Shown: piece after piece, positions 1 through 64,000 of the stretch
Position numbering within the stretch: the first letter of the stretch is position 1
Layout: the number at the start of each line of letters is the position of its first letter
Assembly: GCA_016932475.1 (NCBI GenBank)
Contig: JAFGCU010000027.1
Coordinates: forward strand, 1 to 64,000
Origin: Anaerolineales bacterium
Lineage (GTDB): Bacteria > Chloroflexota > Anaerolineae > Anaerolineales > RBG-16-64-43
Length of the DNA stretch: 64,000 nucleotides
Reading direction: 5' to 3'
Notes under the pieces: model-generated
What the model was told of the DNA's origin: nothing
Database searches by the model: none
The model's input: the letters and a program-made list of their open reading frames with translations, nothing else
Translations under genes and position numbers: made by a program

Positions 1-1023
1 CCCTCCGCTGAGGGTGCTCATCGAATAATAGGCCAGGCCTTCCGCCTCCCGGACCGCATCGCCGATCCGGCCGTACATGCCGAACACGCCCAGAATGTTG
101 TTGCCGAGCAGCGCCGGGAGGAAATCCTCGGCGTGGCGCGTCGGGCCGGGCGCTCCGAAGACCAGGTCCGCCTGGCTTTTGCCGGGCAAGGATACGCGCC
201 TCTCGGTCGGGCCTGCCGTGTGCGGCGCGGCCGGGAGCGGCGGCCGGTCCGCCTGTTGCGGATTGCGCCAGTCGCCGAAGAAATGTTCGATCCAATGAAT
301 GGCCTTGCCGCTGTGCACGCCGCCGGCGACGGTCAGGATCATCCTCTTCGGTCCGTACCGGAGGGCGTGGAACTGCCCGACCGCATCGCGGGTGACGGCT
401 TGGATCGTCGCGGAGGTGCCTTCTTCGTCGTGGGCGTACGGGTGCCCGGCGTAAGCCAGTTCCGCAAACGCCATATGCGCCCGCTCGCCGGTATCCTGTT
501 CGCGGATGGTCAGATGGGTGAGGTATTCCCCGCGCAGCCGTTCGAACTGGTCGCCCGGGAAAGTCGGCCGGCGCAGGGCGTCCGCCGCCAGCTCAAGGAC
601 CATCGGCAGATCCTCCGCCAGGCAGCGGGAATAAAACGAGGTGGTATGCATCCCCGATCCGAAGGAGAGCGTCGCCCCGGCGGATTCGAGCGCGTCGTAA
701 ATCTGGTGGAACGAACGCTTTTCGGATCCGCGCATCAGGCACCCGGAGGTCAGCGCCGCAAGGCCCGCCAATTCGTCGGACTCATCCAATCCTCCGGCCC
801 AGATGGTCCCGAGCACCACCACCGACGGGCTGAGAAAGTTCTCGCGCGCGAGCACCGTCACCCCGTTGGCGAGTTCCCGCCGCGTAATGGTTTCCGGGCC
901 GGGGATCGCGCTCAGGTCCGGCATCCGCGGGCGCGCGCGCGCCGCGGTTTGGCGGACAGCCCGGCGCACCGGTTTCCCTTTTCGGCGGATATTTTTTGGG
1001 GCCGTTCGGTTATGGGATGGCAT
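1..1023 (-). CDS. M16 family peptidase, non-catalytic-type subunit (3' end outside window)
   Basis: The reading frame is open to the left edge, giving 341 visible residues from an ATG at 1023. It reads as an M16 (insulinase/mitochondrial-processing-peptidase-like) protein: an N-terminal domain about residues 50-230, then the linker and start of the second domain, ending in residues typical of the C-terminal half (GVFGMYGRIGDAVREAEGLA). Where M16 enzymes carry HxxEH, this one reads SGCLMRGSEKR, so zinc ligands are missing. It is therefore probably the inactive partner of a two-subunit peptidase. It lies 15 bp downstream of a catalytic M16 gene in the same operon, the usual pairing of PqqL/YmxG-like heterodimers. 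The substrate is unknown. Confidence 0.85.
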   Translation of the reverse strand, partial: MPSHNRTAPKNIRRKGKPVRRAVRQTAARARPRMPDLSAIPGPETITRRELANGVTVLARENFLSPSVVVLGTIWAGGLDESDELAGLAALTSGCLMRGSEKRSFHQIYDALESAGATLSFGSGMHTTSFYSRCLAEDLPMVLELAADALRRPTFPGDQFERLRGEYLTHLTIREQDTGERAHMAFAELAYAGHPYAHDEEGTSATIQAVTRDAVGQFHALRYGPKRMILTVAGGVHSGKAIHWIEHFFGDWRNPQQADRPPLPAAPHTAGPTERRVSLPGKSQADLVFGAPGPTRHAEDFLPALLGNNILGVFGMYGRIGDAVREAEGLAYYSMSTLSGG

Positions 1024-1038
1024 CCTGTTTCCCGCGCT

Positions 1039-2349
1039 TCAGCGGCTCCCTTCCGGAACCGGCGCGGGTTCCGCGCCCGTCGGCAGGTAGAAGCCGACCG
1101 TGCGGTTGCGTTTGGACAGCACCTTGCGCGCCACGCGCTGCACGTCGTCGGTCGTCACCGCAGCCAGCGAGGAAAGATAGTTTTCGAACCAGTCGATCGA
1201 GGCGAACATCTCGGCGTACCCCATCCAGAACGCCTGGTTGGTCACCGTCTCGCTGCCGTAGGCGAAGGTCGCGCGCGCCTGCTTCATCGCGCGGTCCATT
1301 TCCTCGCGGCGGATCGATTCCTCCGCCACCCGCCGCAGTTCCGCATCCAGCGCCGCCAGCACCTGTTCCGGCGTTTTTCCGTTGCGAACCGTCGCGGTGA
1401 TCGAATACAGGTAGGGGTCCATCGTCGCCGCCAGGCCCCCGCTCACCCCGGCCGCCAATTCGGTTTCCACCAGCGCCCGGTAGAGGCGCGAAGTCTTGTT
1501 GGAGATGCCTCCGCTGAACATGTTGAAGTTGCTCGGGCCGGCCAGCACGCTGTCGAGCACGATCATCGGGAAGAAATCCGGATCGGTCGCGCAGGGCGCG
1601 TGATAAGCCGCTTCCACGTAGGCAGTCTCGCCGGGGCCTTCGACGGACACGCGGCGCTCGCCCCTTTGCGCCGGTTCGGCGCGCGTGTGGTGCGGCGGCG
1701 GAGGGCCGGCCGGGATGGCGCCGTACAGCCGGCGGATGCGGTCGAGCATTTCCCGCGCGGAGAAATCCCCCGCCACCGCGACAATCGCATTGTTGGGAAC
1801 GTAGTAGGTCCGGTAGTGTCCGTAAAGGTCATCCCGCATCATTGAGGCAAGGTCGGCCACATCGCCGATGACCTCGTGATGATAGGAATGGACGCGGAAC
1901 GCGGCGGCCTGGACTTCCTCCGAAAGCCGGAAGGTGGGCTCGTTCTCGTAGCCCTGGCGCTCGGATATGATCACCGTGCGCTCAGAGTTGACCTCTTTGG
2001 GGGCGAAGGAGCTGTGAATCATCCGGTCGGCTTCGAGGCGCAAGGCGAGGTCGGCCCGGTCGGAGGGAATGGTTTCGTAATACGCGGTCCAATCCAGCCA
2101 GGTCATCGCATTCCACACCCCGCCCTCGCGCGAAACAGCCCGGTCCAGACTGCCCGGGGGGAATGCCGGCGAGCCCTTGAATTGCATGTGTTCAACCCAG
2201 TGCGAGATGCCGGTAAACCCGGCGCGTTCGTTGCGCGAGCCCACCCGGTACCAGGTCCACAGGCTCACCAGGGGCGCGGCGTGGACTTCCTTCAGAAGCA
2301 CCAGCAGTCCGTTGCGCAATCGGGCACGGCGGACCCGCGCGGCGGTCAT
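1039..2349 (-). CDS. M16 family zinc metallopeptidase, catalytic subunit
   Basis: The 436-residue protein has the inverted zinc motif HWVEH (His50, Glu53, His54) and a downstream acidic region ([10 protein letters not shown], about residue 130) where the third zinc ligand is expected. Two homologous M16 domains follow in order, including an [10 protein letters not shown] segment typical of the second domain. It has no signal peptide, so it probably acts in the cytoplasm. The start overlaps the stop of the upstream UDP-glucose dehydrogenase gene by 4 bp, which indicates translational coupling. The non-catalytic M16 partner follows 15 bp downstream. The pairing suggests a heterodimeric peptidase that degrades or processes small peptides; the substrate cannot be told from sequence. 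Confidence 0.92.
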
Positions 2350-3692
2350 TTCGCGCGGCCTTTCCCGGCCGGCTGCGGCGCGGGCTTGGCGCCGTTATAC
2401 CCGCGCCCGATCCCGCGGTAGCGGAAGCCGAGCGCTTTCATCTCCTCCGGCTCGTAAATGTTGCGCCCGTCGATCAGGTTGGGGGTGCGCATCAGGTTCC
2501 TCACCTTCGGCAGATCAAGCTGCTTGAATTCATTCCAGTCGGTGACGACCACCAGCGCATCCGCGCCTTCGGCCAGCGCGTACGGATCGGGGCACATGCG
2601 GATCCCGGGAATCGTCCGGGCCGCGTTGTCCATCGCCACCGGATCGTACGCGCGCACTATGGCGCCGCGCTCCTGTAGCAGCGCCGCGACCTTCTGGGCG
2701 GGCGCCTCGCGGATGTCGTCGGTGTTGGATTTGAACGCCAGCCCCAGCAGGCCGATCTCCTTCTTCTCGATTTTTCCGAGCAGCGATTCCGCGTGTTCCA
2801 CAAGCATGCGCGTACGGTCGTCGTTGATGTCCATCACCGCCTGCAGGAGCTGCGGGTTGCGCCCCTGCACCGAGGCCATGTGAGCCAGCGCCTTGACGTC
2901 CTTGGGAAAGCAGGATCCGCCGTAGCCTATGCCCGCTTCGAGGAACTGCCGGCCGATGCGCGGATCGTAGCCCATCCCGCTGGCCACTTCCTTCACATCG
3001 GCGCCCAGGGCTTCGCATATATTGGCGATCTCGTTGATGAAGGAAATCTTTGTCGCCAGGAACGCGTTCGACGCGTACTTGATCATCTCCGCCGTGCGAA
3101 GATCGGTGATCACGATCGGCGCCCGCAGCGGAAGGTGCAGCTGCGCCACCTTGTCGGCCGCCTCGCGGTCCATCGACCCGAGCACCGTCCGCGCCGGGTT
3201 GTGAAAATCGGAGAGCGCGCAGCCTTCGCGCAGGAACTCCGGGCAGGAAACCACCGAGAACACCAGGGGCTTGGCTAGGTGCGAGCGGATGATCTCGGCC
3301 ACCCAATCCCCCGTGCCGACCGGAACCGTCGATTTATTCACCACCACCAGCGGCCGGACCATCGCCTTGGCGATCGCCTCGGCCGCGTCGCGGACGTAAC
3401 GCAAGTCCGCCTCGCCGTCCACGCCTTCCGGAGTCCCGACCGCGATGAACGCAAAATCCGCTTTCTCCAGACCCTCGGCATAGGATGTGGTGAAGGAGAG
3501 CCGGCCTGCCAGCACATTGCGGCGGACGACCTCCTCCAAACCCGGCTCGTAGATCGGGAGGATCCCTTTGCGCAGATTATTTACCCGCTCTTCATTGATA
3601 TCCAGCGCGGTCACCCGGTTCCCAAGATCCGAAAACCCGGCCGCCGTGACCAGCCCCACATACCCCACCCCGATGACACAAATATCCTTCAT
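2346..3692 (-). CDS. ugd: UDP-glucose 6-dehydrogenase
   Basis: It oxidises UDP-glucose to UDP-glucuronate with two NAD+, supplying uronic-acid sugar nucleotides for surface polysaccharides. The N-terminal Rossmann motif [10 protein letters not shown] (about residues 8-17) binds NAD+. The catalytic cysteine lies in [10 protein letters not shown] (about Cys261), and the central helix [17 protein letters not shown] is the family signature. The roughly 448-residue length is normal for the Ugd/TuaD type. I chose the ATG at 3692 because GGAGG lies 4 nt upstream; a TTG at 3695 would sit too close to it. It is the first gene of a three-gene operon with the M16 peptidase pair, a combination whose logic is not obvious. 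Confidence 0.96.
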
Positions 3693-3833
3693 CAAACCTC
3701 CGCTTAAGAATCATTCACCGCCAAAGGCGGTACCGGAATTGTATTCTATTTCACGGGATAAGAAAAAGCCTTGGATTCCCGGGTTTTCCGGGGGGTTTCC
3801 GGCCGGAATCCCGGTAATTGGGCGGGTTGCCAC

Positions 3834-3862
3834 TTGCCGCAAACGGAAAGGTGGAATATGAT
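3834..3862 (+). promoter_or_regulatory. Predicted sigma-70 promoter of the Rrf2 gene
   Basis: TTGCCG at 3834-3839 and TATGAT at 3857-3862 are separated by exactly 17 nt. They point at the Rrf2-family gene that starts at 3895. The divergent ugd operon starts at 3692, so the 200-bp gap serves both directions. Confidence 0.65.
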
Positions 3863-3894
3863 ATTTCCCATCCGGAAAACCCAAGAAGGCTTCC

Positions 3895-4329
3895 ATGGAA
3901 ATCACACGCCAGGCTGATTACGCCATCCGAGCAATCCTGTTTCTGGCGGAAAACGAGAAAAAAGGGCGGGCTCCGACCAATCTCATCGCCGAAGCCAAGC
4001 ACATTCCCCCGTCGTTTCTCGCCAAGATCATCTCCCAGCTTTCCGTGGCCGGGCTGGTGAACACCTCGCGCGGAGCGCGCGGCGGGGTGACCCTGGCGCG
4101 TCCGTCGGGCGAGATCACGCTTCTGGAAGTGATCGAAGCCATCGATGGCCCTCTTTCCATCAACGAGTGCGCCATCGATCTTTCCATATGTCAATTCGGG
4201 AAGGAATGCCTTGTGGGACCGGTATTCTGCAAATTGCAGGAGGAATTGGTTTCCCGCTTAAAGGAAGTCACATTCCGCCAGCTGGTGAAGGACCCGGCCG
4301 AAGTCGTCTCCGCCTCCCCTTCGGAGTAG
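3895..4329 (+). CDS. Rrf2 family transcriptional regulator, probable Fe-S sensor
   Basis: The 144-residue protein begins MEITRQADYAIRAILFLAE, the standard start of Rrf2 regulators, with a winged helix-turn-helix over about residues 1-70 (PPSFLAKIISQLSVAGLV is the recognition region). Cysteines at 92, 99, 105 and 112 occupy the segment where IscR-type members hold an Fe-S cluster (three cysteines at about 92, 98 and 104 in IscR). An iron-sulfur or redox-responsive repressor is therefore likely, although the spacing differs slightly from IscR. No iscS/iscU or suf genes are nearby, so its targets are unknown; the divergent ugd operon is one candidate. An AAGG lies about 6 nt before the ATG. Confidence 0.9.
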   Translation: MEITRQADYAIRAILFLAENEKKGRAPTNLIAEAKHIPPSFLAKIISQLSVAGLVNTSRGARGGVTLARPSGEITLLEVIEAIDGPLSINECAIDLSICQFGKECLVGPVFCKLQEELVSRLKEVTFRQLVKDPAEVVSASPSE

Positions 4330-4546
4330 GCGCCTGCAGGATCCGTTTCGCAAACACCATCCCCCTCCGCACTTGCCCCCGGAGCCCGGCGGATATCCAT
4401 CCTACCCGCAAGTTACCCACGCCCCCCGTGAAACCGTTTTTCCTTCCCGTATTTACCGGGCAAGCCGATCCATGCGGGGTGAAACCCTTCTTACGCTGTT
4501 TCGTAGGAATGAATATCCGAAAAGGTTTTCGTGGAAAGGACCAGTC

Positions 4547-4771
4547 ATGCCGCAACCCAAACATCACGCCCATTGGATCCTCTGGCCGTTCATCGCCCTC
4601 TGGAAACTGCTTGCCGGAATAATCGGCCTCACCGGCCGGCTCGTGGCGGTCATTCTCGGAGCCGTCCTGATACTCGTGGGCGGGATTGTCTCCCTGACCG
4701 TCGTCGGCGCGGTGATCGGCATCCCGTTGGCGGTCCTGGGGCTGTTGATCATCCTGAGGGGTTTGTTTTAA
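4547..4771 (+). CDS. Small hydrophobic membrane protein
   Basis: A 74-residue protein with a short basic N-terminus (MPQPKHHAHW) followed by two or three closely packed hydrophobic segments that are very rich in Gly, Val, Ile and Leu, ending in RGLF. The ATG at 4547 was preferred because GGAAAGGA lies about 7 nt upstream and the sequence before it is not protein-like. I do not recognise a family beyond a generic small integral membrane protein. The flanking genes, an Rrf2 regulator and a LysM protein, give no functional clue. Confidence 0.6.
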   Translation: MPQPKHHAHWILWPFIALWKLLAGIIGLTGRLVAVILGAVLILVGGIVSLTVVGAVIGIPLAVLGLLIILRGLF

Positions 4772-4893
4772 AACACAGATTATTCAACCGGAAAGAATAT
4801 TGGATTTCTCCGCGTCTTTGCGTATGTGTTCAAGTAATAATCGCATAATTTCCAGTGAAAACACGCGGACTAGTGGCCTATCTGCGAAGAGGC

Positions 4894-4899
4894 TATAAT
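4894..4899 (+). promoter_or_regulatory. -10 box upstream of LysM gene
   Basis: A consensus TATAAT lies 38 nt before the ATG at 4938. No convincing -35 hexamer is visible at the usual spacing. Confidence 0.5.
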
Positions 4900-4937
4900 C
4901 CCCCCGTCGGACCCGCCTTATTCAAATAAGGAGCATC

Positions 4938-5729
4938 ATGCGATCTTTGCTGTCTTCGATTCTTATCGCCGTGTTTTTCCTGACGATCGCCGTCATCCCG
5001 GCGGTGGCCGGACCGTCGGGGCGTGCCGCTCTTCAACCCACCGCGTATCAGACCGCCACGCCGCTCGCCGACGGACGAATCCTGTACTCGGTTCAGGACG
5101 GCGACACGTTGTGGAAGATCTCGGCCATAACCGGGGTCCCGATCGACGAACTGGAACGGCTGAACAACATCAGCCGCGACGATCCGCTCCCGGTCGGCAA
5201 AGTCCTGATCCTGCGGGTCGTTACGCCTACCCACGCCGAACCGACCTTGGCCTTTCTTCCCTCCCCATCCCCCTCGCCCCTGCCCGTGACCGGCAAGGGG
5301 ACCATCTGCGTTTCCTTCTTTAACGACATTAACGGCGACGGATCGCAGAATGAAGAAACGGAGGATCTGGTGGCCGGAGGGCAGGTCAGTGTGGCGCTTA
5401 TTGACGGCACCGAAGTCGGGAACCACACCATCGACGACCCGACCGAGGCGCATTGCTTTATCGACATTCCCGCCGGCGAGTATCAGATCGCCGCGGCTTC
5501 CCCGAAGAATTACAATCCGACCGGAGAGATGAACAAATCCCTGGCGCTGGAACCGGGCGCCACGGCCAACATCAGCTTCGCCGTGCAAACTAGCACGCCG
5601 GAAAAAACCAACCAGGAAGGCGGCCGCTCCGGTTCGATCTGGGTGGGATTGATCGGCCTGGTGCTGCTCGGGGGCGCGGGCTTCATGATCTACACGATGA
5701 TGAAACCGCGCAGGATGTCGCGCTGGTAG
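4938..5729 (+). CDS. LysM domain surface protein with SdrD-like repeat and C-terminal membrane anchor
   Basis: The 263-residue protein has a signal peptide (about residues 1-28), then a LysM domain (about 50-97, starting ILYSVQDGDTLWKIS) that should bind GlcNAc-containing glycan. A Pro/Ser linker leads to a beta-sandwich-like module (about 115-215, with FNDINGDGSQNEETEDLVAG resembling the calcium-loop start of SdrD/Cna-type B repeats). A C-terminal hydrophobic helix (about 233-253) is followed by basic residues KPRRMSRW. This predicts an exported protein anchored in the membrane and touching peptidoglycan. AAGGAG before the ATG supports the start. It is one of four LysM genes in the window and stands alone, without an operon. 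Confidence 0.88.
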   Translation: MRSLLSSILIAVFFLTIAVIPAVAGPSGRAALQPTAYQTATPLADGRILYSVQDGDTLWKISAITGVPIDELERLNNISRDDPLPVGKVLILRVVTPTHAEPTLAFLPSPSPSPLPVTGKGTICVSFFNDINGDGSQNEETEDLVAGGQVSVALIDGTEVGNHTIDDPTEAHCFIDIPAGEYQIAAASPKNYNPTGEMNKSLALEPGATANISFAVQTSTPEKTNQEGGRSGSIWVGLIGLVLLGGAGFMIYTMMKPRRMSRW

Positions 5730-5956
5730 ATGCATGCAGGCCCGGCGCGGCAATCCGATGCGCTTGGCCGGCCGGCGATGGAAGCGGCAACCGGCGGGCC
5801 GAGCTTAATGCGGTTTTATCATCGGGGCACAGCCGGCCGCGAATGTCCGCTGCACCGCCGGAGGCTTTCCCGGCGGCCCTGACGCATTTTTGGGAAATCG
5901 ATTCGCGGCGCCGGTCCGTGATCGTCCTGACTTCACCCTGATGCCGGAAATTAACG

Positions 5957-7168
5957 TTGCCTGGTCCAACCCCTTCCTTCCGCAACGCAAATAGACGCTT
6001 GGCCGTATCTGCGGGTTTGGCGGCGGTCCTTCTGGCGATCGAATTTCTCGACGAACTTGCCTTCGGCACCATCGGGGCGGCCTGGCCGGTCATCCGCGAC
6101 GACCTTCACCTGACGTATGCGCAGATCGGGCTGTTGATCGGATTGCCGCTGATGTTCGGGAATCTCATCGAACCGGCGTTCGGGCTGCTCGGCGATCTTG
6201 GGCACCGCAAGCGGATCATCATCATCGGCGGAGCGTGTTTCCTGGCGTCGATGCTGATGATGGGCGTATCCGCCACGTTCCTTCTGCTGCTCGGAGCTTC
6301 GATGCTTTCCAGCCCTTCCTCGGGCGCGTTCGTCAGCCTGTCACAGGCAACGTTGATGGATTTGGATCCCGAGCGCAGGGAGTTGTCGATGGCGCGCTGG
6401 ACCCTGGCCGGCTCGCTCGGCGTCGTCGCCGGCCCGATCCTGCTTGCCCTGATCCTCGCCGCCGGCGGAACCTGGCGGATTCCGATGTTCCTGTTCGCGG
6501 CGTGCGCATTTGGATTAACCCTGGCGCTCCTCCCGCGCCGTTTTCCCTCGCCGGCCGCCGAAGAGGAGCGCCTCACATTTCACGGCTTGTTTCAAAATTT
6601 TTGGGACGCCATCCGCAACCGGGAAGTACTTCGCTGGCTGCTGTTGCTCGCGCTGGGCGACCTGATGCTGGATGTACTGCTTGGATTCATCGCCCTGTAC
6701 GGAACCGACGTGGCGAATGTATCTTCCGCGACGGCGAGCCTAATGGTCGCCGTATGGAGCGGGGTCGGCATCCTCGGGAACGCGCTGCTCATCCCGCTGC
6801 TCTCGCGCATCGATCCGTTGAAATATCTCCGGATCAGCGCTCTGCTCATGATCGGCTTGTTTGCATGCTTCCTGCTCGCGCCGTGGATCACCGGAAAATT
6901 TTTTCTCCTGGCGCTTATGGGGCTGCTCAATTCCGGCTGGTATGCCATACCGCAGGCGCGTCTGTATGCCACGCTTCCGGGACGATCGGGCACCGCGATG
7001 GCGGTCACTTCGGCGTTTGGGTTCCTCGCCGGCGGGATCCCGTGGCTGCTCGGCGGTCTAGCGCAGGCGTTTGGGCTGGCTCCGGTCATGTGGCTGCTGA
7101 TGGCCGGGCCGATCGGATTATTACTATTGTTGCCACGCGGAAGTGTCCGTCATCCCGGCGTAACCTAA
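5957..7168 (+). CDS. MFS transporter
   Basis: The roughly 400-residue protein has about 12 hydrophobic segments and the motif-A region between helices 2 and 3 (GLLGDLGHRKR, residues about 76-86) typical of the major facilitator superfamily. It acts in the cytoplasmic membrane as a secondary transporter. The substrate cannot be assigned; it does not show a recognisable sugar- or drug-specific signature. The start is uncertain: no ATG is available before the first helix, and a TTG at 5957 is the longest plausible choice. The REP-like repeat cluster begins just upstream of its stop codon and continues downstream, so part of one repeat lies within the last codons. Confidence 0.85.
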   Translation: MPGPTPSFRNANRRLAVSAGLAAVLLAIEFLDELAFGTIGAAWPVIRDDLHLTYAQIGLLIGLPLMFGNLIEPAFGLLGDLGHRKRIIIIGGACFLASMLMMGVSATFLLLLGASMLSSPSSGAFVSLSQATLMDLDPERRELSMARWTLAGSLGVVAGPILLALILAAGGTWRIPMFLFAACAFGLTLALLPRRFPSPAAEEERLTFHGLFQNFWDAIRNREVLRWLLLLALGDLMLDVLLGFIALYGTDVANVSSATASLMVAVWSGVGILGNALLIPLLSRIDPLKYLRISALLMIGLFACFLLAPWITGKFFLLALMGLLNSGWYAIPQARLYATLPGRSGTAMAVTSAFGFLAGGIPWLLGGLAQAFGLAPVMWLLMAGPIGLLLLLPRGSVRHPGVT

Positions 7169-7422
7169 GCCGGGATCCATTAGGAATACCAATTACATTT
7201 CTTTCTTGCGAATGGATGCCGGCTAATTACTCGCCGGCATGAAGATCATATCCCCCACACTAGAGTCTATTCGTAATCCCGGCGTGATCCCTAATTCGTC
7301 ATCCCGGCGTGATCCTAGCCGGGATCCATAGGATTGTGGATCATGCGAATCCAACCACTGGATACCCGCTACGATCACGCGGGTATGACAATCAATTGTG
7401 GATGCCGGCTTGCACTCGCCGA
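7149..7422. repeat. Cluster of REP-like palindromic repeats in a non-coding stretch
   Basis: The 7169-7659 gap holds no credible gene. It contains at least five short palindromes of one family. GTCATCCCGGC...GCCGGGATCCAT occurs at 7149-7180 and 7299-7329. The opposite orientation, ATGGATGCCGGC...GCCGGCATGA, occurs at 7212-7243, with divergent copies at 7358-7394 and 7398-7422 and a partial copy at about 7271-7290. Copies alternate in orientation, as in BIME arrangements of REP sequences. Further copies lie at 8541-8646 and 18859-18898. Confidence 0.8.
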
Positions 7423-7659
7423 CCGGCCGATCACCTTCCCCCACGCAATTTTGTTCATTATCCCTCCGGATTGGTTCGTATTCCCGGTCAGGTCGGGCCT
7501 AAGATTAGCCTTGTTTTTATGTGGAAAGCGGGGATTTTTATGATTCTTAAGACCGACGCGGTCTTAAGAATCCACCGCGAGTAATAGCAAACGAATCTCC
7601 ACGCGAAATCTCTTCCCAGCTTTTCCAAACCGTTGTATGCTTTTCCTCAGGAGCGCCCG

Positions 7660-8520
7660 ATGAGAAAATCCCAATTCAGCATCACCGCCCAAGGAATTGC
7701 GCTGATGCGGGCGATGGAATTCGAAAAGCCGGAGGGAGCAAGAATATGCAACGACTCTCTGGCCGGAAAATTCATCGACCCGTTTTTCTATTGGTTCGGA
7801 AAATGCTTCGCCGGATTGGCCGAGCGAAGGAGCCCCGGAGTGATCGGATTCATGACGGCGCGCTGCCGTTATATGGATGACTTCCTCAACGAAAGCCTCG
7901 CCGGCGGGATCGCGCAACTGGTTATCCTGGGCGCCGGATTGGATTCGCGGGCCTATCGTTTCGGCGAGTTAAAAGGCCGGGTGCGGGTGTTCGAGGTGGA
8001 TCATCCCGCCACGCAGTCGGCGAAAATCGGCAGAGTGATAAAAATCTTCGGCAACGCGCCGGATCACGTAACGTATGTTCCGATCGATTTCAATGCGGAA
8101 GACCTTCAGAAGCTCATTTCCGCCGGATACAACCCCGCAAAAAAGACTCTTTTTATTTGGGAGGGAGTGACGCCTTATCTGACAGCGGAGGCCGTGGACC
8201 GTACGCTGGCCTTCGTCGCGCACAATTCCGTACCCGGCAGTTCGGTCGTTTTCGATTATATCTACGCCGCGGCGCTGTCGGCAAAAGAGAAACGCGGGGA
8301 GATCAAACGCATGGAGCGGGCCCGGCGAGTTACCGGCGAGGGACTGACCTTCGGCATCGATCAGGGGAAGATCGGGGAATTCCTGCGCGCGCGCGGGTTT
8401 GACCGCATCGTCGACATCACTTCGGAGGATTTGCACGCAAAATATTTTACGGGAGCGAACCGGGCTCGCGCGATTGCCCCGATTTACGCCATCGCGCAGG
8501 CGACGGTGGCGGGAAATTGA
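7660..8520 (+). CDS. Class I SAM-dependent methyltransferase, LCM (leucine carboxyl methyltransferase) family
   Basis: The 286-residue protein has the LCM/Omt-type SAM-binding motif LGAGLDSRAYRF and the acidic post-motif FEVDHPATQ that contacts the SAM ribose. These are followed by LFIWEGVTPYL, the conserved central strand of this family. Bacterial members methylate small polyketide-like or otherwise unknown acceptors, so no substrate is assigned. The ATG at 7660 was chosen over the ATG at 7633 because AGGAG sits about 6 nt upstream of it. It is a single-gene unit flanked on both sides by REP-like repeats. Confidence 0.88.
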   Translation: MRKSQFSITAQGIALMRAMEFEKPEGARICNDSLAGKFIDPFFYWFGKCFAGLAERRSPGVIGFMTARCRYMDDFLNESLAGGIAQLVILGAGLDSRAYRFGELKGRVRVFEVDHPATQSAKIGRVIKIFGNAPDHVTYVPIDFNAEDLQKLISAGYNPAKKTLFIWEGVTPYLTAEAVDRTLAFVAHNSVPGSSVVFDYIYAAALSAKEKRGEIKRMERARRVTGEGLTFGIDQGKIGEFLRARGFDRIVDITSEDLHAKYFTGANRARAIAPIYAIAQATVAGN

Positions 8521-8540
8521 GGATTACCCGGGATTGCATC

Positions 8541-8646
8541 GTCATCCCGGCGTGCTCTCAGCCGGGATCCATGAGGAACAGATTCGATTATTCCAAGCGG
8601 AATGAATGGATGCCTGCTAAGTACACGCAGGCATGACGATCAATGG
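8541..8646. repeat. Inverted pair of REP-like repeats
   Basis: Two members of the same palindrome family face each other: GTCATCCCGGC...GCCGGGATCCAT at 8541-8572 and ATGGATGCCTGC...GCAGGCATGACGATCA at about 8606-8644. Both stems are 6 bp or more, and the changed bases in the second copy (CTGC/GCAG) preserve pairing. The pair lies between the convergent methyltransferase and helicase genes. Confidence 0.8.
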
Positions 8647-8665
8647 TCAGGCTCTCTCCGCGGCC

Positions 8666-11233
8666 TTACCCTCCCTGACCGCTCAATATCTCCGCCAGCC
8701 GCAACGCGGCCTTCTTGACCGGCCCCGCGCCGGCCGCGACCGGGCCGACGCAGGCCGGGCAACCGGTGGCGCACGGGCAGTCGCGGATCAGCGATGCGGT
8801 CGAAGCCAGCAGCGCGGCCATCGATCCGTACAACTCCTCGGAAAGCCCCAATCCCTCCGCCAGGTTGTCGTAAAACGTGATTGTCGGCGAACCGGTTTCC
8901 TTCCCCCGCAGTTCGATCGACCATCCCAGATCGCGCGCGTCGCACATCAGAAGCAGTGGAGCGAGGTTGTGCAGGGCGTGGCCCAATCCGCCCAGGGCGG
9001 TGTGCGTCCCCTGCTGGGCCTCGATCCGCTGGTGGCAGGCCGCGCACAGGGTGATCAGGTTCTCCACCGCATTGGCCTGCAGGTGATTATCGTTCCCCCC
9101 GGGAATGTAGCCGAAGGAGCGGAACGGGATGCGGTGGTGCACGTCGTGTTCGCGGCGCACCCGCTCGGGCGCGCCGCAGCGCGCGCACTTGAATTCGTCC
9201 CGTTGGCGCGCCGCACGGCGGGCCGCCTCCCACGAGGGTCCGTAATCGTTCGGGCCGATGAGCGCGAGGAACTCGCGCGCTTCGCTTTCGAATACACCAA
9301 GTGAGTCGGGCGCCACCCAGATCCAGCACCCAGCCGTCTGGAACTCGTTCTCCGGCAAATCGATCTCCCCGTTCCCGATCGTTTCACCCGTCCCGCGCCG
9401 GAGCTGGCGGAAGGCCACCGCCTTGGCGCTGATGTGGACATCCCCCCAGGCGCGCCGCAGCGCGCCGCCCTCGCTCGAATCGCGCACCGCCAGGACGTCC
9501 AGCTGCACATCCTGCGTGGCCTCGGTGTAGTAATCCGTCTCGATCGGCCGCGCCCGGGCGATGCCCGCCTCCCAATCCAGCGCATCGATGAAATACGTCC
9601 GGCCCTCATGCATGTAGATCGCGCCCGGATGGACCCAGGAGGAGGCCGCCGGGCGGTCCACTTCCCCGATCATCCGCGGGCTTCCCTCGCGGATTTCCTG
9701 GACCACCACCCGGTCGGTGCCGGCGGTGCGCAGGCTGATCGCGGCCGCGGGGTACGTTTCCCCGATCCATGAGACCTCGCCGTTTTCCGCGCGGTGCATG
9801 CTCCCCTCCTCAGCCAATGCCGCCAAGAGATCGTCCACCGCGAGGCCGCCGAAGGTTTCACCCTTCGCAAACGGCAGCTCGAACGCGGAACAACTCAGGT
9901 GCCCGGAAAGTATGGCGAGGTTATCCGGATTGATCCGCGCGTGCTCGGGCGAACGGCCGAGCAGGAATTCGGGATGGGCCGTCAGGAACTGATCGAGCGG
10001 ATCGGCGGAGGCGACAAAGATCGCAAGCGATTCTTCTTCGCGCCGGCCGGCGCGCCCCGCCCGCTGCCAGAAGGACGCCACCGTTCCGGGATAACCGGCG
10101 ATCACCGCCGCGCCGAGGGTGCCGATGTCCACCCCCAGTTCGAGCGCGCTGGTGGCCACCACGCAGCGCACCGATCCGGCCCGCAGCCCGGCTTCGATCT
10201 CGCGCCGCTCCTCCGAAAGGTACCCGGCCCGGTAGCCGCGGATGGATTTCGGTTCCAGCCCCGCCACTGCCGCCTGGTCGCGCAGCGCGCCGAGCAGCAA
10301 TTCGACCGCCCGCCGAGTGCGGGCAAAGACCACCGTCTGCACGTCCTCGCGCAGCAGGCGCAGGACAATCTCCTGCGTTTCACGAATGTAGGAACGGCGC
10401 AACCCGAGCGCCGGATCCGCCAGCGGCGGGTTGTAGAGGATCAAATGCCGGACCGCCCGCGGCGAGGCATCGCGGTCGATTAGCGTCACCGGCGAACCGG
10501 TCAGCCCCTCGGCCAGTTCGCGCGGATTGGCGATCGTGGCGGACGAGGCGAGGAATTGCGGTCGCAGGATTCCCCCGGCGGCCGCGTTCTGATAGAAGGC
10601 GCACACCCGCCGCAGCCGGCGCAGAACGTTGGCCATGTGCGATCCAAACACCCCGCGGTAGATGTGCAGCTCGTCCAGCACCACAAACCGCAGCCGGGAA
10701 AGAAATTCCGCCCAGCGCGTGTGATGCGGAAGGATGCCGAGGTGCAGCATGTCGGGGTTGGTGATCAGGAACCGGGCGCTGCGGCGGAAATCGGCGCGCC
10801 GGGATTGCGGCGTATCCCCGTCATACAGGCGGACACCCATCCCGCCTTCGGCGATAGCCTCCTCCCAGCGGGCCAGCTCCGCCGCCTGGTCCTGCGCCAG
10901 CGCCTTGGTGGGGAAGAGGTAGATCGCGGTGGCTCCGGGATCGGCCAGGGATTCCTGAAGGATCGGAAGGTTGTACGCCAGTGTTTTGCCCGAGGCGGTT
11001 CCAGTGGAAAGGACCACATTTTCGCCGCGCAGCGCGGCCGCCACCGCTTCCGCCTGGTGCGCATACAGCCGTTCGATCCCGCGCGCGCGCAGCCCCGCCG
11101 CTAGGTCCGCGCGTAAACCCTCCGGCGGCGGCACGAGGACCGTTTCGCGGGCCGGGATCCGTTCCCACGCCGCGATGTTGGGCGCCAGGTGCGGATCGGA
11201 ACGGAGGGCTTGCACAACAGGATCGATGGACAT
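8666..11233 (-). CDS. MrfA-like DEAD/DEAH-box helicase with an HNH endonuclease domain
   Basis: The 855-residue SF2 helicase has Walker A STGTASGKT (about 76-84), DELH in the DEAD/DEAH position (187-190), and motif VI QRAGRAGRREE. A C-terminal Cys cluster CPCATGCPAC (Cys819, 821, 825, 828) matches the metal-binding tail of MrfA/YprA, a 3'-5' DNA helicase of mitomycin-lesion repair. Just before it, residues about 683-735 form a clear HNH module: CARCG, then DVHHRIPF, then NLITLCAACH. The metal ligands and catalytic histidine are retained, which suggests nicking or structural DNA binding coupled to unwinding. The ATG at 11233 (MSIDPVVQAL) is preferred; the in-frame sequence upstream is not protein-like. 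It is monocistronic. Confidence 0.9.
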   Translation of the reverse strand: MSIDPVVQALRSDPHLAPNIAAWERIPARETVLVPPPEGLRADLAAGLRARGIERLYAHQAEAVAAALRGENVVLSTGTASGKTLAYNLPILQESLADPGATAIYLFPTKALAQDQAAELARWEEAIAEGGMGVRLYDGDTPQSRRADFRRSARFLITNPDMLHLGILPHHTRWAEFLSRLRFVVLDELHIYRGVFGSHMANVLRRLRRVCAFYQNAAAGGILRPQFLASSATIANPRELAEGLTGSPVTLIDRDASPRAVRHLILYNPPLADPALGLRRSYIRETQEIVLRLLREDVQTVVFARTRRAVELLLGALRDQAAVAGLEPKSIRGYRAGYLSEERREIEAGLRAGSVRCVVATSALELGVDIGTLGAAVIAGYPGTVASFWQRAGRAGRREEESLAIFVASADPLDQFLTAHPEFLLGRSPEHARINPDNLAILSGHLSCSAFELPFAKGETFGGLAVDDLLAALAEEGSMHRAENGEVSWIGETYPAAAISLRTAGTDRVVVQEIREGSPRMIGEVDRPAASSWVHPGAIYMHEGRTYFIDALDWEAGIARARPIETDYYTEATQDVQLDVLAVRDSSEGGALRRAWGDVHISAKAVAFRQLRRGTGETIGNGEIDLPENEFQTAGCWIWVAPDSLGVFESEAREFLALIGPNDYGPSWEAARRAARQRDEFKCARCGAPERVRREHDVHHRIPFRSFGYIPGGNDNHLQANAVENLITLCAACHQRIEAQQGTHTALGGLGHALHNLAPLLLMCDARDLGWSIELRGKETGSPTITFYDNLAEGLGLSEELYGSMAALLASTASLIRDCPCATGCPACVGPVAAGAGPVKKAALRLAEILSGQGG

Positions 11234-11456
11234 GCGGTGGAGTCTTTTCCTGATCCGGATCTCTTCAATGATCCCGAACGGGGTTGATTGCGGGAGGGGG
11301 ATTGCCCGCCTCCGGGAAAACGGCGGGGAAGCCCCGCCCGATACGCACCGGCTGGATGCGCCATCCGGTTGCACCGTCTTTCCCCGCGCTCCGTATATTG
11401 GAGTGTGCTTCCTCAGACCGGTGAATTCCGGGATCGGGCGCTTCCCGGGCGTACGA

Positions 11457-11462
11457 TATAAT
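11457..11462 (+). promoter_or_regulatory. -10 box upstream of DUF456 gene
   Basis: TATAAT lies about 60 nt before the GTG start at 11523, in the 289-bp divergent gap shared with the helicase. The -35 region is not convincing. Confidence 0.45.
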
Positions 11463-11522
11463 TTTTCCGTCCGAGGTTCTCTCCCGACCGGGAGTATATC
11501 CCACACGAGAGGCGGGCTTCCA

Positions 11523-12020
11523 GTGGAAGGACCCATCCAGTTTTTTTTATTGTACGTTATCCTGTTCGTGATGCTTCTCGGGCTGATCGGCGTGGTGGTG
11601 CCGCTCCTGCCCGGGATCGAACTGATCTGGCTGGCCGCATTGGGCTATGGGATCCTGCATGGGTTCACGTGGCCCGGCGTGTTCGCCATGGTCGGGATCA
11701 CCATCCTGCTGCTGGCGGGGCTCTCTTCCGATATTTGGATCACCGGCCTCGGCCTGAAATCGACCGGCACCTCGATGCTGTCGATCCTGATCGGAGTCGT
11801 GCTGCTGGTGGCAGGCTCAATTTTCCTCAGCCCGCTGGGGGGCATTCTTCTCGGTCTGGGCGGGATGGCGCTTCTGGAATTCCGCCGCCACCGGAGTTGG
11901 AAGAAAGCTGTCTCCTCCGCCGGGTCGGCGCTCATCAGCTTCGGGCTATCCTATGGATTTAAATTGTTTGTCGGGTTATTAATGATCGGCGTCTGGCTGA
12001 TCTGGGTGATTGGGGGATAA
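11523..12020 (+). CDS. DUF456 family membrane protein
   Basis: The 165-residue protein begins with a hydrophobic helix and carries MLLGLIGVVVPLLPGIELIW, the typical N-terminal signature of DUF456. Glycine-rich helices follow, including GGILLGLGGMALLEFRRHR and a last segment ending LIWVIGG. The length is normal for the family (about 160). The function of DUF456 is unknown. A GTG at 11523 is the best start because it gives a short N-terminus before the first helix; no strong ribosome-binding site is visible. Confidence 0.8.
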   Translation: MEGPIQFFLLYVILFVMLLGLIGVVVPLLPGIELIWLAALGYGILHGFTWPGVFAMVGITILLLAGLSSDIWITGLGLKSTGTSMLSILIGVVLLVAGSIFLSPLGGILLGLGGMALLEFRRHRSWKKAVSSAGSALISFGLSYGFKLFVGLLMIGVWLIWVIGG

Positions 12021-12034
12021 GGATCGCCGGGGGA

Positions 12035-12280
12035 TTATCGTCCCAGCGCAATATCGTTAATCTGCCGGAATAAACCGAACAGCAAGGCCCCCAGCTTCAC
12101 CGCGCCGCCGGAAGAGATGACCGGGAGATCCTCGCCCGTGGTGCGGCGTTGCGTCTCGCGCGCTTGCAGCAGCAGGTACGCGGCGCCGACCCCGGCCAGC
12201 GCGCCGATGACTCCCCCGGCCAGCAGCACGCCGAGTGTGCGGCTTTCCTGTCTGCGTCGCAAAGCCAGATCTCTACTCAT
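12035..12280 (-). CDS. Small single-pass membrane protein
   Basis: An 81-residue protein with a basic start (MSRDLALRRRQESR), one Gly/Ala-rich transmembrane helix (about residues 17-38, GVLLAGGVIGALAGVGAAYL) and a cytoplasmic tail. The layout resembles YtxH-like proteins but the match is weak. It overlaps the stop of the upstream membrane-protein gene by 8 bp, so the two are co-transcribed and probably translationally coupled. Its function is unknown. Confidence 0.65.
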   Translation of the reverse strand: MSRDLALRRRQESRTLGVLLAGGVIGALAGVGAAYLLLQARETQRRTTGEDLPVISSGGAVKLGALLFGLFRQINDIALGR

Positions 12281-12743
12281 CGCGTAATTTCCTCCGGCCG
12301 CTTCTCTGCGAAGACGGCGGCCAACGGTTCAGCCCTACGATCTTGTTGGGCGAGAAAATCCTCAAAACAGAGGCGGCTGTCCGTTTGACCGTGTGGATCA
12401 TCCGCTTCACCGTATCGGCGCCGGTGACAAATCTCAGCCGCATTCTTGTGGTGAGCGCCGGCAGCGCCCGCATCACATCTCCGACGCCCCACAGGCAGAC
12501 CAGGATGACCAGCCAGGAGAAAAACCCCGCCGCGAGCATTCCGCCGGCCAGGATGATCGTCGCCAGTTGACCGCCCTGCATATATCCGTCTTCCGGGGCG
12601 AAACCCAGGATCGCAACGGCGAGCCAGGCGGCGATCAGGATACTGGCGCCGATCGGCAGATAAATCCAGGCCCAGGAGGATTGAGTAAACCGCCTCCGGG
12701 TTTCCGACATCGGATACAAATCGCGCCAGAATTTCCTGTCCAT
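12273..12743 (-). CDS. Two-helix membrane protein of unknown function
   Basis: A 156-residue protein starting MDRKFWRDLYPM, with hydrophobic helices at about 30-50 and 68-92, and a basic C-terminal cytoplasmic region. I recognise no family. A TATAAT on the minus strand about 20 nt upstream (near 12764-12769) is a plausible -10 box, and an AAGG precedes the ATG. The following 81-residue membrane protein overlaps its 3' end, making a two-gene unit. Confidence 0.65.
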   Translation of the reverse strand: MDRKFWRDLYPMSETRRRFTQSSWAWIYLPIGASILIAAWLAVAILGFAPEDGYMQGGQLATIILAGGMLAAGFFSWLVILVCLWGVGDVMRALPALTTRMRLRFVTGADTVKRMIHTVKRTAASVLRIFSPNKIVGLNRWPPSSQRSGRRKLRDE

Positions 12744-12794
12744 GGCTTGAGCCTTCACTTCGATTATAGCACGATGAAATCCGCGCGGATTTCC

Positions 12795-12823
12795 TTGACG
12801 CCCGCCGGTCCGTTCCTTATAAT
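12795..12823 (+). promoter_or_regulatory. Near-consensus sigma-70 promoter for ridA
   Basis: TTGACG (12795-12800) and TATAAT (12818-12823) are spaced by exactly 17 nt, about 98 nt before the ridA start. It is one of the clearest housekeeping promoters in the window. Confidence 0.8.
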
Positions 12824-12920
12824 ACCCAAATTGCACAGGGGGTGTAAACCCGGATCCTGACAGCCTTCCTCCCGTCCATCACTTCACCCGCCCTTCCCTT
12901 TACTCTGATTGGAGGAAAAC

Positions 12921-13337
12921 ATGACAAAAAATGAAATCGTAACGTCCGAACACACCCCCAAAGCCATCGGTCCCTACTCGCCGGCGGTTCGTTCGGGCGA
13001 ATTCGTGTTTACCGCCGGTCAACTGGGGTTGGATCCGGCGACAGGCATTCTGGTTGCGGGCGGAGTTGCCGCCGAAACCCGGCAGGCATTACAGCATTGC
13101 GCCCGGCTGCTGGAAGCCGCAGGCGGCGCGCTGCCGGACATCGTCAAGACGACCGTTTACCTCCGCAGCATGGAGGATTTTTCGGCGATGAACGCCGTGT
13201 ACGCGGAGTTTTTCCCGAACGATCCGCCCGCCCGGACGTCCATTCAAGCCGCCGCGCTCCCCAAGGGCGCCGCGGTGGAAATTGAATGCATCGCCCGCAT
13301 CCCGGTGCCCAGAAAACCGGTCCGGCGGCGGAAATAA
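12921..13337 (+). CDS. ridA: RidA family reactive imine/enamine deaminase
   Basis: RidA hydrolyses reactive 2-aminoacrylate and related enamines/imines made by PLP enzymes, protecting cytoplasmic enzymes. The 138-residue protein shows the family pattern: KAIGPYSPAV near the N-terminus, FVFTAGQLGLDPATG, ARLLEAAGG, and the C-terminal block RTSIQAAALPKGAAVEIECI. The latter carries the arginine that binds the substrate carboxylate, and the conserved Glu. The length is close to the usual about 130. GGAGG lies 5 nt before the ATG at 12921, so the alternative TTG at 12909 is rejected. The -35/-10 promoter described at 12795 drives it. Confidence 0.93.
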   Translation: MTKNEIVTSEHTPKAIGPYSPAVRSGEFVFTAGQLGLDPATGILVAGGVAAETRQALQHCARLLEAAGGALPDIVKTTVYLRSMEDFSAMNAVYAEFFPNDPPARTSIQAAALPKGAAVEIECIARIPVPRKPVRRRK

Positions 13338-13395
13338 ATCCGCCGCATCCGGATGACGGATCGTCTCTTTTCCGACTGTAGTCTGGAGGAAAAAA

Positions 13396-15462
13396 ATGGA
13401 TTCGAACAGGAAGATTATTCTGATTATCGTGCTGGCATCCATCGCATGTTTGTGCTGCCTCGGTTTGGGGGGCAGCTCGCTTGTCACCTACTGGTCGCTT
13501 CAGCCCATCCCCACCCGCACCCCCGATTCCCGGAATTATCCGGTCGTCACTGATGCCTCCCTATCGGCCAACACCCCCGGCGGGCCGGCGGAAACCGCGC
13601 TCCCCGGCGGCAGCGTCCTTGCGCTTTCGGATCCGGTTTCGCCGGAAGCGCTGGAGACGTTTAACGCCCTCGTCTCGGGCGATCCGCCGGCCGGCGATCT
13701 GGTCGAACAAGCGGAGCGATTGAAGGGCATCCCCGATATTCCCCGGGTGGTCTCCCAAAGCGCCGCCCCGATTGCGGTCGGCGCCACCGATTCGTTCTAC
13801 GTCTCCAACAGCGACACTGATGAGACCCGCTCCGTCACCGCGCGCATGCGGTATGCCACCCCGCATGTCTACTTCTGGGTGGATACGTCCGTCACCGCCA
13901 GCGACGCGGATATCCGCGAAGTGGTCGACACGTTCGAAGAGGAGATTTACCCCACTGATCGGGAGTTCTTCGGCTCGGAATGGTCCCCCGGCGTCGACGG
14001 CGATCCGCACCTCTACATCCTCTGGGCCAGAGGCCTGGGCAGCAACGTAGCCGGGTATTACAGCACCGCGGATGAAGTTTCGCGCCTTGCCCATCCGTTT
14101 TCCAACCAGCATGAAATGTTCTACATGAACGCCGACGGCATGGATCTGACGGACGAATATGTCATGTCGGTTCTGGCGCATGAGTTCCAGCACATGATCC
14201 ACTGGAACAACGACGCCAACGAGGAAGGCTGGGTCGACGAGGGCTTCGCCGAACTGGCGGTCACCCTGAACGGCTACAGCGTTGGCGGCGCGGACTGGGT
14301 CTACCTGAACGATCCCGACATCCAGCTCAACACTTGGAGCGACATCAACGACGACGACGTCTCCGCCCATTACGGCGGATCCTTCCTGTTTATGAATTAT
14401 TTTCTTGGCCGGTTCGGCCGGCAGGCGACTCAGGCGCTGGTCCGCAACCCAGCCAACGGCCTGTCCGGCCTGGATGACGTCGTCAGCCAGTTGAATCTGA
14501 CCAACGCCTCCGGCGCGGGCGCTCTAACCACCGAGGATGTTATGGCGGAATTCGGAGCCGCGCTGCTCCTGCAGGATGAGGAATTCGAGGACGGCCGCTT
14601 CGGGTTCAAGGAATATCCGGATGCCTCGGATGTCGGCAGAATCACCAAGATCTCCGCCTGCCCTTCCGAAACGGAATCGAAGAAAGTCTCCCAATTCGGA
14701 TTCGACTATTACGCGATCGAATGCGGCGGCACCTATACGGTTTACTTCGCCGGGTTAACCAAGCAGAAGACTCTGCCGGTCGACCCTCAGGACGGGAAGT
14801 ATTACGTTTGGTCGAACCGGGGCGACAAATCCGACATGACCCTGACCCGCGCCTTCGACCTCCCCGCCGGCAAAAAGCCGACTCTTGAATTCGACCTGTG
14901 GTACGACATCGAAGAGAACTGGGATTACGCTTACGTGGAAGTCTCCGCCGACGGCGGGAAAACCTGGAAGATTCTGCGCACGAAGTACGGCACGAGCGAC
15001 GATCCGCAGGGCAACAGCTACGGATGGGGATGGACGGGCGTCAGCGAGGATCAAACCGACTCCGGATGGGCCACCGAATCGGTGGATTTATCCTCCTACG
15101 CGGGGAAGCGCGTGCTCGTCCGGTTCGAATACATCACCGACGCCGCCGTGAACGGCGAAGGCTTGATCATCGACAACATCCGCATTCCGGAAATCGGCTA
15201 TGCGACGGATTTTGAGGGCGGTCTGGACGATTGGGAAGCCCGGGGATTCGTGCGCCTGCAGAATGTGCTTCCCCAGAGTTACCGGGTGCTGGTGGTCCGC
15301 AAGGAAGCGGGGATTTCCGTGGAGGAGGTCAAGCTGGATGACCGCATGTCCGGGAGTCTGACCGTCACCGCCGGGGAGCGCGAGGAGGTGTACCTGATCG
15401 TTCTGGGAACCGCGCGCTACACCCGCCAGAAGGCCGCTTATCAGTTTGTCGTCCTGCGCTGA
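13396..15462 (+). CDS. Secreted or membrane-anchored gluzincin metalloprotease, immune-inhibitor-A-like
   Basis: The 688-residue protein has an N-terminal hydrophobic anchor or signal (about 7-33), then a Pro/Thr-rich segment. The zinc motif HEFQH (262-266) is followed by EGWVDEGFAE (277-286), which supplies the third ligand Glu. The C-terminal half contains a beta-sandwich of the type seen after M6 immune-inhibitor-A catalytic domains (LEFDLWYDIEENWDYAYVEV to LIIDNIRIPEIG). It should hydrolyse proteins outside the cell. The exact peptidase family (M6-like versus a related uncharacterised gluzincin) is uncertain. GGAGG lies close upstream of the ATG. It is a single-gene unit ending at a strong terminator. 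Confidence 0.88.
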   Translation: MDSNRKIILIIVLASIACLCCLGLGGSSLVTYWSLQPIPTRTPDSRNYPVVTDASLSANTPGGPAETALPGGSVLALSDPVSPEALETFNALVSGDPPAGDLVEQAERLKGIPDIPRVVSQSAAPIAVGATDSFYVSNSDTDETRSVTARMRYATPHVYFWVDTSVTASDADIREVVDTFEEEIYPTDREFFGSEWSPGVDGDPHLYILWARGLGSNVAGYYSTADEVSRLAHPFSNQHEMFYMNADGMDLTDEYVMSVLAHEFQHMIHWNNDANEEGWVDEGFAELAVTLNGYSVGGADWVYLNDPDIQLNTWSDINDDDVSAHYGGSFLFMNYFLGRFGRQATQALVRNPANGLSGLDDVVSQLNLTNASGAGALTTEDVMAEFGAALLLQDEEFEDGRFGFKEYPDASDVGRITKISACPSETESKKVSQFGFDYYAIECGGTYTVYFAGLTKQKTLPVDPQDGKYYVWSNRGDKSDMTLTRAFDLPAGKKPTLEFDLWYDIEENWDYAYVEVSADGGKTWKILRTKYGTSDDPQGNSYGWGWTGVSEDQTDSGWATESVDLSSYAGKRVLVRFEYITDAAVNGEGLIIDNIRIPEIGYATDFEGGLDDWEARGFVRLQNVLPQSYRVLVVRKEAGISVEEVKLDDRMSGSLTVTAGEREEVYLIVLGTARYTRQKAAYQFVVLR

Positions 15463-15503
15463 TCCGGGGAACATAATACTAAATAGTATCTGCTCAGCCT
15501 TTG

Positions 15504-15608
15504 CTGTCCTAACCCCCACACCCCGCCTTCACCTCGAAGAACGCCGAGGTTCAGGCACCCTCCCCTCGCTTTGCTCGAGGAGGGCTGGGGGAGAGGAGGT
15601 TAGGACAG
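15504..15608. repeat. Long GC-rich imperfect palindrome
   Basis: Arms CTGTCCTAAC (15504-15513) and GTTAGGACAG (15599-15608) are exact complements. They enclose a smaller CCCTCC...GGAGGG hairpin. A shorter relative with a GGGGGTTAGGGCAG arm lies at 43329-43378, so this is a dispersed repeat rather than part of the protease gene. Confidence 0.7.
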
Positions 15609-15642
15609 TGTATCGTACGAAGCCTGAGCAATTACTTTAAAT

Positions 15643-15683
15643 AAAAAGGGGGCTGCGCATGGTTCGCGCAGCCCCCTTTTTTT
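15643..15683. terminator. Bidirectional rho-independent terminator
   Basis: An 11-bp perfect stem (GGGGGCTGCGC paired with GCGCAGCCCCC) is flanked by an A-run on the left and a T-run on the right. It therefore terminates both the protease gene and the convergent YtxH gene. Confidence 0.92.
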
Positions 15684-15684
15684 A

Positions 15685-15894
15685 TCAGACTTCTTCTTCG
15701 GGGGCCGGGGAATGCTTGTGCGATTCCTGCAGCTCGCGCATCCGCGCCTCCAACTGCTCGCGCTTGGTGTACGCCGCTTCACGCGCGAGTTCGCGCAGTT
15801 CCTCGCCGGAGTACGGCGTGAGCAGGAGCGCCATCGCCGCGCCGACCGCCGCGCCCATTACCGACCCTGCCATAAAGGAGAAAAAGCGACCCAT
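15685..15894 (-). CDS. YtxH domain-containing small membrane protein
   Basis: A 69-residue protein with one N-terminal helix (FMAGSVMGAAVGAAMALLLTPYSGEELR), the characteristic YtxH signature, followed by a charged amphipathic tail likely to form a coiled coil (about 35-60). YtxH proteins are general-stress-type membrane proteins of unknown activity. It is a single gene; its stop codon touches the shared terminator with the upstream convergent protease gene. Confidence 0.8.
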   Translation of the reverse strand: MGRFFSFMAGSVMGAAVGAAMALLLTPYSGEELRELAREAAYTKREQLEARMRELQESHKHSPAPEEEV

Positions 15895-16036
15895 GGATTC
15901 GCCTCCCCATCATGAAAGATGGCTTTGGAATAATTGACCGGTATTTCATTATAACCGCGAATCTGGAAGGAATCTATCCCTTATCCGAAGGGAATTCGAT
16001 TGCGGTAAAATCTTTTGGAATATTCAAAGGCTCCCT

Positions 16037-17026
16037 GTGTATAAACTTCGCAACCGCCTTCTGATCGGTCTCGGTTTGGGCATACTCGTCATGCTCGGCC
16101 TGGCTTTCTGGGCCGATCTTTCCTCGCTGGAAAACGTCTTCTCCCGCTTCCGATGGGAGTTCTTCCCCTTGGCGCTCGGGTGCACCCTCTTCAATTATCT
16201 CCTGCGCTTTGTTAAATGGCATTATTACGTGCGTCGAATCGGCGCCCGGGATCTGCCGGCCTCGGCCAGCGCGAGGCTTTTTATCGCCGGTTTTCCCCTC
16301 GCGATGACTCCGGGGAAAGTGGGCGAGGCGTTGAAGGCGCTCTGGCTTTCCGAGTGGAGCGGAGTTCCCTTCTCGCGCGGCCTGCCGGTGGTGCTGGCGG
16401 AACGTTTCAGCGACGGCCTTGCGGTGCTGGCGCTTTCGGCGCTTGGCGTGTTCAGCTTCCCCGTTTTGTGGCCGGCGTTTCTTGGCACATTGGTCGTATC
16501 ACTGGGAATCGTCGTCGCCTCCCAGATCCGCCCATTGATGCTCGGCATCCTGCGGGCGATGGAACGCCTGCCGGTCGTCGGCGCGAGGATCCATCCGCTG
16601 CGCGAGTTTTACGAAGCCGGCTACCGGCTGCTGCAGCCGCAGCCGCTCCTCTTTGCAGTCGCGCTGGGGACTGTCTCCTGGCTCGGAGAAGGCGTCGGCT
16701 TTTATCTGATTCTTCTCGGGTTGGGGCTTCCGGCATCCGTCTCGACCCTCTCGAGCGCGGTGTTTGTGCTGGCGGTTTCCACTTTGGCGGGTTCGATCTC
16801 GGCCCTCCCCGGCGGGGTGGGCGCGGCGGAAGCCAGCATCACAGGTTTGCTGCTCCTTACGGTGACGGCGGATTCCGCCACGGCCGGGGCGGCCACACTG
16901 CTCATCCGGCTGGCAACCTTATGGTTCGGCGTCGCCCTGGGGCTGATCGTATGGTCCATCACGCCCCGATTGTGGAAGCGGGATCTGCCGGCGCCCGCCG
17001 ATGGGATCCAGAATATTGCGGCGTAG
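16037..17026 (+). CDS. Flippase-like / lysylphosphatidylglycerol synthase transmembrane-region protein
   Basis: The 329-residue integral membrane protein belongs to the family that shares the N-terminal membrane region of MprF (YbhN/UPF0104). The family hallmarks are KWHYYVRRIGARD, then FIAGFPLAMTPGKVGEALKALWL, LAERFSDGLAVLALSALG, and near the C-terminus SALPGGVGAAEASITGLLLL. Members are predicted to move or bind lipids in the cytoplasmic membrane; the substrate is unknown. It lacks the catalytic C-terminal domain of MprF. The GTG start has AAAGG about 6 nt upstream. The PHP gene follows 13 bp downstream, so the two are an operon. Confidence 0.88.
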   Translation: MYKLRNRLLIGLGLGILVMLGLAFWADLSSLENVFSRFRWEFFPLALGCTLFNYLLRFVKWHYYVRRIGARDLPASASARLFIAGFPLAMTPGKVGEALKALWLSEWSGVPFSRGLPVVLAERFSDGLAVLALSALGVFSFPVLWPAFLGTLVVSLGIVVASQIRPLMLGILRAMERLPVVGARIHPLREFYEAGYRLLQPQPLLFAVALGTVSWLGEGVGFYLILLGLGLPASVSTLSSAVFVLAVSTLAGSISALPGGVGAAEASITGLLLLTVTADSATAGAATLLIRLATLWFGVALGLIVWSITPRLWKRDLPAPADGIQNIAA

Positions 17027-17039
17027 AGGAAAATACCCG

Positions 17040-17708
17040 ATGGGCGAACTCTGGCGCGTGGATTTCCACACCCACACCGTTCATTCCAAGGACGGATTGA
17101 CCTCCGTCCGTGCTTATATTAAAGCCGCCCGGCGGGCGGGGCTGCAACGCGTCGCGGTGACGGATCACAATACCATCCGCGGTGCGCTGGAAGCCTATTC
17201 GGTTGCGCCGGATCTGATTGTCCCCGGCGAGGAGATCATGACCCGCGAGGGGGAGCTGCTGGGGTATTACGTCCGCGAGGAAATTCCGAAAGGGTTGACC
17301 CCTGAAGACGCAATTACCCGCCTGCGGGAACAGGGCGCGGTCATCAGCGTGTCGCATCCGTTCGACCGGCTTCGGCGCGGCGCCTGGAGCCCGGATGCTC
17401 TGGCGCGGATCGCACCAATGGTCGACGCGGTTGAGGGGTTTAACTCGCGCTGCCTGTTCGCGGCGGATAATTGCAGCGCCGCGGAATTCGCGCGAAGCCG
17501 GAACCTCCCCGTCACGGCCGGGAGCGACGCGCACGCCGCTTTCGAACTGGGAACCTCCGGATTGGAGCTCCCGCCCTTCCACGACGGCCCGTCGCTTCTC
17601 GCCGCGCTGCGCGGCGCCCGCGTTTTCGGCCGCCTGTCCTCATGGTGGGTGCATTTCTTCTCGACCTATGCGAAATGGAAGAAACGTATTTCTGCGCGCA
17701 ACCCCTGA
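17040..17708 (+). CDS. PHP domain metal-dependent phosphoesterase
   Basis: The 222-residue protein consists of a single PHP domain. Metal ligands are visible in order: DFHTHTVHS (His10, His12), VTDHN (about residue 41), GEE (about 63), ISVSHPFD, and AGSDAH near the C-terminus. Such stand-alone proteins resemble the RNase AM/YciV-type phosphoesterases that act on short nucleotides or phosphorylated metabolites. The sequence alone does not give the substrate. The ATG at 17040 is preferred over an ATG at 17001 that would overlap the upstream gene, because GAGGAAAA lies about 8 nt before it. It is the second gene of the flippase-like operon. Confidence 0.88.
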   Translation: MGELWRVDFHTHTVHSKDGLTSVRAYIKAARRAGLQRVAVTDHNTIRGALEAYSVAPDLIVPGEEIMTREGELLGYYVREEIPKGLTPEDAITRLREQGAVISVSHPFDRLRRGAWSPDALARIAPMVDAVEGFNSRCLFAADNCSAAEFARSRNLPVTAGSDAHAAFELGTSGLELPPFHDGPSLLAALRGARVFGRLSSWWVHFFSTYAKWKKRISARNP

Positions 17709-17731
17709 AATAATTTTCAACGCACCCGTAC

Positions 17732-17763
17732 AAAAAAAGAAGCGGCGAACGCCGCTTCTTTTT
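17732..17763. terminator. Bidirectional rho-independent terminator
   Basis: An 11-bp stem AAGAAGCGGCG / CGCCGCTTCTT is preceded by A7 and followed by a T-run. It lies between the convergent PHP and LysM lipoprotein genes. Confidence 0.9.
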
Positions 17764-17785
17764 GATATGCGGAAAGTGTAACGCC

Positions 17786-18484
17786 TTACGGGATTACGAT
17801 TTTCTGACCGGAGGTCAGGGTGAACGGATCCTTCAGGCTGTTGGCGGCGATGATCCGGTTCGGATCCACATCGCCGAAATAGCAGCCGATCTTGTAGATC
17901 GTGTTGTAATCCGCCGTGACGGTGTAGGTCATATTCGCGGTGTGCGGGTGCAAAGCGCGTTCGCCGGGGAACGGATCGCCGTTCTGCGGGATGTTGACGA
18001 TATCATCCGGATATACGTCCGGATCGTCGTTGTTCACCGCAAGGATATCGATCGGGTCGATATCGAACCGCCGCGCCAGGCAATAAAGTGTCTCGCCCTC
18101 ATGAATCTTGTAGGTCGCAGGGACGCCCGGCGTGGAAGTAGGCGCCGACGGAAGCGCGACCGTCTGGGTCGCGGTCGGGGCTGTGGCGGGCGTATTCTGG
18201 GCGCCGGGAGTTGTCTCCACGGTGGGTGTTACCGCGACAGTCGCGAAGGACGAGGTGGTTGTCGCTCCGGCAGGGGTTCCATTGTCGCCCAGGGCTTGGG
18301 CAGTTTGCTGTATGAACGCGGTTCGCAGGGCGTTCATCGTCGCGACCGGACCCGCGTTTGTCGAGTATGCCGATGTCCCGTCGGTTTTTGGGGAACCGGT
18401 CGGCGGATTGCTGTAGGAAATCGTGCATCCGGCGAGAAGAAATGCCATCGCCAGCAAGTATCCGATTTGCTTCATTTTTGTCAT
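17786..18484 (-). CDS. LysM domain lipoprotein
   Basis: The 232-residue protein starts with a lipoprotein signal (lipobox LLAGC, Cys about 20). A Thr/Ala/Pro-rich linker (about 50-120) is followed by two LysM-type repeats: YKIHEGETLYCLARRFDIDP (about 124-165) and YTVTADYNTIYKIGCYFGDV (about 185-230). It should be membrane-anchored by lipid and bind peptidoglycan. Each LysM carries a Cys in the same relative helix, which could form a disulfide. A clear GGAGGG lies 4-5 nt upstream of the ATG. It is monocistronic. Confidence 0.88.
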   Translation of the reverse strand: MTKMKQIGYLLAMAFLLAGCTISYSNPPTGSPKTDGTSAYSTNAGPVATMNALRTAFIQQTAQALGDNGTPAGATTTSSFATVAVTPTVETTPGAQNTPATAPTATQTVALPSAPTSTPGVPATYKIHEGETLYCLARRFDIDPIDILAVNNDDPDVYPDDIVNIPQNGDPFPGERALHPHTANMTYTVTADYNTIYKIGCYFGDVDPNRIIAANSLKDPFTLTSGQKIVIP

Positions 18485-19166
18485 TTTCCCTCCAAAAATC
18501 CCTCAAAATCTCAAAGTTATCCTAGCATAAAGGATGTTGGTACGCAAGATTCGGGTGCAAATAGCGTGCCAGCAAATAGACCGACGCGGTTGGATGGACC
18601 GACGCGGTTGGATGGATCGAGGCTATCCATCATCCCCGTGCCAGCCCTCGCGATTGGCCTCCACGCGATGATCGTCGGTGATCGTCCGGTGCGACGATTT
18701 CAGTAAAGGGGGGGCATCCCGCGTGATCTTGAATTATGAGATGGGATGAATACGAATCGAGGGCGGCCTTGTACCGCCCGTCGGGCTCAGGCCCTGCCTC
18801 TTACCATGCAAGCCCGCAGGGCTTCAATGGGATTGATGATATTTGCGTGGTTGATGATATGGATTCCGGCCAAAACCGCGCCGGAATGACGATCATCAGC
18901 CGAAAAGACCGAATGGTTCCCGGCGAAGAGCATGCCGGGATGAAACATAGCGGCACTGCCATTCGTGCGCCTGGCCTCGCACCCCGGAACCCGTCAGGCC
19001 GAAGCCCCGCCTCATTCCGTTCAAGCCCGTAGGGATTAATCCCGTAAGCGAGGGGTTTCAACCCCGAAGTGTTCAACCCCGAGGAAACCGCGACGGATTT
19101 ACTATTAACGGTTAACCCGGCGGCGAAGGGATGATGAATCGCCCCGGCCTGCCCGTTGATTCTAAA
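18485..19166. other. Non-coding 680-bp gap with tandem and palindromic repeats
   Basis: No convincing gene is visible here. The gap holds a perfect 18-bp tandem duplication (18580-18615, unit ACCGACGCGGTTGGATGG) and a REP-family palindrome at 18859-18898 (ATGGATTCCGGC...GCCGGAATGACGATCATC). A partial copy lies near 18918-18945, and several short GGGATTAATCCC- and GGGGTTTCAACCCC-like palindromes lie at 19030-19085. Confidence 0.7.
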
Positions 19167-20321
19167 TTAATCCGTTTTCAGAATGTGGGTGAAGATCGAA
19201 GCCCCCGAGCCGCCGATGTTCTGGGCCAGGCCGATGCGGGCTTTGGAGAGCTGGTTTTCCCCCGCCTCGCCCCTCAATTGCTGGACCGTCTCGACGATCT
19301 GATACATCCCCGTGGCGCCGACCGGGTGACCGCGCGCCTTCAACCCGCCCTGGGTGCAGACGGGCAATCTGCCGTCCAGCCGGATCGTCCCGTCGAGCGC
19401 CAGGCGCGGGCCCTGCCCGCGTTCGGCGAAGCCGCACGCCTCGAGCGACATCGCGGCCAGGATGCTGAAGGCATCGTGCAGTTCGAAGAAGTCGATCTCC
19501 TCCGGCGTCACCCCGGCCTGGGCGAAGGCGCGGCGCGCCCCCAGATGCGCAGCTGAAAGGAATATCGGATCCTTGCGGTCGTGGACGGCCAGCGAATCGG
19601 TCGCCGCGGCGGAGCCGGCGATTTTAATCCGCGGGCGCGGGCCTCTGGCCACCTTGTCTGCGGGGAGAAGCAGCGCGGCAGCCGCGCCGTCGCCGATCGG
19701 CGAGGCATCCAGCAGGTTGATCGGTTCGCAGATCATCCGCGCCCGAGAGTAATCCCGCTCGGTGATCGGCTCGCGCAGGCGGGCGTTCGGGTTGCGCGCC
19801 CCGTTGGCGTGGGCATTGATCGAGAACCCGCCGAAGTCGGTGTGTTTCCAGCCGAACTCATGCAGGTAGCGGCGCATGATCAGCGCGTTCAGGCCGACAA
19901 AGGAAATCCCCTGCACGCTTTCGTAATCGGCGTCGGCGGCGGAGGCCAGCGCGGCGGTCGTTTCCGAGCCCGAGGTTTCGGTCATTTTTTCCACGCCGAC
20001 CGCGAGGACCGCGTCCAGCGCGCCGGACGCCACGGCCAGGAACGCGGCCCGGAAGGCCGCCGCTCCGGAGGCGCAGGCGGCTTCCACCTTAAAACCTTCC
20101 GCCCCGCGTTGCCCCATCCAGTCGGCCACCAGCGCACCCAAATTTTCCTGATGGGCGATCTGTCCGGAGAGCATGTTGCCCACGAACACCGCGTCGATTC
20201 GTTCGACGCCGGCGTCGCGCATCGCCGCCAGGCCCGCCTCGGTGGCGAGATCCCGCAGCGATCGCTCCCAGTGTTCTTCGACCGGGGTTTGACCAACCCC
20301 ATGAACGACAACCTCTCGCAT
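19167..20321 (-). CDS. Acetyl-CoA C-acetyltransferase, archaeal-type thiolase
   Basis: This 384-residue thiolase should condense two acetyl-CoA to acetoacetyl-CoA, the first step of the mevalonate pathway. The nucleophilic cysteine is in VEAACASGAAAF (Cys83). The second active-site blocks are ELHDAF and the C-terminal GGLKARGHPVGATG, which carries the catalytic His. The usual last bacterial motif with a second cysteine (CxG) is replaced by NIGGSGAS, as in archaeal and SCP2-type thiolases. It sits 4 bp after a DUF35 gene and downstream of HMG-CoA synthase. This is the gene set whose archaeal products form one complex that channels acetoacetyl-CoA. Confidence 0.92.
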   Translation of the reverse strand: MREVVVHGVGQTPVEEHWERSLRDLATEAGLAAMRDAGVERIDAVFVGNMLSGQIAHQENLGALVADWMGQRGAEGFKVEAACASGAAAFRAAFLAVASGALDAVLAVGVEKMTETSGSETTAALASAADADYESVQGISFVGLNALIMRRYLHEFGWKHTDFGGFSINAHANGARNPNARLREPITERDYSRARMICEPINLLDASPIGDGAAAALLLPADKVARGPRPRIKIAGSAAATDSLAVHDRKDPIFLSAAHLGARRAFAQAGVTPEEIDFFELHDAFSILAAMSLEACGFAERGQGPRLALDGTIRLDGRLPVCTQGGLKARGHPVGATGMYQIVETVQQLRGEAGENQLSKARIGLAQNIGGSGASIFTHILKTD

Positions 20322-20325
20322 GGTG

Positions 20326-20727
20326 TCAGGAAACAGCGAGGTGCGGGCGGAATTTATATCCGTACTGGATCACGCCTTCCGCCCCGTCGGTCCGCAGGCG
20401 GCGGGTGACCATCTCCACCGGCATCCCGATTTTTATGTCGGCAGCGTCGACATCGGTAAGCTGGGCGGTGACCAGCGGCCCTTCCGCGAGCTTGACCAGT
20501 GCGACGGCGTACGGCGCCTGGGTCTCGTATCCGGTCGGCGGCTCGTGGACGACGGTGAAGGAATACACTTCACCCCGGCCGCACATCGCGTGGACCGGAC
20601 CCGCTTCCTCGCCGCAATGCGGGCAGATATCCCGCGGCGGGAAAATGTATTCCCGGCAGTGGCCGCATTGCTCGCCCACGAGCGCGTACCGCTGTCTGCG
20701 CAATCTCCAATGTCTGGCGATATCCAT
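20326..20727 (-). CDS. DUF35 zinc-ribbon/OB-fold protein, thiolase-HMG-CoA synthase scaffold
   Basis: The 133-residue protein has an N-terminal zinc ribbon (CGHC at about 21-24, CPHC at about 35-38) followed by an OB-fold (YSFTVVHEPP, APYAVALVKLAEGPLV, IGMPVEM). In archaea this small protein bridges thiolase and HMG-CoA synthase and holds the shared CoA pantetheine channel. Its position between those two genes supports the same role here. AAAGGAG precedes the ATG. The gap to the upstream HMG-CoA synthase gene is 91 bp and contains a perfect palindrome, so a separate or attenuated transcript is possible. Confidence 0.92.
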   Translation of the reverse strand: MDIARHWRLRRQRYALVGEQCGHCREYIFPPRDICPHCGEEAGPVHAMCGRGEVYSFTVVHEPPTGYETQAPYAVALVKLAEGPLVTAQLTDVDAADIKIGMPVEMVTRRLRTDGAEGVIQYGYKFRPHLAVS

Positions 20728-20798
20728 GTTCGACTCCTTTCGACTGGCAACCCCCTGCCCCTTCCCAAAATGGTGGAGGGGTGATGGGGCAATCGTAG

Positions 20799-20818
20799 GG
20801 GCGGACGGCCGTCCGCCC
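20799..20818. repeat. Perfect 20-bp palindrome directly after the HMG-CoA synthase stop
   Basis: GGGCGGAC-GGCC-GTCCGCCC begins immediately after the HMG-CoA synthase stop codon, read on the minus strand. There is no U-run after it. It could be a partial terminator, an mRNA-stabilising stem, or a dispersed repeat; a related GGGGCGACCCGGCGGGTCGC stem lies near 42483. Confidence 0.7.
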
Positions 20819-21913
20819 TTACATTTTCAGTTTTCCCCGGTAGCGGGCGTACACGCCGTAATCGATTTCCTTGCGGCGCGAGATGTAATCGGCGGTGCGC
20901 GGGGCGCGCGGCCGCCGCTCGAGCAGCTTTTCCGTGACGGTGAGTTGGAACGCGTCCGATCCCGCGCCCGACCCGAACGACACCACCAGGATGCGGTCGC
21001 CGGGCGCCGCCTGGTCGAGCACCGCGGTCAGGCCGATCAACGCCGATCCGGCGTACGTGTTCCCGATCTGCGGCGCCAGCAGCCCCGCCTGAATTTGTTC
21101 CCTCGTAAAACCGAGCAGCTCCGCCGCCCGCTGCGGAAACTTCGGATTGGGCTGATGGAAAACCGCATAACGGAAATCCGCGGGGGAAGCCCCGGTGCCC
21201 GCCAGCAAGGTCCGCGCGGCGCGGGTCACATGCTTGAAGTAGGCGGGCTCGCCCGTGAAGCGTTGGGCGTGCGAGGGATATTGCGCGTGGTCGCGCCGCC
21301 AGAAATCCGGCGTATCCGTCGCGTACGAATACGAGGCTTCGATCACAGCCAGCGCATCCTCCGCCGGCCCGATCAGGAAGGCCCCGCCGCCCGCGCCGGC
21401 GGTGTATTCCAGCGCGTCCCCTGGACGGCCCTGGGCGGTGTCCATCCCGATCGCGAGCGCGTAGCGGATCATCCCGGATCCGACCATGCCGACCGCGGCC
21501 TGCATCGCTTCGCTGCCGGCCTTGCAGGCGAACTCCCAATCCGCGGCCAGGAGGTTCGGAGAGGCGCCGATCGCTTCGGCGACGACGGAGGAGGAAGGCT
21601 TGACCGCATACGGATGGGATTCCGACCCTACCCATACCGCGCCGATCCCGGACGGGTCCGTCCCCGCGCGGTCCAGCGCGTTGCGCGCCGCCTCGACCGC
21701 CATGGTGATGACATCCTCGTCCAGACCCGGAACCGATTTTTCGGCCACAGTCGGCGGGGTGTTCCCCTCTGTCCAGACGCGGGAGATTTCCTTCCCGGGC
21801 AGCCGGTAACGGGGAACGTAGGCGCCGTACCCGGCGATGCCCACGCCGCGCGCCGGCCGCATGACCGGCGCTGCGGGGGATATGGGTTTCTCGTTCCCGG
21901 TGAAATTCGTCAT
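20819..21913 (-). CDS. Hydroxymethylglutaryl-CoA synthase, archaeal type
   Basis: It condenses acetyl-CoA with acetoacetyl-CoA to HMG-CoA. The 364-residue length and motifs match the archaeal/FabH-like branch rather than the longer Gram-positive MvaS. Catalytic residues visible are Glu98 in [12 protein letters not shown], Cys130 in [12 protein letters not shown], and His253 in [10 protein letters not shown]. The ATG at 21913 starts a short N-terminal tail before [15 protein letters not shown], and it lies 4 bp after the HMG-CoA reductase stop, so the two are co-transcribed. DUF35 and thiolase genes follow. Together they make the complete route from acetyl-CoA to mevalonate. Confidence 0.93.
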
Positions 21914-21917
21914 TGAA

Positions 21918-23198
21918 TCACTTCCGCAGCTGCTTGACCAATGCTTCCGCCCGGTCGGTGCGGACCGCGTGCTCCGCCACCATCTGCCCGGCGATCCGGT
22001 CCACCGCTTCGCCGCTGGCGCCGGCGGCGATCGCCACCTGGCGCGCGTGCAGGCGCATATGTCCGTGCTGGATGCCCTCGGTGGAGAGCGCGCGCAGAGC
22101 CGCAAGGTTCTGCGCCAGCCCGACCGAGACGATCACCTCGGCCAGTTCGCGCGCGGTGCGCACCCCGAGGATCTTGAGCGCCGCCCGGGCGGCCGGGTGC
22201 ACGCGCGTCGCGCCGCCGATAATTCCCGCCGCCATCGGGAGCTCGAGGTATCCCGCCAGCCTGCCTTCGCCGTCGCATTCCCATGTGGAGAGCGAGGTGT
22301 AGGTCCCATGGCGTGCCGCGTACGCGTGCGCTCCGGCTTCCACCGCGCGCCAATCGTTGCCGGTCGCCAGCACCACCGCGTCCACGCCGTTCATGATTCC
22401 CTTATTGTGAGTCGCCGCGCGGTGCGGGTCGGCCGCGGCAAATGCGTACGCCTCGAGAATCCCTTCCCGTACCGCTTCGCCGCTCCAGCCTTCGAAGGCC
22501 AGCGCGGCGGCCGGTATCGCGCAGCGCGCCCGTGCCAGACGCCGGTCCGCCAGGTTGGAGAGAATCCGCAGCCGCGTTCTTCCTCCGGTCAGCCGTTCGA
22601 TCAGCGGGGCAACCCGTTCGCAGGCGGTGTTGACCGCGTTGGCGCCCATCGCATCCCGCACGTCGATGATCAGATGCAGGACAAGGAAGGGACCGCTCAG
22701 CGGGGAATCGATCGTCCGAACCTCGATATCCCGCGGGCCGCCCCCTGCCCGGACAAGCACCGGATCGGCCTCAGCGGCTTCGGCCAGGATTTCCTCCCGG
22801 TGGGCGAGCAGCGTTTTTTCCGCCGCCGTCAAATCCGGCAGATCCAGAATTTGAATCTGCCCGATCATTTCCGGTTCGTCGGCGTCGGCGGAAAAACCGC
22901 CGCCTTCGCGGATCAGCCGGGCCATGAACGAGACACCCGCCACGACCGAAGGCTCTTCCACCGCCATCGGGACCAGGACCTCGCGGCCGTTGATCAGGAA
23001 ATTCGTGGCAATTCCCAGGGGAAGCGCATACAGGCCGATGACGTTTTCAATCATCCGGTCGGCGAGCGCCGGTTCGATCCCGCCCCGGTCCAGGATCGCC
23101 GTATCGGTGGAATCCAGCCAAGCGCCGTCAATCAGAGCCTGCCGGCGTTCCTTAATCGATTTATTATGGAATCCTGAAATGCGCGAGGATCCGGTCAT
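21918..23198 (-). CDS. mvaA: Hydroxymethylglutaryl-CoA reductase, class II
   Basis: It reduces HMG-CoA to mevalonate with two NAD(P)H. The 426-residue protein has no membrane region. Class II features are present: [20 protein letters not shown] near residue 50, the catalytic Glu in [12 protein letters not shown] (about 81), [10 protein letters not shown] in the cofactor/substrate region, the catalytic Lys in [11 protein letters not shown], and the C-terminal catalytic His in GHMRLHAR. It opens the operon of HMG-CoA synthase, DUF35 and thiolase. Class II reductases are found in bacteria and some archaea (Thermoplasmatales, Archaeoglobus), so the operon mixes a bacterial-like reductase with archaeal-type upstream enzymes. 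No strong ribosome-binding site is visible. Confidence 0.94.
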
Positions 23199-23368
23199 GG
23201 CAGGCTAAAGGATAATTTTCCACTTCTTGCATTGCCTATCAGGGTCAATTTCACGTCTTTGGGGGCTATTACGATAGAATTTGATAGTTTTACGGAAAAG
23301 AACATCTGTACTTATGCGATTATTACGCTGTTTTTCAGCCTCAACCGCTAGAATCAGCCATAGAGAAG

Positions 23369-23429
23369 GACTTGACTCCTCCACCCATCCGGCAAGACAT
23401 TTGCCGGGGGACAGGAGCTACCTCAAGTC
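23369..23429 (+). promoter_or_regulatory. Structured 5' leader element of the exosortase operon
   Basis: The 61 nt just before the first gene fold as three stacked stems. P1 is GACTTGA (23369-23375) with TCAAGTC (23423-23429). P2 is CTCCT (23376-23380) with AGGAG (23413-23417). P3 is CCGGCAA (23389-23395) with TTGCCGG (23401-23407), closing a GACAT loop. All 19 pairs are canonical. Unpaired parts are CCACCCAT, GGGAC and CTACC, the kind of internal loops that bind ligands or proteins. It ends 15 nt before the ATG at 23445. I could not match it to a riboswitch class I know. Confidence 0.5.
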
Positions 23430-23444
23430 TGCAAATGGAAAAGA

Positions 23445-23945
23445 ATGCGAAAAATAATTGCGTACGCGCTGATTCTTTCTTTGTTGTTATCCGCCTTCCC
23501 CGGACGGGTTCTGGCCGCGGGCGGCAACATCCTGTATTTGATCGCCTGGGGCGGTTATGCTCCCGACACCGCCGTTACCGTCCAAACGACGGTCCAAGCC
23601 ACCGAGAAGCAGAATAACACCAGCTTGTACTATACGATCTCGCTGGGTGGCACGGTGTATGCCACCCATACCACGCCTCTGGGCCGTCTGAATGCATGGG
23701 AGACGGCAACCGATGAATGGAGCACAATGAACACGGGTTGGCCGGCGGGGACCTACACCATCACCGTCTGCTGGAGCCCGGGGAGTTCCACGAACTGCGG
23801 CATCGCCGGGCCGGTGACCACCACTTACTACATCGTCCCCACACTCGGATGGGGACTCAGCCTGACAGGGCTGGCCTTCCTAATGTATTTTCTCTGGCGG
23901 CGGCGCGCGGAATTCGAGCCGGCAGGGGAAAGGATCCGCGCATGA
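23445..23945 (+). CDS. Predicted exosortase substrate with IPTL-like C-terminal sorting tail
   Basis: The 166-residue protein has a signal peptide (about 1-24, ending RVLA|AGG) and a mature part of about 105 residues rich in Thr, Tyr and Gly that looks like a small beta-sandwich with two cysteines (Cys109, Cys118). The C-terminal tail is VPTLGWG (131-137), then a hydrophobic helix (about 137-151) and RRR (152-154). This three-part tail resembles IPTL-CTERM signals recognised by exosortases. The next gene, an exosortase, overlaps its stop by 4 bp (ATGA), so they are translationally coupled. I infer it is the dedicated cargo of this operon. The ATG has only a weak GGAAAAG upstream. Confidence 0.75.
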   Translation: MRKIIAYALILSLLLSAFPGRVLAAGGNILYLIAWGGYAPDTAVTVQTTVQATEKQNNTSLYYTISLGGTVYATHTTPLGRLNAWETATDEWSTMNTGWPAGTYTITVCWSPGSSTNCGIAGPVTTTYYIVPTLGWGLSLTGLAFLMYFLWRRRAEFEPAGERIRA

Positions 23946-24544
23946 GCCCGCTCGCGCTTTCCCTTTTCGCGGGCGTCTACCTGGCCGGGTTGCTGATTCT
24001 GCGGAAGGCCCGCAAAGGCCTGATCGGCTACCTGTGGGCGTCTTTCGGTTTTGCCGCAATCGTCATCTTCGCCGGCCAGCTCGGAAGCTGGAACGAACCC
24101 CTGGGAACACTGCAGGTATGGTTCCTGGTCTTCGTGAGTCAGCTATTCGGCGGCCCGCTGCAAATGGTGCCGGGCGGCGGCCTGGTGGTGCCCGATCCCA
24201 CCGGCTGGTCGATCCTGCAGGTCGGGATCGAATGCTCGGCGCTGATTGAAATGTCGATCTTCGCCGGGTTGATGCTTTTTTACCCGCGCTTCCCGGCTTC
24301 CGAACGGCTGGGACGGATGGCCGTCGGCATCGCGGCGACAGTTGCGATCAACCTCGTCCGCCTGGCGGTTATCGTTGTGATGGTGTCGACCTTTGGCAAA
24401 CCGATCGTGCCATGGGCGCATGCGATCGTCGGGCGGCTGGTCTTCTTCGCCGGGATCCTCTACCTGTACTGGCGGATGCTGACCCTGCCGACCCTTACCC
24501 TGATTCGCCGGGAGCTGGAAGTAACCCGGCGGACGGAATTGTAG
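23942..24544 (+). CDS. Exosortase/archaeosortase family protein, XrtG-like
   Basis: The 200-residue integral membrane protein with about 6 helices has the exosortase catalytic arrangement. Cys98 lies in GIECSALIEM, Arg140 in INLVRLAV, and His160 in WAHAIVGRLVFF with Arg165. Exosortases are cysteine transpeptidase-like enzymes that cut C-terminal sorting tails and hand the protein to a glycan or other anchor. The short form and the neighbouring glycosyltransferase resemble the exosortase G system described in Gram-positive bacteria. It overlaps the substrate gene by 4 bp; the glycosyltransferase starts 14 bp after its stop. I place it in the XrtG-like group by context, with moderate certainty. 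Confidence 0.85.
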   Translation: MSPLALSLFAGVYLAGLLILRKARKGLIGYLWASFGFAAIVIFAGQLGSWNEPLGTLQVWFLVFVSQLFGGPLQMVPGGGLVVPDPTGWSILQVGIECSALIEMSIFAGLMLFYPRFPASERLGRMAVGIAATVAINLVRLAVIVVMVSTFGKPIVPWAHAIVGRLVFFAGILYLYWRMLTLPTLTLIRRELEVTRRTEL

Positions 24545-24558
24545 ATTCGAGGCTTCGA

Positions 24559-26007
24559 ATGGGTTTTTTTGGCTTTGACTTTTTACTCATGTGGGGGGTG
24601 TGGATTCTCATCCCGCTCGCGGCGGACATCGCCCAGGCGCTGTGGGATGCGCTGCTGGTCTGGCGCAACGGCCGCCAGGCCAAGCTCTTCCCGCCGCTGG
24701 TTATACCCCCCATGCCGAAGGTCTCGATCATCATCCCGGCCCATAACGAGCAGCTTAACATCGACCGCTGCATCACCTCGCTCAAAGCCCAGACCTACCC
24801 CCACGAGAAGATTGAAATTCTCGTCGTCAACGACGGCTCCACCGACCGGACCGAGGAAGTGGTCAACGGCCACATCAACGGCTCCCCGCACTGGAACGGG
24901 CATATCCGGCTGTACAACCGCGTCATCCCGGCGCTCGAATTCGGCGGCGTGATGACTCTCCTGCAGGGGGGCCACCGCGGGAAACCGGCGGCGGTCAACA
25001 CCGGGTTGCTGCACTGCCGCGGCGATCTGATCTTCACGATCGATTCCGACGCGGTCCTCGAGCCCGAGTCGATCCAGCAAGCGGTGATCGCCTTCCAGCG
25101 CGATCCGGACCTGGTCGCGGCCACGGCCCATCTGATCATCGACCGCGACCTGCTGGTGGAGAACGACGGAAACGGGCACATCCACCTCGACCGCGACGAC
25201 ATGCCGGTCCCGATGAAGCTCAGCGTGATGGAGAACTTCCTCGCCACGGCCCAGTTTATCGAGTACTTCCAATCTTTCCGGATCGGCCGGCATGCCGAAG
25301 CGCTGCGCGACGAGTTGTTCACCCTCTCGGGCGCCTGCGCGATTTACCGCCGCGAAGCCCTGCAGGCGATCCACGGCTACCGCGGACGGACCGTCTCCGA
25401 GGACACCGACGCCACCCTCACCCTGCAGCGCTTTCCCGGGCGGGTGACCTACCTGCCGCAGGTGCGCATCCACCTCGCGCCCACCGAAAGCTGGCGCGCG
25501 CTGTTTGCCCAGCGGGTGCGCTGGCAGCGCGGGGAATTGGAGGCGCTGGCCGTTCATTACGACATGCTCGGGATGGGGAAGCGGATCTGGCAGCGCGCGC
25601 TTCCGCGCCGGCTTCAGCGCGATCACACCATGGGATTCCTCCGGTTGGTCTGGGTGTTCCTGCTGCCGATGTTCCCGTTGCTCGGATACAGTCCGGCGAT
25701 AGTGGTCCAGGCGATGGCGCTCATTTACGGGTTGTACATCCTGGCCGATGCGGCCCAAATCGCGGCGGCTTGGAGCATCTGCGCCCCGAGCGAACGCCGC
25801 ATTCTGCGCAAGGCGCTGGCCTTTCTTCCCCTCCTGCCCCTCTATCGGATGGTAGTATACTTTTTCCGGATGAGCGGGAACCTGAAGACTCTCACCGAAC
25901 CGCCGCGTTGGACGGCCTCCGCGGGATGGCTGGACAAACTGCGGATTCCCGGAGGAGGGAAAATCGCCGGATGGCTGCGGAATTTTGCGGAGTTCTGGGC
26001 GGGCTGA
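24559..26007 (+). CDS. Processive GT2 glycosyltransferase of the exosortase operon
   Basis: The 482-residue protein has an N-terminal helix (about 8-32) and a GT2 domain: IIIPAHNEQ (57-65), VVNDGSTDRT (89-98), the metal-binding DSD (162-164), the catalytic SEDTD (280-284) and QRVRW (318-322). The last is the product-holding motif of cellulose/hyaluronan-synthase-like processive enzymes. Two or more C-terminal helices follow (about 365-440). It likely polymerises or transfers a sugar at the membrane. A family of this kind (exosortase G-associated glycosyltransferase) is known to sit next to XrtG, so it probably makes the glycan to which the cargo is attached. There is no strong ribosome-binding site; translation is probably coupled to the upstream gene. 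Confidence 0.88.
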   Translation: MGFFGFDFLLMWGVWILIPLAADIAQALWDALLVWRNGRQAKLFPPLVIPPMPKVSIIIPAHNEQLNIDRCITSLKAQTYPHEKIEILVVNDGSTDRTEEVVNGHINGSPHWNGHIRLYNRVIPALEFGGVMTLLQGGHRGKPAAVNTGLLHCRGDLIFTIDSDAVLEPESIQQAVIAFQRDPDLVAATAHLIIDRDLLVENDGNGHIHLDRDDMPVPMKLSVMENFLATAQFIEYFQSFRIGRHAEALRDELFTLSGACAIYRREALQAIHGYRGRTVSEDTDATLTLQRFPGRVTYLPQVRIHLAPTESWRALFAQRVRWQRGELEALAVHYDMLGMGKRIWQRALPRRLQRDHTMGFLRLVWVFLLPMFPLLGYSPAIVVQAMALIYGLYILADAAQIAAAWSICAPSERRILRKALAFLPLLPLYRMVVYFFRMSGNLKTLTEPPRWTASAGWLDKLRIPGGGKIAGWLRNFAEFWAG

Positions 26008-26008
26008 T

Positions 26009-28810
26009 TTGAAACCCAAGCACACCCTCCGCGACCAGGTGTGGCCAGTTCTCCTGGTCGCTTTTTTTATCCTCCTCGCGTTGATTGGGGTCTGGACCGC
26101 AGGTTCTGCGCGCGGCGCCGATACCTGGGGTCATCTGTTCCGGGCGGAGTATCTCGCCGGCGAGATGGCCGCGCAGGGTCCCGGCGCATATTTCACCGCC
26201 GCCTGGATGCCGAACTGGTATATGGGGGATCCGTTTCTCACGTACTACCCCCCGCTGACCACGCTCTTGCTCGCGCCGCTCATCTACCTGACTCAAAACA
26301 GCGATATCGCCCTCCGGATCCTGATCTCCTCCTTCCTGGTAAGCTTCTCCATCCTCACCTTTGCCTATCTGGACCGGACCTGGAATCGCTGGGCGGCGTT
26401 TCTCGGGACCGTTCTCGCCGTCGGCGCGCCGTATCAGATGCGCACGGTTTTCTTCGAGGGAAACCTGCCGCGCATGCTCTCCCTGCTTGCACTTCCGGCA
26501 ATCGCGCTGCTCACCGACCGTCTGCTCTCCCCCCATTCGCGCCGCGCGCCGCTCACGATCCTCCTTGCCCTGTGCTGGTCCTGGGCGATCCTCGCGCATC
26601 CGCAACAGGCTGTGATTTTCGCCATCGGGGTCTCCCTCTATCTGGTCTTGCGGCTGATTCTGGATCCCGAAGTTCCGCTGTACCGGCTTGCGCCTTGGCT
26701 GGGGTCCATTCTGCTGGGCGCTTTATTCGCCGCGCCCTGGCTGCTTCCGGCGTACAGTCGTGCGGAATTGGCAAACATACCGTTCCTTCCGGCGGAGAAG
26801 ATCCCGCTCTTTTCCTCCACCCTCTACAGTTTCCTCCCGCGGCTGGATCTCACCCACGGTCAGATCCTGTTCGGCTTCGGCTCGCTGCTGATCGGGCTGC
26901 TGGCGATCGCCGCCCGGCCCGATCCGCATCGCAGCGCCTGGTATCTGACCGGGCTGTTGGCGATCCTGTTCTCCCTCGGCCCCGACGGCGTATTCTTCAA
27001 CCTTATTCCCCTGAACAACCAGCTCCTCCCCGAACGCTTCCTGAATTTTTCCGCGTTCGCCATTCCCGTCGCCGCCGCCGGGCTGCTTCCAATGGGGCGC
27101 AACCTGCGCCTGATCCGGTCGGTATTGCTGGTTATCCTGGTGACGGTGGAGCTGATCCCGGCCGCGCGGATCATTCCCAGCGGTGAATATCCTCGGGATC
27201 AGGCCGTTCTGGAAGCCGTCCTGACGCCGGGCGGCGGCCGCGTCGCACTGATGACCTACCCGGAACCGACCGCGCTCGAGGTATATTTCGCCGGGAAGCG
27301 CTCGCCTCTTATATTCGGATGGGCGCTTGAAAATACGCCGCATCACGTCGCGCTGCGCCGGGTGCTCTCCGCGCCGGAATGGGGGCCGGAGTATCTGGAA
27401 GCGCTGTTCGCGCGCTGGGATGTGCGCACGGTGGTAATCGCCGGCGGGACGGAGGCGGATCCGGCGCGCGAAGCCGTTTCCGCAATGGGTTTCGACCGGG
27501 AGGCGGTGATCGGGCGGTACGAGCTCTGGCGCACAGCCGCGCCTCCGGCGCAGGTGCAGTCGTTGCCGGCCCAGAACATGCTACTTGTCGGCGACAGGTT
27601 GGCTCCCTTTCTGGCGGCCTTTCCGTTCGCCGAGGAAGCGTCGCCCGAAACATTTCTCAACGAGCAGTCCGGATTCCTGACGGAATACCCCATCCTCGGC
27701 TTCTACCGGTTCGCGGAAGATTCAGCCGAAGTAAAAATGCACGAGGACATCCTGCGCAATTACCTGAATGCCGGCGGGACCGTGGTGGTGGACTTGAGCG
27801 GGATGGAGGATATCTTCGGGGGCACCCTGGATTTCTTCGGCGTCCACGCCTTCCGGCTGGCCTTCGACGACCGGATGACTCTGCGCGGCGCCGACTCATC
27901 GATAAGCCTCCCCACCCAATTGCATTTCGCCGGCCTGACCGGGGAAGGATGGTCCGGAGCTTCGTATGAAGGATTGGATACGATCGTTGCGGTAATGGAC
28001 CGGGATGGGACTTCGTTTCCGGTCCTTGGTTATAAAACCGTCGGCCTGGGCAGGGTCTGGTTCGTGGGCGGCAACCTGCTGTATTACACGCAGCTAGCCG
28101 GCCAGGAAGCCCTGCGCGAGTACATCCGCGAGGTCATCCTTGAGGATATCCGGGTATCCAGGTCCCTGGTCTTCCCGTCCATTCCCCTGCTCTCGTACGC
28201 CGAATCCGCCGGCGGCCTGACGTTCGATTACTTTTCCGCCGCGCCGATCCCTGCGCTCGTCTCCTACACGTATCATCCGAGATGGCTCGCCACGATCGAC
28301 GGCATGGAAGTCGGCTTGGGCGTCCGGGATAACCTGATCCGGATCCTGCTTCCCGCCGGAACGCATCATGTGGAAATCCGGTACGACGCAGGCGGCACAA
28401 TCTGGCCGTGGTTGGGCGGATCGGCGGCCATCCTCGGCGTTTTCTGCGCTGCGGTCTTCTGGCTGCTGGATCGGCATTGGCGGAAACACGGCCGCCCGCC
28501 GCGCGACTTCCTGGAGGTGTTCCAGAAACCGGAAAGCCCGGAAGGCGGAGGGACCTTCACCCCCTGCGCCCATTGCGGATTCCGCTTGGCGGTCAGTCAT
28601 CCACCGACGCCGATCACCTATCCGTTCCAGGTGTCGCACTGCCCGATTTGCGAGGCGCGGATGGACGATGAGGGCTTCCTGCCGGGGAAGGACCTGACCC
28701 GCGAAGAACAGGCCCGCGCCCTGCACCAATGGCTGCGCGCCAACCATTATGACCCGCGCATGATCCATACCCAGTGGGGATTTTCCGTGGAGGAGTTTTT
28801 CAAGCGGTAG
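26009..28810 (+). CDS. Large polytopic membrane protein (PTPS-related type) with C-terminal zinc ribbon
   Basis: About 933 residues. The first 380 form roughly 10-11 transmembrane helices with a loop motif GADTWGHLFRAEYLAGEM and later PERFLNFSAFAIPVAA, resembling GT-C glycosyltransferase-like membrane proteins annotated as PTPS-related (PF10131). Residues about 390-820 form a large probably extracytoplasmic part, followed by one more helix (about 790-815). The C-terminus has CAHC (853-856) and CPIC (878-881), a zinc ribbon expected in the cytoplasm. It is the last gene of the exosortase operon. A TTG start at 26009 or 25985 is needed; both are plausible. It probably transfers or exports the glycan. 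Function is inferred from context. Confidence 0.8.
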   Translation: MKPKHTLRDQVWPVLLVAFFILLALIGVWTAGSARGADTWGHLFRAEYLAGEMAAQGPGAYFTAAWMPNWYMGDPFLTYYPPLTTLLLAPLIYLTQNSDIALRILISSFLVSFSILTFAYLDRTWNRWAAFLGTVLAVGAPYQMRTVFFEGNLPRMLSLLALPAIALLTDRLLSPHSRRAPLTILLALCWSWAILAHPQQAVIFAIGVSLYLVLRLILDPEVPLYRLAPWLGSILLGALFAAPWLLPAYSRAELANIPFLPAEKIPLFSSTLYSFLPRLDLTHGQILFGFGSLLIGLLAIAARPDPHRSAWYLTGLLAILFSLGPDGVFFNLIPLNNQLLPERFLNFSAFAIPVAAAGLLPMGRNLRLIRSVLLVILVTVELIPAARIIPSGEYPRDQAVLEAVLTPGGGRVALMTYPEPTALEVYFAGKRSPLIFGWALENTPHHVALRRVLSAPEWGPEYLEALFARWDVRTVVIAGGTEADPAREAVSAMGFDREAVIGRYELWRTAAPPAQVQSLPAQNMLLVGDRLAPFLAAFPFAEEASPETFLNEQSGFLTEYPILGFYRFAEDSAEVKMHEDILRNYLNAGGTVVVDLSGMEDIFGGTLDFFGVHAFRLAFDDRMTLRGADSSISLPTQLHFAGLTGEGWSGASYEGLDTIVAVMDRDGTSFPVLGYKTVGLGRVWFVGGNLLYYTQLAGQEALREYIREVILEDIRVSRSLVFPSIPLLSYAESAGGLTFDYFSAAPIPALVSYTYHPRWLATIDGMEVGLGVRDNLIRILLPAGTHHVEIRYDAGGTIWPWLGGSAAILGVFCAAVFWLLDRHWRKHGRPPRDFLEVFQKPESPEGGGTFTPCAHCGFRLAVSHPPTPITYPFQVSHCPICEARMDDEGFLPGKDLTREEQARALHQWLRANHYDPRMIHTQWGFSVEEFFKR

Positions 28811-29115
28811 CGAATGGCGGTTTCCAATGAAAAATGGGGGGGGATGCTATATTTCTTTATTGAGTGTATTGCAGCTCAAACCATTATCTTCGATGGCATG
28901 ATGTGGTGGATGGAAGGATTATCCACCGTGACGCAAAGACGCGAAGAAGATCAAATTCAGATTTTTCTTCGTATCTTTGCGGTTTTTGGGTCGTCATTTA
29001 CCGGGGGATGACCTATCTCGATGAAACTGACCGTAACAAAAGCCTCCAACCTCCTGGCGGCGCCACCGATTATTATTTCGGAAACGTTCCATGGATAGAA
29101 AGAAAAAAACGCGGA
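28811..29115. other. Non-coding gap with a palindromic dispersed repeat
   Basis: No gene is seen. An inverted repeat at about 28923-28988 has arms CACCGTGACGCAAAGACGCG... and ...CTTCGTATCTTTGCGGTTTT. It belongs to the same CACGAAG-type family as the copies at 35746-35943, 59324-59400 and 61802-61863. No clear terminator follows the exosortase operon. Confidence 0.6.
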
Positions 29116-30153
29116 CTATTCTTTTGTTTTATCCTTTGGAGGCTTTTTGGTCTCTTCAGGCTTTGGGGTTTTCGTAGGCTCCGGAGTCTTTGAAGGCTTT
29201 GGTGTTTTTGAAAGCCTTGGGGTCTTGGAGGCTTCCGAAGTCTTTGTGAGCCGCGCGCTGTCCGTGTCGGGACCGGAGTCGGGCCCCTTTTCGGCGGGCG
29301 ACGCAGGATCATTCCCTCCCGCGGCATCCTTGGTGGATTTTTTCTCCTGGCCCGGGGGAATCTTCTCCGGTTCCTGATGCTCTTGCAGTTTCCCGACCCG
29401 TTCCTGGCTTTTCTGGGAATGCTCTATCGCCCGGTCCAACCCAGATTGGGCCTGTTGCGGGAGCTGGTCCCGGAGGGCAAGCAGAGTCTCCGAATGCCGG
29501 GCCAGCCGCGTCTGGATATCCTCCAATTGGGCCGACGCGGAATCGGGCGGCAATTGACCCACGGCATCATCCAACCGGTTCAGGGTTTTATCGTAATTAT
29601 CCAACCCTTGGACAAGATCCGCTTCCCGGTCCGTTGCCGCCAACCGCTCGACTTCCTCCAGGCGTTCATCGGCGTAATTCGCAAGGAGGGCAAGATCGCC
29701 CGTCGCGGAAAACGACAGGGTCAAGGAAATTTCCTCGACCCCCTGCTTGACAGGGTAGAGCGCGTCGCCCGGGAGGGCTCCGGCGGATACGGATGTCACA
29801 CCCAAACCCGATAATCCTGCAACGGCCGCGGCCACCACGGCAGCCAAGGCCCACGATCGACGCCAAGACCGGCGCCCCTGGACTGCGGTGCGGGATTCGC
29901 GCCGCGCCGGTTTGGGGTCGTATGTTTTTATCCGTCGCAGCAGGCGGGTTCCGGACGCCGTGACATATTCCGGAGACAAGCTGTGCGCGGAGTACAGTCC
30001 CCGTATGCGCGCAGCCGTCTCCAGCAAGGGGCGGATTTCCGACACAGCGCCCTGTTCCCCCAGCAGGGAATCTTCAGGCGCCGCCTTCCCTTCCAGCATC
30101 CGCTGAAGGGCCCGATCGAGGATATCCGCCTGAATGCGCTCTTTGCTGATCAT
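29116..30153 (-). CDS. DUF5667 domain protein, probable membrane-bound sigma partner
   Basis: The 345-residue protein has a cytoplasmic N-terminal region (1-95) and one transmembrane helix (about 98-122). The DUF5667 segment starts GALPGDALYPVKQGVEEISL (about 126-145) and continues into helical repeats with coiled-coil character (about 150-250). A low-complexity tail is made of KTPKPSKTPEPTKTP-like units (about 295-345). It overlaps the preceding ECF sigma gene by 4 bp (ATGA). The sigma/DUF5667 pairing suggests an anti-sigma or signal-sensing role, but no classical anti-sigma zinc motif is present. The Lys/Thr/Pro tail would lie outside the membrane and could bind cell-wall polymers. Confidence 0.8.
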   Translation of the reverse strand: MISKERIQADILDRALQRMLEGKAAPEDSLLGEQGAVSEIRPLLETAARIRGLYSAHSLSPEYVTASGTRLLRRIKTYDPKPARRESRTAVQGRRSWRRSWALAAVVAAAVAGLSGLGVTSVSAGALPGDALYPVKQGVEEISLTLSFSATGDLALLANYADERLEEVERLAATDREADLVQGLDNYDKTLNRLDDAVGQLPPDSASAQLEDIQTRLARHSETLLALRDQLPQQAQSGLDRAIEHSQKSQERVGKLQEHQEPEKIPPGQEKKSTKDAAGGNDPASPAEKGPDSGPDTDSARLTKTSEASKTPRLSKTPKPSKTPEPTKTPKPEETKKPPKDKTKE

Positions 30154-30707
30154 GTCTGTTCCTGTATTTTGCTGCGCAAAGACGCAAGCGCCCGGTGCAG
30201 CAGGACGCGGGTTGCGCCTTCGGTCAGGTTCATCCAGTTCGCCACCACGGCAGTCGGCATCGCCAGGATGATCCGCAGAATGATTACCTCGCGGTAGTTG
30301 AGCGGGATTTCCTCCATGGCTCGCCGCAGGTCACGGATCTGCTCATCCCGGATGACATGTTCATCGAGAGGACGAAGCGACTCGAGCACAGGGGAAGGTA
30401 TCGCATATCCAACTTCCGTTTTTTGCCGGCGGTAATAATCGATCAACACGTTTTTCGCTACCTGGTACAGGAATGCGGAAAACGGCCAGCCTTGTTCGTG
30501 ATACGTCCCCAGAGCCTGGAAGGCACGGAAAAAAACATCCTCCGTCAGGTCCTCCGCTTCCTTGGATTCACCCAGCCTTGCGAACAGGTAGCGGTAGATC
30601 GGATCGACATAGCGCCGGTAGAGACTGCCGAAAGCTTCGGAATCTCCGCCTCTGGCCCGGGCCACCAAAATCGCATCGCTCTGTTCGGTCAGCGGTGTGT
30701 CATTCAT
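30150..30707 (-). CDS. ECF-type RNA polymerase sigma factor
   Basis: The 185-residue protein contains sigma region 2 (about 20-90, with SKEAEDLTEDVFFRAFQAL and FSAFLYQVAKNVLIDYYRR) and region 4 (about 120-175, with IPLNYREVIILRIILAMPTA then EGATRVLLHRALASLR). It should direct transcription of an envelope- or stress-related regulon. The DUF5667 membrane protein is translationally coupled downstream, and two exported proteins are divergent upstream, so autoregulation and control of those genes is plausible. The ATG at 30707 gives MNDTPLTEQ; a GTG 18 nt upstream is less likely. A TATACT at about 30736-30741 on the minus strand may be its -10. Confidence 0.93.
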   Translation of the reverse strand: MNDTPLTEQSDAILVARARGGDSEAFGSLYRRYVDPIYRYLFARLGESKEAEDLTEDVFFRAFQALGTYHEQGWPFSAFLYQVAKNVLIDYYRRQKTEVGYAIPSPVLESLRPLDEHVIRDEQIRDLRRAMEEIPLNYREVIILRIILAMPTAVVANWMNLTEGATRVLLHRALASLRSKIQEQT

Positions 30708-31094
30708 GAAAACGGATTCCCACACAGATTGTTACAGTATAACCCGATTGTCCAGGCTCCTTGCAGTAAAAAAAACGGGAAAAGCAATTTCTTCGCAAGG
30801 CAGCGGCATGAAAACGGCATTCTGAAGATTCGGGGTATCTGGCTGGCATCCAAAAAAAGGCGAAAAATAATGGGGTTCCGGCTCACGACCCGGCCCGCTC
30901 CGCCAGTACGAAGGTAAAGGATGTCCTCTGTAACATATTGGGAACCCCGCCGTTTTCCTTGTATCCGGCGATGTAACAGTGTTTATCTTAAAAACAACGC
31001 AGGGGGCTCAGTTTCCGGAACCGGTCAGGCTGACCGGAATGGTTCCACATGCGCTGTCATACGGACAAAGTGACATTTGGCATTCGGAGAAAAT
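30708..31094. other. Divergent intergenic region between sigma factor and lipoprotein genes
   Basis: No gene is seen in these 387 bp. It should hold the promoters for the sigma operon (a TATACT near 30736-30741 on the minus strand) and for the plus-strand lipoprotein gene. GC content is visibly lower than in the flanking genes, and no strong repeat is present. Confidence 0.5.
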
Positions 31095-31568
31095 ATGACA
31101 ACCGTCCGGCACATCCGATCCATCCGGTTCCTGCCGGCTTTTTTCCTGGGGCTGCTTTCGGCAGCCTGTGTGTGCAATTTTAATTTTACATTCCTCGACT
31201 CGATCCCGAAGCCAAAAAATGACGCGGGGGATTCGATCGACGCCGGAGACCGGACCCGCGCCGTATTGGAGGACCGGATGGGCGAACCGCGCGCTGTGGC
31301 GGTATTCCCCTCCGGGGCGGAGGTCTCCCTGTTCGCGCCGCAGGATGATGCGGCCGTCACGGAGGCGTGGGTGGATGTGATCGGATCGGCCCCCGCGGAG
31401 ACCGTGATCAGCCTGAACGACGAGATCACGGTGGCCGGTGCGGACGGGATGTTTTACGCCCGGGTTCCGCTCGAGGAAGGCTTGAACGAAATCCAGTGCG
31501 TCGCAAGCGATCTGGAAGGAAACGAAGTTGCCTTTGCGTTTGTTGTCATGTACGAACATGAAGAATAG
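31095..31568 (+). CDS. Exported protein with Ig-like bacterial domain
   Basis: The 157-residue protein has an N-terminal signal (about 1-25). The context FLGLLSAACVC could be a lipobox, although Ser at -3 is atypical. Residues about 75-155 resemble a glucodextranase-B/Ig-like fold: ETVISLNDEITVAGADGMFY then VPLEEGLNEIQCVASDLEGN. GGAG lies 6 nt before the ATG at 31095. It is followed 28 bp later by a DUF5666 protein and is divergent from the ECF sigma operon. Its role is unknown; surface or cell-wall binding is a reasonable guess from the fold. Confidence 0.75.
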   Translation: MTTVRHIRSIRFLPAFFLGLLSAACVCNFNFTFLDSIPKPKNDAGDSIDAGDRTRAVLEDRMGEPRAVAVFPSGAEVSLFAPQDDAAVTEAWVDVIGSAPAETVISLNDEITVAGADGMFYARVPLEEGLNEIQCVASDLEGNEVAFAFVVMYEHEE

Positions 31569-31596
31569 ATGTCCTGAGCGAAAGGAGTATTTTTCG

Positions 31597-32403
31597 ATGA
31601 AATATATTGCCATTGCCACCGCATCCCTCTTGCTGCTTTCCGCCGTTTGGGTCGGCGCCGACGCATCCCCCGCTCCGGGTCTTTATTCGGAGCTTGCGGC
31701 TCCGAAAACACGAACTCCCAAGGCCACCCGGGAAGTAGTGACAAAGCCCCCCAAATCCACCCGAACCCTTCGGCCCACCAAGACGGCTAGACCCAAAAAA
31801 GCCAATTTTTCCGGGGAAGTGCTCGCCGTCGGTGCTGCCGGCTTGACGATCAAAACCGGGTCCGGCGAGGAAATGTTCTTTGTGGTAACTGCGGATACCA
31901 CCGTCAAGATCCCGAGCCTGGGAAGAGACGGTACGCTGGCGGATATCCAGGTCGGCGTGCGCGCGCTGGTACGCGCGGTGGAATCGGAAGGCGGCGGCTA
32001 TACCGCCACCCAGATCTCCGTTTCCCCCGGAAAACCGGCCCCCAAGCATCATGTGGGCGAGGTGACGGCCTACGAGGCCGGTGTCAGCATCACGATCCTG
32101 GCTCTTGACGGGAACGAGTACACCTTCCTGCTCACCGAAGAAACCAAGATCCTTCCCGCGGAACGGGCGGAAGAGCTAGCCGTCGGGCGGCGGGTGACGA
32201 TCATCTCCCCGCGCGACGTGACCGGCGGACCGTTCACCGCCAAGGGAATCGTGGTACATCCCGAGACAGGCGACGATAAGGGAACTCCGGAAGGCACTCC
32301 GACTGAAACCCCCACGCCGACCGAAACCCAAACTCCCACCCCAACCGACACCCCGACGCCGGAGTTTCTCCCGACCGATACCGCCACTCCGACGGTTGAA
32401 TAA
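31597..32403 (+). CDS. Secreted DUF5666 domain protein
   Basis: The 268-residue protein has a signal peptide (about 1-24) and a basic Thr/Pro linker (KTRTPKATREVV... to about 65). Two DUF5666 OB-like repeats follow (about 66-145, starting FSGEVLAVGAAGLTIKTG; about 148-220, starting VGEVTAYEAGVSITIL). The C-terminal tail is made of TPTETPTPT units. AAGGAG lies about 10 nt upstream of the ATG. The gene is grouped with the ECF sigma, DUF5667 and Ig-like genes, an arrangement that suggests a shared envelope function. DUF5666 has no established activity. Confidence 0.82.
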   Translation: MKYIAIATASLLLLSAVWVGADASPAPGLYSELAAPKTRTPKATREVVTKPPKSTRTLRPTKTARPKKANFSGEVLAVGAAGLTIKTGSGEEMFFVVTADTTVKIPSLGRDGTLADIQVGVRALVRAVESEGGGYTATQISVSPGKPAPKHHVGEVTAYEAGVSITILALDGNEYTFLLTEETKILPAERAEELAVGRRVTIISPRDVTGGPFTAKGIVVHPETGDDKGTPEGTPTETPTPTETQTPTPTDTPTPEFLPTDTATPTVE

Positions 32404-32422
32404 CCCTTTGCGCAAAACTGCC

Positions 32423-32486
32423 GGCGAACTTCCGGCACGGCGAACTTCCGGCACGGCAAACTTCCGGCACGGCGAACTTCCGGCAC
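32423..32486. repeat. Four tandem 16-bp repeats
   Basis: The unit GGCGAACTTCCGGCAC occurs four times without spacers (32423-32486), with a single G-to-A change in the third copy. It starts 20 bp after the DUF5666 stop codon. Each unit contains the short palindrome CCGG. It has no CRISPR-like spacers. Confidence 0.9.
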
Positions 32487-32510
32487 GGCGTGGGGAGTTG
32501 ACGGCCTGAT

Positions 32511-32554
32511 GGCATATGAAAAGGACCGGTGGAAACCGGTCCTTTTCATATGCC
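32511..32554. terminator. Perfect 20-bp stem hairpin between convergent genes
   Basis: GGCATATGAAAAGGACCGGT (32511-32530) and its exact complement (32535-32554) enclose the loop GGAA. The stem contains AAAA and TTTT tracts rather than a trailing T-run. Placed between the convergent DUF5666 and Hsp20 genes, it most likely terminates both transcripts. Confidence 0.75.
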
Positions 32555-32563
32555 GCGGTCAGA

Positions 32564-33013
32564 TCATTTTTTCGCCTTGACGACGATCGTCTTGGCCTTG
32601 GCCTCTTCGGCCTTGGGCAGGGTCAGGGTCAGGATCCCATTTTCAAATTCCGCGTCGGATTTGTCGGCGCTGACGTTGCTCGGCAGCGAGATCGAACGGC
32701 TGAAGGAACCAAACCGGCGCTCGCGGAGGTGATAGATTTTTTCGTTCTCATCTTTTTCCTCCTTCACCTCGCCGCGGATGGTAAGCACCCCGTTGGCCAC
32801 GGAAATCTGGATATCCTCGGGCTTGACCCCCGGAAGACCCATCTTCACCACAACCGAGTCTTCGGTCTGATAAAGATCCATGGTCGGAACCGGCGAGACA
32901 TCCCACAGCCCGGCGCCGAGAGGGCGGGTGTACCCGTCTTCCATCAACCGATCCATCACTTCCCGCATGCTGCCCATTTCACGGAACGGATCCCAGCGGA
33001 TAAGATTGGCCAT
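32564..33013 (-). CDS. Hsp20/alpha-crystallin small heat shock protein
   Basis: The 149-residue chaperone has an N-terminal arm (NLIRWDPFREMGSMREVMDRL), an alpha-crystallin domain (about 42-135), with DLYQTEDSVVVKMGLPGVKPEDIQISVANG, the LRERRFGSFSRSISLP strand and GVLTI/GILTLTLPK. The C-terminus is VVKAKK. It would hold unfolded proteins in the cytoplasm for refolding by other chaperones. GGAGG precedes the ATG by 6 nt. A possible -10 (TATACT) lies about 40 nt upstream on the minus strand; no CIRCE-like repeat is present, unlike at groES. Confidence 0.95.
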   Translation of the reverse strand: MANLIRWDPFREMGSMREVMDRLMEDGYTRPLGAGLWDVSPVPTMDLYQTEDSVVVKMGLPGVKPEDIQISVANGVLTIRGEVKEEKDENEKIYHLRERRFGSFSRSISLPSNVSADKSDAEFENGILTLTLPKAEEAKAKTIVVKAKK

Positions 33014-33152
33014 ACGCCACCTCCATAATCCCCTTTTGGGGTTTGTGATGATCGCAGTATAGCCGCGGATTGTTAACCAAAAATATAACCGGCGTCAGAA
33101 AATCATTAACGGCCGGAGAAACCGCAAAGGCGGACAGGGGAGGCCGGAAAGG

Positions 33153-34334
33153 TTAACCCGTCCCGACTGTCTCTTTTCTTCGCTTTCCAAAATAGAGGAT
33201 TCCGAGATATGCCAGAAACGTCGCCACCAGGCTGGCCAGGACAAGCTGGGCCATCGCCGGGGCACCCGCCGCCTCCATGATCCAGCCCGTCAGCCCCGGC
33301 AGGATCATTCCGCCGATGCTGTCGCCAAGCAGGATGAAGCCGCTGAGGCGGGCTGTGAGGTTGACGGATTGTCCGGCCAGGGTGTAGCCGCTCGGCCAAA
33401 CCGGCGCCATGCAGAAACCGGCGCCCGCCGCGGTAATCCACACCACGGAAGGCGCTCCCGGAAACAGGACCAACAGGCCGAGAAAACCGGCGCAGCCGGC
33501 CAGCGCGACGGCGATGACCCGCCAGGGAGCAAAGCGGACGGCGGCGGGGATGGCAATCAACCGGCCGATCGTAAATGCCAGCCAGAAAATGGATGTCAGG
33601 TAGGCCGCGCGCACCGCATCCGCCAAATTCAGCGTGATGGCATACGTGTAAACCCAGCCTCCGAAAGTGATTTCCGCGCTGACATAGAAGAACAGGTACA
33701 GCATCGCCGACAGCACCAGCGGCACGACAAACCGTCCGGAGGAGACCGCCGCCCCGGGTTCCGCCTTTTTCTGCGGTGACGCGGGCGGCCGCAGGAAGGC
33801 CAGGATAATCACACCCACCAGTAAATCGAAAACCGCCAGCAGGTGGTAACCATCCGCATACGCTCCCCCCGCCCCAAGCAGCAGCCCGAGCAGGAACGGG
33901 CTGATAAAAGAACCCAGGCCGAAGAAGAAATGCAGCGCGGTTACAAACGGAGCCGACTTCTCCCGGTGCGTCCACAGCATCAGGGTGTTGGCGCCGGTGT
34001 TGACCAAACCTCCCGCCACCCCCTTGACGACAAACAACACCATCAATAAATAAATCCAGGGAACATGCGGGACAAGGAACATCAACGCTGCGGATCCGAT
34101 TTGGGCGGCGGCGAGCACAACCCGCCCCGAAACTTTATCGAATATCCAGCTGCCGAGCAGCGTGCCCAGCGTGGCGCCTCCCGCGCTGAGGAGGAAGACC
34201 ATCCCGATTGCGCCGAGCGTGCTGCCGGTTTGCCCGGCGAGCGCGGGCAGGGTCGGCCCGACCACCGCCATATCCATGCCGAGACAAACAAACGTCAGGA
34301 AATATCCGATCGACCGCTGTATGGCGATGCGCAT
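33153..34334 (-). CDS. MFS transporter, probable sugar permease
   Basis: The 393-residue protein has 12 predicted transmembrane helices, a long central loop (about 195-210, PPASPQKKAEPG) and a motif-A variant SWIFDKVSGRVVL. The arrangement TLPALAGQTGSTLGAIGMVF and the GANTLMLWTH segment in helix 4 recall the fucose-permease/MFSD4-type sugar MFS group. The adjacent GH1 beta-glucosidase, 66 bp upstream in the same direction, makes uptake of glucose or small glucosides plausible. The substrate assignment is an inference from context. Confidence 0.85.
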   Translation of the reverse strand: MRIAIQRSIGYFLTFVCLGMDMAVVGPTLPALAGQTGSTLGAIGMVFLLSAGGATLGTLLGSWIFDKVSGRVVLAAAQIGSAALMFLVPHVPWIYLLMVLFVVKGVAGGLVNTGANTLMLWTHREKSAPFVTALHFFFGLGSFISPFLLGLLLGAGGAYADGYHLLAVFDLLVGVIILAFLRPPASPQKKAEPGAAVSSGRFVVPLVLSAMLYLFFYVSAEITFGGWVYTYAITLNLADAVRAAYLTSIFWLAFTIGRLIAIPAAVRFAPWRVIAVALAGCAGFLGLLVLFPGAPSVVWITAAGAGFCMAPVWPSGYTLAGQSVNLTARLSGFILLGDSIGGMILPGLTGWIMEAAGAPAMAQLVLASLVATFLAYLGILYFGKRRKETVGTG

Positions 34335-34400
34335 GCCGCCTTCTCCAAGTAGCGAGGGTGGGAATTCTTTGGGACATCCCCGTGGGGATTCAGGAAACGG

Positions 34401-35726
34401 TCACCCGGGGAACAGAACGGAAAAAACCTCCGGGGCGTAGCGCCGGACCATGCCGCTGGTAATGCCGTTTTCCTTGCAAATCTCCGCGTACAGCCTGGCC
34501 GACGGGCGTTCGGCGCGCTCCTGCGTTTCCGGATCCACAGCCCACAATCCAAATCGCTGGGTCCAGCCCCGCTCCCATTCAAAATTATCCACCAGGCTCC
34601 AGTGAAAATAGCCGCGCACGGGCACGCCGATGTTCGCCGCTTTCCACACCTGGTGGAGATGCTGCACCAGATAGCGCGGGCGGATATGGTCGGCCTCATC
34701 TTCGATCCCGTTTTCGGTGATGTAGATCGGAACGCCGAAGGAATTGGCCCAGCGGATCGCGCGGGCCATACCTTCCGGCATATTGGCGTTCCAACCGACC
34801 TCGCTCAAGTCCGCGCCCCGCGGATAAAACCGCCGCGCGAACAGCTCGCCCGGCCGCAAGGGATCGAACGAAACGTGATCGCATGAATAATAGTTCAACC
34901 CGATGTAATCCTGCGTTCCGGCCGCCTGCGGCACCCGCCCGCGGCCGACGGGGAATCGCAGCCGTCCATCGACAAGCGCCTGCGCGATCAGGTCGTTAAA
35001 AATCCGCGATTGCATCCCCGCCACCATGCCGTCCAGCGGATTGGCGGAGTGGGGCGTCATCCCGCGGTAATGGATCACGATGCCCGCCCGGGCCCCCGGC
35101 TGGAGCTCGTGGATCGCGTGATACGACGCCGCGTGCGCAAGAATTTGATGGCGCATCACTTTCAACGCGGCCCGCAGGTCCTTCCTTCCCGGCGGGAAGG
35201 CCTCGGAAGCGATCGCCGAATAGGCGTACACATTCGGCTCGTTGATCGTGCACCAGAAGGTCGCCAGGTCCTTGAGCGCCGCGACGGTTTTGCGCGTGAA
35301 GGCCTCGAAGCGGGAGACCACCCCCTCGTTCTCCCAGCCACCCTCCTCCGCCAGCCAGAGCGGATTGGTGAAGTGGTGAAGCGTAACCATCGGTTCGATC
35401 CCGCGTTCGCGCATTCCGGCCAGGATCTCGCGGTAGAAATCCAGCGCATGCGCATCCCAGCGGCCGGGTTCCGGTTCGATCCGGCTCCACTCAACCGAAA
35501 GCCGGTGGGCGTTCTGCCCGCCCGCCGCCGCCCGGTCCAGGTCTTCCTTCCAGCGGCCGCCCCACCAGTCGCACGCCAGGCCGGAGCGAGCCCCTTGCAG
35601 GATGCGCCCGGGCTGCTGCTCCCAGGCCCACCAATCGTTCCGCCGGTTATCCCCTTCCACCTGGTGGGAGGAGGTGGCGGTTCCCCATAGAAATCCATTC
35701 GGAAAGTGAAATGCCGCTTCGATCAT
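34401..35726 (-). CDS. Glycoside hydrolase family 1 beta-glucosidase
   Basis: The 441-residue cytoplasmic enzyme hydrolyses beta-glucosides or beta-galactosides with retention. The general acid/base is the Glu of TINEPN (about residue 162) and the nucleophile is the Glu of YITENG (about 341). FPNGFLWGTATSSHQVEG at the N-terminus and NFEWERGWTQRFGL at the C-terminus are family signatures. AGGAGG lies 5 nt before the ATG at 35726. The downstream sugar-type MFS gene suggests a small uptake-and-hydrolysis operon. Dispersed repeats occupy the sequence just upstream. Confidence 0.95.
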   Translation of the reverse strand: MIEAAFHFPNGFLWGTATSSHQVEGDNRRNDWWAWEQQPGRILQGARSGLACDWWGGRWKEDLDRAAAGGQNAHRLSVEWSRIEPEPGRWDAHALDFYREILAGMRERGIEPMVTLHHFTNPLWLAEEGGWENEGVVSRFEAFTRKTVAALKDLATFWCTINEPNVYAYSAIASEAFPPGRKDLRAALKVMRHQILAHAASYHAIHELQPGARAGIVIHYRGMTPHSANPLDGMVAGMQSRIFNDLIAQALVDGRLRFPVGRGRVPQAAGTQDYIGLNYYSCDHVSFDPLRPGELFARRFYPRGADLSEVGWNANMPEGMARAIRWANSFGVPIYITENGIEDEADHIRPRYLVQHLHQVWKAANIGVPVRGYFHWSLVDNFEWERGWTQRFGLWAVDPETQERAERPSARLYAEICKENGITSGMVRRYAPEVFSVLFPG

Positions 35727-35745
35727 TCCATCCTCCTGAATTCTT

Positions 35746-35943
35746 CCACGAAGGACACGAAGGAAACTTGAAAAATCTTTAGACAGGTTGTCATTGCGAG
35801 GAGCGAAGCGACGAAGCAATCTCCTTCATTTTCCGAAGGGGGAGATTGCTTCGCTCCCTCTGGTCGCCCGCAATGACACCCGTTTATCCTTTTTTTCAAC
35901 TTCCTGTAATTTTTTTTCCGTGCTCTTCGCGCTCTTCGTGGAT
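35746..35943. repeat. Nested dispersed palindromic repeats
   Basis: Outer arms CACGAAGGACACGAAGG (about 35746-35764) and CTCTTCGCGCTCTTCGTGG (about 35923-35942) are complementary at family level. They flank an inner palindrome (35790-35878) whose arms start GTCATTGCGAGGAGCGAAGC and end GGTCGCCCGCAATGAC. The inner element resembles a widespread GTCATTGCGAGG repeat and appears inserted into the outer CACGAAG-type repeat, which occurs uninterrupted at 59324-59400. Confidence 0.75.
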
Positions 35944-35965
35944 TTCCAATCTTTTGGTTTTGCGA

Positions 35966-36718
35966 TTAACTCGAACCATCACCCGCCGCCGGCGGAGCCG
36001 CGAGCACGGACCCGGAACACAAAATCTCGCGCTCACCCGTATCCTCAAACCCAATCCCGTTGGCAAGCCGCAGGGAGGCGGAATTCCTTTCTTCCACGGC
36101 ATACAGGACGCCCCTTCTCTCCTCGAGCAGATGGCGGCACAGCGCGGCGCATACCGACCGGCCGTAGCCCCGTTCGCGCACATCCGGATCGGTCTGGACA
36201 AAAATTTCCGCCCAGTCGGCGGATTGCCAGTTGACACCGGCCGCCGCAAGCAGCCGGTTTTCCTTGCGGATCTCGTAGCGCGGGAACCCGCCCGGAGAAA
36301 CGGTTTCCCGCACGAGAATGTTGATCAAAGGCTCCAGCCGGGAGGGATTCAACCGCAGCACCATCAGCGGCACCATCGTTTCCACCGTAAGGAGCGGCAG
36401 GACCCACAAGCCCAGCGGTTCGGGAAAGGAGAACATCGCCGCCTGGGGCGAAGGGAACGCCGCCCGCAGGAGTTCGGCCGTCGCTCCGGCGTCCGGCGCG
36501 CGCAAGGTCACCAGCGGCCGGAAGAGATCCAGGCCGGTCTGAGCCCGGAGCAGGAAACCATCCAGGCGGCCAGCGGACATGCGATGACCCCATATCCGCG
36601 TTTTGGCGGCGGGATGCGAAAACGCGTAATACGACGCCATCGCATCGCCGGCGCGGCGCGGATCCAGCAGCATCCGCAGCGAAGCCCGCTCTTCCGGAGG
36701 AAGGGGCGCGACGCTCAT
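35966..36718 (-). CDS. GNAT family N-acetyltransferase
   Basis: The 250-residue protein has an N-terminal variable part (1-125) and a C-terminal GNAT domain (about 150-235). The acetyl-CoA loop reads QTDPDVRERGYGRSVCAALC, and the last strand RNSASLRLANGIGFEDTG is typical of the FR47-like group. It should transfer an acetyl group to an unknown amine. Its start overlaps the stop of the upstream PlsC-like acyltransferase gene by 4 bp (ATGA), so the two are translated together. The acceptor cannot be predicted. Confidence 0.85.
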   Translation of the reverse strand: MSVAPLPPEERASLRMLLDPRRAGDAMASYYAFSHPAAKTRIWGHRMSAGRLDGFLLRAQTGLDLFRPLVTLRAPDAGATAELLRAAFPSPQAAMFSFPEPLGLWVLPLLTVETMVPLMVLRLNPSRLEPLINILVRETVSPGGFPRYEIRKENRLLAAAGVNWQSADWAEIFVQTDPDVRERGYGRSVCAALCRHLLEERRGVLYAVEERNSASLRLANGIGFEDTGEREILCSGSVLAAPPAAGDGSS

Positions 36719-37404
36719 CCGTTCGCCTTTTGCAGCCAGGCTTCCAAGCGGGGATGCGAGGAATATTCACCCCGGTATTGCGGGGGCAGCAGCGCGGCGA
36801 TCGCGCACATCATATCGTCGGTCGCCGCATCCAACTCCTCGCCCTTGGCCCGCGCGGAAACGCCGAGGGGATACGGTTTGCCGATCCGAACCGTGACCGA
36901 ACCGCGGCGGAGACGCTTCCAGTCGCGGATGACGGTTTCCGTGCCCCAGATCCCGACCGGCAGCAGGGGAACCCCTGCACGGCTGGCCAAAAACGAGGCG
37001 CCGCCGCGGCCGCGCAGCAGGGCATGGGTTTCCCGGCTGCGCGTGCCCTCCGGTGCAATCCCAAGCGCGCCGCCCATGCGCAGATGATGCAGCGCCTCGC
37101 GCAGCGCCTCATGATCCGCCTCGAATTGGCGCACCCATATGCACCCCATCGTTTCGAACAGAAGGAACAGGAACGGGTTGCGCTTGTATTTTTCCGCCGC
37201 GAAAACGCGCATCTGGCGCGGGATCGCCGCCAGACACAGCGGCGTATCGACCTGGCTCAAATGATTGGGGGTAAACAGGAACGGGCCCGTCGCCGGGACG
37301 TTCTCAAGCCCCACGATTTTAACGCGCAGGAGGATTCGCACGAGCAAGATGACGACCGCCCGTACGAGAAAATAAAACCACCGGTTCTTTTCCTTTAATT
37401 CCAT
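36715..37404 (-). CDS. 1-acyl-sn-glycerol-3-phosphate acyltransferase family (PlsC-like)
   Basis: The 229-residue membrane-associated enzyme has an N-terminal helix (about 8-28), the acyltransferase motif NHLSQVD (HX4D), and EGTRSRE as the glycerol-phosphate binding block. The block VPLLPVGIWGTE is also typical. It should acylate lysophosphatidic acid or a related lysolipid. The ATG at 37404 has GGAG 8 nt upstream and is preferred to the ATG at 37425. It forms a two-gene unit with the overlapping GNAT gene. Confidence 0.9.
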   Translation of the reverse strand: MELKEKNRWFYFLVRAVVILLVRILLRVKIVGLENVPATGPFLFTPNHLSQVDTPLCLAAIPRQMRVFAAEKYKRNPFLFLLFETMGCIWVRQFEADHEALREALHHLRMGGALGIAPEGTRSRETHALLRGRGGASFLASRAGVPLLPVGIWGTETVIRDWKRLRRGSVTVRIGKPYPLGVSARAKGEELDAATDDMMCAIAALLPPQYRGEYSSHPRLEAWLQKANG

Positions 37405-37554
37405 TCGGGATTCTCCAATTGCCATGATCTCAGCGGTTGGGTTTCAGGCCTGTCGAGTCTGCAAAACCCAAGCCGTTCCAGCACACAAGCCAGGCATCCA
37501 GACCCGTCCGGCCTGTTTATGATCAGAAAGGTCTTTACCGCCATCCGGGCTTAA

Positions 37555-38514
37555 TTATTCAGCAGGCGGGACAGACCGCGCTTGAAGGATGAATTCGTAG
37601 TCCGCGATGCTGCCACCCAGGCTGAAGGCATTCAGGGTCAGGGTGTGTGTTGCGCCCGGCGGCCACTCCCCCTCGCCGCGCAGAATACGGAAGCCCACCG
37701 GCCATCCCGCGGAATCCAGCAGAACCAGGGCCGCATCCAGCCGGTTGGCTGAAGCAACCTCATCCGCATCGATCCGGAATTCGACGGCAAGTTCCATCCC
37801 GTCCGAAAGCGGCCGGCTTGTTTCCTTCACGATCGTCAACGGAAGGAGCCCCGCCGACTCCGCCGATCGGATGGCGCTGATCAGTTCCAGGCGCAGGATT
37901 TCAGACTGCGCCTCTTCGGGGGAGAAGTAAGCGGCGGCGATTGTTCGGGCGCCGGCAGGCAGCACCGAGAGGGGCAGCGCGACTTCCTTGGAAATGGAAG
38001 GGTCGGCCGTGGTGGAGGCATACAACGAGAACCGGAGGATTACGCCGGCGGCGGCATCCGGCCCCGGATTGCCGATCATGGCCAGGCACCATCGTCCCCC
38101 GCCCGCCTGTGTGTAGCAATGGGCCGGTTCGAGAACCAGGCCCACCGGAGTCGGCGTGGGCTGCGGGGTTCCCGTGCCGACCGGTTTGGCGGGGATTATC
38201 AGCACCGTGCCGATCGACAGCACGTTCGGATCCACGCCCGGATTCGCGGCGGTCAGGGCATCCACGGTGACGGCGAACTTCGCGGCGATCGAACCGAAGG
38301 TGTCCCCCGCCCGGACGGTGTACGTTTGGGGCGTGGGAGTCGGGGCGAGGGTCGGGGTCAGCGGGACTTCACGGGTCGGGAAGAAGCGCGTGGGCGAAAC
38401 CGTCGGCGAGTGCCAGCGGATCGGCGTGGGAAACGCGATCCCCGCCGGAGCCACCGGACCGCAGCCGGCAAGCATCAGGACAAAAAAACAGACCCCTCGA
38501 ATTCGCGAGTGCAT
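37555..38514 (-). CDS. LysM domain lipoprotein
   Basis: The 319-residue protein has a lipoprotein signal with lipobox LAGC (Cys about 18). A Pro/Thr linker follows, then one LysM domain (about 64-109, YTVRAGDTFGSIAAKFAVTV...IGTVLIIP), and a C-terminal beta-rich domain (about 125-319) with a Cys pair (PAHCYTQAGGGRWCLAM). It should be lipid-anchored and bind peptidoglycan; the C-terminal domain is not one I recognise. A TATAAT is placed exactly 7 nt before the ATG and there is no Shine-Dalgarno sequence, so transcription is probably leaderless. Confidence 0.85.
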   Translation of the reverse strand: MHSRIRGVCFFVLMLAGCGPVAPAGIAFPTPIRWHSPTVSPTRFFPTREVPLTPTLAPTPTPQTYTVRAGDTFGSIAAKFAVTVDALTAANPGVDPNVLSIGTVLIIPAKPVGTGTPQPTPTPVGLVLEPAHCYTQAGGGRWCLAMIGNPGPDAAAGVILRFSLYASTTADPSISKEVALPLSVLPAGARTIAAAYFSPEEAQSEILRLELISAIRSAESAGLLPLTIVKETSRPLSDGMELAVEFRIDADEVASANRLDAALVLLDSAGWPVGFRILRGEGEWPPGATHTLTLNAFSLGGSIADYEFILQARSVPPAE

Positions 38515-38521
38515 GGGCGGG

Positions 38522-38527
38522 ATTATA
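38522..38527 (-). promoter_or_regulatory. -10 box of a probable leaderless transcript (LysM lipoprotein)
   Basis: Read on the minus strand this is TATAAT, followed by 7 nt and the ATG at 38514. The transcription start would fall at or next to the start codon. Confidence 0.6.
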
Positions 38528-38633
38528 CAACCTTGACCGCATCCTCCATTAAATCAGCCGGAGTGTCCCCGCCGTTTGCGCATGGAACAACCGGCCAAGC
38601 ATGAATGAAGGATTCGCGGCTCTACGCAGGAGG

Positions 38634-41600
38634 CTATGGAGGCGGAGTCTCGGTTTCCGTTGGCGTGGACGTTGGCTCTGGGGTTGGAGGGAGGGTTGGA
38701 GTGAAGGTGGGCGTGCCGGTCGGGGTGTCCGTCGGCGTAGCGGTGGGAACGGGCGTCTCCGTCGGGGTGACCGTCGGGGTAACCGTCGGGGTGACTGTCA
38801 CGGTGGGCGTTGGGGTTGGAGTGCGCGTGGGCACCGGAGTGGGCGCGGGCTTCTGAAGATGAAAGCGGACCTTCATTTCCGCCTTGCCTCCCTGCCGGGA
38901 ATATACGGTCAGCCGGATGGTAATCCATCCGTTGTCAATGTCCGAAAGATCCCACTCGGCCAGCGTTCCCGTATCGGAAACGGGCGTCGAGGAGGACGGC
39001 ACAATCGGCTTCCAATCATCCGGGTCGCGATCCTCCGCATACTCCAGCGTAAAGTGGTCGAACTCGCGGGTGGAGCCCGCCCGGCCGCGGATCTCCAGGT
39101 TCCGGTCGCCGATGGTCTGGTTTTCCGAAGGATAGGAAACGGACAGAATCGGCCGGGGACTCTCGGCGGTGCATTCGCCGTCCGGAAAGAAACGCAATGG
39201 ATCCGGGAAACCCTGCAACGCCGCCCACTCGCGCCCGAAGGGGTCGGCGGTCAGCCATAAACGGGCATCTGCATCGTGGACGGAGATCGTCAGTGCCTGC
39301 TCCATGTGATCGGAGCACGCCGCGGATGCGCGCAGCCCGGTGAAGGTGTCTATCCAGGTATCCCGCCAGAGGTCCAAGTCGGCCGGGAGCGGCGGCTGAT
39401 CCGCAGCAAAAAACTCCGCCCGCGTCGTGGCGCAATATTTTCCGGGTTCCGCGCCGGTGGCGGCGCAGATCAACTTCTCCATGATCCCGGGCGGTGGAAC
39501 GAACGGCGCCGGGTTGTTTCCGGTCGTTTGTTGGATGGCGTTGAGCATGAATTCCGACCAGATCGGCGCCGCGCCGCTGACCCCGGTCGTTCCGATCATC
39601 GGCGTGTTGTCGGGATTGCCGATCCACACTCCCGCCGCCAGATCGGGCGTATAGCCCACCGCCCAGTTGTCGTGAAAATCGTTGGTGGTCCCGGTTTTCA
39701 CCGCCGCGGCAAACGGCAGGCGCAACACCGAGTCGGCGCCAAACATCGGCGTGCGCGCCTCGTTGTCCGAGAGGATCGACGAGATCAGGAAGGCGTGCTC
39801 CGCGCGCAGCACCTGTTCCCCGGCCGGCGGCTGATAAGCGTACACCGTCTCGCCGTCGAAGGTTTGAATTTTCAGGATCGACGCCGTGGGCAGCTTCAAC
39901 CCGCCATTGGCCATCACCGCATACGCCGCGGTCAGCTCGAGCGGCGTCACTTCCCCGCCGCCGAGGGTCAGCGAGAGGCCGTAATCCGTCCGGACAAGAG
40001 TGGAGATCCCCAGCCGCTTGGCCATCGGGATCAGTCCGTCCGGCTGGGGCGTATCGGGATTGTCGTAGATGCCGACCGCCTGCAGGGTTTTCACGGCCGG
40101 GATGTTGTAGGAATTGGCCAAGGCCGCCCGCACCGTCACCGGCCCGTGGAACTTGTTGTCGTAATTGACGGGTTTGTACGGCGGATTGGTGTCGTAGGGA
40201 TCGTTTGACGGCGGGAATTCGGCCGGGACGTCCCAGATCAGCGTTGCGGGAGTCCACCCGTTTTCGAACGCGGCGAGGTAGGTCAGCGGCTTAATCGCGG
40301 AACCCGGCTGCCGGGCTCGGACGGCCATGTTCACCTGGCCGGCCGGCTGCGCGTAAAAATCGGGCGATCCAACCATCGCCAGGATTTCGCCCGTGGCGGG
40401 CTGGATGGCGACCAGCGCGCCGCCGGTAACATTTTTGTCGGCAAGCGCCTGCACCTGCCTCTGCACCACGCCTTCCGCCAGATCCTGCAAGGCGGGATCC
40501 AGCGTCGTGTAGACCTGGAACCCGGACCGGTAAATGGTCTGCGGATCGTACATCGATTCCAGCTGCTGGCGGATGTAGTTCACCCAATGCGGGTAACGCA
40601 TATAAACGTCCGGCGCGGCAAACACGGCCGATTGCGCCGCCGTCCAGGCGATTACGGCGTCGTCGGCCGAAACGCACACCTCCGGCATGGCGTATCCGAC
40701 AAAGATGCAATGCTGCTCCTCGCTGGCCTCGATCAACATCACCAGAACCTGGCGCTGCCGCTCCAGCGCCGCGTCGCGGTTGTTGTACACGTCATACACC
40801 GAGGGCGCCTGCGGGAGCCCGGCCAGGAAAGAGGCCTGCTCGAGGGTGAGTTTATCCGCGGTCGTCTGGTAGTACGTCTCGGCGGCCGCCTCGACTCCGT
40901 AGGCCAGGTTGCCGTAGGAGTTTTCGTTCAGAAAGAGCTCCAGGATTTCTTCCTTCGAATAGCGGCGCGTGATCTCCACCGCCAGCAGCGCCTCGCGCAC
41001 CTTGCGGATGTAGGAAATTTCCGAGCGCTCCTCCGGGGTCATCAGCACCATCCGCGCCAGCTGCTGGGTGATGGTGGAGGCGCCGGAGACCGTCTCGCCC
41101 GAAGTGATATTCTGGGTGAAGGCGCGCAGAATTCCCATCGGATCGAAACCCGGATGGCTGAAGAAGTTTTTATCCTCGGCGGCGATCGTCGCCGCCAGCA
41201 TGTACGGCGAGGTCCGCTCCAGCGGCACGTACGTGCGGCGGCCCGCGTTCGGGTCGAGGATCTCGTACAGGAGTTTTCCGTTGCGGTCGTAAATGCGGGT
41301 GGTTTCGAATTGCGCGGTGCGGGAGCGGAGGTCCTCGACCGAGGGAAGAGTCGCGGCGATCTGAAAATATTCGTAGAGCATGAATCCCGCCGTGAGGAAA
41401 AATGCCGCGGTGGCGGCGAAGACGCCGGTCAGCGCCGCCCGGAACAGGCACGAGCGGGCGGCGCGGCCGCGGGATCGTTTGGCGCGCGGGAATCCGGAAG
41501 TGGCGGATTCGCCTCCGGCCGGAAGCGGCCCGGTCCGGGTCGTGCGCCCCCGCGCCCGCCATTGCGGGATGCGCGGAGTCCGGGCCGGCTCTTTGGATGG

Positions 41601-41945
41601 AATCGCTTCCGATTTCTCCGGGGCGGCTCCGGGTTCATCCGCGGCGACATCCGCTGCTTTTTCCGGAGCGGCGCCCGCGGGTTCCGCATCGGGCTCCAGT
41701 TCATCCCAGCCGGGGATCGGCAAGCCGACCGGTTCGGATTCCTCAGCCAGGCCGGATTCCGGCGGTTTCAGGCCGGGCGATTCCAAAGCGGAGAACGATT
41801 CCTTCCCGTCCGCCCCGGAGGTATCTCCCCTCGGAGGAGATTCCCCGCCGCCGGCGTCGGCCTCTTCATCCTCGTCGTCCCATTCGCCGGTTTCGTCGAG
41901 GCTGCGCTGCAAACGGCGGAAACGATCCGCGGAGGATTCGTCCAT
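38634..41945 (-). CDS. Class A penicillin-binding protein (PBP1a-like)
   Basis: The 1103-residue bifunctional enzyme polymerises and cross-links peptidoglycan. A long acidic, Pro-rich cytoplasmic tail (1-165) precedes the transmembrane helix (about 168-195). GT51 transglycosylase follows with catalytic Glu257 in AAEDKNFFSH and TITQQLARM (291-299). The transpeptidase has SAIK (549-552), SYN (612-614) and KTGT (750-753). Residues about 910-1020 form a beta-sandwich, and the C-terminus (about 1025-1103) is a TPTPTPTVT-type repeat. The long acidic N-tail and Thr/Pro C-tail are unusual. The MaoC gene lies 1 bp upstream in the same operon. Confidence 0.94.
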   Translation of the reverse strand: MDESSADRFRRLQRSLDETGEWDDEDEEADAGGGESPPRGDTSGADGKESFSALESPGLKPPESGLAEESEPVGLPIPGWDELEPDAEPAGAAPEKAADVAADEPGAAPEKSEAIPSKEPARTPRIPQWRARGRTTRTGPLPAGGESATSGFPRAKRSRGRAARSCLFRAALTGVFAATAAFFLTAGFMLYEYFQIAATLPSVEDLRSRTAQFETTRIYDRNGKLLYEILDPNAGRRTYVPLERTSPYMLAATIAAEDKNFFSHPGFDPMGILRAFTQNITSGETVSGASTITQQLARMVLMTPEERSEISYIRKVREALLAVEITRRYSKEEILELFLNENSYGNLAYGVEAAAETYYQTTADKLTLEQASFLAGLPQAPSVYDVYNNRDAALERQRQVLVMLIEASEEQHCIFVGYAMPEVCVSADDAVIAWTAAQSAVFAAPDVYMRYPHWVNYIRQQLESMYDPQTIYRSGFQVYTTLDPALQDLAEGVVQRQVQALADKNVTGGALVAIQPATGEILAMVGSPDFYAQPAGQVNMAVRARQPGSAIKPLTYLAAFENGWTPATLIWDVPAEFPPSNDPYDTNPPYKPVNYDNKFHGPVTVRAALANSYNIPAVKTLQAVGIYDNPDTPQPDGLIPMAKRLGISTLVRTDYGLSLTLGGGEVTPLELTAAYAVMANGGLKLPTASILKIQTFDGETVYAYQPPAGEQVLRAEHAFLISSILSDNEARTPMFGADSVLRLPFAAAVKTGTTNDFHDNWAVGYTPDLAAGVWIGNPDNTPMIGTTGVSGAAPIWSEFMLNAIQQTTGNNPAPFVPPPGIMEKLICAATGAEPGKYCATTRAEFFAADQPPLPADLDLWRDTWIDTFTGLRASAACSDHMEQALTISVHDADARLWLTADPFGREWAALQGFPDPLRFFPDGECTAESPRPILSVSYPSENQTIGDRNLEIRGRAGSTREFDHFTLEYAEDRDPDDWKPIVPSSSTPVSDTGTLAEWDLSDIDNGWITIRLTVYSRQGGKAEMKVRFHLQKPAPTPVPTRTPTPTPTVTVTPTVTPTVTPTETPVPTATPTDTPTGTPTFTPTLPPTPEPTSTPTETETPPP

Positions 41946-41946
41946 C

Positions 41947-42414
41947 TCAGGCGGCGGGTTTGCTCTGGATCAGCACGATCCACTTCCCGCTCATGACGGT
42001 TTCTTCTTTTTGATTTTTTACCGTCAGGGCGAGTTCCACCGCGCCGCCGCCCAGGCGGGGAAACGGTTTGGTGGAGAGGACTTCCATTTCGCAGCGAACG
42101 GTGTCGCCGAAGAAAACCGGCCGGCTGAACTTCCACTCGGCGATTTCCCGGAACGCCAGCACGGTGCGGTCCATCACACCGGTCTGCACCGCCAGGCCGG
42201 AGACGATCGAAAGCACCAGCAGGCCGTGGGCCACTCGCTGGCCGAACGGTCCCTTGGCCGCGTAATCGGCGTCTGTGTGGATCTGGTTGAAATCCCCCGA
42301 AAGTCCGGCGAAGGCGGTCACATCCGCCTCGGTGACAGTCCGTCCGGAGGTGAAGATCTTCTGCCCGGATGTGAGTTCCTCGAAATATTTTCCGCGTGGT
42401 CGGTTGTTCTCCAT
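41947..42414 (-). CDS. MaoC family dehydratase (enoyl-CoA hydratase type)
   Basis: The 155-residue hot-dog-fold protein has the R-hydratase motif AGLSGDFNQIHTDADYA, with the catalytic Asp and His, and VAHGLLVLSIVSGL typical of the family. It should hydrate trans-2-enoyl-CoA or a related thioester in fatty-acid metabolism. GGAG about 9 nt upstream supports the ATG at 42414 over a TTG at 42429. It is unusual in being only 1 bp from a penicillin-binding protein gene; I see no biochemical link. Confidence 0.9.
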   Translation of the reverse strand: MENNRPRGKYFEELTSGQKIFTSGRTVTEADVTAFAGLSGDFNQIHTDADYAAKGPFGQRVAHGLLVLSIVSGLAVQTGVMDRTVLAFREIAEWKFSRPVFFGDTVRCEMEVLSTKPFPRLGGGAVELALTVKNQKEETVMSGKWIVLIQSKPAA

Positions 42415-42506
42415 GAGCCTCTCCTCCAAGAGTCGTCTGCCATGGATTTTAGCACAGCCGCCGCGCAGGATCGGCGGATCCGCAGGGGCGACCCGGCGGG
42501 TCGCGA

Positions 42507-43274
42507 CTACGGGGTTGGTTTGCGCGCGGCGATCAGCGCCGAAAACGGCAGGCCATCGGCGGGCTGTGACGAGCCGCAGCAGGATCCTTCACCGGCGGTG
42601 GTCACGGAGACATCCGCAAAGCCGGCTTCGAGCAATCCACTCCGGTACTCCTCCACATCCAGCGCGCCGGCAATGCAGCCCGCCCAGCTTTCGAGGGATT
42701 TCGCCACCGACGGACTCATCGGTCCGCGGGTGACGATGTCTGAAACGGCCACCCGGCCGCCGGAGCGCAGCACGCGGAACATCTCCCGAAAAACGGCCGG
42801 CTTGTCGGGCGATAGGTTGATCACACAGTTGGAAACGACGACGTCCGCCTCGCCGTCGGCGAGCGGGATGGCTTCGATCTGCCCCTGCCGGAACTCGACG
42901 TTCGCGGCGCCGATCCGGGCGGCATTTGCGCGCGCCTTCCCGATCATCTCCGGCGTCATATCCACGCCGATCACCCGCCCGCCCGCTCCAACCTTTTGGG
43001 CTGCCAGAAGACAATCCAGCCCGCCGCCGGACCCGAGATCCACGACGGTCTCACCCGGGCGTATTTCGATTCCGGATATCGGGTTGCCGCATCCAAGCGT
43101 CACATCCGCCAGATCCTCCGGGAGGGTTTGCAGTTCCTCCGCCGGATAATTATTCGGCATCGAGCAGGAGCAGCTTGCGCCGGAACCGCAACACTCCTTT
43201 TCGAAAGCTTGCGCCTTCCGGGCGTAAAACTCGCGCACGGCCGAGTGGATTTCATCGGGCTTTGGTCTTTCCAT
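42507..43274 (-). CDS. arsM: Arsenite methyltransferase
   Basis: It methylates As(III) with SAM, giving methylated arsenicals, some volatile. The 255-residue protein has a SAM motif VVDLGSGGGLD (78-88) and the three cysteines expected to bind arsenite: Cys62 in LGCGNP, Cys150 in SNCVINL and Cys200 in WAGCIAGAL. Additional cysteine pairs are at 28-29 and 35/37 and near the C-terminus (GSCCGSS). GGAG lies before the ATG. The arsR gene is 176 bp upstream on the same strand, separated by a palindromic repeat and a possible second ArsR site. Confidence 0.92.
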   Translation of the reverse strand: MERPKPDEIHSAVREFYARKAQAFEKECCGSGASCSCSMPNNYPAEELQTLPEDLADVTLGCGNPISGIEIRPGETVVDLGSGGGLDCLLAAQKVGAGGRVIGVDMTPEMIGKARANAARIGAANVEFRQGQIEAIPLADGEADVVVSNCVINLSPDKPAVFREMFRVLRSGGRVAVSDIVTRGPMSPSVAKSLESWAGCIAGALDVEEYRSGLLEAGFADVSVTTAGEGSCCGSSQPADGLPFSALIAARKPTP

Positions 43275-43328
43275 CGGGTGATCTCCTTATTATGAATTGA
43301 AATCCGATCCTTTACTTTTCTACCCGTG

Positions 43329-43378
43329 CCCTGTCCCGCCCCCCTCACCCGGCCTTCGGGAAGAGGGGGTTAGGGCAG
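43329..43378. repeat. GC-rich imperfect palindrome, relative of the 15504 repeat
   Basis: CCCTGTCCCGCCCCCCTC and GAGGGGGTTAGGGCAG face each other around a CCGGCCTTCGGG core. It lies between arsR and arsM and could form a hairpin in a joint transcript. Confidence 0.6.
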
Positions 43379-43384
43379 TCTGTC

Positions 43385-43412
43385 ACATCGATAACGATCT
43401 ATATATCACCTT
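43385..43412 (-). promoter_or_regulatory. Possible second ArsR operator upstream of arsM
   Basis: On the minus strand the sequence reads TATATAGATCGTTATCGAT, which closely resembles the TATATAGA...GATCATCTAT operator at the arsR promoter. Its position, about 110 nt before the arsM start, fits a repressible promoter, but no clear -35 is present. Confidence 0.4.
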
Positions 43413-43450
43413 AAAAAAATACCGGAGCATTCTGCCTGGGTATGAACGTC

Positions 43451-43741
43451 TTACTCGTCCGGCGCGAATGTATGTTCCAGTACGCCGCAGCAGTTCACGA
43501 TCCGTTTCCGGTCCAGGCGATAGAAGGTTTGCTTGCCCTCGTGGCGCACGTCCACCAGTCCGGCATCCCGCAGGATGGCCAGATGGTGCGAGACGGTCGG
43601 TTGGGTGACGCGCATATGAGCCACGATATCGGTGACGGAACGCCAATTGCAGCAGCAGAATTTCATGATCTTCTGCCGGGTGTTATCGGCGATCGCCTTG
43701 GCGAATTCGACCGGAGCGGGTTCCTTCTGCGAGTCGGGCAT
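43451..43741 (-). CDS. arsR: ArsR/SmtB family metalloregulator
   Basis: The 96-residue winged-helix repressor has the recognition helix VTQPTVSHHLAILRDAGLV and a cysteine group CCC at about 29-31 in the helix where arsenite-sensing ArsR proteins hold their ligands. A second pair (CC) lies near the C-terminus at about 84-85. Binding of As(III) should release it from DNA and derepress arsR and arsM. Its own promoter contains an imperfect palindrome in the spacer. Confidence 0.93.
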   Translation of the reverse strand: MPDSQKEPAPVEFAKAIADNTRQKIMKFCCCNWRSVTDIVAHMRVTQPTVSHHLAILRDAGLVDVRHEGKQTFYRLDRKRIVNCCGVLEHTFAPDE

Positions 43742-43762
43742 TGATCACCATCATTCCATGCC

Positions 43763-43792
43763 ATTATATATAGACGATCATCTATTTGTCAA
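43763..43792 (-). promoter_or_regulatory. arsR promoter with operator in the spacer
   Basis: On the minus strand, TTGACA (43787-43792) and TATAAT (43763-43768) are 18 nt apart. The 16-bp imperfect palindrome ATAGATGATCGTCTAT (43770-43785) fills the spacer, so a bound ArsR would block RNA polymerase directly. Confidence 0.8.
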
Positions 43793-43958
43793 GTTGCCGC
43801 AACCATGCCGGAGCAATCCTGGAAAATGGGGCAAAATATGTTAAAGGTGAAGATCGTGATTAAGGAAGATTGTGAATTCCACCCAGAAGCGTACCGATTC
43901 CTCCTTCGCGGAACGTGTTCGGTAACCGTGCGGGACGGCTTGCTGCGTCGGAGGCGGC

Positions 43959-44858
43959 TTACGAGGGGGATTGCAATGCCCGGAAAGTTTCCACTATCCG
44001 ATTGAAGATCGGGAGCCGCTTATTCATCTCGTCTTTGGCCGTTTCGCACAAGATGCCCCACAATTCATTATGGGCGCGCAGAACGTAAAACGCCGCCGTC
44101 TGGGTCGGGGCTTCGCCGGAGTCCTTGGCCTCCAGCATTACCATCACGGCTTCGTATGCCGGGTGCCGGACACTGGATTGTTGTTCGACAAATATGTAGT
44201 CAGCAGACGCCAAGCCGACAAAGCTTGTGGCAATATCCATCAGCGGTTCGCCCGTATCGGAGCCACCGTATATGAAGGCGATATCCGTGATGGACTCCGG
44301 GTTGCCTTGGTAGGAATCAATCGCCCACATGACGACGCCTTCCCCCTGAGACTCCAGCATTTCTTAAACCCAATCCCAATCGGCATTTGGAAAAGCGCCC
44401 TTTTCCTTCAGGGAAGCAATGATCGCATCCGCCTCGGTCTGCGGCTTGCCGGCCGCGTAGCTTCCCGGCAGCCAGACTTCCATTTCCGGAACCGAAAACT
44501 TTTCCCACCCATCCATTATTCCGGTGGGGGAAGGGGTAAGTGTCATTGTTTCAGCCGGGGTTCCAAACGGGGTGTAGGTCGGGAATTGGAACGCCAGCGT
44601 AATCGGGGTTATCGAGGGGGTTGGGGCAAGAGTGGGTCCCGGGGGTGGTATCACGGGAGTCGATGAGGGCTGCGCTCCGGCAATCAGGCCGCCGCCGGGG
44701 GTGGAGGGTATTGAGCCGAGGATGATCACCGCCCCGACAACGAGCACGAGGCAATCCATCAGCGCCACACCGCCCAGCAGTACAACCTGCCAGACCTTCA
44801 TCCCCAGGATGCGCCGAGGCGCACCGGTTTCCCACTCGGATGGATTGCTGGAATGCAT
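43959..44858 (-). pseudogene. Broken copy of the membrane-anchored protein at 44953-45837
   Basis: Reading from ATG 44858, the frame stops at a TAA (44364-44366) after 164 codons and then resumes in the same frame through 43959. The downstream part (GVVMWAIDSYQGNPESIT...) aligns along its whole length with the intact neighbour. The neighbour reads WDVIKEQLES where this copy reads WDWV-stop-EMLES, so one substitution of a Lys codon (AAA to TAA) explains it. No frameshift is needed. The rest of the frame is well preserved, suggesting a recent event, a sequencing error, or two separately used halves. The function of the family is unknown. Confidence 0.8.
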
Positions 44859-44865
44859 GGAGAAA

Positions 44866-44871
44866 ATTATA
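44866..44871 (-). promoter_or_regulatory. -10 box, probable leaderless start of the pseudogene
   Basis: TATAAT on the minus strand ends 7 nt before the ATG at 44858. The flank TATAATTTTCTCCATG is shared with the intact paralog. Confidence 0.55.
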
Positions 44872-44952
44872 ACATTCGCTAAATACCGTGTTTATGGTCC
44901 AACAACCGGTCGACAATATGGTAGTTTGAGGATTTTCAACTTTGCGAAAAAT

Positions 44953-45837
44953 TTAGGGAGCTTGCAGCACGCGGAAGGTTTCCACCATCCGGTCGAAGTC
45001 GGGGAGGCGTTCGGACATTTCGTCCGCCGCCGTGAAGCACATGATATCCCACACGAGAGCCTTGTGCTTCAGAGCGTACAGCGCAATCTGTGTCTTGGTG
45101 GCGGTGGTGTCCATGGCTTCCAGGAGAACCAGCACGGCTTCGTATTCCGGATGCCGGGAGCTGGATTGCTCGACCAGGCGGAAGCTGTCGGACATGGCGC
45201 CGACGAACCGGGTGGCATAATCCCCCAGCGGCTCGCCCGGGTTGGGGACATCATACACGAAGGCGATATTGGTGACGACGTCCGGATTGCCCTGGTAGGA
45301 ATCGATCGCCCACATGACATAATTATCGGTGACGGATTCCAGCTGCTCTTTAATCACATCCCAGTTGAAATTGGCGCCCTTTTCCTTCAGCGAAGCGATG
45401 ATCGCATCGGTTTCGGTTTGCGGATTCCCGGCGGCGTAACTTCCCGGCATCCAGATTTCGATTTCCGGCACGCTGAATTTTACCCACCCTTCCATCATCG
45501 AGGTAACCGAGGGAGTGGGCGTGTAGGTTTCGGCCGGTGTGCCGTACGGGGTGTAGGTTGGGAACTGAAACGCCATCGTTATCGGCGTTATCGAAGGGGA
45601 CGGCGCGACGGCGGCCCCCATGGGTGACACCACCGGCGTAAATGTGGCCGGAGCGCCGGCAACCAGGCCGCCGCCGGGGGTGGAGGGTATTGAGCCGAGG
45701 ATGATCACCGCCCCGACAACGAGCACGAGGCAATCCAGCGCCGCCATCCCGCCCAGCAGCCCTACCTGCCAGAGCTTCATCCCCAGAATGCGGCGGGGAG
45801 CGCCGGCATCCCAATCGGCCTGATCATCGGTTCGCAT
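44953..45837 (-). CDS. Single-pass membrane protein of unknown function, paralog of the neighbouring pseudogene
   Basis: The 294-residue protein has a short cytoplasmic start, one transmembrane helix (about 23-48, ending VGAVIILGSIPSTPGGG), a Pro/Thr linker (about 55-105), and an extracytoplasmic domain (about 110-294). The domain includes VKFSVPEIEIWMPGSYAAGN and NYVMWAIDSYQGNP. I do not recognise the fold; it may be a lipid- or ligand-binding domain. It lies 94 bp upstream of its broken tandem copy. A TATAAT sits exactly 7 nt before the ATG at 45837 and there is no Shine-Dalgarno, so it is probably leaderless. Confidence 0.75.
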   Translation of the reverse strand: MRTDDQADWDAGAPRRILGMKLWQVGLLGGMAALDCLVLVVGAVIILGSIPSTPGGGLVAGAPATFTPVVSPMGAAVAPSPSITPITMAFQFPTYTPYGTPAETYTPTPSVTSMMEGWVKFSVPEIEIWMPGSYAAGNPQTETDAIIASLKEKGANFNWDVIKEQLESVTDNYVMWAIDSYQGNPDVVTNIAFVYDVPNPGEPLGDYATRFVGAMSDSFRLVEQSSSRHPEYEAVLVLLEAMDTTATKTQIALYALKHKALVWDIMCFTAADEMSERLPDFDRMVETFRVLQAP

Positions 45838-45844
45838 GGAGAAA

Positions 45845-45850
45845 ATTATA
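45845..45850 (-). promoter_or_regulatory. -10 box, probable leaderless start
   Basis: TATAAT on the minus strand lies exactly 7 nt upstream of the ATG at 45837, with the same intervening bases as in the tandem copy. Confidence 0.6.
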
Positions 45851-45987
45851 TCATCCGACCATGGACCATAGACCATGGCCAATAATTCTATTTGCTCCGA
45901 TTTACCTATCGGAGAAGATGGGGTTGAGGATAACGGTCAATGGTCAGGCTCTCCATCGTCCATCGTCCGTGGTCGATCGTCGACGAT

Positions 45988-46383
45988 CTACCGGCGCACG
46001 ACCGCCGGCGCACGGCGTCCCGGGAGCAGAATCCGGACGGCGAAAAACAGGCATGCGACGAGCATTCCCAGCCCGATCACGGACGCCGCGAGGAAGGGGC
46101 GATTCGCGGGAACGAGGAAGAAGTACCGGAGAGTCTGCTGCAGGCGGACCAGCTCCGTCGGGGGAAGCCCCACCAGCAGCGCGCCCACGCCGGTCAACAG
46201 CGTGGACAGCATCAGGCTGATGGCGGCCTCCAGCCAGGGGAACACGAACTTCGGCGGCGCCGAAAGCGCGCGCACGCCGCGCATGACCCGCGACCGCAGG
46301 GCGGCCGGGGCGGGCGCCTCCGGCATCGTGCGCAGCGCATCCTCGACGGCGGTCATCCAACGGTCGGCCTCGGAAGGATTCAT
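45988..46383 (-). CDS. Membrane protein translationally coupled to ECF sigma factor (putative anti-sigma)
   Basis: The 131-residue protein has a soluble N-terminus (1-45, EADRWMTAVEDALRTMPEAP) and two transmembrane helices (about 48-72 and 95-118). Its start overlaps the sigma-factor stop by 4 bp, the usual layout of an anti-sigma gene. It lacks the HxxxCxxC zinc motif of ZAS anti-sigma proteins, so the role is only inferred from position. Confidence 0.7.
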   Translation of the reverse strand: MNPSEADRWMTAVEDALRTMPEAPAPAALRSRVMRGVRALSAPPKFVFPWLEAAISLMLSTLLTGVGALLVGLPPTELVRLQQTLRYFFLVPANRPFLAASVIGLGMLVACLFFAVRILLPGRRAPAVVRR

Positions 46384-46937
46384 AGTCGTGCCTCCTCATA
46401 CGTTTCCAACGCCGAGCGGAGACGCTCCTTGGCGCGGAACAAACCCGTCTTGACGGTGCCCATCGGCAGGCTGGTGACGGATGCGATCTCCTCGTACGGC
46501 AGGTTGCGCTGGTAGCGCAGGGTAAGGAGCAGGCGGTAGGCTTCCGGAAGCTCCTCGATCTGCCGGTGGAGCCAAGCCCGGCGCTCGGCGGCTTCCAATC
46601 CGTCGTCCGCCTTTCCGGTTTGAAGATCCGCGTGATCCTCGATCTCATCCTCGCCGATGGCGGAAAGTTCGCGCCGCAGCCGCGGCAGGCGGTTGTAGCA
46701 CAGGTTGGTGACGATCCGGTACATCCATGTGCCGAACCGGGCTTGCGCCCGGAACCTCGGCAGCGACTGCCACGCCCGGACAAAAGCCTCCTGGGCCGTA
46801 TCCTCGGCCTCCTGTTCGTTCCCGAGCACGCGGTACGCCAGGTTAAATACGTACGCCTGATGCTCCACAACCAGCATCTCAAACGCTCCGCTGTCGCCGG
46901 CCTGCGCCCTTGCTACGATCTCCGCTTCATTTTCCAA
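46380..46937 (-). CDS. ECF RNA polymerase sigma factor (RpoE-like)
   Basis: The 185-residue protein has sigma region 2 (about 10-75, LAYRVLGNEQEAEDTAQEAF and FGTWMYRIVTNLCYNRL) and region 4 (about 125-175, LPEAYRLLLTLRYQRNLPYE and LPMGTVKTGLFRAKERLR). It should turn on an envelope-stress-like regulon. A membrane protein is coupled 4 bp downstream and a DUF4097 exported protein is divergent. This is the second sigma/membrane-partner pair in the window. Confidence 0.95.
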   Translation of the reverse strand: MENEAEIVARAQAGDSGAFEMLVVEHQAYVFNLAYRVLGNEQEAEDTAQEAFVRAWQSLPRFRAQARFGTWMYRIVTNLCYNRLPRLRRELSAIGEDEIEDHADLQTGKADDGLEAAERRAWLHRQIEELPEAYRLLLTLRYQRNLPYEEIASVTSLPMGTVKTGLFRAKERLRSALETYEEARL

Positions 46938-47118
46938 CGCGAATCAACCCTTTACAACCTTAGACCGGCCTCCCCGGGAAAAGTTGCGGGCCGGGGACGC
47001 GAATATTTGTTCTGACGGAGTATGCCCCTTCCACCCGTGAAACTTTCGGCCGGGAGGCTTGTCCAACTCAGTGTGATGAATACCAGTTTGGAAATCATTG
47101 TACTCGGAGGATAAATCA

Positions 47119-48432
47119 ATGAAAAAGTGGTCCATCGTCGCGTTGCTGGGCATTTCCCTGGCGGCCATCTGCCTGGGATCGGTGATTGCATTCGTTCCGG
47201 TCGCCGGCCGGGTCTTCTCCGGAGGATTCCAATGGAACCTCCTGTCCGCGCGGAATTTCAGCGCCGATTCCGTGGAGGAACTTCGAGCCGCGGTCGACGG
47301 TCCAGCGGACCTCAAGATCGACACTCCGTTCGGCAAGGTGGATGTCACCGCCGTGGAGGGAAGCAAAGAGATCCTGATCAACGCCCACAAATACGCCTGG
47401 GGCGCCAATAAGCGGGACGCGGAGGAACTTCTCGGGAAGGTTAAAGTTATCCTCCAGCAGGAAGGAAATTCCGTCACCGTCCATGTCGACCAGCCGATCC
47501 AGGTGGACATCCTGCACATCGGGCCGGCCGGCATCTCGGTCGATTTCACCGTCAGCGTGCCGTTGGATTGCGCGGTGGGAGCCACTTCCTCGAGCGGAAA
47601 CCTGTACCTGACCGGGACGACCGGAGATGCATACCTGCATTCCAGTTTCGGCCAGGTGACGGTGGATAACGTCCGCGGGAAAATCACCGCCGAGACCAGT
47701 TCCGGCGATGTCACGGTCCGGAACGGAGCGTCCGGCGGGGAGACCGTGGAGGCGTCGAGCAGTTTCGGCGACGTGCAGGTTCTGCACACGGAGGGCGGCA
47801 CCCTGAAGGCGAAAACCAGCTCCGGCGATGTGACCGTGGAAGATTCCGCCTTCAGCGGCCGGGCGGACGTCTCATCCAGCTTCGGCGATGTGGAGGTGAC
47901 CGATCTGAAGGCCGGTTCCATCGAAGCGCGTACCAACAGCGGCGAGGTCGTCCTGCAAAGACTGGTGATTGAAAAAGACCTCATTGCGCGCAGCGACTTC
48001 GGCGACGTCGAAGTCCTCGACTCCTCGGCGGACAGCTACGATCTGGACACCGATTCCGGTAAGGTGACGGCCGGGGATACGCAGGGGCGGGTCAAAGCGC
48101 GCTCCGGGTTCGGCGACATCGACATCCGCGGCACGGATGTCATCCTGGATCTTAACACCAACAGCGGGTCGATCCGGTTCAGCGGATCACTCGGCGCGGG
48201 CACCAGCATCCTGCACACCGACTTCGGCGACATAGATGTCCGGCTTCCCGCGGACGCGCCGTTCACGTTTGACCTTTCGACGAACTTCGGCGACGTGGAA
48301 TGCGGGTTCGCCGCCGTCACGTCGCGGAGAGACTCCACCCACTTGGAAGGCGCGGTGGGAGCCGGCGGGCCGATGCTGGAGGCATCGACCAACAGCGGAA
48401 GCATCAGCGTGCAACCGCAGAGCGCCGGGTAG
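47119..48432 (+). CDS. DUF4097 family beta-strand-repeat protein, membrane-anchored
   Basis: The 437-residue protein has an N-terminal helix (about 4-30) and a long series of beta-repeats typical of DUF4097. Units of about 20-25 residues repeat SSGDVTV, SSFGDVEV, TNSGEVVL, and SGFGDIDI, predicting a right-handed beta-helix outside the membrane. GGAGG lies 8 nt upstream of the ATG at 47119. It is divergent from an ECF sigma/anti-sigma pair, a common neighbourhood for DUF4097 proteins that act in envelope-stress signalling. The binding partner is unknown. Confidence 0.88.
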   Translation: MKKWSIVALLGISLAAICLGSVIAFVPVAGRVFSGGFQWNLLSARNFSADSVEELRAAVDGPADLKIDTPFGKVDVTAVEGSKEILINAHKYAWGANKRDAEELLGKVKVILQQEGNSVTVHVDQPIQVDILHIGPAGISVDFTVSVPLDCAVGATSSSGNLYLTGTTGDAYLHSSFGQVTVDNVRGKITAETSSGDVTVRNGASGGETVEASSSFGDVQVLHTEGGTLKAKTSSGDVTVEDSAFSGRADVSSSFGDVEVTDLKAGSIEARTNSGEVVLQRLVIEKDLIARSDFGDVEVLDSSADSYDLDTDSGKVTAGDTQGRVKARSGFGDIDIRGTDVILDLNTNSGSIRFSGSLGAGTSILHTDFGDIDVRLPADAPFTFDLSTNFGDVECGFAAVTSRRDSTHLEGAVGAGGPMLEASTNSGSISVQPQSAG

Positions 48433-48521
48433 AAATCACGGTATCATCCGGGCAGCCGGCCCGACGGCGGCTGCCCGGTATCGACAATCGACGCACCATC
48501 AAATCCACAAGGAGAAACGCC

Positions 48522-48932
48522 ATGTATTCCGATTTCGACCCATCCTTCATCTACGCCCCATTCTGCTGCGGGATCCTGTTCTTCATCGTCCTGTTCGGCT
48601 TTCTGGCCGTGTGGCGCTTCCTGCAATACAAGGAAACACTCGCCCTGGCGGAAAAAGGTTTGCTTAAACCGGGCGCCATGCAGGAAGCGCACACAAATGG
48701 AAAAGCCTCCCTGCGCTGGGGCGTGATAATCGCCTCACTCGGCCTGGCATTGACCGTCGGTTTATGGCCGCTGGGGATAAATTCCCATTACCCGCTCGGT
48801 CTGGGCCCGTGGATGATCGGGGCTTTCATCCCGCTGTTCTTCGGTCTGGGTCTGATCCTGATCCATGTCCTGACGAAGAACGAAGACAAATCGGGTCCGG
48901 GCAACGACAATGGCGGCTCCGCTTCGGCGTAG
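48522..48932 (+). CDS. DUF6249-like small membrane protein
   Basis: The 136-residue protein has a helix at about 10-32 (IYAPFCCGILFFIVLFGFLA), a short cytoplasmic loop (QYKETLALAEKGLLKPG), two more helices (about 64-84 and 92-114), and a polar tail. The loop motif matches DUF6249 proteins found beside sigma/anti-sigma genes. AAGGAG lies 8 nt before the ATG. It probably belongs to the DUF4097 operon (89 bp gap). Confidence 0.75.
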   Translation: MYSDFDPSFIYAPFCCGILFFIVLFGFLAVWRFLQYKETLALAEKGLLKPGAMQEAHTNGKASLRWGVIIASLGLALTVGLWPLGINSHYPLGLGPWMIGAFIPLFFGLGLILIHVLTKNEDKSGPGNDNGGSASA

Positions 48933-48952
48933 CACGCGAACAACCCCTTTTA

Positions 48953-48983
48953 CGCACGCGGCGCCGTTTCGGCGCCGCGTGCG
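48953..48983. terminator. Strong hairpin after the DUF6249 gene
   Basis: A 13-bp perfect stem CGCACGCGGCGCC / GGCGCCGCGTGCG encloses the loop GTTTC. There is no U-run, so it may be an intrinsic pause or an mRNA-end stabiliser rather than a classical terminator. Confidence 0.6.
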
Positions 48984-49031
48984 GTTAACCCCGCAGCACC
49001 AAGTGCCCGGGTTGGAAGTGCGCCTCTATGC

Positions 49032-49037
49032 TACACT
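49032..49037 (+). promoter_or_regulatory. -10 box of a probable leaderless transcript
   Basis: TACACT is followed by 6 nt and the ATG at 49044; no Shine-Dalgarno is present. It fits the leaderless pattern of four other genes in the window. Confidence 0.45.
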
Positions 49038-49043
49038 TATCCC

Positions 49044-50174
49044 ATGCCGCATTCGATTCTGATCGTCGACGCCAATCCCGGCCTGGCCAGCATGCTGCAG
49101 CAGGCGTTATCCGCAGTCGGATTCGACTGCACCCTGGCGCTCACCGGCCGGGAAGCCTTCCAGATTGCCTCGGCCAAGCCGGTAGACCTGGCCATCATCG
49201 ATTTCCGCCTGCCAGACGGACCGGCGGAGGATCTGATCCGCGTGTTCCAGAAGATCCGTCCGGAGATGATCCTGCTCGGCATCCCGCCCGACAACAATCC
49301 CGATAATCCGATCATCGGGGCGCTCGGCATCCAGGGCGCGCTGGCCAAGCCTTTCTATCTTCCGGATCTCGTGCCGCACATCGCCGGGCTGCTAGGCGTG
49401 GAAGCGCCGTCGCTGGCGGAAATCAACGCGCGGGAACCGGAAGAATCCGAGGCGGATATCCTGAAACCGCCGCCGCCGAAAAAATCCACGCGGTCGGTCC
49501 CCTGGCTGGAGAACCCCGGGCAGGCCGGCGCCTGGCTGGAACATCTGGCCGCCGAAAATTCGGTGATGGCCTGCCTGATCACGCGCGGCTCGGAGCTGCA
49601 TGCCGGAGCCGGCGCGCTCTCCCATGAAAAACTCTCCCTCCTCGCCCGGCGCGTGGCCGATCTCTGGGCGGTCACCCCCGGCGGCACGGTGATGCAATAT
49701 GTGCGCATCCCGCCGGATGACGAGGAGGTTTTCCTGTATTCCGTCTCCATCGCCCTGGATTTCGACCTGACTCTGATGTTCGACCGCAGGACCTCGGTTT
49801 CGGCGGCCCGCCGCAGAGCCAAAACTTTCGAAAAGGCGCTGGATAAACCGCCTCCCACAGGCGCGTTCCATAAAACCACAGCCGAATTCGCCGCCGCCCG
49901 GCACAAGACGGGCGAATTGGGAGCGGCCAAACCCCGGACTGCGGATCTCGGCGGTCTGCTGCGCAGAACCGGCGAGCTTCTCGGGATAAAACCCCGCACC
50001 GGCGAGATTGCCGGCGACAAACCCCGGACGGGAGAACTGTCCGGGGCGAAGCGGAAGGCGGGAGAACCATCCGGGGGCAAGCCCCGAACCGGCGATCTTG
50101 CCAAACCCCGAAGCATCACCGACGAACTGCGGCTCGCCCGGCAAGCCAAACCTCCGGACGACCATGACGCCTAA
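49044..50174 (+). CDS. Receiver-domain protein with roadblock-like domain and Arg-Thr-Gly repeat tail
   Basis: The 376-residue protein has a REC domain (about 1-118): ILIVDANPG, phospho-acceptor Asp in AIIDFRLPDGP (about 53) and Lys in GALAKPF (about 102). Residues about 155-265 look like a roadblock/LC7-type domain (NSVMACLITRGSELHAGAGA, then VFLYSVSIALDFDLTLMFD). The tail (about 280-365) repeats RTGEL-x-G-x-KPRTGEx at least five times. REC plus roadblock suggests a MglB-like or GTPase-linked switch without DNA-binding output. Its end overlaps polA by 11 bp. Probably leaderless. Confidence 0.82.
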   Translation: MPHSILIVDANPGLASMLQQALSAVGFDCTLALTGREAFQIASAKPVDLAIIDFRLPDGPAEDLIRVFQKIRPEMILLGIPPDNNPDNPIIGALGIQGALAKPFYLPDLVPHIAGLLGVEAPSLAEINAREPEESEADILKPPPPKKSTRSVPWLENPGQAGAWLEHLAAENSVMACLITRGSELHAGAGALSHEKLSLLARRVADLWAVTPGGTVMQYVRIPPDDEEVFLYSVSIALDFDLTLMFDRRTSVSAARRRAKTFEKALDKPPPTGAFHKTTAEFAAARHKTGELGAAKPRTADLGGLLRRTGELLGIKPRTGEIAGDKPRTGELSGAKRKAGEPSGGKPRTGDLAKPRSITDELRLARQAKPPDDHDA

Positions 50175-52932
50175 ACTCTATCTTCTGGACGGGCATGCCC
50201 TCGCCTACCGGGCATATTTCGCGCTGACCGCCGCCGGCACACAGGCCAGCCGCTGGATCACGGCCCAGGGCGAACCGACCGCGGGCACCTACGGTTTCAC
50301 ATCCATCCTCCTGTCGCTTCTGGAAAAAGAGAAACCCCAGTACCTGGCCGTCGCTTTCGACACCGGGCGCACCTTCCGCGACGATCTGTATCCTGAGTAC
50401 AAGGCGACCCGCGCCAAGATGCCCGAGGACCTGCGGCCGCAGATCGACCGCATCCGCGAAGTGGTCCGCGCGTTCCGCATCCCCGTCCTGGAAGCCGAAG
50501 GCTTCGAAGCCGACGATGTGCTCGGCACGGTCGCGCGGCAGGCGGGCAAGGAAGGCACCGATGCGTTGATCCTCAGCGGCGACCGCGACCTGCTCCAGCT
50601 GATCGACGACAAAGTCTCGGTCCGCCTGCCGGGCCGCTCGCTTTCGGAATCCACCGATTACGACGCCGCCCGGTTCCAGCAGGAATGGGGATTCCCGCCG
50701 CTGACTTTGATCGATTACAAAGCGCTGGTCGGGGACAAATCCGACAACATCCCGGGCGTCCCGGGAGTCGGCGAAAAGACGGCGACCGAACTGCTGAAGA
50801 AATTCGGCTCGTTCGATTCGATCTATGAAAACCTGGATAACATCCCGCCGCGCTACCGCGCGAAGCTGGAAGCCGGGCGCGAGAGCGCGCTCCTTTCGCG
50901 CCGCCTGGCCACCATCCGCACCGACGCCCCGGTGGCAATTTCGCTCGAAGCCTGCCGGGCGGGGCAGTACGCCCGCGAAGAAATCGCCGCGCTGTTCCAG
51001 ACGCTCGAGTTCCGAACACTGCTCTCGCGCCTGCCGGCTTCCGCTTCGTCCGGGATCCAGCTTGGAATGTTTGCCGAGGCGAAGCCGCGCCCGGAACCGG
51101 GCCGCTGGCAGCTGGTCGATGACGAAGGCAAACTTGCGGATCTGGCGGAAAAAATCTCCCGCGCGCCGGTCCTGGCGGTGGATACCGAAACCACCTCCAC
51201 CGATCCGATGCGCGCCGAACTTGTCGGGGTCTCGTTTTCCGTCGCAGAGGGGGAGGGGTATTATCTGCCCCTGCGCCATGCGGACGGGCCGAACCTCGAT
51301 TTCGGCGCGGTGAAAAGCAGGCTCGCGGCAATTCTTGCCGACCCCCGCATCCCGAAAGCCGGCCACAACATCAAATACGACCTGACGGTCCTGGCGCGCG
51401 CCGGGCTGCCGATCTCCGCGCCGGCCTTCGACACGATGATCGCCGAGTGGCTGTGCAATCCCGCCTCGCGCAACCTCGGATTGAAGGACCTCGGATTTGT
51501 CCGGCTGGGGGTGGAGATGACCCCGATCGAGGCGCTGATCGGCAAGGGCGCGAAGCAGACCACCATGGACCGCGTGCCCGCAGCCCAGGCGGCGCCCTAC
51601 GCCGCCGCCGATGCGGATGTCACGCTGCGCCTGGTCGCCCCGCTGCGGAAGGAGATGGAGGAACGCAGCCAGACAAAGCTGTTCGAAGAGATGGAGATGC
51701 CTCTCATCCCGATTCTGGCCGCGATGGAGCAGGAGGGCGTCACCCTGGATCTTCCGTACCTTTCCAAGCTGGGCGATGATTTCCAGGCCGAGCTCCGGAA
51801 AATCGAAACCGAGGTGCATGCGCTTATCGGCCGTCCCTTCAACCTGAATTCCACCCAGCAGCTGGCGGATGCGCTCTTCGGCCAGCTGCAATTGCAGCCG
51901 CCGGACAAATCCCGCAAAACCGCGGCCGGCAAATATTCCACCGCCGCGGACGTCCTCGAGAGCCTGGTCGGCCAGCATCCGGTGGTGGAACTGATCCTCC
52001 GCCACCGCGAGCTGTCCAAACTGCTCTCCACGTACGTCCTCGCGCTGCGCGACGAGGTCAATCCGGTCACCGGCCGCGTGCACACCTCCTACAACCAGAC
52101 CGGAACCGTCACCGGAAGGGTTTCGTCCTCCGATCCGAATCTGCAGAATATCCCGACCCGGACCGAGGAGGGCCGGCGTCTGCGCCGCGCGTTCACCGGC
52201 ACATCCGGCCGCCGCCTGCTCTCGATCGACTACTCCCAGATCGAGCTGCGCCTGGCGGCGCACATGGCGAAGGATCCGGGGATGACCGAAGCGTTCCGCC
52301 GCGGCGAGGATATCCATGCCGCAACCGCGGCGGCTGTATACGGCGTGCCGCTCGCCGAGGTCACTCCCGCGATGCGGCGGCATGCCAAGGCGGTCAACTT
52401 CGGCCTGCTGTACGGCCAAACCGCCTTCGGGCTGACCCGTTCGACCGACATGACACTCTCCGACGCGGAGAAATTCATCAGCACCTATTTTGAACGCTTC
52501 GCCGGGATCCGCGACTTTGTGCAGAACACAAAACGGCTGGCCGCCCGGCAGGGATATGTGGAGACAATGCTCGGCCGGCGCCGGTATTTCCCGGAGCTCG
52601 GTCCGACGGCGCGCCTGGATGTAAATGCCCGCAACCGCGCGGAGCGCGAAGCGGTCAACGCCCCGGTCCAGGGTTCGGCCGCCGACATCATGAAGATCGC
52701 GATGATCCGGCTGCCGGATGCTCTATCCCAGGCCGGCCTGGACGCGCGGATGATCCTGCAGGTGCACGACGAACTGGTCCTCGACTGCCCCCCCGCCGAA
52801 ATCCCGCGGGCGGCACGAATCGTGCGGCAAATCATGGAGGGGGTGCTTGCCCTCAGCGTCCCGCTGGTCGCGGACGCGAAGGAAGGACCCAACTGGGAGG
52901 AGATGCAGGCCGTGAAGCTTCCGGCGGAATAA
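50164..52932 (+). CDS. polA: DNA polymerase I
   Basis: The 922-residue polymerase has the N-terminal 5'-3' exonuclease (about 1-290, with LILSGDRDLLQLID and GDKSDNIPGVPGVGEKTA). The 3'-5' exonuclease-like domain (about 315-495) retains the motifs DTE (Asp340, Glu342), NIKYD (402-406) and YAAAD (479-483), so proofreading should be active, unlike in Taq-type enzymes. The polymerase has DYSQIELR (689-696), the O-helix RRHAKAVNFGLLYG (738-751) and QVHDELVLD near the C-terminus. The ATG at 50164 overlaps the upstream receiver-protein gene by 11 bp. It acts in repair and Okazaki-fragment processing. Confidence 0.97.
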   Translation: MTPKLYLLDGHALAYRAYFALTAAGTQASRWITAQGEPTAGTYGFTSILLSLLEKEKPQYLAVAFDTGRTFRDDLYPEYKATRAKMPEDLRPQIDRIREVVRAFRIPVLEAEGFEADDVLGTVARQAGKEGTDALILSGDRDLLQLIDDKVSVRLPGRSLSESTDYDAARFQQEWGFPPLTLIDYKALVGDKSDNIPGVPGVGEKTATELLKKFGSFDSIYENLDNIPPRYRAKLEAGRESALLSRRLATIRTDAPVAISLEACRAGQYAREEIAALFQTLEFRTLLSRLPASASSGIQLGMFAEAKPRPEPGRWQLVDDEGKLADLAEKISRAPVLAVDTETTSTDPMRAELVGVSFSVAEGEGYYLPLRHADGPNLDFGAVKSRLAAILADPRIPKAGHNIKYDLTVLARAGLPISAPAFDTMIAEWLCNPASRNLGLKDLGFVRLGVEMTPIEALIGKGAKQTTMDRVPAAQAAPYAAADADVTLRLVAPLRKEMEERSQTKLFEEMEMPLIPILAAMEQEGVTLDLPYLSKLGDDFQAELRKIETEVHALIGRPFNLNSTQQLADALFGQLQLQPPDKSRKTAAGKYSTAADVLESLVGQHPVVELILRHRELSKLLSTYVLALRDEVNPVTGRVHTSYNQTGTVTGRVSSSDPNLQNIPTRTEEGRRLRRAFTGTSGRRLLSIDYSQIELRLAAHMAKDPGMTEAFRRGEDIHAATAAAVYGVPLAEVTPAMRRHAKAVNFGLLYGQTAFGLTRSTDMTLSDAEKFISTYFERFAGIRDFVQNTKRLAARQGYVETMLGRRRYFPELGPTARLDVNARNRAEREAVNAPVQGSAADIMKIAMIRLPDALSQAGLDARMILQVHDELVLDCPPAEIPRAARIVRQIMEGVLALSVPLVADAKEGPNWEEMQAVKLPAE

Positions 52933-52959
52933 CCCGGGCGCTTCCGAAATGCGCTTGGC

Positions 52960-54666
52960 ATGAAACCGACGATTCGCGGAATAGGGATCCTCTGCTTCAC
53001 AGGAATCCTGCTGGCGGCGTGCCTCGGCGCCAACCCCGCCGGGGAAGAGGCCGCCAAACGATCCACGCTGGACGCGGCGGAGACCGCCGTGGCACTGCTC
53101 TCGACGACCAACACTCCCTTCCTTCCCAGCCAGGATCCCGGTCCGCTTGCCCCAACGACCGGCGCGCCCACGACCTCCGCAGAAACCGCCCCCTCGATCT
53201 GGTTTTCACCCGCTTTACCGGCGTCGTTCAAATCATCCTTTCCGCTGCCCGCGGGATGGCTTATCGCCGCGGAACCGGAGACGGCCTTCGTCCGGCTGCA
53301 ACCCGGTGGCGAACATCCGGTTTCCAGCTGGACATATGTCCTGGCGGCGCCGTTCCCGACCGTGGCGGACGGCGTGACGGAAGCGGAGTTGCGGGGAGGA
53401 TGGTCCGGGCAGAGCTCGGGCTTCTTCACCGGCCGGCCGCTGTTGATGGATCAGAATACACTGGAGGTTTTTTCCGCCGTCTGGGGAAATCCCGCTCCGG
53501 GCGCGACGCAGGTTGTGCCCGCGGAAGCGCTCCTGGATGCGGCCTGGTCCTTGCGCCCCGCGTGGGCCGTGATCCCGTGGGAGGCGGTGGAGCCGCGCTG
53601 GAAGGTACTCGCGCTCGACGGGCAATCTCCGCTGCAGAAAGAATTCGCCCCCGGCGGGTACGCGCTCAACGTGCCGATCTCCTGCCTGGGGGATGCGGCG
53701 CTGTGCGGCGGAGAACTGGCCGGCCTGATTCCGCAGGCGAACCGGGACCCGTCCAAACTCACCACGTTGATCCTCACCGGCGTGACTGCGCTCGTGCGCG
53801 CGACGGCCTACACGATGGAGACGCGCGGGGTAACCTACCCGGCGCAGGATATCGGGCCGCTCCTGCAATCCGCCGACCTGACCCACATCAGCAACGAGAT
53901 CCCCTTCGCGCAGAATTGCCCGCCGCCGGATCCGAGCCCCGGGCTCTACCGCTTCTGCTCCGATCCGCGCTACATCGACCTTCTGGAATATATCGGAACG
54001 GATATCGTCGAACTCACCGGGAACCACGTTCTGGATTATAAAAAAGCCGCCCTGTTGTATACACTGGACCTTTACCGCCAGCGCGGATGGCAGTTCTACG
54101 CCAGCGGCGCGGATTTATCGTCCGCCCGGCAGCCGATCTTGGTCGAACACAACGGCAACCGTCTGGCGTTTATCGGGTGCAACCGGGTCGGATACAACGG
54201 AGAATGGGCTGGCGATACCGCGCCCGGCGCCGCCCCGTGCGATTTCGGGTACATCCAAAGCGAGATCCGCCGCCTGCGGCTCGAGGGGTATCTCCCCGTG
54301 ATGACCTTTCAGTACTTCGAGTATTACCAATATGAGCCCACCATCCAGCAAGCCGAGGAGTTCGGATGGATCGCGGATTCCGGGGCGGTGATTGTTTCCG
54401 GAAGTCAGGCCCACCATCCGCAGGGCTTCCACTTCCGGGATTCCACCTACATCCATTACGGATTGGGCAACCTGTTCTTCGATCAGTTCGGGTATGCGAA
54501 CGAGACGGAGTTGGCCTTTATCGACCGGCACGTGTTCTATCAGGGGCGGTACCTCGGCGTCGAACTCTTTACCATCCGTTTTGTGGATTACGCCCGGCCG
54601 CGGTTCATGACCTCCGAGGAACGGTCCGGGTTCCTCCCCACGGTCTTTTCCGCCAGCGGCTGGTAA
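52960..54666 (+). CDS. CapA family lipoprotein with N-terminal extension
   Basis: The 568-residue protein has a lipoprotein-type signal (LLAAC, Cys about 21). About 250 residues without clear similarity follow, then a CapA/PgsA-type metallophosphatase-like domain (about 270-568) with DIVELTGNHVLDY, GSQAHHPQG and YGLGNLFFDQ. PgsA-type proteins act in poly-gamma-glutamate or capsule export, but many CapA-like proteins have no such role, so the activity is uncertain. It lies 27 bp after polA and 8 bp before queG, in one possible transcription unit. Confidence 0.85.
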   Translation: MKPTIRGIGILCFTGILLAACLGANPAGEEAAKRSTLDAAETAVALLSTTNTPFLPSQDPGPLAPTTGAPTTSAETAPSIWFSPALPASFKSSFPLPAGWLIAAEPETAFVRLQPGGEHPVSSWTYVLAAPFPTVADGVTEAELRGGWSGQSSGFFTGRPLLMDQNTLEVFSAVWGNPAPGATQVVPAEALLDAAWSLRPAWAVIPWEAVEPRWKVLALDGQSPLQKEFAPGGYALNVPISCLGDAALCGGELAGLIPQANRDPSKLTTLILTGVTALVRATAYTMETRGVTYPAQDIGPLLQSADLTHISNEIPFAQNCPPPDPSPGLYRFCSDPRYIDLLEYIGTDIVELTGNHVLDYKKAALLYTLDLYRQRGWQFYASGADLSSARQPILVEHNGNRLAFIGCNRVGYNGEWAGDTAPGAAPCDFGYIQSEIRRLRLEGYLPVMTFQYFEYYQYEPTIQQAEEFGWIADSGAVIVSGSQAHHPQGFHFRDSTYIHYGLGNLFFDQFGYANETELAFIDRHVFYQGRYLGVELFTIRFVDYARPRFMTSEERSGFLPTVFSASGW

Positions 54667-54674
54667 CCCTCCTT

Positions 54675-55718
54675 ATGGAAACCTGCAAAACGGCGATCCG
54701 CCGGCGCGCGCTCGAATTGGGTTTCACCCTGTGCGGATTCACCACCGCCGCGCCCCCGGAGGATTATCCACGATTCCGGGAATGGGTTGCCGCCGGCCTG
54801 CACGCCGGGATGGGCTACCTGGCGGCTGACCGCCCGCTCGCCGTGCGGGCCGACCCCACCCGCCTGCTCCCCTCCGCCCGCTCGATCATCGCGCTCGCCG
54901 CTGCCTATCCCCCGCCTCCGGCCGCCGAGAACCTGCCACTGGAGGGGGCTGTCGCGGCCTACGCGCTCGGCGACGATTATCACGAGGTCATCCGCGCCCG
55001 CCTGCGAACCCTGTGCGAGTATGTCAGCTCATGGACCGGGCAGCATGTGGCAAGCCGCGGATGCGTAGATACCGCTCCGCTCCTCGAGCGGGAGATTGCC
55101 TCGCGCGCCGGATTGGGCTGGATCGGGCGGAACTCGATGCTGATCCACCCCCGGTTCGGCTCGTACCTCTTCCTGGCGGAAATTCTCACCGAGCTGGAGA
55201 TTCCGCCCGATCCCCCGTTTACCGCCGACCGTTGCGGGACCTGCACCCGTTGCCGGCAGGCTTGCCCGACCGGATGCATCCTCCCGGATAGGACGATAGA
55301 TTCCGGGCGCTGCATCTCCTACCTTACCATCGAGCATCGCGGGCCAATCCCCGCTGCCTTGCGCGGCATGATGGGACGCGCCGTCTTTGGATGCGACCTC
55401 TGCCAGACCGCCTGCCCGTGGAACCGGAATGCGCCGCCCGCCATGGATGCGGTGTTTTTTCCGCGGGCCCACTTCCCGATCCGCGACATGGTCCGGGAAT
55501 ATCTGCTTCCGGAAGAGGCATGGCAGGAGCGATTCCGGCGCAGCCCGATCCGCCGGACGGGCCGGGAAGGGTACCGGCGGAACCTTCTGATCGCCCTTGG
55601 AAATGCCCGCCGGGAAGAGGCTGTGCCGGTCCTGGAGGCCGCCGCGCGGGATCCCGACCCAGTCTTGAGTGAATGCGCGGTCTGGGCGTTGGGCCGGATT
55701 CGAGAGGAAAATGCCTGA
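54675..55718 (+). CDS. queG: Epoxyqueuosine reductase
   Basis: It reduces epoxyqueuosine to queuosine in the tRNA wobble position, using cobalamin and two 4Fe-4S clusters. The 347-residue protein has the N-terminal cobalamin-binding part (about 1-170, with RAGLGWIGRNSMLIHPRFGS) and the ferredoxin-like clusters CGTCTRCRQACPTG and CDLCQTACPWN. A HEAT-like C-terminus follows (NLLIALGNARREEAVPVLEA). The length is close to the usual 350-380. The start lacks a Shine-Dalgarno sequence and is 8 bp after the CapA-like gene, so coupling is likely. No other queuosine gene is nearby. Confidence 0.93.
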   Translation: METCKTAIRRRALELGFTLCGFTTAAPPEDYPRFREWVAAGLHAGMGYLAADRPLAVRADPTRLLPSARSIIALAAAYPPPPAAENLPLEGAVAAYALGDDYHEVIRARLRTLCEYVSSWTGQHVASRGCVDTAPLLEREIASRAGLGWIGRNSMLIHPRFGSYLFLAEILTELEIPPDPPFTADRCGTCTRCRQACPTGCILPDRTIDSGRCISYLTIEHRGPIPAALRGMMGRAVFGCDLCQTACPWNRNAPPAMDAVFFPRAHFPIRDMVREYLLPEEAWQERFRRSPIRRTGREGYRRNLLIALGNARREEAVPVLEAAARDPDPVLSECAVWALGRIREENA

Positions 55719-55853
55719 AAAATAGCCGATTTTTCGGCTTGTGGCACATTCCCATTCAATTCGGTAGAATACCCTTATCCGGTCTTCCAAACCACCCATC
55801 ATTTCAAAAGGTCAATTTCAGGCCCCCAGGGAAGACGCGGAGGAAAGGAGAAA

Positions 55854-56567
55854 ATGTCAGATCTGAATAACTCGGAAGATTTTGGCGATACCGCCGGTTT
55901 TTATCCCAAGCGCCGTGAGGGTTTGGGTAACTTCTTCATGGGCATGCTGACCGGCGTCGCCGTCGTCATCGGCGTCTTCCTCCTGATCATCGGGATTGGC
56001 GGACCCGGCGCCCTGCCGCTGCCGTTTTTATCCTCGCCGACGCCTTTCCCCACCGCCACGATCGCGGCAACCCTGACCTTCACGCCTTCGCTCACGTTCA
56101 CCGCCTCACCGGAAACGCCGGCGATCACCCCAACCCCGAACTGTCCGGCGGAATATGTCATTCAGTCGGGCGACCTGCTCAGCACGATCGCTGAAAAATG
56201 CGGCATCTCGGTCGAGGCGATCGTCGCGCTCAATCCGACGATCGATCCGAATAACATCCAGGTCGGAACGACAATCCTTCTTCCGCCGGCAGGAACCGGC
56301 TTCACCCCGACCGTCATCCCCGCGGACACGATACCCGGGACGGTCATTTCCATCCGGGTGCAGGCGGGGGACACGCTCGAGTCGATTGCGGGAAAATGCT
56401 GGTCGACCGTCGACGATCTGATCAAGACCAATAACATCGATGATCCCAACTTCCTGTCCGTGGGCATGGAACTGAAATGCCACTACGGGATCGCCACGCC
56501 GGTCCCGAGCCGCGTCTCTCCGACCTTCGGCCCTACACCGACGTATACGGTCACGCCGGCGCCATAA
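55854..56567 (+). CDS. Membrane-anchored protein with two LysM domains
   Basis: The 237-residue protein has a cytoplasmic tail (1-28), one transmembrane helix (about 29-52), and a Thr/Pro linker (about 60-95). LysM domains follow at about 100-145 (YVIQSGDLLSTIAEKCGISV) and about 163-208 (IRVQAGDTLESIAGKCWSTV), with a Thr/Pro C-terminal tail. Each LysM holds a Cys in its first helix. AAAGGAG lies 4-5 nt upstream of the ATG. It is a stand-alone gene followed by palindromic repeat and terminator. Confidence 0.88.
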   Translation: MSDLNNSEDFGDTAGFYPKRREGLGNFFMGMLTGVAVVIGVFLLIIGIGGPGALPLPFLSSPTPFPTATIAATLTFTPSLTFTASPETPAITPTPNCPAEYVIQSGDLLSTIAEKCGISVEAIVALNPTIDPNNIQVGTTILLPPAGTGFTPTVIPADTIPGTVISIRVQAGDTLESIAGKCWSTVDDLIKTNNIDDPNFLSVGMELKCHYGIATPVPSRVSPTFGPTPTYTVTPAP

Positions 56568-56578
56568 CCTCACTTCCT

Positions 56579-56649
56579 CCCTCATCCCCTGCCCTTCTCC
56601 CAGCGTATGCTGGGAGAAGGGAGTCGGCGTTCTTCCGACGGGATGAGGG
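56579..56649. repeat. Compound palindromic repeat
   Basis: Outer arms CCCTCATCCC (56579-56588) and GGGATGAGGG (56640-56649) enclose a 13-bp perfect hairpin CCCTTCTCCCAGC (56592-56604) / GCTGGGAGAAGGG (56609-56621). This two-level structure is not part of the nearby terminator. Confidence 0.8.
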
Positions 56650-56656
56650 CGAGGAT

Positions 56657-56693
56657 AAAAAAGCCCCGCGCGAAAGTCAGCGCGGGGTTTTTT
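56657..56693. terminator. Bidirectional rho-independent terminator
   Basis: An 8-bp stem CCCCGCGC / GCGCGGGG is flanked by A6 on the left and T6 on the right, between the convergent LysM and groEL genes. Confidence 0.9.
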
Positions 56694-56714
56694 ATATCTT
56701 TGTTTCGGAACGGA

Positions 56715-58361
56715 TTAGTAATCCATTCCGCCGCCGCCGCCGGGCGGCATCGGCATCGGTTTTTCCTTCTCCGGCGCATCGGTGATCAGCGCCTCGGTGG
56801 TGAGGATCATGGCGGCGATGGAGGCTGCATTCTCCAGCGCGCCGCGGACGACCTTGACCGGGTCGATGATGCCGGCCTTGATCATGTCCGTGTATTCGTT
56901 GGTCAGAACATTGAAGCCGATGTGCTTGTTCTTGGCTTCGGCGGATTTGCGGCGCACGGCGTCGATCACGACCGCGCCATCCTCGCCGGCATTCGCGGCG
57001 AGCCGGCGGATCGGGGCTTCAAGTGCCTTGCGGACGACATTCACGCCCACCTGGGCATCATCCGAATCCATCTTGATTTTATCCAACGCGGAAGCGGCGT
57101 TGATCAGCGAGATTTCCCCGCCGGCCACGATGCCTTCTTCCACGGCCGCGCGCGCCGCCGAGAGGGCGTCTTCCACGCGATGCTTCTTTTCCTTCAGCTC
57201 GGTCTCGGTCGCCGCGCCGACGCGGATCACGGCCACGCCGCCGGAGAGCTTGGCCAGCCGCTCCTGCAGCTTTTCCTTGTCGTAGTCGGAAGTGGATTTG
57301 TCGATCTCAACCTTGATCTCGTCGATCCGGCCTTTAATTTTCTTCGCGTCGCCCTTGCCGCCGACGATCGTGGTGTCGTCCTTGGTGGCGACGATCTTGT
57401 CGCATTTACCGAGGTCGGCGAGAGTCGTGTTTTCCAGCTTCTTGCCGAGTTCTTCGGTGATGACCGTGCCGCCGGTGAGGATGGCGATATCCTGGAGCAT
57501 GGCCTTGCGGCGGTCGCCGAACCCGGGGGCCTTGACGGCCAGCACGTTGAGCATGCCGCGCAGTTTGTTCAGCACGAGGGTGGCCAGGGCTTCGCCGTCA
57601 ATCTCTTCGGCGATGATCACCAGGTCCCGCTTGCCGGTCTGGACGAGTTTTTCCAGGATCGGGACAATGTCGGTCGCGGCGGAGATTTTCTTGTCGTAGA
57701 TCAGGATGTACGGCTCGGTGATGACGCTTTCCATCGCTTCCGGGCTGGTGATGAAGTACGCGGAAATGTAGCCGCGGTCGAACTGCATGCCTTCGACGTA
57801 CTCGGTTTCAAACTGCAGACTCTTGGATTCCTCGACCGTAATCACGCCGTCTTTGCCGACTTTATCCATCACATCGGCGATCAGGGAGCCGATCTGGGCG
57901 TCGGCGGCGGAGTTGGTGGCAACCGAGGCGATTTCCTCTTTGGTTTCAATCTTCTGGGACTGGGCGCGGATGGCTTCCACGGCCGCGGCGGTGGCCTTCT
58001 CGATCCCGTGCTTGATCAGCATCGGGTTGGCGCCGGCCGCGACGCTCTTGAGGCCTTCGATCACGATCGCGTGCGCGAGGACCGTCGAGGTGGTGGTGCC
58101 GTCGCCGGCGATGTCGTTGGTCTTGGTGGCGGCTTCCTTGAGGAGCTGGGCGCCCATGTTCTGATACGGATCCTCCAGCTCGATCTCCTTGGCCACGGTC
58201 ACGCCGTCGTGGGTGATGGTCGGGGCGCCGAATTTCTTATCCAGCGCGACATTCCGCCCTTTGGGGCCGAGGGTGGTGGCGACCGCATTGGCGAGGATTT
58301 CGATGCCTTCCTTCAACCGTTTGCGGGCCTCATCGGAAAAGACAATTTGTTTGGCACTCAT
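56715..58361 (-). CDS. groL: 60 kDa chaperonin GroEL
   Basis: The 548-residue chaperonin forms the double-ring folding chamber with GroES. Family motifs are visible in order: [27 protein letters not shown] (ATP binding), [13 protein letters not shown], and the C-terminal GGGGGMDY tail. GroES lies 42 bp upstream. AGGAG precedes the ATG. Expression should be controlled by the CIRCE element at 58742. Single-copy in this window. Confidence 0.98.
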
Positions 58362-58403
58362 AGCTCAATCTCCTGGATTTTTCCGGTTGGTGAGCAGGCT
58401 CAC

Positions 58404-58700
58404 CTAACCTTCAACGATGGCAAGGATATCGGATTCTTTTACGATGAGCAGCTTCTTGCCGTCCACCTTGACCTCGGTGCCGGCGTACTTCGCATACAGG
58501 ACGGTGTTGCCAACTTTGACATCCATCGCGATGCGCTCTCCGTCTTCGTCCCGCGCACCGGGTCCTATGGAAAGGATCTTTCCCTTCTGCGGTTTTTCCT
58601 TGGCGGTATCGGGGATCACGATTCCGGCAGGAGTCATCTCTTCCTGCTCCAAGGGCTCGATGATGACCCGATCGCCAAGCGGTTTAAATGTAACAGCCAT
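58404..58700 (-). CDS. groS: 10 kDa co-chaperonin GroES
   Basis: The 98-residue GroES caps the GroEL ring. Motifs include [17 protein letters not shown], the mobile-loop region [18 protein letters not shown], and [16 protein letters not shown]. The ATG at 58700 has GGAGG 8 nt upstream; an in-frame ATG 6 nt earlier is too close to it. It is the first gene of the groES-groEL operon with the CIRCE operator about 40 nt upstream. Confidence 0.97.
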
Positions 58701-58741
58701 CTTCATTACCTCCTTTATGAATTTGTCTCTGATTTTGAGAA

Positions 58742-58768
58742 TTAGCACTCATATGGCCCGAGTGCCAA
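58742..58768. promoter_or_regulatory. CIRCE operator for HrcA
   Basis: TTAGCACTC-N9-GAGTGCCAA matches the CIRCE inverted repeat (TTAGCACTC-N9-GAGTGCTAA) with one mismatch. It is 42 nt upstream of groES, so HrcA-type heat-shock repression is expected. hrcA itself is not in the window. Confidence 0.95.
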
Positions 58769-58857
58769 TAGGCATAATACACGACGGGTTTGGAGATGTC
58801 AAGGGTTTGGGTCGAATTGAAGGGATAAACCCGGCAAAAGCGGGAATCCGCCTAAAA

Positions 58858-59226
58858 TCAGCGGTTGATTATTCGAGCTACCGTTGTCTCCAGATCATCA
58901 AATTCCACCGGTTTGGGCAGGAACGCATCCGCGCCGGCGGCCATGATTCCGGAAACGATCGCATCCTGTGTGTCGGAGGAGACGGCCAGGATCGGCACCG
59001 GTGCGAGCTGCGGATCCCTGCGGATAAACCGGATCACCTCGCCGCCATCCACCCCCTGCATGTGGACGTCCAAGACCAGAAGATGGGGAAGACCCTTGGA
59101 CATGGTTTCGATCGCGAGCCGCGGGCTATAGACCGGCCGGGCCTGAAAGCCGATCAGGCTCAACATCTTAACGATGCCGTCGGCGGTTTCGCGGTTGTCG
59201 TCCACGACCAAAGCTGTCTGCGTCAT
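58858..59226 (-). CDS. Stand-alone response regulator receiver protein
   Basis: The 122-residue protein is a single REC domain: VVDDNRE at the N-terminus, phospho-acceptor Asp in VLDVHMQGVDGGE, Thr/Ser switch in VSSD and Lys in LPKPVEF. No output domain follows, so it acts in a phosphorelay or by protein contact. The ATG at 59226 is preferred to a TTG 12 nt upstream. No histidine kinase is nearby. Confidence 0.92.
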   Translation of the reverse strand: MTQTALVVDDNRETADGIVKMLSLIGFQARPVYSPRLAIETMSKGLPHLLVLDVHMQGVDGGEVIRFIRRDPQLAPVPILAVSSDTQDAIVSGIMAAGADAFLPKPVEFDDLETTVARIINR

Positions 59227-59323
59227 GGCTTGCGGCAATCTCCAAGAATCATTCTACTCTTAAATTGGAAAAGCCGGATTCAGAGAAAAACCGACTCCCG
59301 GTCTTCCTAAGTCAATAAACCTG

Positions 59324-59400
59324 TTAACCGCCAAGGCACGAAGACACGAAGTCAAACCATGAATTCTTTGCGTCTTGGGGTCTTGGTGTCTTCGTGGTTT
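59324..59400. repeat. CACGAAG-type dispersed palindrome
   Basis: Left arm AAGGCACGAAGACACGAAG and right arm CTTGGTGTCTTCGTGGTT are near complements and enclose about 30 bp. The same family occurs at 28923-28988, 35746-35943 (interrupted) and 61802-61863. Confidence 0.75.
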
Positions 59401-59447
59401 ATAAATATAGCCTCACCTTAACCAGAAAACCTCATAAATAAATCGGA

Positions 59448-60485
59448 CTAATCATGAAGATAGACCTCGGTCCCCTGCCCTTCGAACATCGGGGGGTCCG
59501 GGACCAGGTCGACGGTCGGATGGATCCAACGGTACAGCCAGCGCGCCTCATCCGGCCGCATGTTCAGGCAGCCCTGGCTGTTGGGGCGCCCGAAATCATT
59601 ATGCCAATAGGCGCCGTGGAACGCCGTTCCCAGGATGTGAAAGAACGACACCCATGGGACTCCCGGCAGTTCGTACGCGTCGAGGCTGGAAGTCAGGCGT
59701 CCGTTGCCCATATGGCGGCTGGGGACCTTCTCAAAAACCCGGAATCGGCCGACGGGGGTGACTGTCCGGCCCTGGCCGGGTTTGGGATCCTTGCGCAGCC
59801 AGCCGCTCGAGACTGTGGCGGTGAAGACGGGTTGTTCGTGCTCGAGAGCCGTCACCGTTTGCCGCGTCAGATCCACTTCGATCCGTTTGGCTTCGGGCGG
59901 GACCTCCGGGGATACCGGCGCCAGTTCCTCGGGCGTGAACGGGCGCAAGTGTTCGGCGCGGGCGAAAAATTTGTACCCCAAGCGGTCGTCGCGGATCGTG
60001 TACCACGCCCGGCCCTGCTCATCCATCCTCGCCCCCACAACCCACAGGACCGTCTTGTAGTACAGCCGGTAGAGCGGCGGGGCGGTTTCCGACGCCTCGT
60101 AGCGGGATTGGGTGTAGGGGACCGTCACTTCCGTCAGCATGCCGCCGACGGGGACGTCGTAAATGACTGGATTGAATTCGTAGCGGACTTCCTGAACATG
60201 AGCGGTATGCGCGTACCCATCTAATAGACGGAACCAGCGCGGGTTGCCTTCCGGACCGTTTTCACCCAGGACCTCCCCGAGCACGGTGACGATATGGTCG
60301 CGGTGAAGTTCCCGCAGGATGGGAGCCCGGGGATCCGGCTCGGTGCGAACGTCAACTCCGTAGGCGGTGGAACGGCCAAGGCTGTATGCCGGGGGCTGGT
60401 CTTCGGGCGGAGGCGCGGTGAAGGCCGAACCGGCCAGGGATGCTCCGGCCAGTTTTAAAAAAGACCGCCGCGAGCAGAGAGTCAT
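59448..60485 (-). CDS. Tat-exported L,D-transpeptidase (YkuD domain)
   Basis: The 345-residue protein starts with a Tat-like signal (SRRSFLKLAGASLAG, twin Arg at 6-7). An SH3-like region (about 35-100) and a middle domain follow. The YkuD domain (about 200-330) has HGAYWHNDFGRPNSQGCLNM, which supplies the catalytic His, Ser and Cys. It should make 3-3 cross-links in peptidoglycan or attach proteins outside the membrane. The Trm112-like gene is 16 bp upstream in the same direction. Tat export of an L,D-transpeptidase with its active Cys is uncommon. Confidence 0.92.
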   Translation of the reverse strand: MTLCSRRSFLKLAGASLAGSAFTAPPPEDQPPAYSLGRSTAYGVDVRTEPDPRAPILRELHRDHIVTVLGEVLGENGPEGNPRWFRLLDGYAHTAHVQEVRYEFNPVIYDVPVGGMLTEVTVPYTQSRYEASETAPPLYRLYYKTVLWVVGARMDEQGRAWYTIRDDRLGYKFFARAEHLRPFTPEELAPVSPEVPPEAKRIEVDLTRQTVTALEHEQPVFTATVSSGWLRKDPKPGQGRTVTPVGRFRVFEKVPSRHMGNGRLTSSLDAYELPGVPWVSFFHILGTAFHGAYWHNDFGRPNSQGCLNMRPDEARWLYRWIHPTVDLVPDPPMFEGQGTEVYLHD

Positions 60486-60501
60486 ATCAGGGACTGCGAT
60501 C

Positions 60502-60726
60502 CTACCCGGCGGGCGGCGGCACGGGGAGATCTTCGACCCGCACGCTCACCCAGCGGTCTCCTTCGTCGATCAGCATGACCGGGATCTCGTCGCGGATCGG
60601 ATACTTGCGGCCGCAGCCCGGCTCCTGACACACCAGCCAGGCATCCTTCTCAAGCTTCAACAAACCCTGCTTCTCCTGCACACACGCGGGGCATCGCAAT
60701 ATTTCGAGCAGATCGGGGGCAATCAT
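60502..60726 (-). CDS. Trm112-like zinc-binding protein
   Basis: The 74-residue protein has the Trm112 layout: [10 protein letters not shown] at the N-terminus, [22 protein letters not shown] in the second half, with two Cys pairs that bind zinc. Bacterial members activate or stabilise methyltransferases; the partner is not evident here. GGAGG lies 9 nt before the ATG at 60726. Co-transcribed with the L,D-transpeptidase gene. Confidence 0.88.
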
Positions 60727-60848
60727 GGGATAAGACCTCCACGCGGGTTGTTCCGCCGCTTTCGGATGATACTCCGTTCGAGCCGCTTCTTCCAGTGAGG
60801 GGAAAAATCCTCCCGGACAAAGCCCGGTCCCCCGAACTCGGGGGCGCG

Positions 60849-61727
60849 CTAAAGCAATCCGCCGGCGCGCAACCGGTTGACGATCTCGGAAACCGATTCC
60901 CATCGGTCCATCGTATAAAACAGGATCCCCGGGACGCCCGCGGCCAGAAGCTCCCGGCATTGGCGCTCGCCCAGCTCGATTCCGAAATCAGCGGACGCCT
61001 TTTTATCCTCCTCCGGGATCGCCGCCAGTTTCGTGCGCACCGGTTCGGGGATGCTGGCGCCGCAGGTGGCGGCGATGGACTCGGCGAGCTTGAGGTTGAG
61101 GATGGGCATCACGCCCGGCAGAATCGGGACGGTCACCCCGCGCGCCCGGCAGCGCTCGACGTAGTCGAAAAAGTACCGGTTGTCGTAAAAATAGTTGGTG
61201 ATGATGTATTCCGCGCCGAGATCGACTTTTCGTTTCAGGAAGTCCGCGTCGCGGTCGGGGCTTTCCGCCTGAAGGTGGCCTTCGGGGTACCCCGCCGCTC
61301 CGAGGCAGAAGGCATAACGCGGCCGGATGTACTCGAGAAGATCGGAGGCATACACCATGCTTTCCGCATGCGGCCGGAAGGCCGGGTCGCGCGGCGGGTC
61401 CCCGCGCACCACCAGGATGTTTTCCACACCGTGTTCCGAATACCCGCCGAGCGCCTCCGAAATTTCCGGCGGCCCCAGGCCGTACCCGGCGAAATACGCG
61501 ATGACCTCGAGCCCTTTTTCCTGCTTCAAACGCGCGGCAAGCTGGCGGGAACCCTCCCGGGTGGAACCGCCGGCGCCGAACGTGACCGTGACGAAATCCG
61601 GCGCGAGGGCCGTGAGTTTTTCGACGGTGCGGTCCAGGTTTTCCTGCGCTTTGGGCGTCTTCGCGGGGAAGAACTCAAACCCGAAGCACGGCTTCTGCTG
61701 CGTACGAAAACGGTCGACAATCCTCAT
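60849..61727 (-). CDS. metF: Methylenetetrahydrofolate reductase, with variant active-site segment
   Basis: It reduces 5,10-methylene-THF to 5-methyl-THF with FAD and NAD(P)H. The 292-residue TIM-barrel has the N-terminal [10 protein letters not shown] (catalytic Glu), [24 protein letters not shown] (FAD binding) and ITNYFYDN. The segment after strand 3, which normally reads AHLTC, reads AYFAGYG here, so a conserved His is missing. The reading frame is otherwise clean. It may be a variant with altered FAD binding or a specialised Chloroflexota form. The start was chosen at the first ATG with the family N-terminus. Confidence 0.88.
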
Positions 61728-61801
61728 GATCCTTCCTCACTCCTGTATCGGATGGCAGGGAAGCGGGGCATCTGTTGGCATCCGCCGACAAGGCCGATAA
61801 A

Positions 61802-61863
61802 ATCCACGGAGGACACAGGGGGACGCAAATATTCTCCGTGGTCCTCCGTGCTCTCCGTGGATG
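61802..61863. repeat. Dispersed palindrome related to the CACGAAG type
   Basis: Arms ATCCACGGAGGACAC and CTCCGTGCTCTCCGTGGAT are complementary around a central CTCCGTGGTCCTCCGTG stretch. It lies between metF and the VanW gene. Confidence 0.65.
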
Positions 61864-61885
61864 AAGAAGCCTTCTCCACCGCCCT

Positions 61886-63784
61886 CTACGGCGGACAGGG
61901 GGCGTTCTCCTCGGGAGGCGTGAATTTATCCGGATGGTACTGGCACACCGCGCCCCAGGGGAGATAGTGGGTGACGAAGCGGTCCTGCAGGATCACCGAG
62001 CCGTTGCGCGAGACGGTGCGGGTGACGGTCACATCCGCGCCCCTGACCGCCCAATCCACCTGCTTCCAATCCTCCGCCAACGCGCTGTTTTCCTCCCATT
62101 TCGGATCCGGAGGATCGGTCTCGTTGGTGACGCCGGTGGAATAATACTGCACCGTGCGCCCGTCGGGCGTGGAATAAAAACGCCAGTACAGCCGCCCGGT
62201 GGATCGGTCCACTTCGGTTTCCATCAGGATCCAGTTGGCGGTATCGTTGGTGAATTTGAAATCCACATCCGGAAAGAAAACCGTCGCGTCAAACCCGGCC
62301 CCGAGATGAACCGGCCCGTCTCCGGATTCGTAGTAGCTAACCCGGTAGGCGTGCGAATGCCGCTCGGTGATCGGGAAGCCGGTCATGAAGACCACCCGGA
62401 AAAGGGTCGTGCTGACCTGGCACACGCCCCCGCCCGCGCCCTTGATCGTGCGGTTGCCCAGGATGATGAGCGCTTCGGCGTACCCGGTATCCAGGCTGAC
62501 ATCCCCGAGCTGCTGACCCATGGAAAAGCTTTCGCCCGGTTTGACCAGCACGCCGTTGAATTGCTCGGAAGCCAGGGTGATGTTGTGAATGCGGGTTTCC
62601 GCGGACCCCGCGAACGACGTCCATTGGTTCCCGTTCGGGAGCAGGCCGGTGATCCCGAGCGAGGCGGCGGTCATGTCGTCGCCGATTTCCGGTTCGACAA
62701 AATCGAAGCCGAGCGCGGCGCCATGGGCGCCCTGGGCCACGGCGGCCTGGATCAATTCGATGGACTTCACCACATTCAGTTCGCGCCCGCGGCTGGAGGG
62801 ATAGTACAGGGCCAGGGCATTGGCGGCATCATCGAACTGGTAGCGCGCGTTGGCCACCCGCCGGGAAAGGGACGCGGCCAGGGGCTGGAGCATCGCGGTC
62901 AGCTTGTTTTCATCGAGCGCCAGGATATAGCGCGCTCCGGAGGAATCGATCACCTTCCGGAAAGCAAGCATGTCCGCGATCATCGGCGGCGAGAGGACCC
63001 AGGAACCCGGGTCGCCGGCCACCGGCTCGCCGATCGAGAGGATGAAATCCTGCGCCAGCAGGGTCCGGGCCGCCTCGGCTTGTGACGATGCATCCAGCAC
63101 ATCCGGAGGGTATTCGATCATCTGCAGCGGGATTTCGGCATCGGCCAGATTGCCGATCGGGGCGGCAACCAGCTGCAGCATAGTCGACATATCCAACTGC
63201 TTCCCCATCTGGCCCGGTATCGCGGTCACCTCCATGCCGTGGAGTTCCAGCCTGGCTTCCAGTGCCGGCCGTTCCACCTCGGCTCCGATCCGCTGCAGAT
63301 AGGTCATCGCCCGTCCGAAGTCGAATTGCAGGACCGGCGCCACACCCACCCCGGTGAACCTGGCCTGCATCTGCCGTTCCAAATTCCCGAGCGGGTCCGC
63401 GATCCGTCCGATCGAATACGCATCGTTGATGGTGGCCAGCAGATCCAATCCCAGCCCCAGATCGGCCGGCGTCGCGATCCAGGTTTTATTTTCATATGTG
63501 AATTTAATCCGTCCGTCGCGGGGATAGTAGAAACCGTCGTTCAACCGGTACGCCGCTTCGGCGGCCGAGAGGCCGGACAAATCCAGACCGTAAACCGAGA
63601 CGCCGGGGAAAATCCTTCCGCTGTTGGTGGAATCGTAGACGGCGGCGGTGACCGCGAAAAGGATGACGACGCTCAACACGGCGGTCAGCACGACGGCCGC
63701 GGCGCGGATGATCGCCGGGGAAATTCCGGGGGAGCGGCCGGCGGGATCCGGCGCGGCGGAGGCGGTTTCCATCGGTGGATTCAT
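61886..63784 (-). CDS. VanW family membrane-anchored protein
   Basis: The 632-residue protein has a cytoplasmic start (1-25) and one transmembrane helix (about 28-52). Two putative peptidoglycan-binding repeats follow (PG_binding_4-like, about 60-330, starting IFPGVSVYGLDLSGLSAAEA and later QDFILSIGEP). The VanW domain lies at about 385-525 with ITLASEQFNGVLVKPGESFS and GAGGGVCQVSTTLFR, and a C-terminal beta domain follows. VanW proteins of this YoaR-like type are cell-wall associated; their activity is unresolved. A TATAAT is exactly 7 nt before the ATG, with no Shine-Dalgarno, so it is probably leaderless. Confidence 0.9.
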   Translation of the reverse strand: MNPPMETASAAPDPAGRSPGISPAIIRAAAVVLTAVLSVVILFAVTAAVYDSTNSGRIFPGVSVYGLDLSGLSAAEAAYRLNDGFYYPRDGRIKFTYENKTWIATPADLGLGLDLLATINDAYSIGRIADPLGNLERQMQARFTGVGVAPVLQFDFGRAMTYLQRIGAEVERPALEARLELHGMEVTAIPGQMGKQLDMSTMLQLVAAPIGNLADAEIPLQMIEYPPDVLDASSQAEAARTLLAQDFILSIGEPVAGDPGSWVLSPPMIADMLAFRKVIDSSGARYILALDENKLTAMLQPLAASLSRRVANARYQFDDAANALALYYPSSRGRELNVVKSIELIQAAVAQGAHGAALGFDFVEPEIGDDMTAASLGITGLLPNGNQWTSFAGSAETRIHNITLASEQFNGVLVKPGESFSMGQQLGDVSLDTGYAEALIILGNRTIKGAGGGVCQVSTTLFRVVFMTGFPITERHSHAYRVSYYESGDGPVHLGAGFDATVFFPDVDFKFTNDTANWILMETEVDRSTGRLYWRFYSTPDGRTVQYYSTGVTNETDPPDPKWEENSALAEDWKQVDWAVRGADVTVTRTVSRNGSVILQDRFVTHYLPWGAVCQYHPDKFTPPEENAPCPP

Positions 63785-63791
63785 GATGGAA

Positions 63792-63797
63792 ATTATA
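63792..63797 (-). promoter_or_regulatory. -10 box, probable leaderless start of the VanW gene
   Basis: TATAAT on the minus strand ends 7 nt before the ATG at 63784. Confidence 0.6.
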
Positions 63798-63873
63798 TCC
63801 CACGTGGGCGGGAAGCCGATCTTGTCCCGGCCGGCAATCCGAGGATTTTATCCGATTTCGCGCTTCTTCTCGC

Positions 63874-64000
63874 TTATGGTTTTTCCGCCCCTGCCGCGCG
63901 GTCGAAGATCCGCCGGAATTCCGCCTCGAACGCCGCGGCCAGCTCCGGGTCATCCAAGATCAGAAGGTCCTCGTCGTTTTTCTTCTCCGCGCTCTCGGTG
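63874..64000 (-). CDS. C-terminus of a phospholipase D-like protein (5' part outside window)
   Basis: Forty-one residues are visible, in frame from the right edge to a TAA at 63874-63876. They read TESAEKKNDEDLLILDDPEL then AAAFEAEFRRIFDRAAGAEK, the typical end of a PLD-superfamily domain following the second HKD motif. The enzyme could be a nuclease or lipase; the catalytic part is not in the window. Confidence 0.7.
   Translation of the reverse strand, partial: TESAEKKNDEDLLILDDPELAAAFEAEFRRIFDRAAGAEKP

Follow-up and report, generated by a model that had tools for sequence, protein, structure and literature searches.

The window analysed here, a stretch of 64,000 nucleotides from an Anaerolineales bacterium, contains a four-gene operon that probably encodes a divergent exosortase system of XrtG-like type, dedicated to one substrate, in which the tail of the cargo would be cleaved and the cargo then transferred to a glycan or glycolipid. 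The most interesting result is a covariation between the enzyme and the tail, seen in the separate-cargo loci of this exosortase clade and absent outside the clade. The features to which the text refers are as follows, all on the plus strand.

23445..23945, plus strand: cargo (substrate) with a signal peptide, a seven-strand beta-sandwich and a C-terminal sorting tail
23835..23855, plus strand: tail signature VPTLGWG, residues 131-137, followed by a transmembrane helix and RRR
23838-23840, plus strand: tail Pro132, within VPTLGWG
23942..24544, plus strand: XrtG-like exosortase (TIGR03110, TIGR04178 and PF09721 scores; tree)
24233..24235, plus strand: Cys98, the predicted nucleophile, covarying in the family with the tail Pro (family alignment, covariation tests)
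24359..24361, plus strand: Arg140, conserved catalytic residue (family alignment)
24419..24421, plus strand: His160, conserved catalytic residue (family alignment)
24559..26007, plus strand: processive-type, TIGR03111-like GT2 (DxD, ED and QRVRW motifs)
26009..28810, plus strand: PF10131 (PTPS_related) polytopic membrane protein of GT-C fold (PF10131, 132 bits; Foldseek)
28565..28657, plus strand: putative zinc-ribbon extension with four Cys (two CxxC) on the GT-C protein, found in the window subtype only

Gene calls and operon layout

An ORF check places the four genes in one block, 23445-28810. The cargo ORF begins with ATG and encodes 166 aa; the exosortase ORF (200 aa) overlaps it by 4 bp, the GT2 ORF (482 aa) follows after a gap of 14 bp, and the membrane-protein ORF lies 1 bp further on. 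The layout described by an earlier sequence-only reading, four same-strand genes with overlaps or gaps of 1-14 bp, is thereby confirmed. The membrane-protein ORF described there also exists, but its length is 933 rather than 930 aa, three first codons having been left out; its TTG start at 26009 lies at the same place as the ATG start of the homologue in a congener. A search of the operon region against Rfam gave no RNA match.

Divergent from the operon, the minus strand at 20326-23198 encodes an HMG-CoA reductase, an HMG-CoA synthase-like thiolase-fold protein and a zf-ChsH2/OB-fold protein, which are probably part of the mevalonate pathway. Downstream of the operon, the minus strand at 29116-30725 carries a Sigma-70 family factor and then a DUF5667 protein.

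Exosortase and glycosyltransferases

A match of 23942-24544 to exosortase models was looked for and found: the protein scores 53.6 bits against the superfamily model TIGR04178 (cut-off 23) and 27.7 bits against PF09721 (cut-off 25.7), and Cys98, Arg140 and His160, already named in the sequence-only reading, align with the family. Judged by these models and the Cys/Arg/His residues, the enzyme is a member of the exosortase/archaeosortase superfamily. Against the XrtG model TIGR03110 it scores 72.3 bits (4.5e-20), below the cut-off of 102.75, and its relatives in the window clade score 70.7-77.4 bits; on these sequence comparisons it is a divergent XrtG-like variant, outside XrtG by the curated models. 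XrtH is absent from the exosortase models that the protein matches, and comparison with solved structures by sequence gave no match.

The GT2 has the expected QRVRW motif. Its score against the XrtG-associated glycosyltransferase model TIGR03111 is 235.4 bits (1.1e-69), below the cut-off of 363.95, yet this is its best-scoring model; its closest solved relatives in the PDB are bacterial cellulose synthases. The structure model of the PF10131 protein matches AftD, ArnT, AftA and STT3 in Foldseek, though its TM-scores over the query are modest (0.3-0.4), and its four-Cys extension has no match in Pfam. The proposed coupling of the cargo to glycan machinery thus holds, with a cellulose-synthase-like GT2 and a GT-C-fold protein as partners.

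Cargo and sorting tail

The cargo ORF and its VPTLGWG-helix-RRR tail stand as first described for a secreted protein. In the AlphaFold2 model, a signal-peptide-like helix (residues 2-16) is followed by strands (27-130), most blocks of which have a pLDDT >90, and by a second helix (135-156). The tail had been thought IPTL-like, which the searches contradict: the IPTL-CTERM model gave no match to it up to E=5, and no CTERM model scored above its cut-off. Similarly, the Firmicu-CTERM model TIGR04145 does not match the window cargo; related Chloroflexota cargos match it weakly (E 0.03-0.17).

By alignment, the tail belongs instead to a family of the approximate form SPxPxLGW that is common to the XrtG-like loci of Chloroflexota and Bacillota, the pattern shared by the family tails being SP-x-[P/polar]-x-[LM]G. 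When a tail profile was trained without the window clade, the four window-clade cargos ranked 58-61 of 14,701 ORF C-termini, straight after the known cargos. When the sister locus L083 was left out as well, the window tail fell to rank 85 (E=6), and the three other cargos of the clade still ranked 58-60.

The cargo bodies of the family are of several types: DGxFxDW proteins, which have a distant likeness to Firmicu-CTERM, large proteins in Tepidiforma-type loci, and the beta-sandwich of the window. A profile search found no window-type body in L083, but pairwise alignments with L092 and L093 gave z = 8.5 and 12 against shuffles. The L083 cargo has a start that resembles the DGxFxDW type by eye and an end domain akin to the window type, and may therefore stand between the two.

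Distribution of related loci

Related loci were gathered with a glycosyltransferase alignment as the query; a one-protein query found none. The cargo-Xrt-GT-GTC block recurs in a congener, whose four proteins are 58/72/85/68% identical to those of the window, and in two other MAGs of Chloroflexota, and therefore is not a chance arrangement; conservation in other Chloroflexota had been proposed as a check, and a related block was found in these genomes and in others. A strong XrtG-like match is present in 8 of 400 Chloroflexota genomes, the window genome counted, and a glycosyltransferase gene adjoins it in all of them. Further loci in a wider collection come from Ardenticatenaceae, Anaerolineae, Tepidiforma, Dehalococcoidia, Syntrophomonadaceae, Peptococcaceae and Thermincola. 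In most loci a tail-bearing gene lies directly upstream of the exosortase gene.

The usual order among the related loci is PTPS-GTC-cargo-Xrt-GT; in many Bacillota, PTPS and GTC form a fusion. The order seen in the window, which lacks PTPS, occurs in four loci that form one clade in both the Xrt tree (100/99) and the GT tree (100); L083 is the sister of this clade. A PTPS domain (TIGR03112/PF01242) was found neither in the window genome nor in G002, G403 and G404. All four genomes of this subtype share a beta-sandwich cargo that replaces the Firmicu-CTERM body, the lack of PTPS and the four-Cys GTC extension. In two Thermincola loci (L079 and L085), the GT-C protein and the cargo form one ORF, which in L079 has PTPS at its front.

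Proposed mechanism

The mechanism that we infer, including cleavage itself, the scissile bond, the identity of the acceptor and the surface display of the cargo, would proceed as follows. The cargo would be exported by Sec and held in the membrane by its C-terminal helix, and the exosortase would recognise its (V/A)PTLG(W) signature. Cys98 would then attack the chain near Pro132, so that a thioester forms and the membrane tail is released; this step would follow by likeness to the model for archaeosortase ArtA, in which a thioester on the active-site Cys precedes lipid attachment (PMC7157517). An acceptor supplied by the GT2 polymerase and the GT-C enzyme, the latter using polyprenyl-linked sugars, would resolve the acyl-enzyme, so that the beta-sandwich protein would end up on a glycan or glycolipid at the cell surface. 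An acceptor of this type is suggested because the partnership with the GT2 and GT-C enzymes is conserved. Of the earlier proposal of a surface glycoprotein or pilus-like polymer, the first part is plausible; we found no support for the second.

Alternatively, the exosortase might only release or trim the cargo, while the neighbouring glycosyltransferases make an exopolysaccharide to which the released protein binds non-covalently. We consider this possible but unlikely. Low TM-scores of about 0.5 link the cargo fold to beta-sandwiches associated with carbohydrates, among them the Wzt carbohydrate-binding domain, and the GT2 resembles polymer synthases. However, the glycosyltransferase gene adjoins the exosortase gene in 70 of the 71 loci, which suggests a closer link, and archaeal ArtA substrates have a lipid added to their C terminus once it has been processed (PMC7157517).

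Covariation between enzyme and tail

Across the 71 loci, residue 98 of the exosortase is Cys in 29, Ser in 36, Asn in 3, and Thr, Arg and a gap in one each. The 57 loci with a separate cargo fall without exception into two combinations: Cys with a tail Pro (27 loci) and Ser with Asn, Ser, Asp or Thr in the tail (30 loci). On the Xrt tree each trait switches five times, and on the GT tree four times. The best Xrt tree yields five independent pairs, three of which lie on well-supported branches (3/3 concordant); the sign test gives p 0.25, since the independent switches are too few for it to reach significance. A Pagel test supports dependent evolution (LR 34.4, p=6e-7), and its p value stays <0.01 after Bonferroni correction for the approximately 3,000 possible pairs, the pattern having been noticed in the data before it was tested. 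Among these pairs, residue 98 and the tail Pro have the highest mutual information, whether or not a background correction is applied. Loci found later fit the pattern as well, several of them being near-duplicates. Separate origins of Ser98 are supported by its codons, which are TCN in most separate-cargo loci, AGT in L043 and AGY in fused loci. Bona fide XrtG does not follow the rule: the enzymes of Lactococcus, [Eubacterium] eligens and Aneurinibacillus have Cys with no alignable Pro in the tail.

In 13 loci (L070, L073, L074, L076, L077, L082, L084, L094, L096, L126, L127, L129 and L130), cargo and exosortase form one continuous ORF of about 400 aa, which in L094 is shorter and holds part of the cargo. 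The catalytic Cys is absent in 13/13 of these fusions, Ser, Asn, Thr or Arg standing in its place, and such natural fusions without Cys can serve as evolutionary controls. L098 and L134, in which the exosortase is fused to the glycosyltransferase, were not counted as good fusion evidence because the glycosyltransferase lacks part of its domain.

We lean, by a modest degree, towards the following reading of these data. The nucleophile of this clade would have changed between Cys and Ser on several occasions, and on each of them the tail residue would have changed between Pro and Asn/Ser/Asp/Thr as well, giving cysteine and serine sortase-like enzymes; because both residues switch together, they would come into contact in the active site. 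Enzymes that have lost the nucleophile could become fused to the cargo, and the window system would represent the Cys-Pro combination, having a new type of cargo and lacking PTPS. Such a strict coupling indicates where the enzyme contacts its substrate and suggests a cleavage site that can be tested; in the case of ArtA, the precise site of processing is still unclear (PMC11980579). A literature search on Chloroflexota exosortases or serine exosortases returned nothing relevant, and a 2012 survey of archaeosortases and exosortases may mention Ser variants.

The frequent replacement of the catalytic Cys, by Ser in 36 of the 71 loci and by Asn, Thr or Arg in five, and the 13 fusions could also mean that the exosortase is no protease here but assists the cargo and the glycosyltransferases in the membrane, as a partner or chaperone. 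This seems improbable to us, given that Cys, Arg and His are kept in the window clade and that tail and active-site residues change together, as expected of an enzyme and its substrate.

One substrate in the genome

The claim of a single dedicated substrate is supported by a search of the whole genome (97.8% complete, 129 contigs), since it contains one detected exosortase and one tail-bearing protein, the operon cargo, which was the single profile match (E=2.3e-24). The sequence-only reading allowed that many other substrates with the same tail might turn up elsewhere, but searches with two profiles and a DNA pattern revealed no other in this genome. Further candidates on C57, C107 and C6 were dismissed because they are polytopic proteins or internal matches, and a PTFGW match on C119 was rejected because its frame is broken by stops. 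That several substrates encoded elsewhere in the genome depend on this operon, in the manner of PEP-CTERM systems, is very improbable: short tails are hard to detect and the assembly is not quite complete, but both profiles and the DNA pattern reveal no second tail, and the weaker matches are polytopic or internal. An operon with one enzyme, one substrate and its own glycosyltransferases offers a compact system in which to search for the acceptor.

Comparison with known systems

The likeness to IPTL-CTERM/exosortase H, a matter of the VPTL/IPTL motif, is superficial, the IPTL-CTERM model having no match in the tail. The nearest system is XrtG/Firmicu-CTERM of Bacillota (TIGR03110, TIGR03111, TIGR03112, TIGR04145, and TIGR03766 or PF10131), which has also been described for Lactiplantibacillus plantarum (PMC12854382). 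Both have one cargo beside the enzyme, a processive GT2 and, in the operon, a membrane glycosyltransferase, which is a PF10131 protein in the window and a PF10131 or TIGR03766 protein in XrtG loci. The sequence-only reading had likened the arrangement to that of exosortase G, which is right for gene order: in [Eubacterium] eligens the order is cargo-Xrt-GT-(PTPS)-GTC, from which the window differs in the missing PTPS, and Lactococcus lactis has the same order with TIGR03766 as the membrane glycosyltransferase. The likeness does not extend to class membership, since the exosortase and the GT2 score below the XrtG cut-offs. The window system also differs from XrtG in having no PTPS in the genome, no Firmicu-CTERM match, a different tail and the four-Cys extension on the GT-C protein.

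One XrtG locus (L136) is carried on a conjugative plasmid of Lactococcus lactis, beside a diguanylate cyclase and an EAL-domain protein, which suggests that this locus is under cyclic-di-GMP control.

The XrtG-like loci of other Chloroflexota and of Syntrophomonadaceae and Peptococcaceae encode exosortases, glycosyltransferases and PF10131 proteins homologous to those of the window, and their tails are related to the window tail. They differ in having PTPS and GTC upstream (or fused), in many cases Ser in place of Cys, and cargo bodies that are mostly of the DGxFxDW type.
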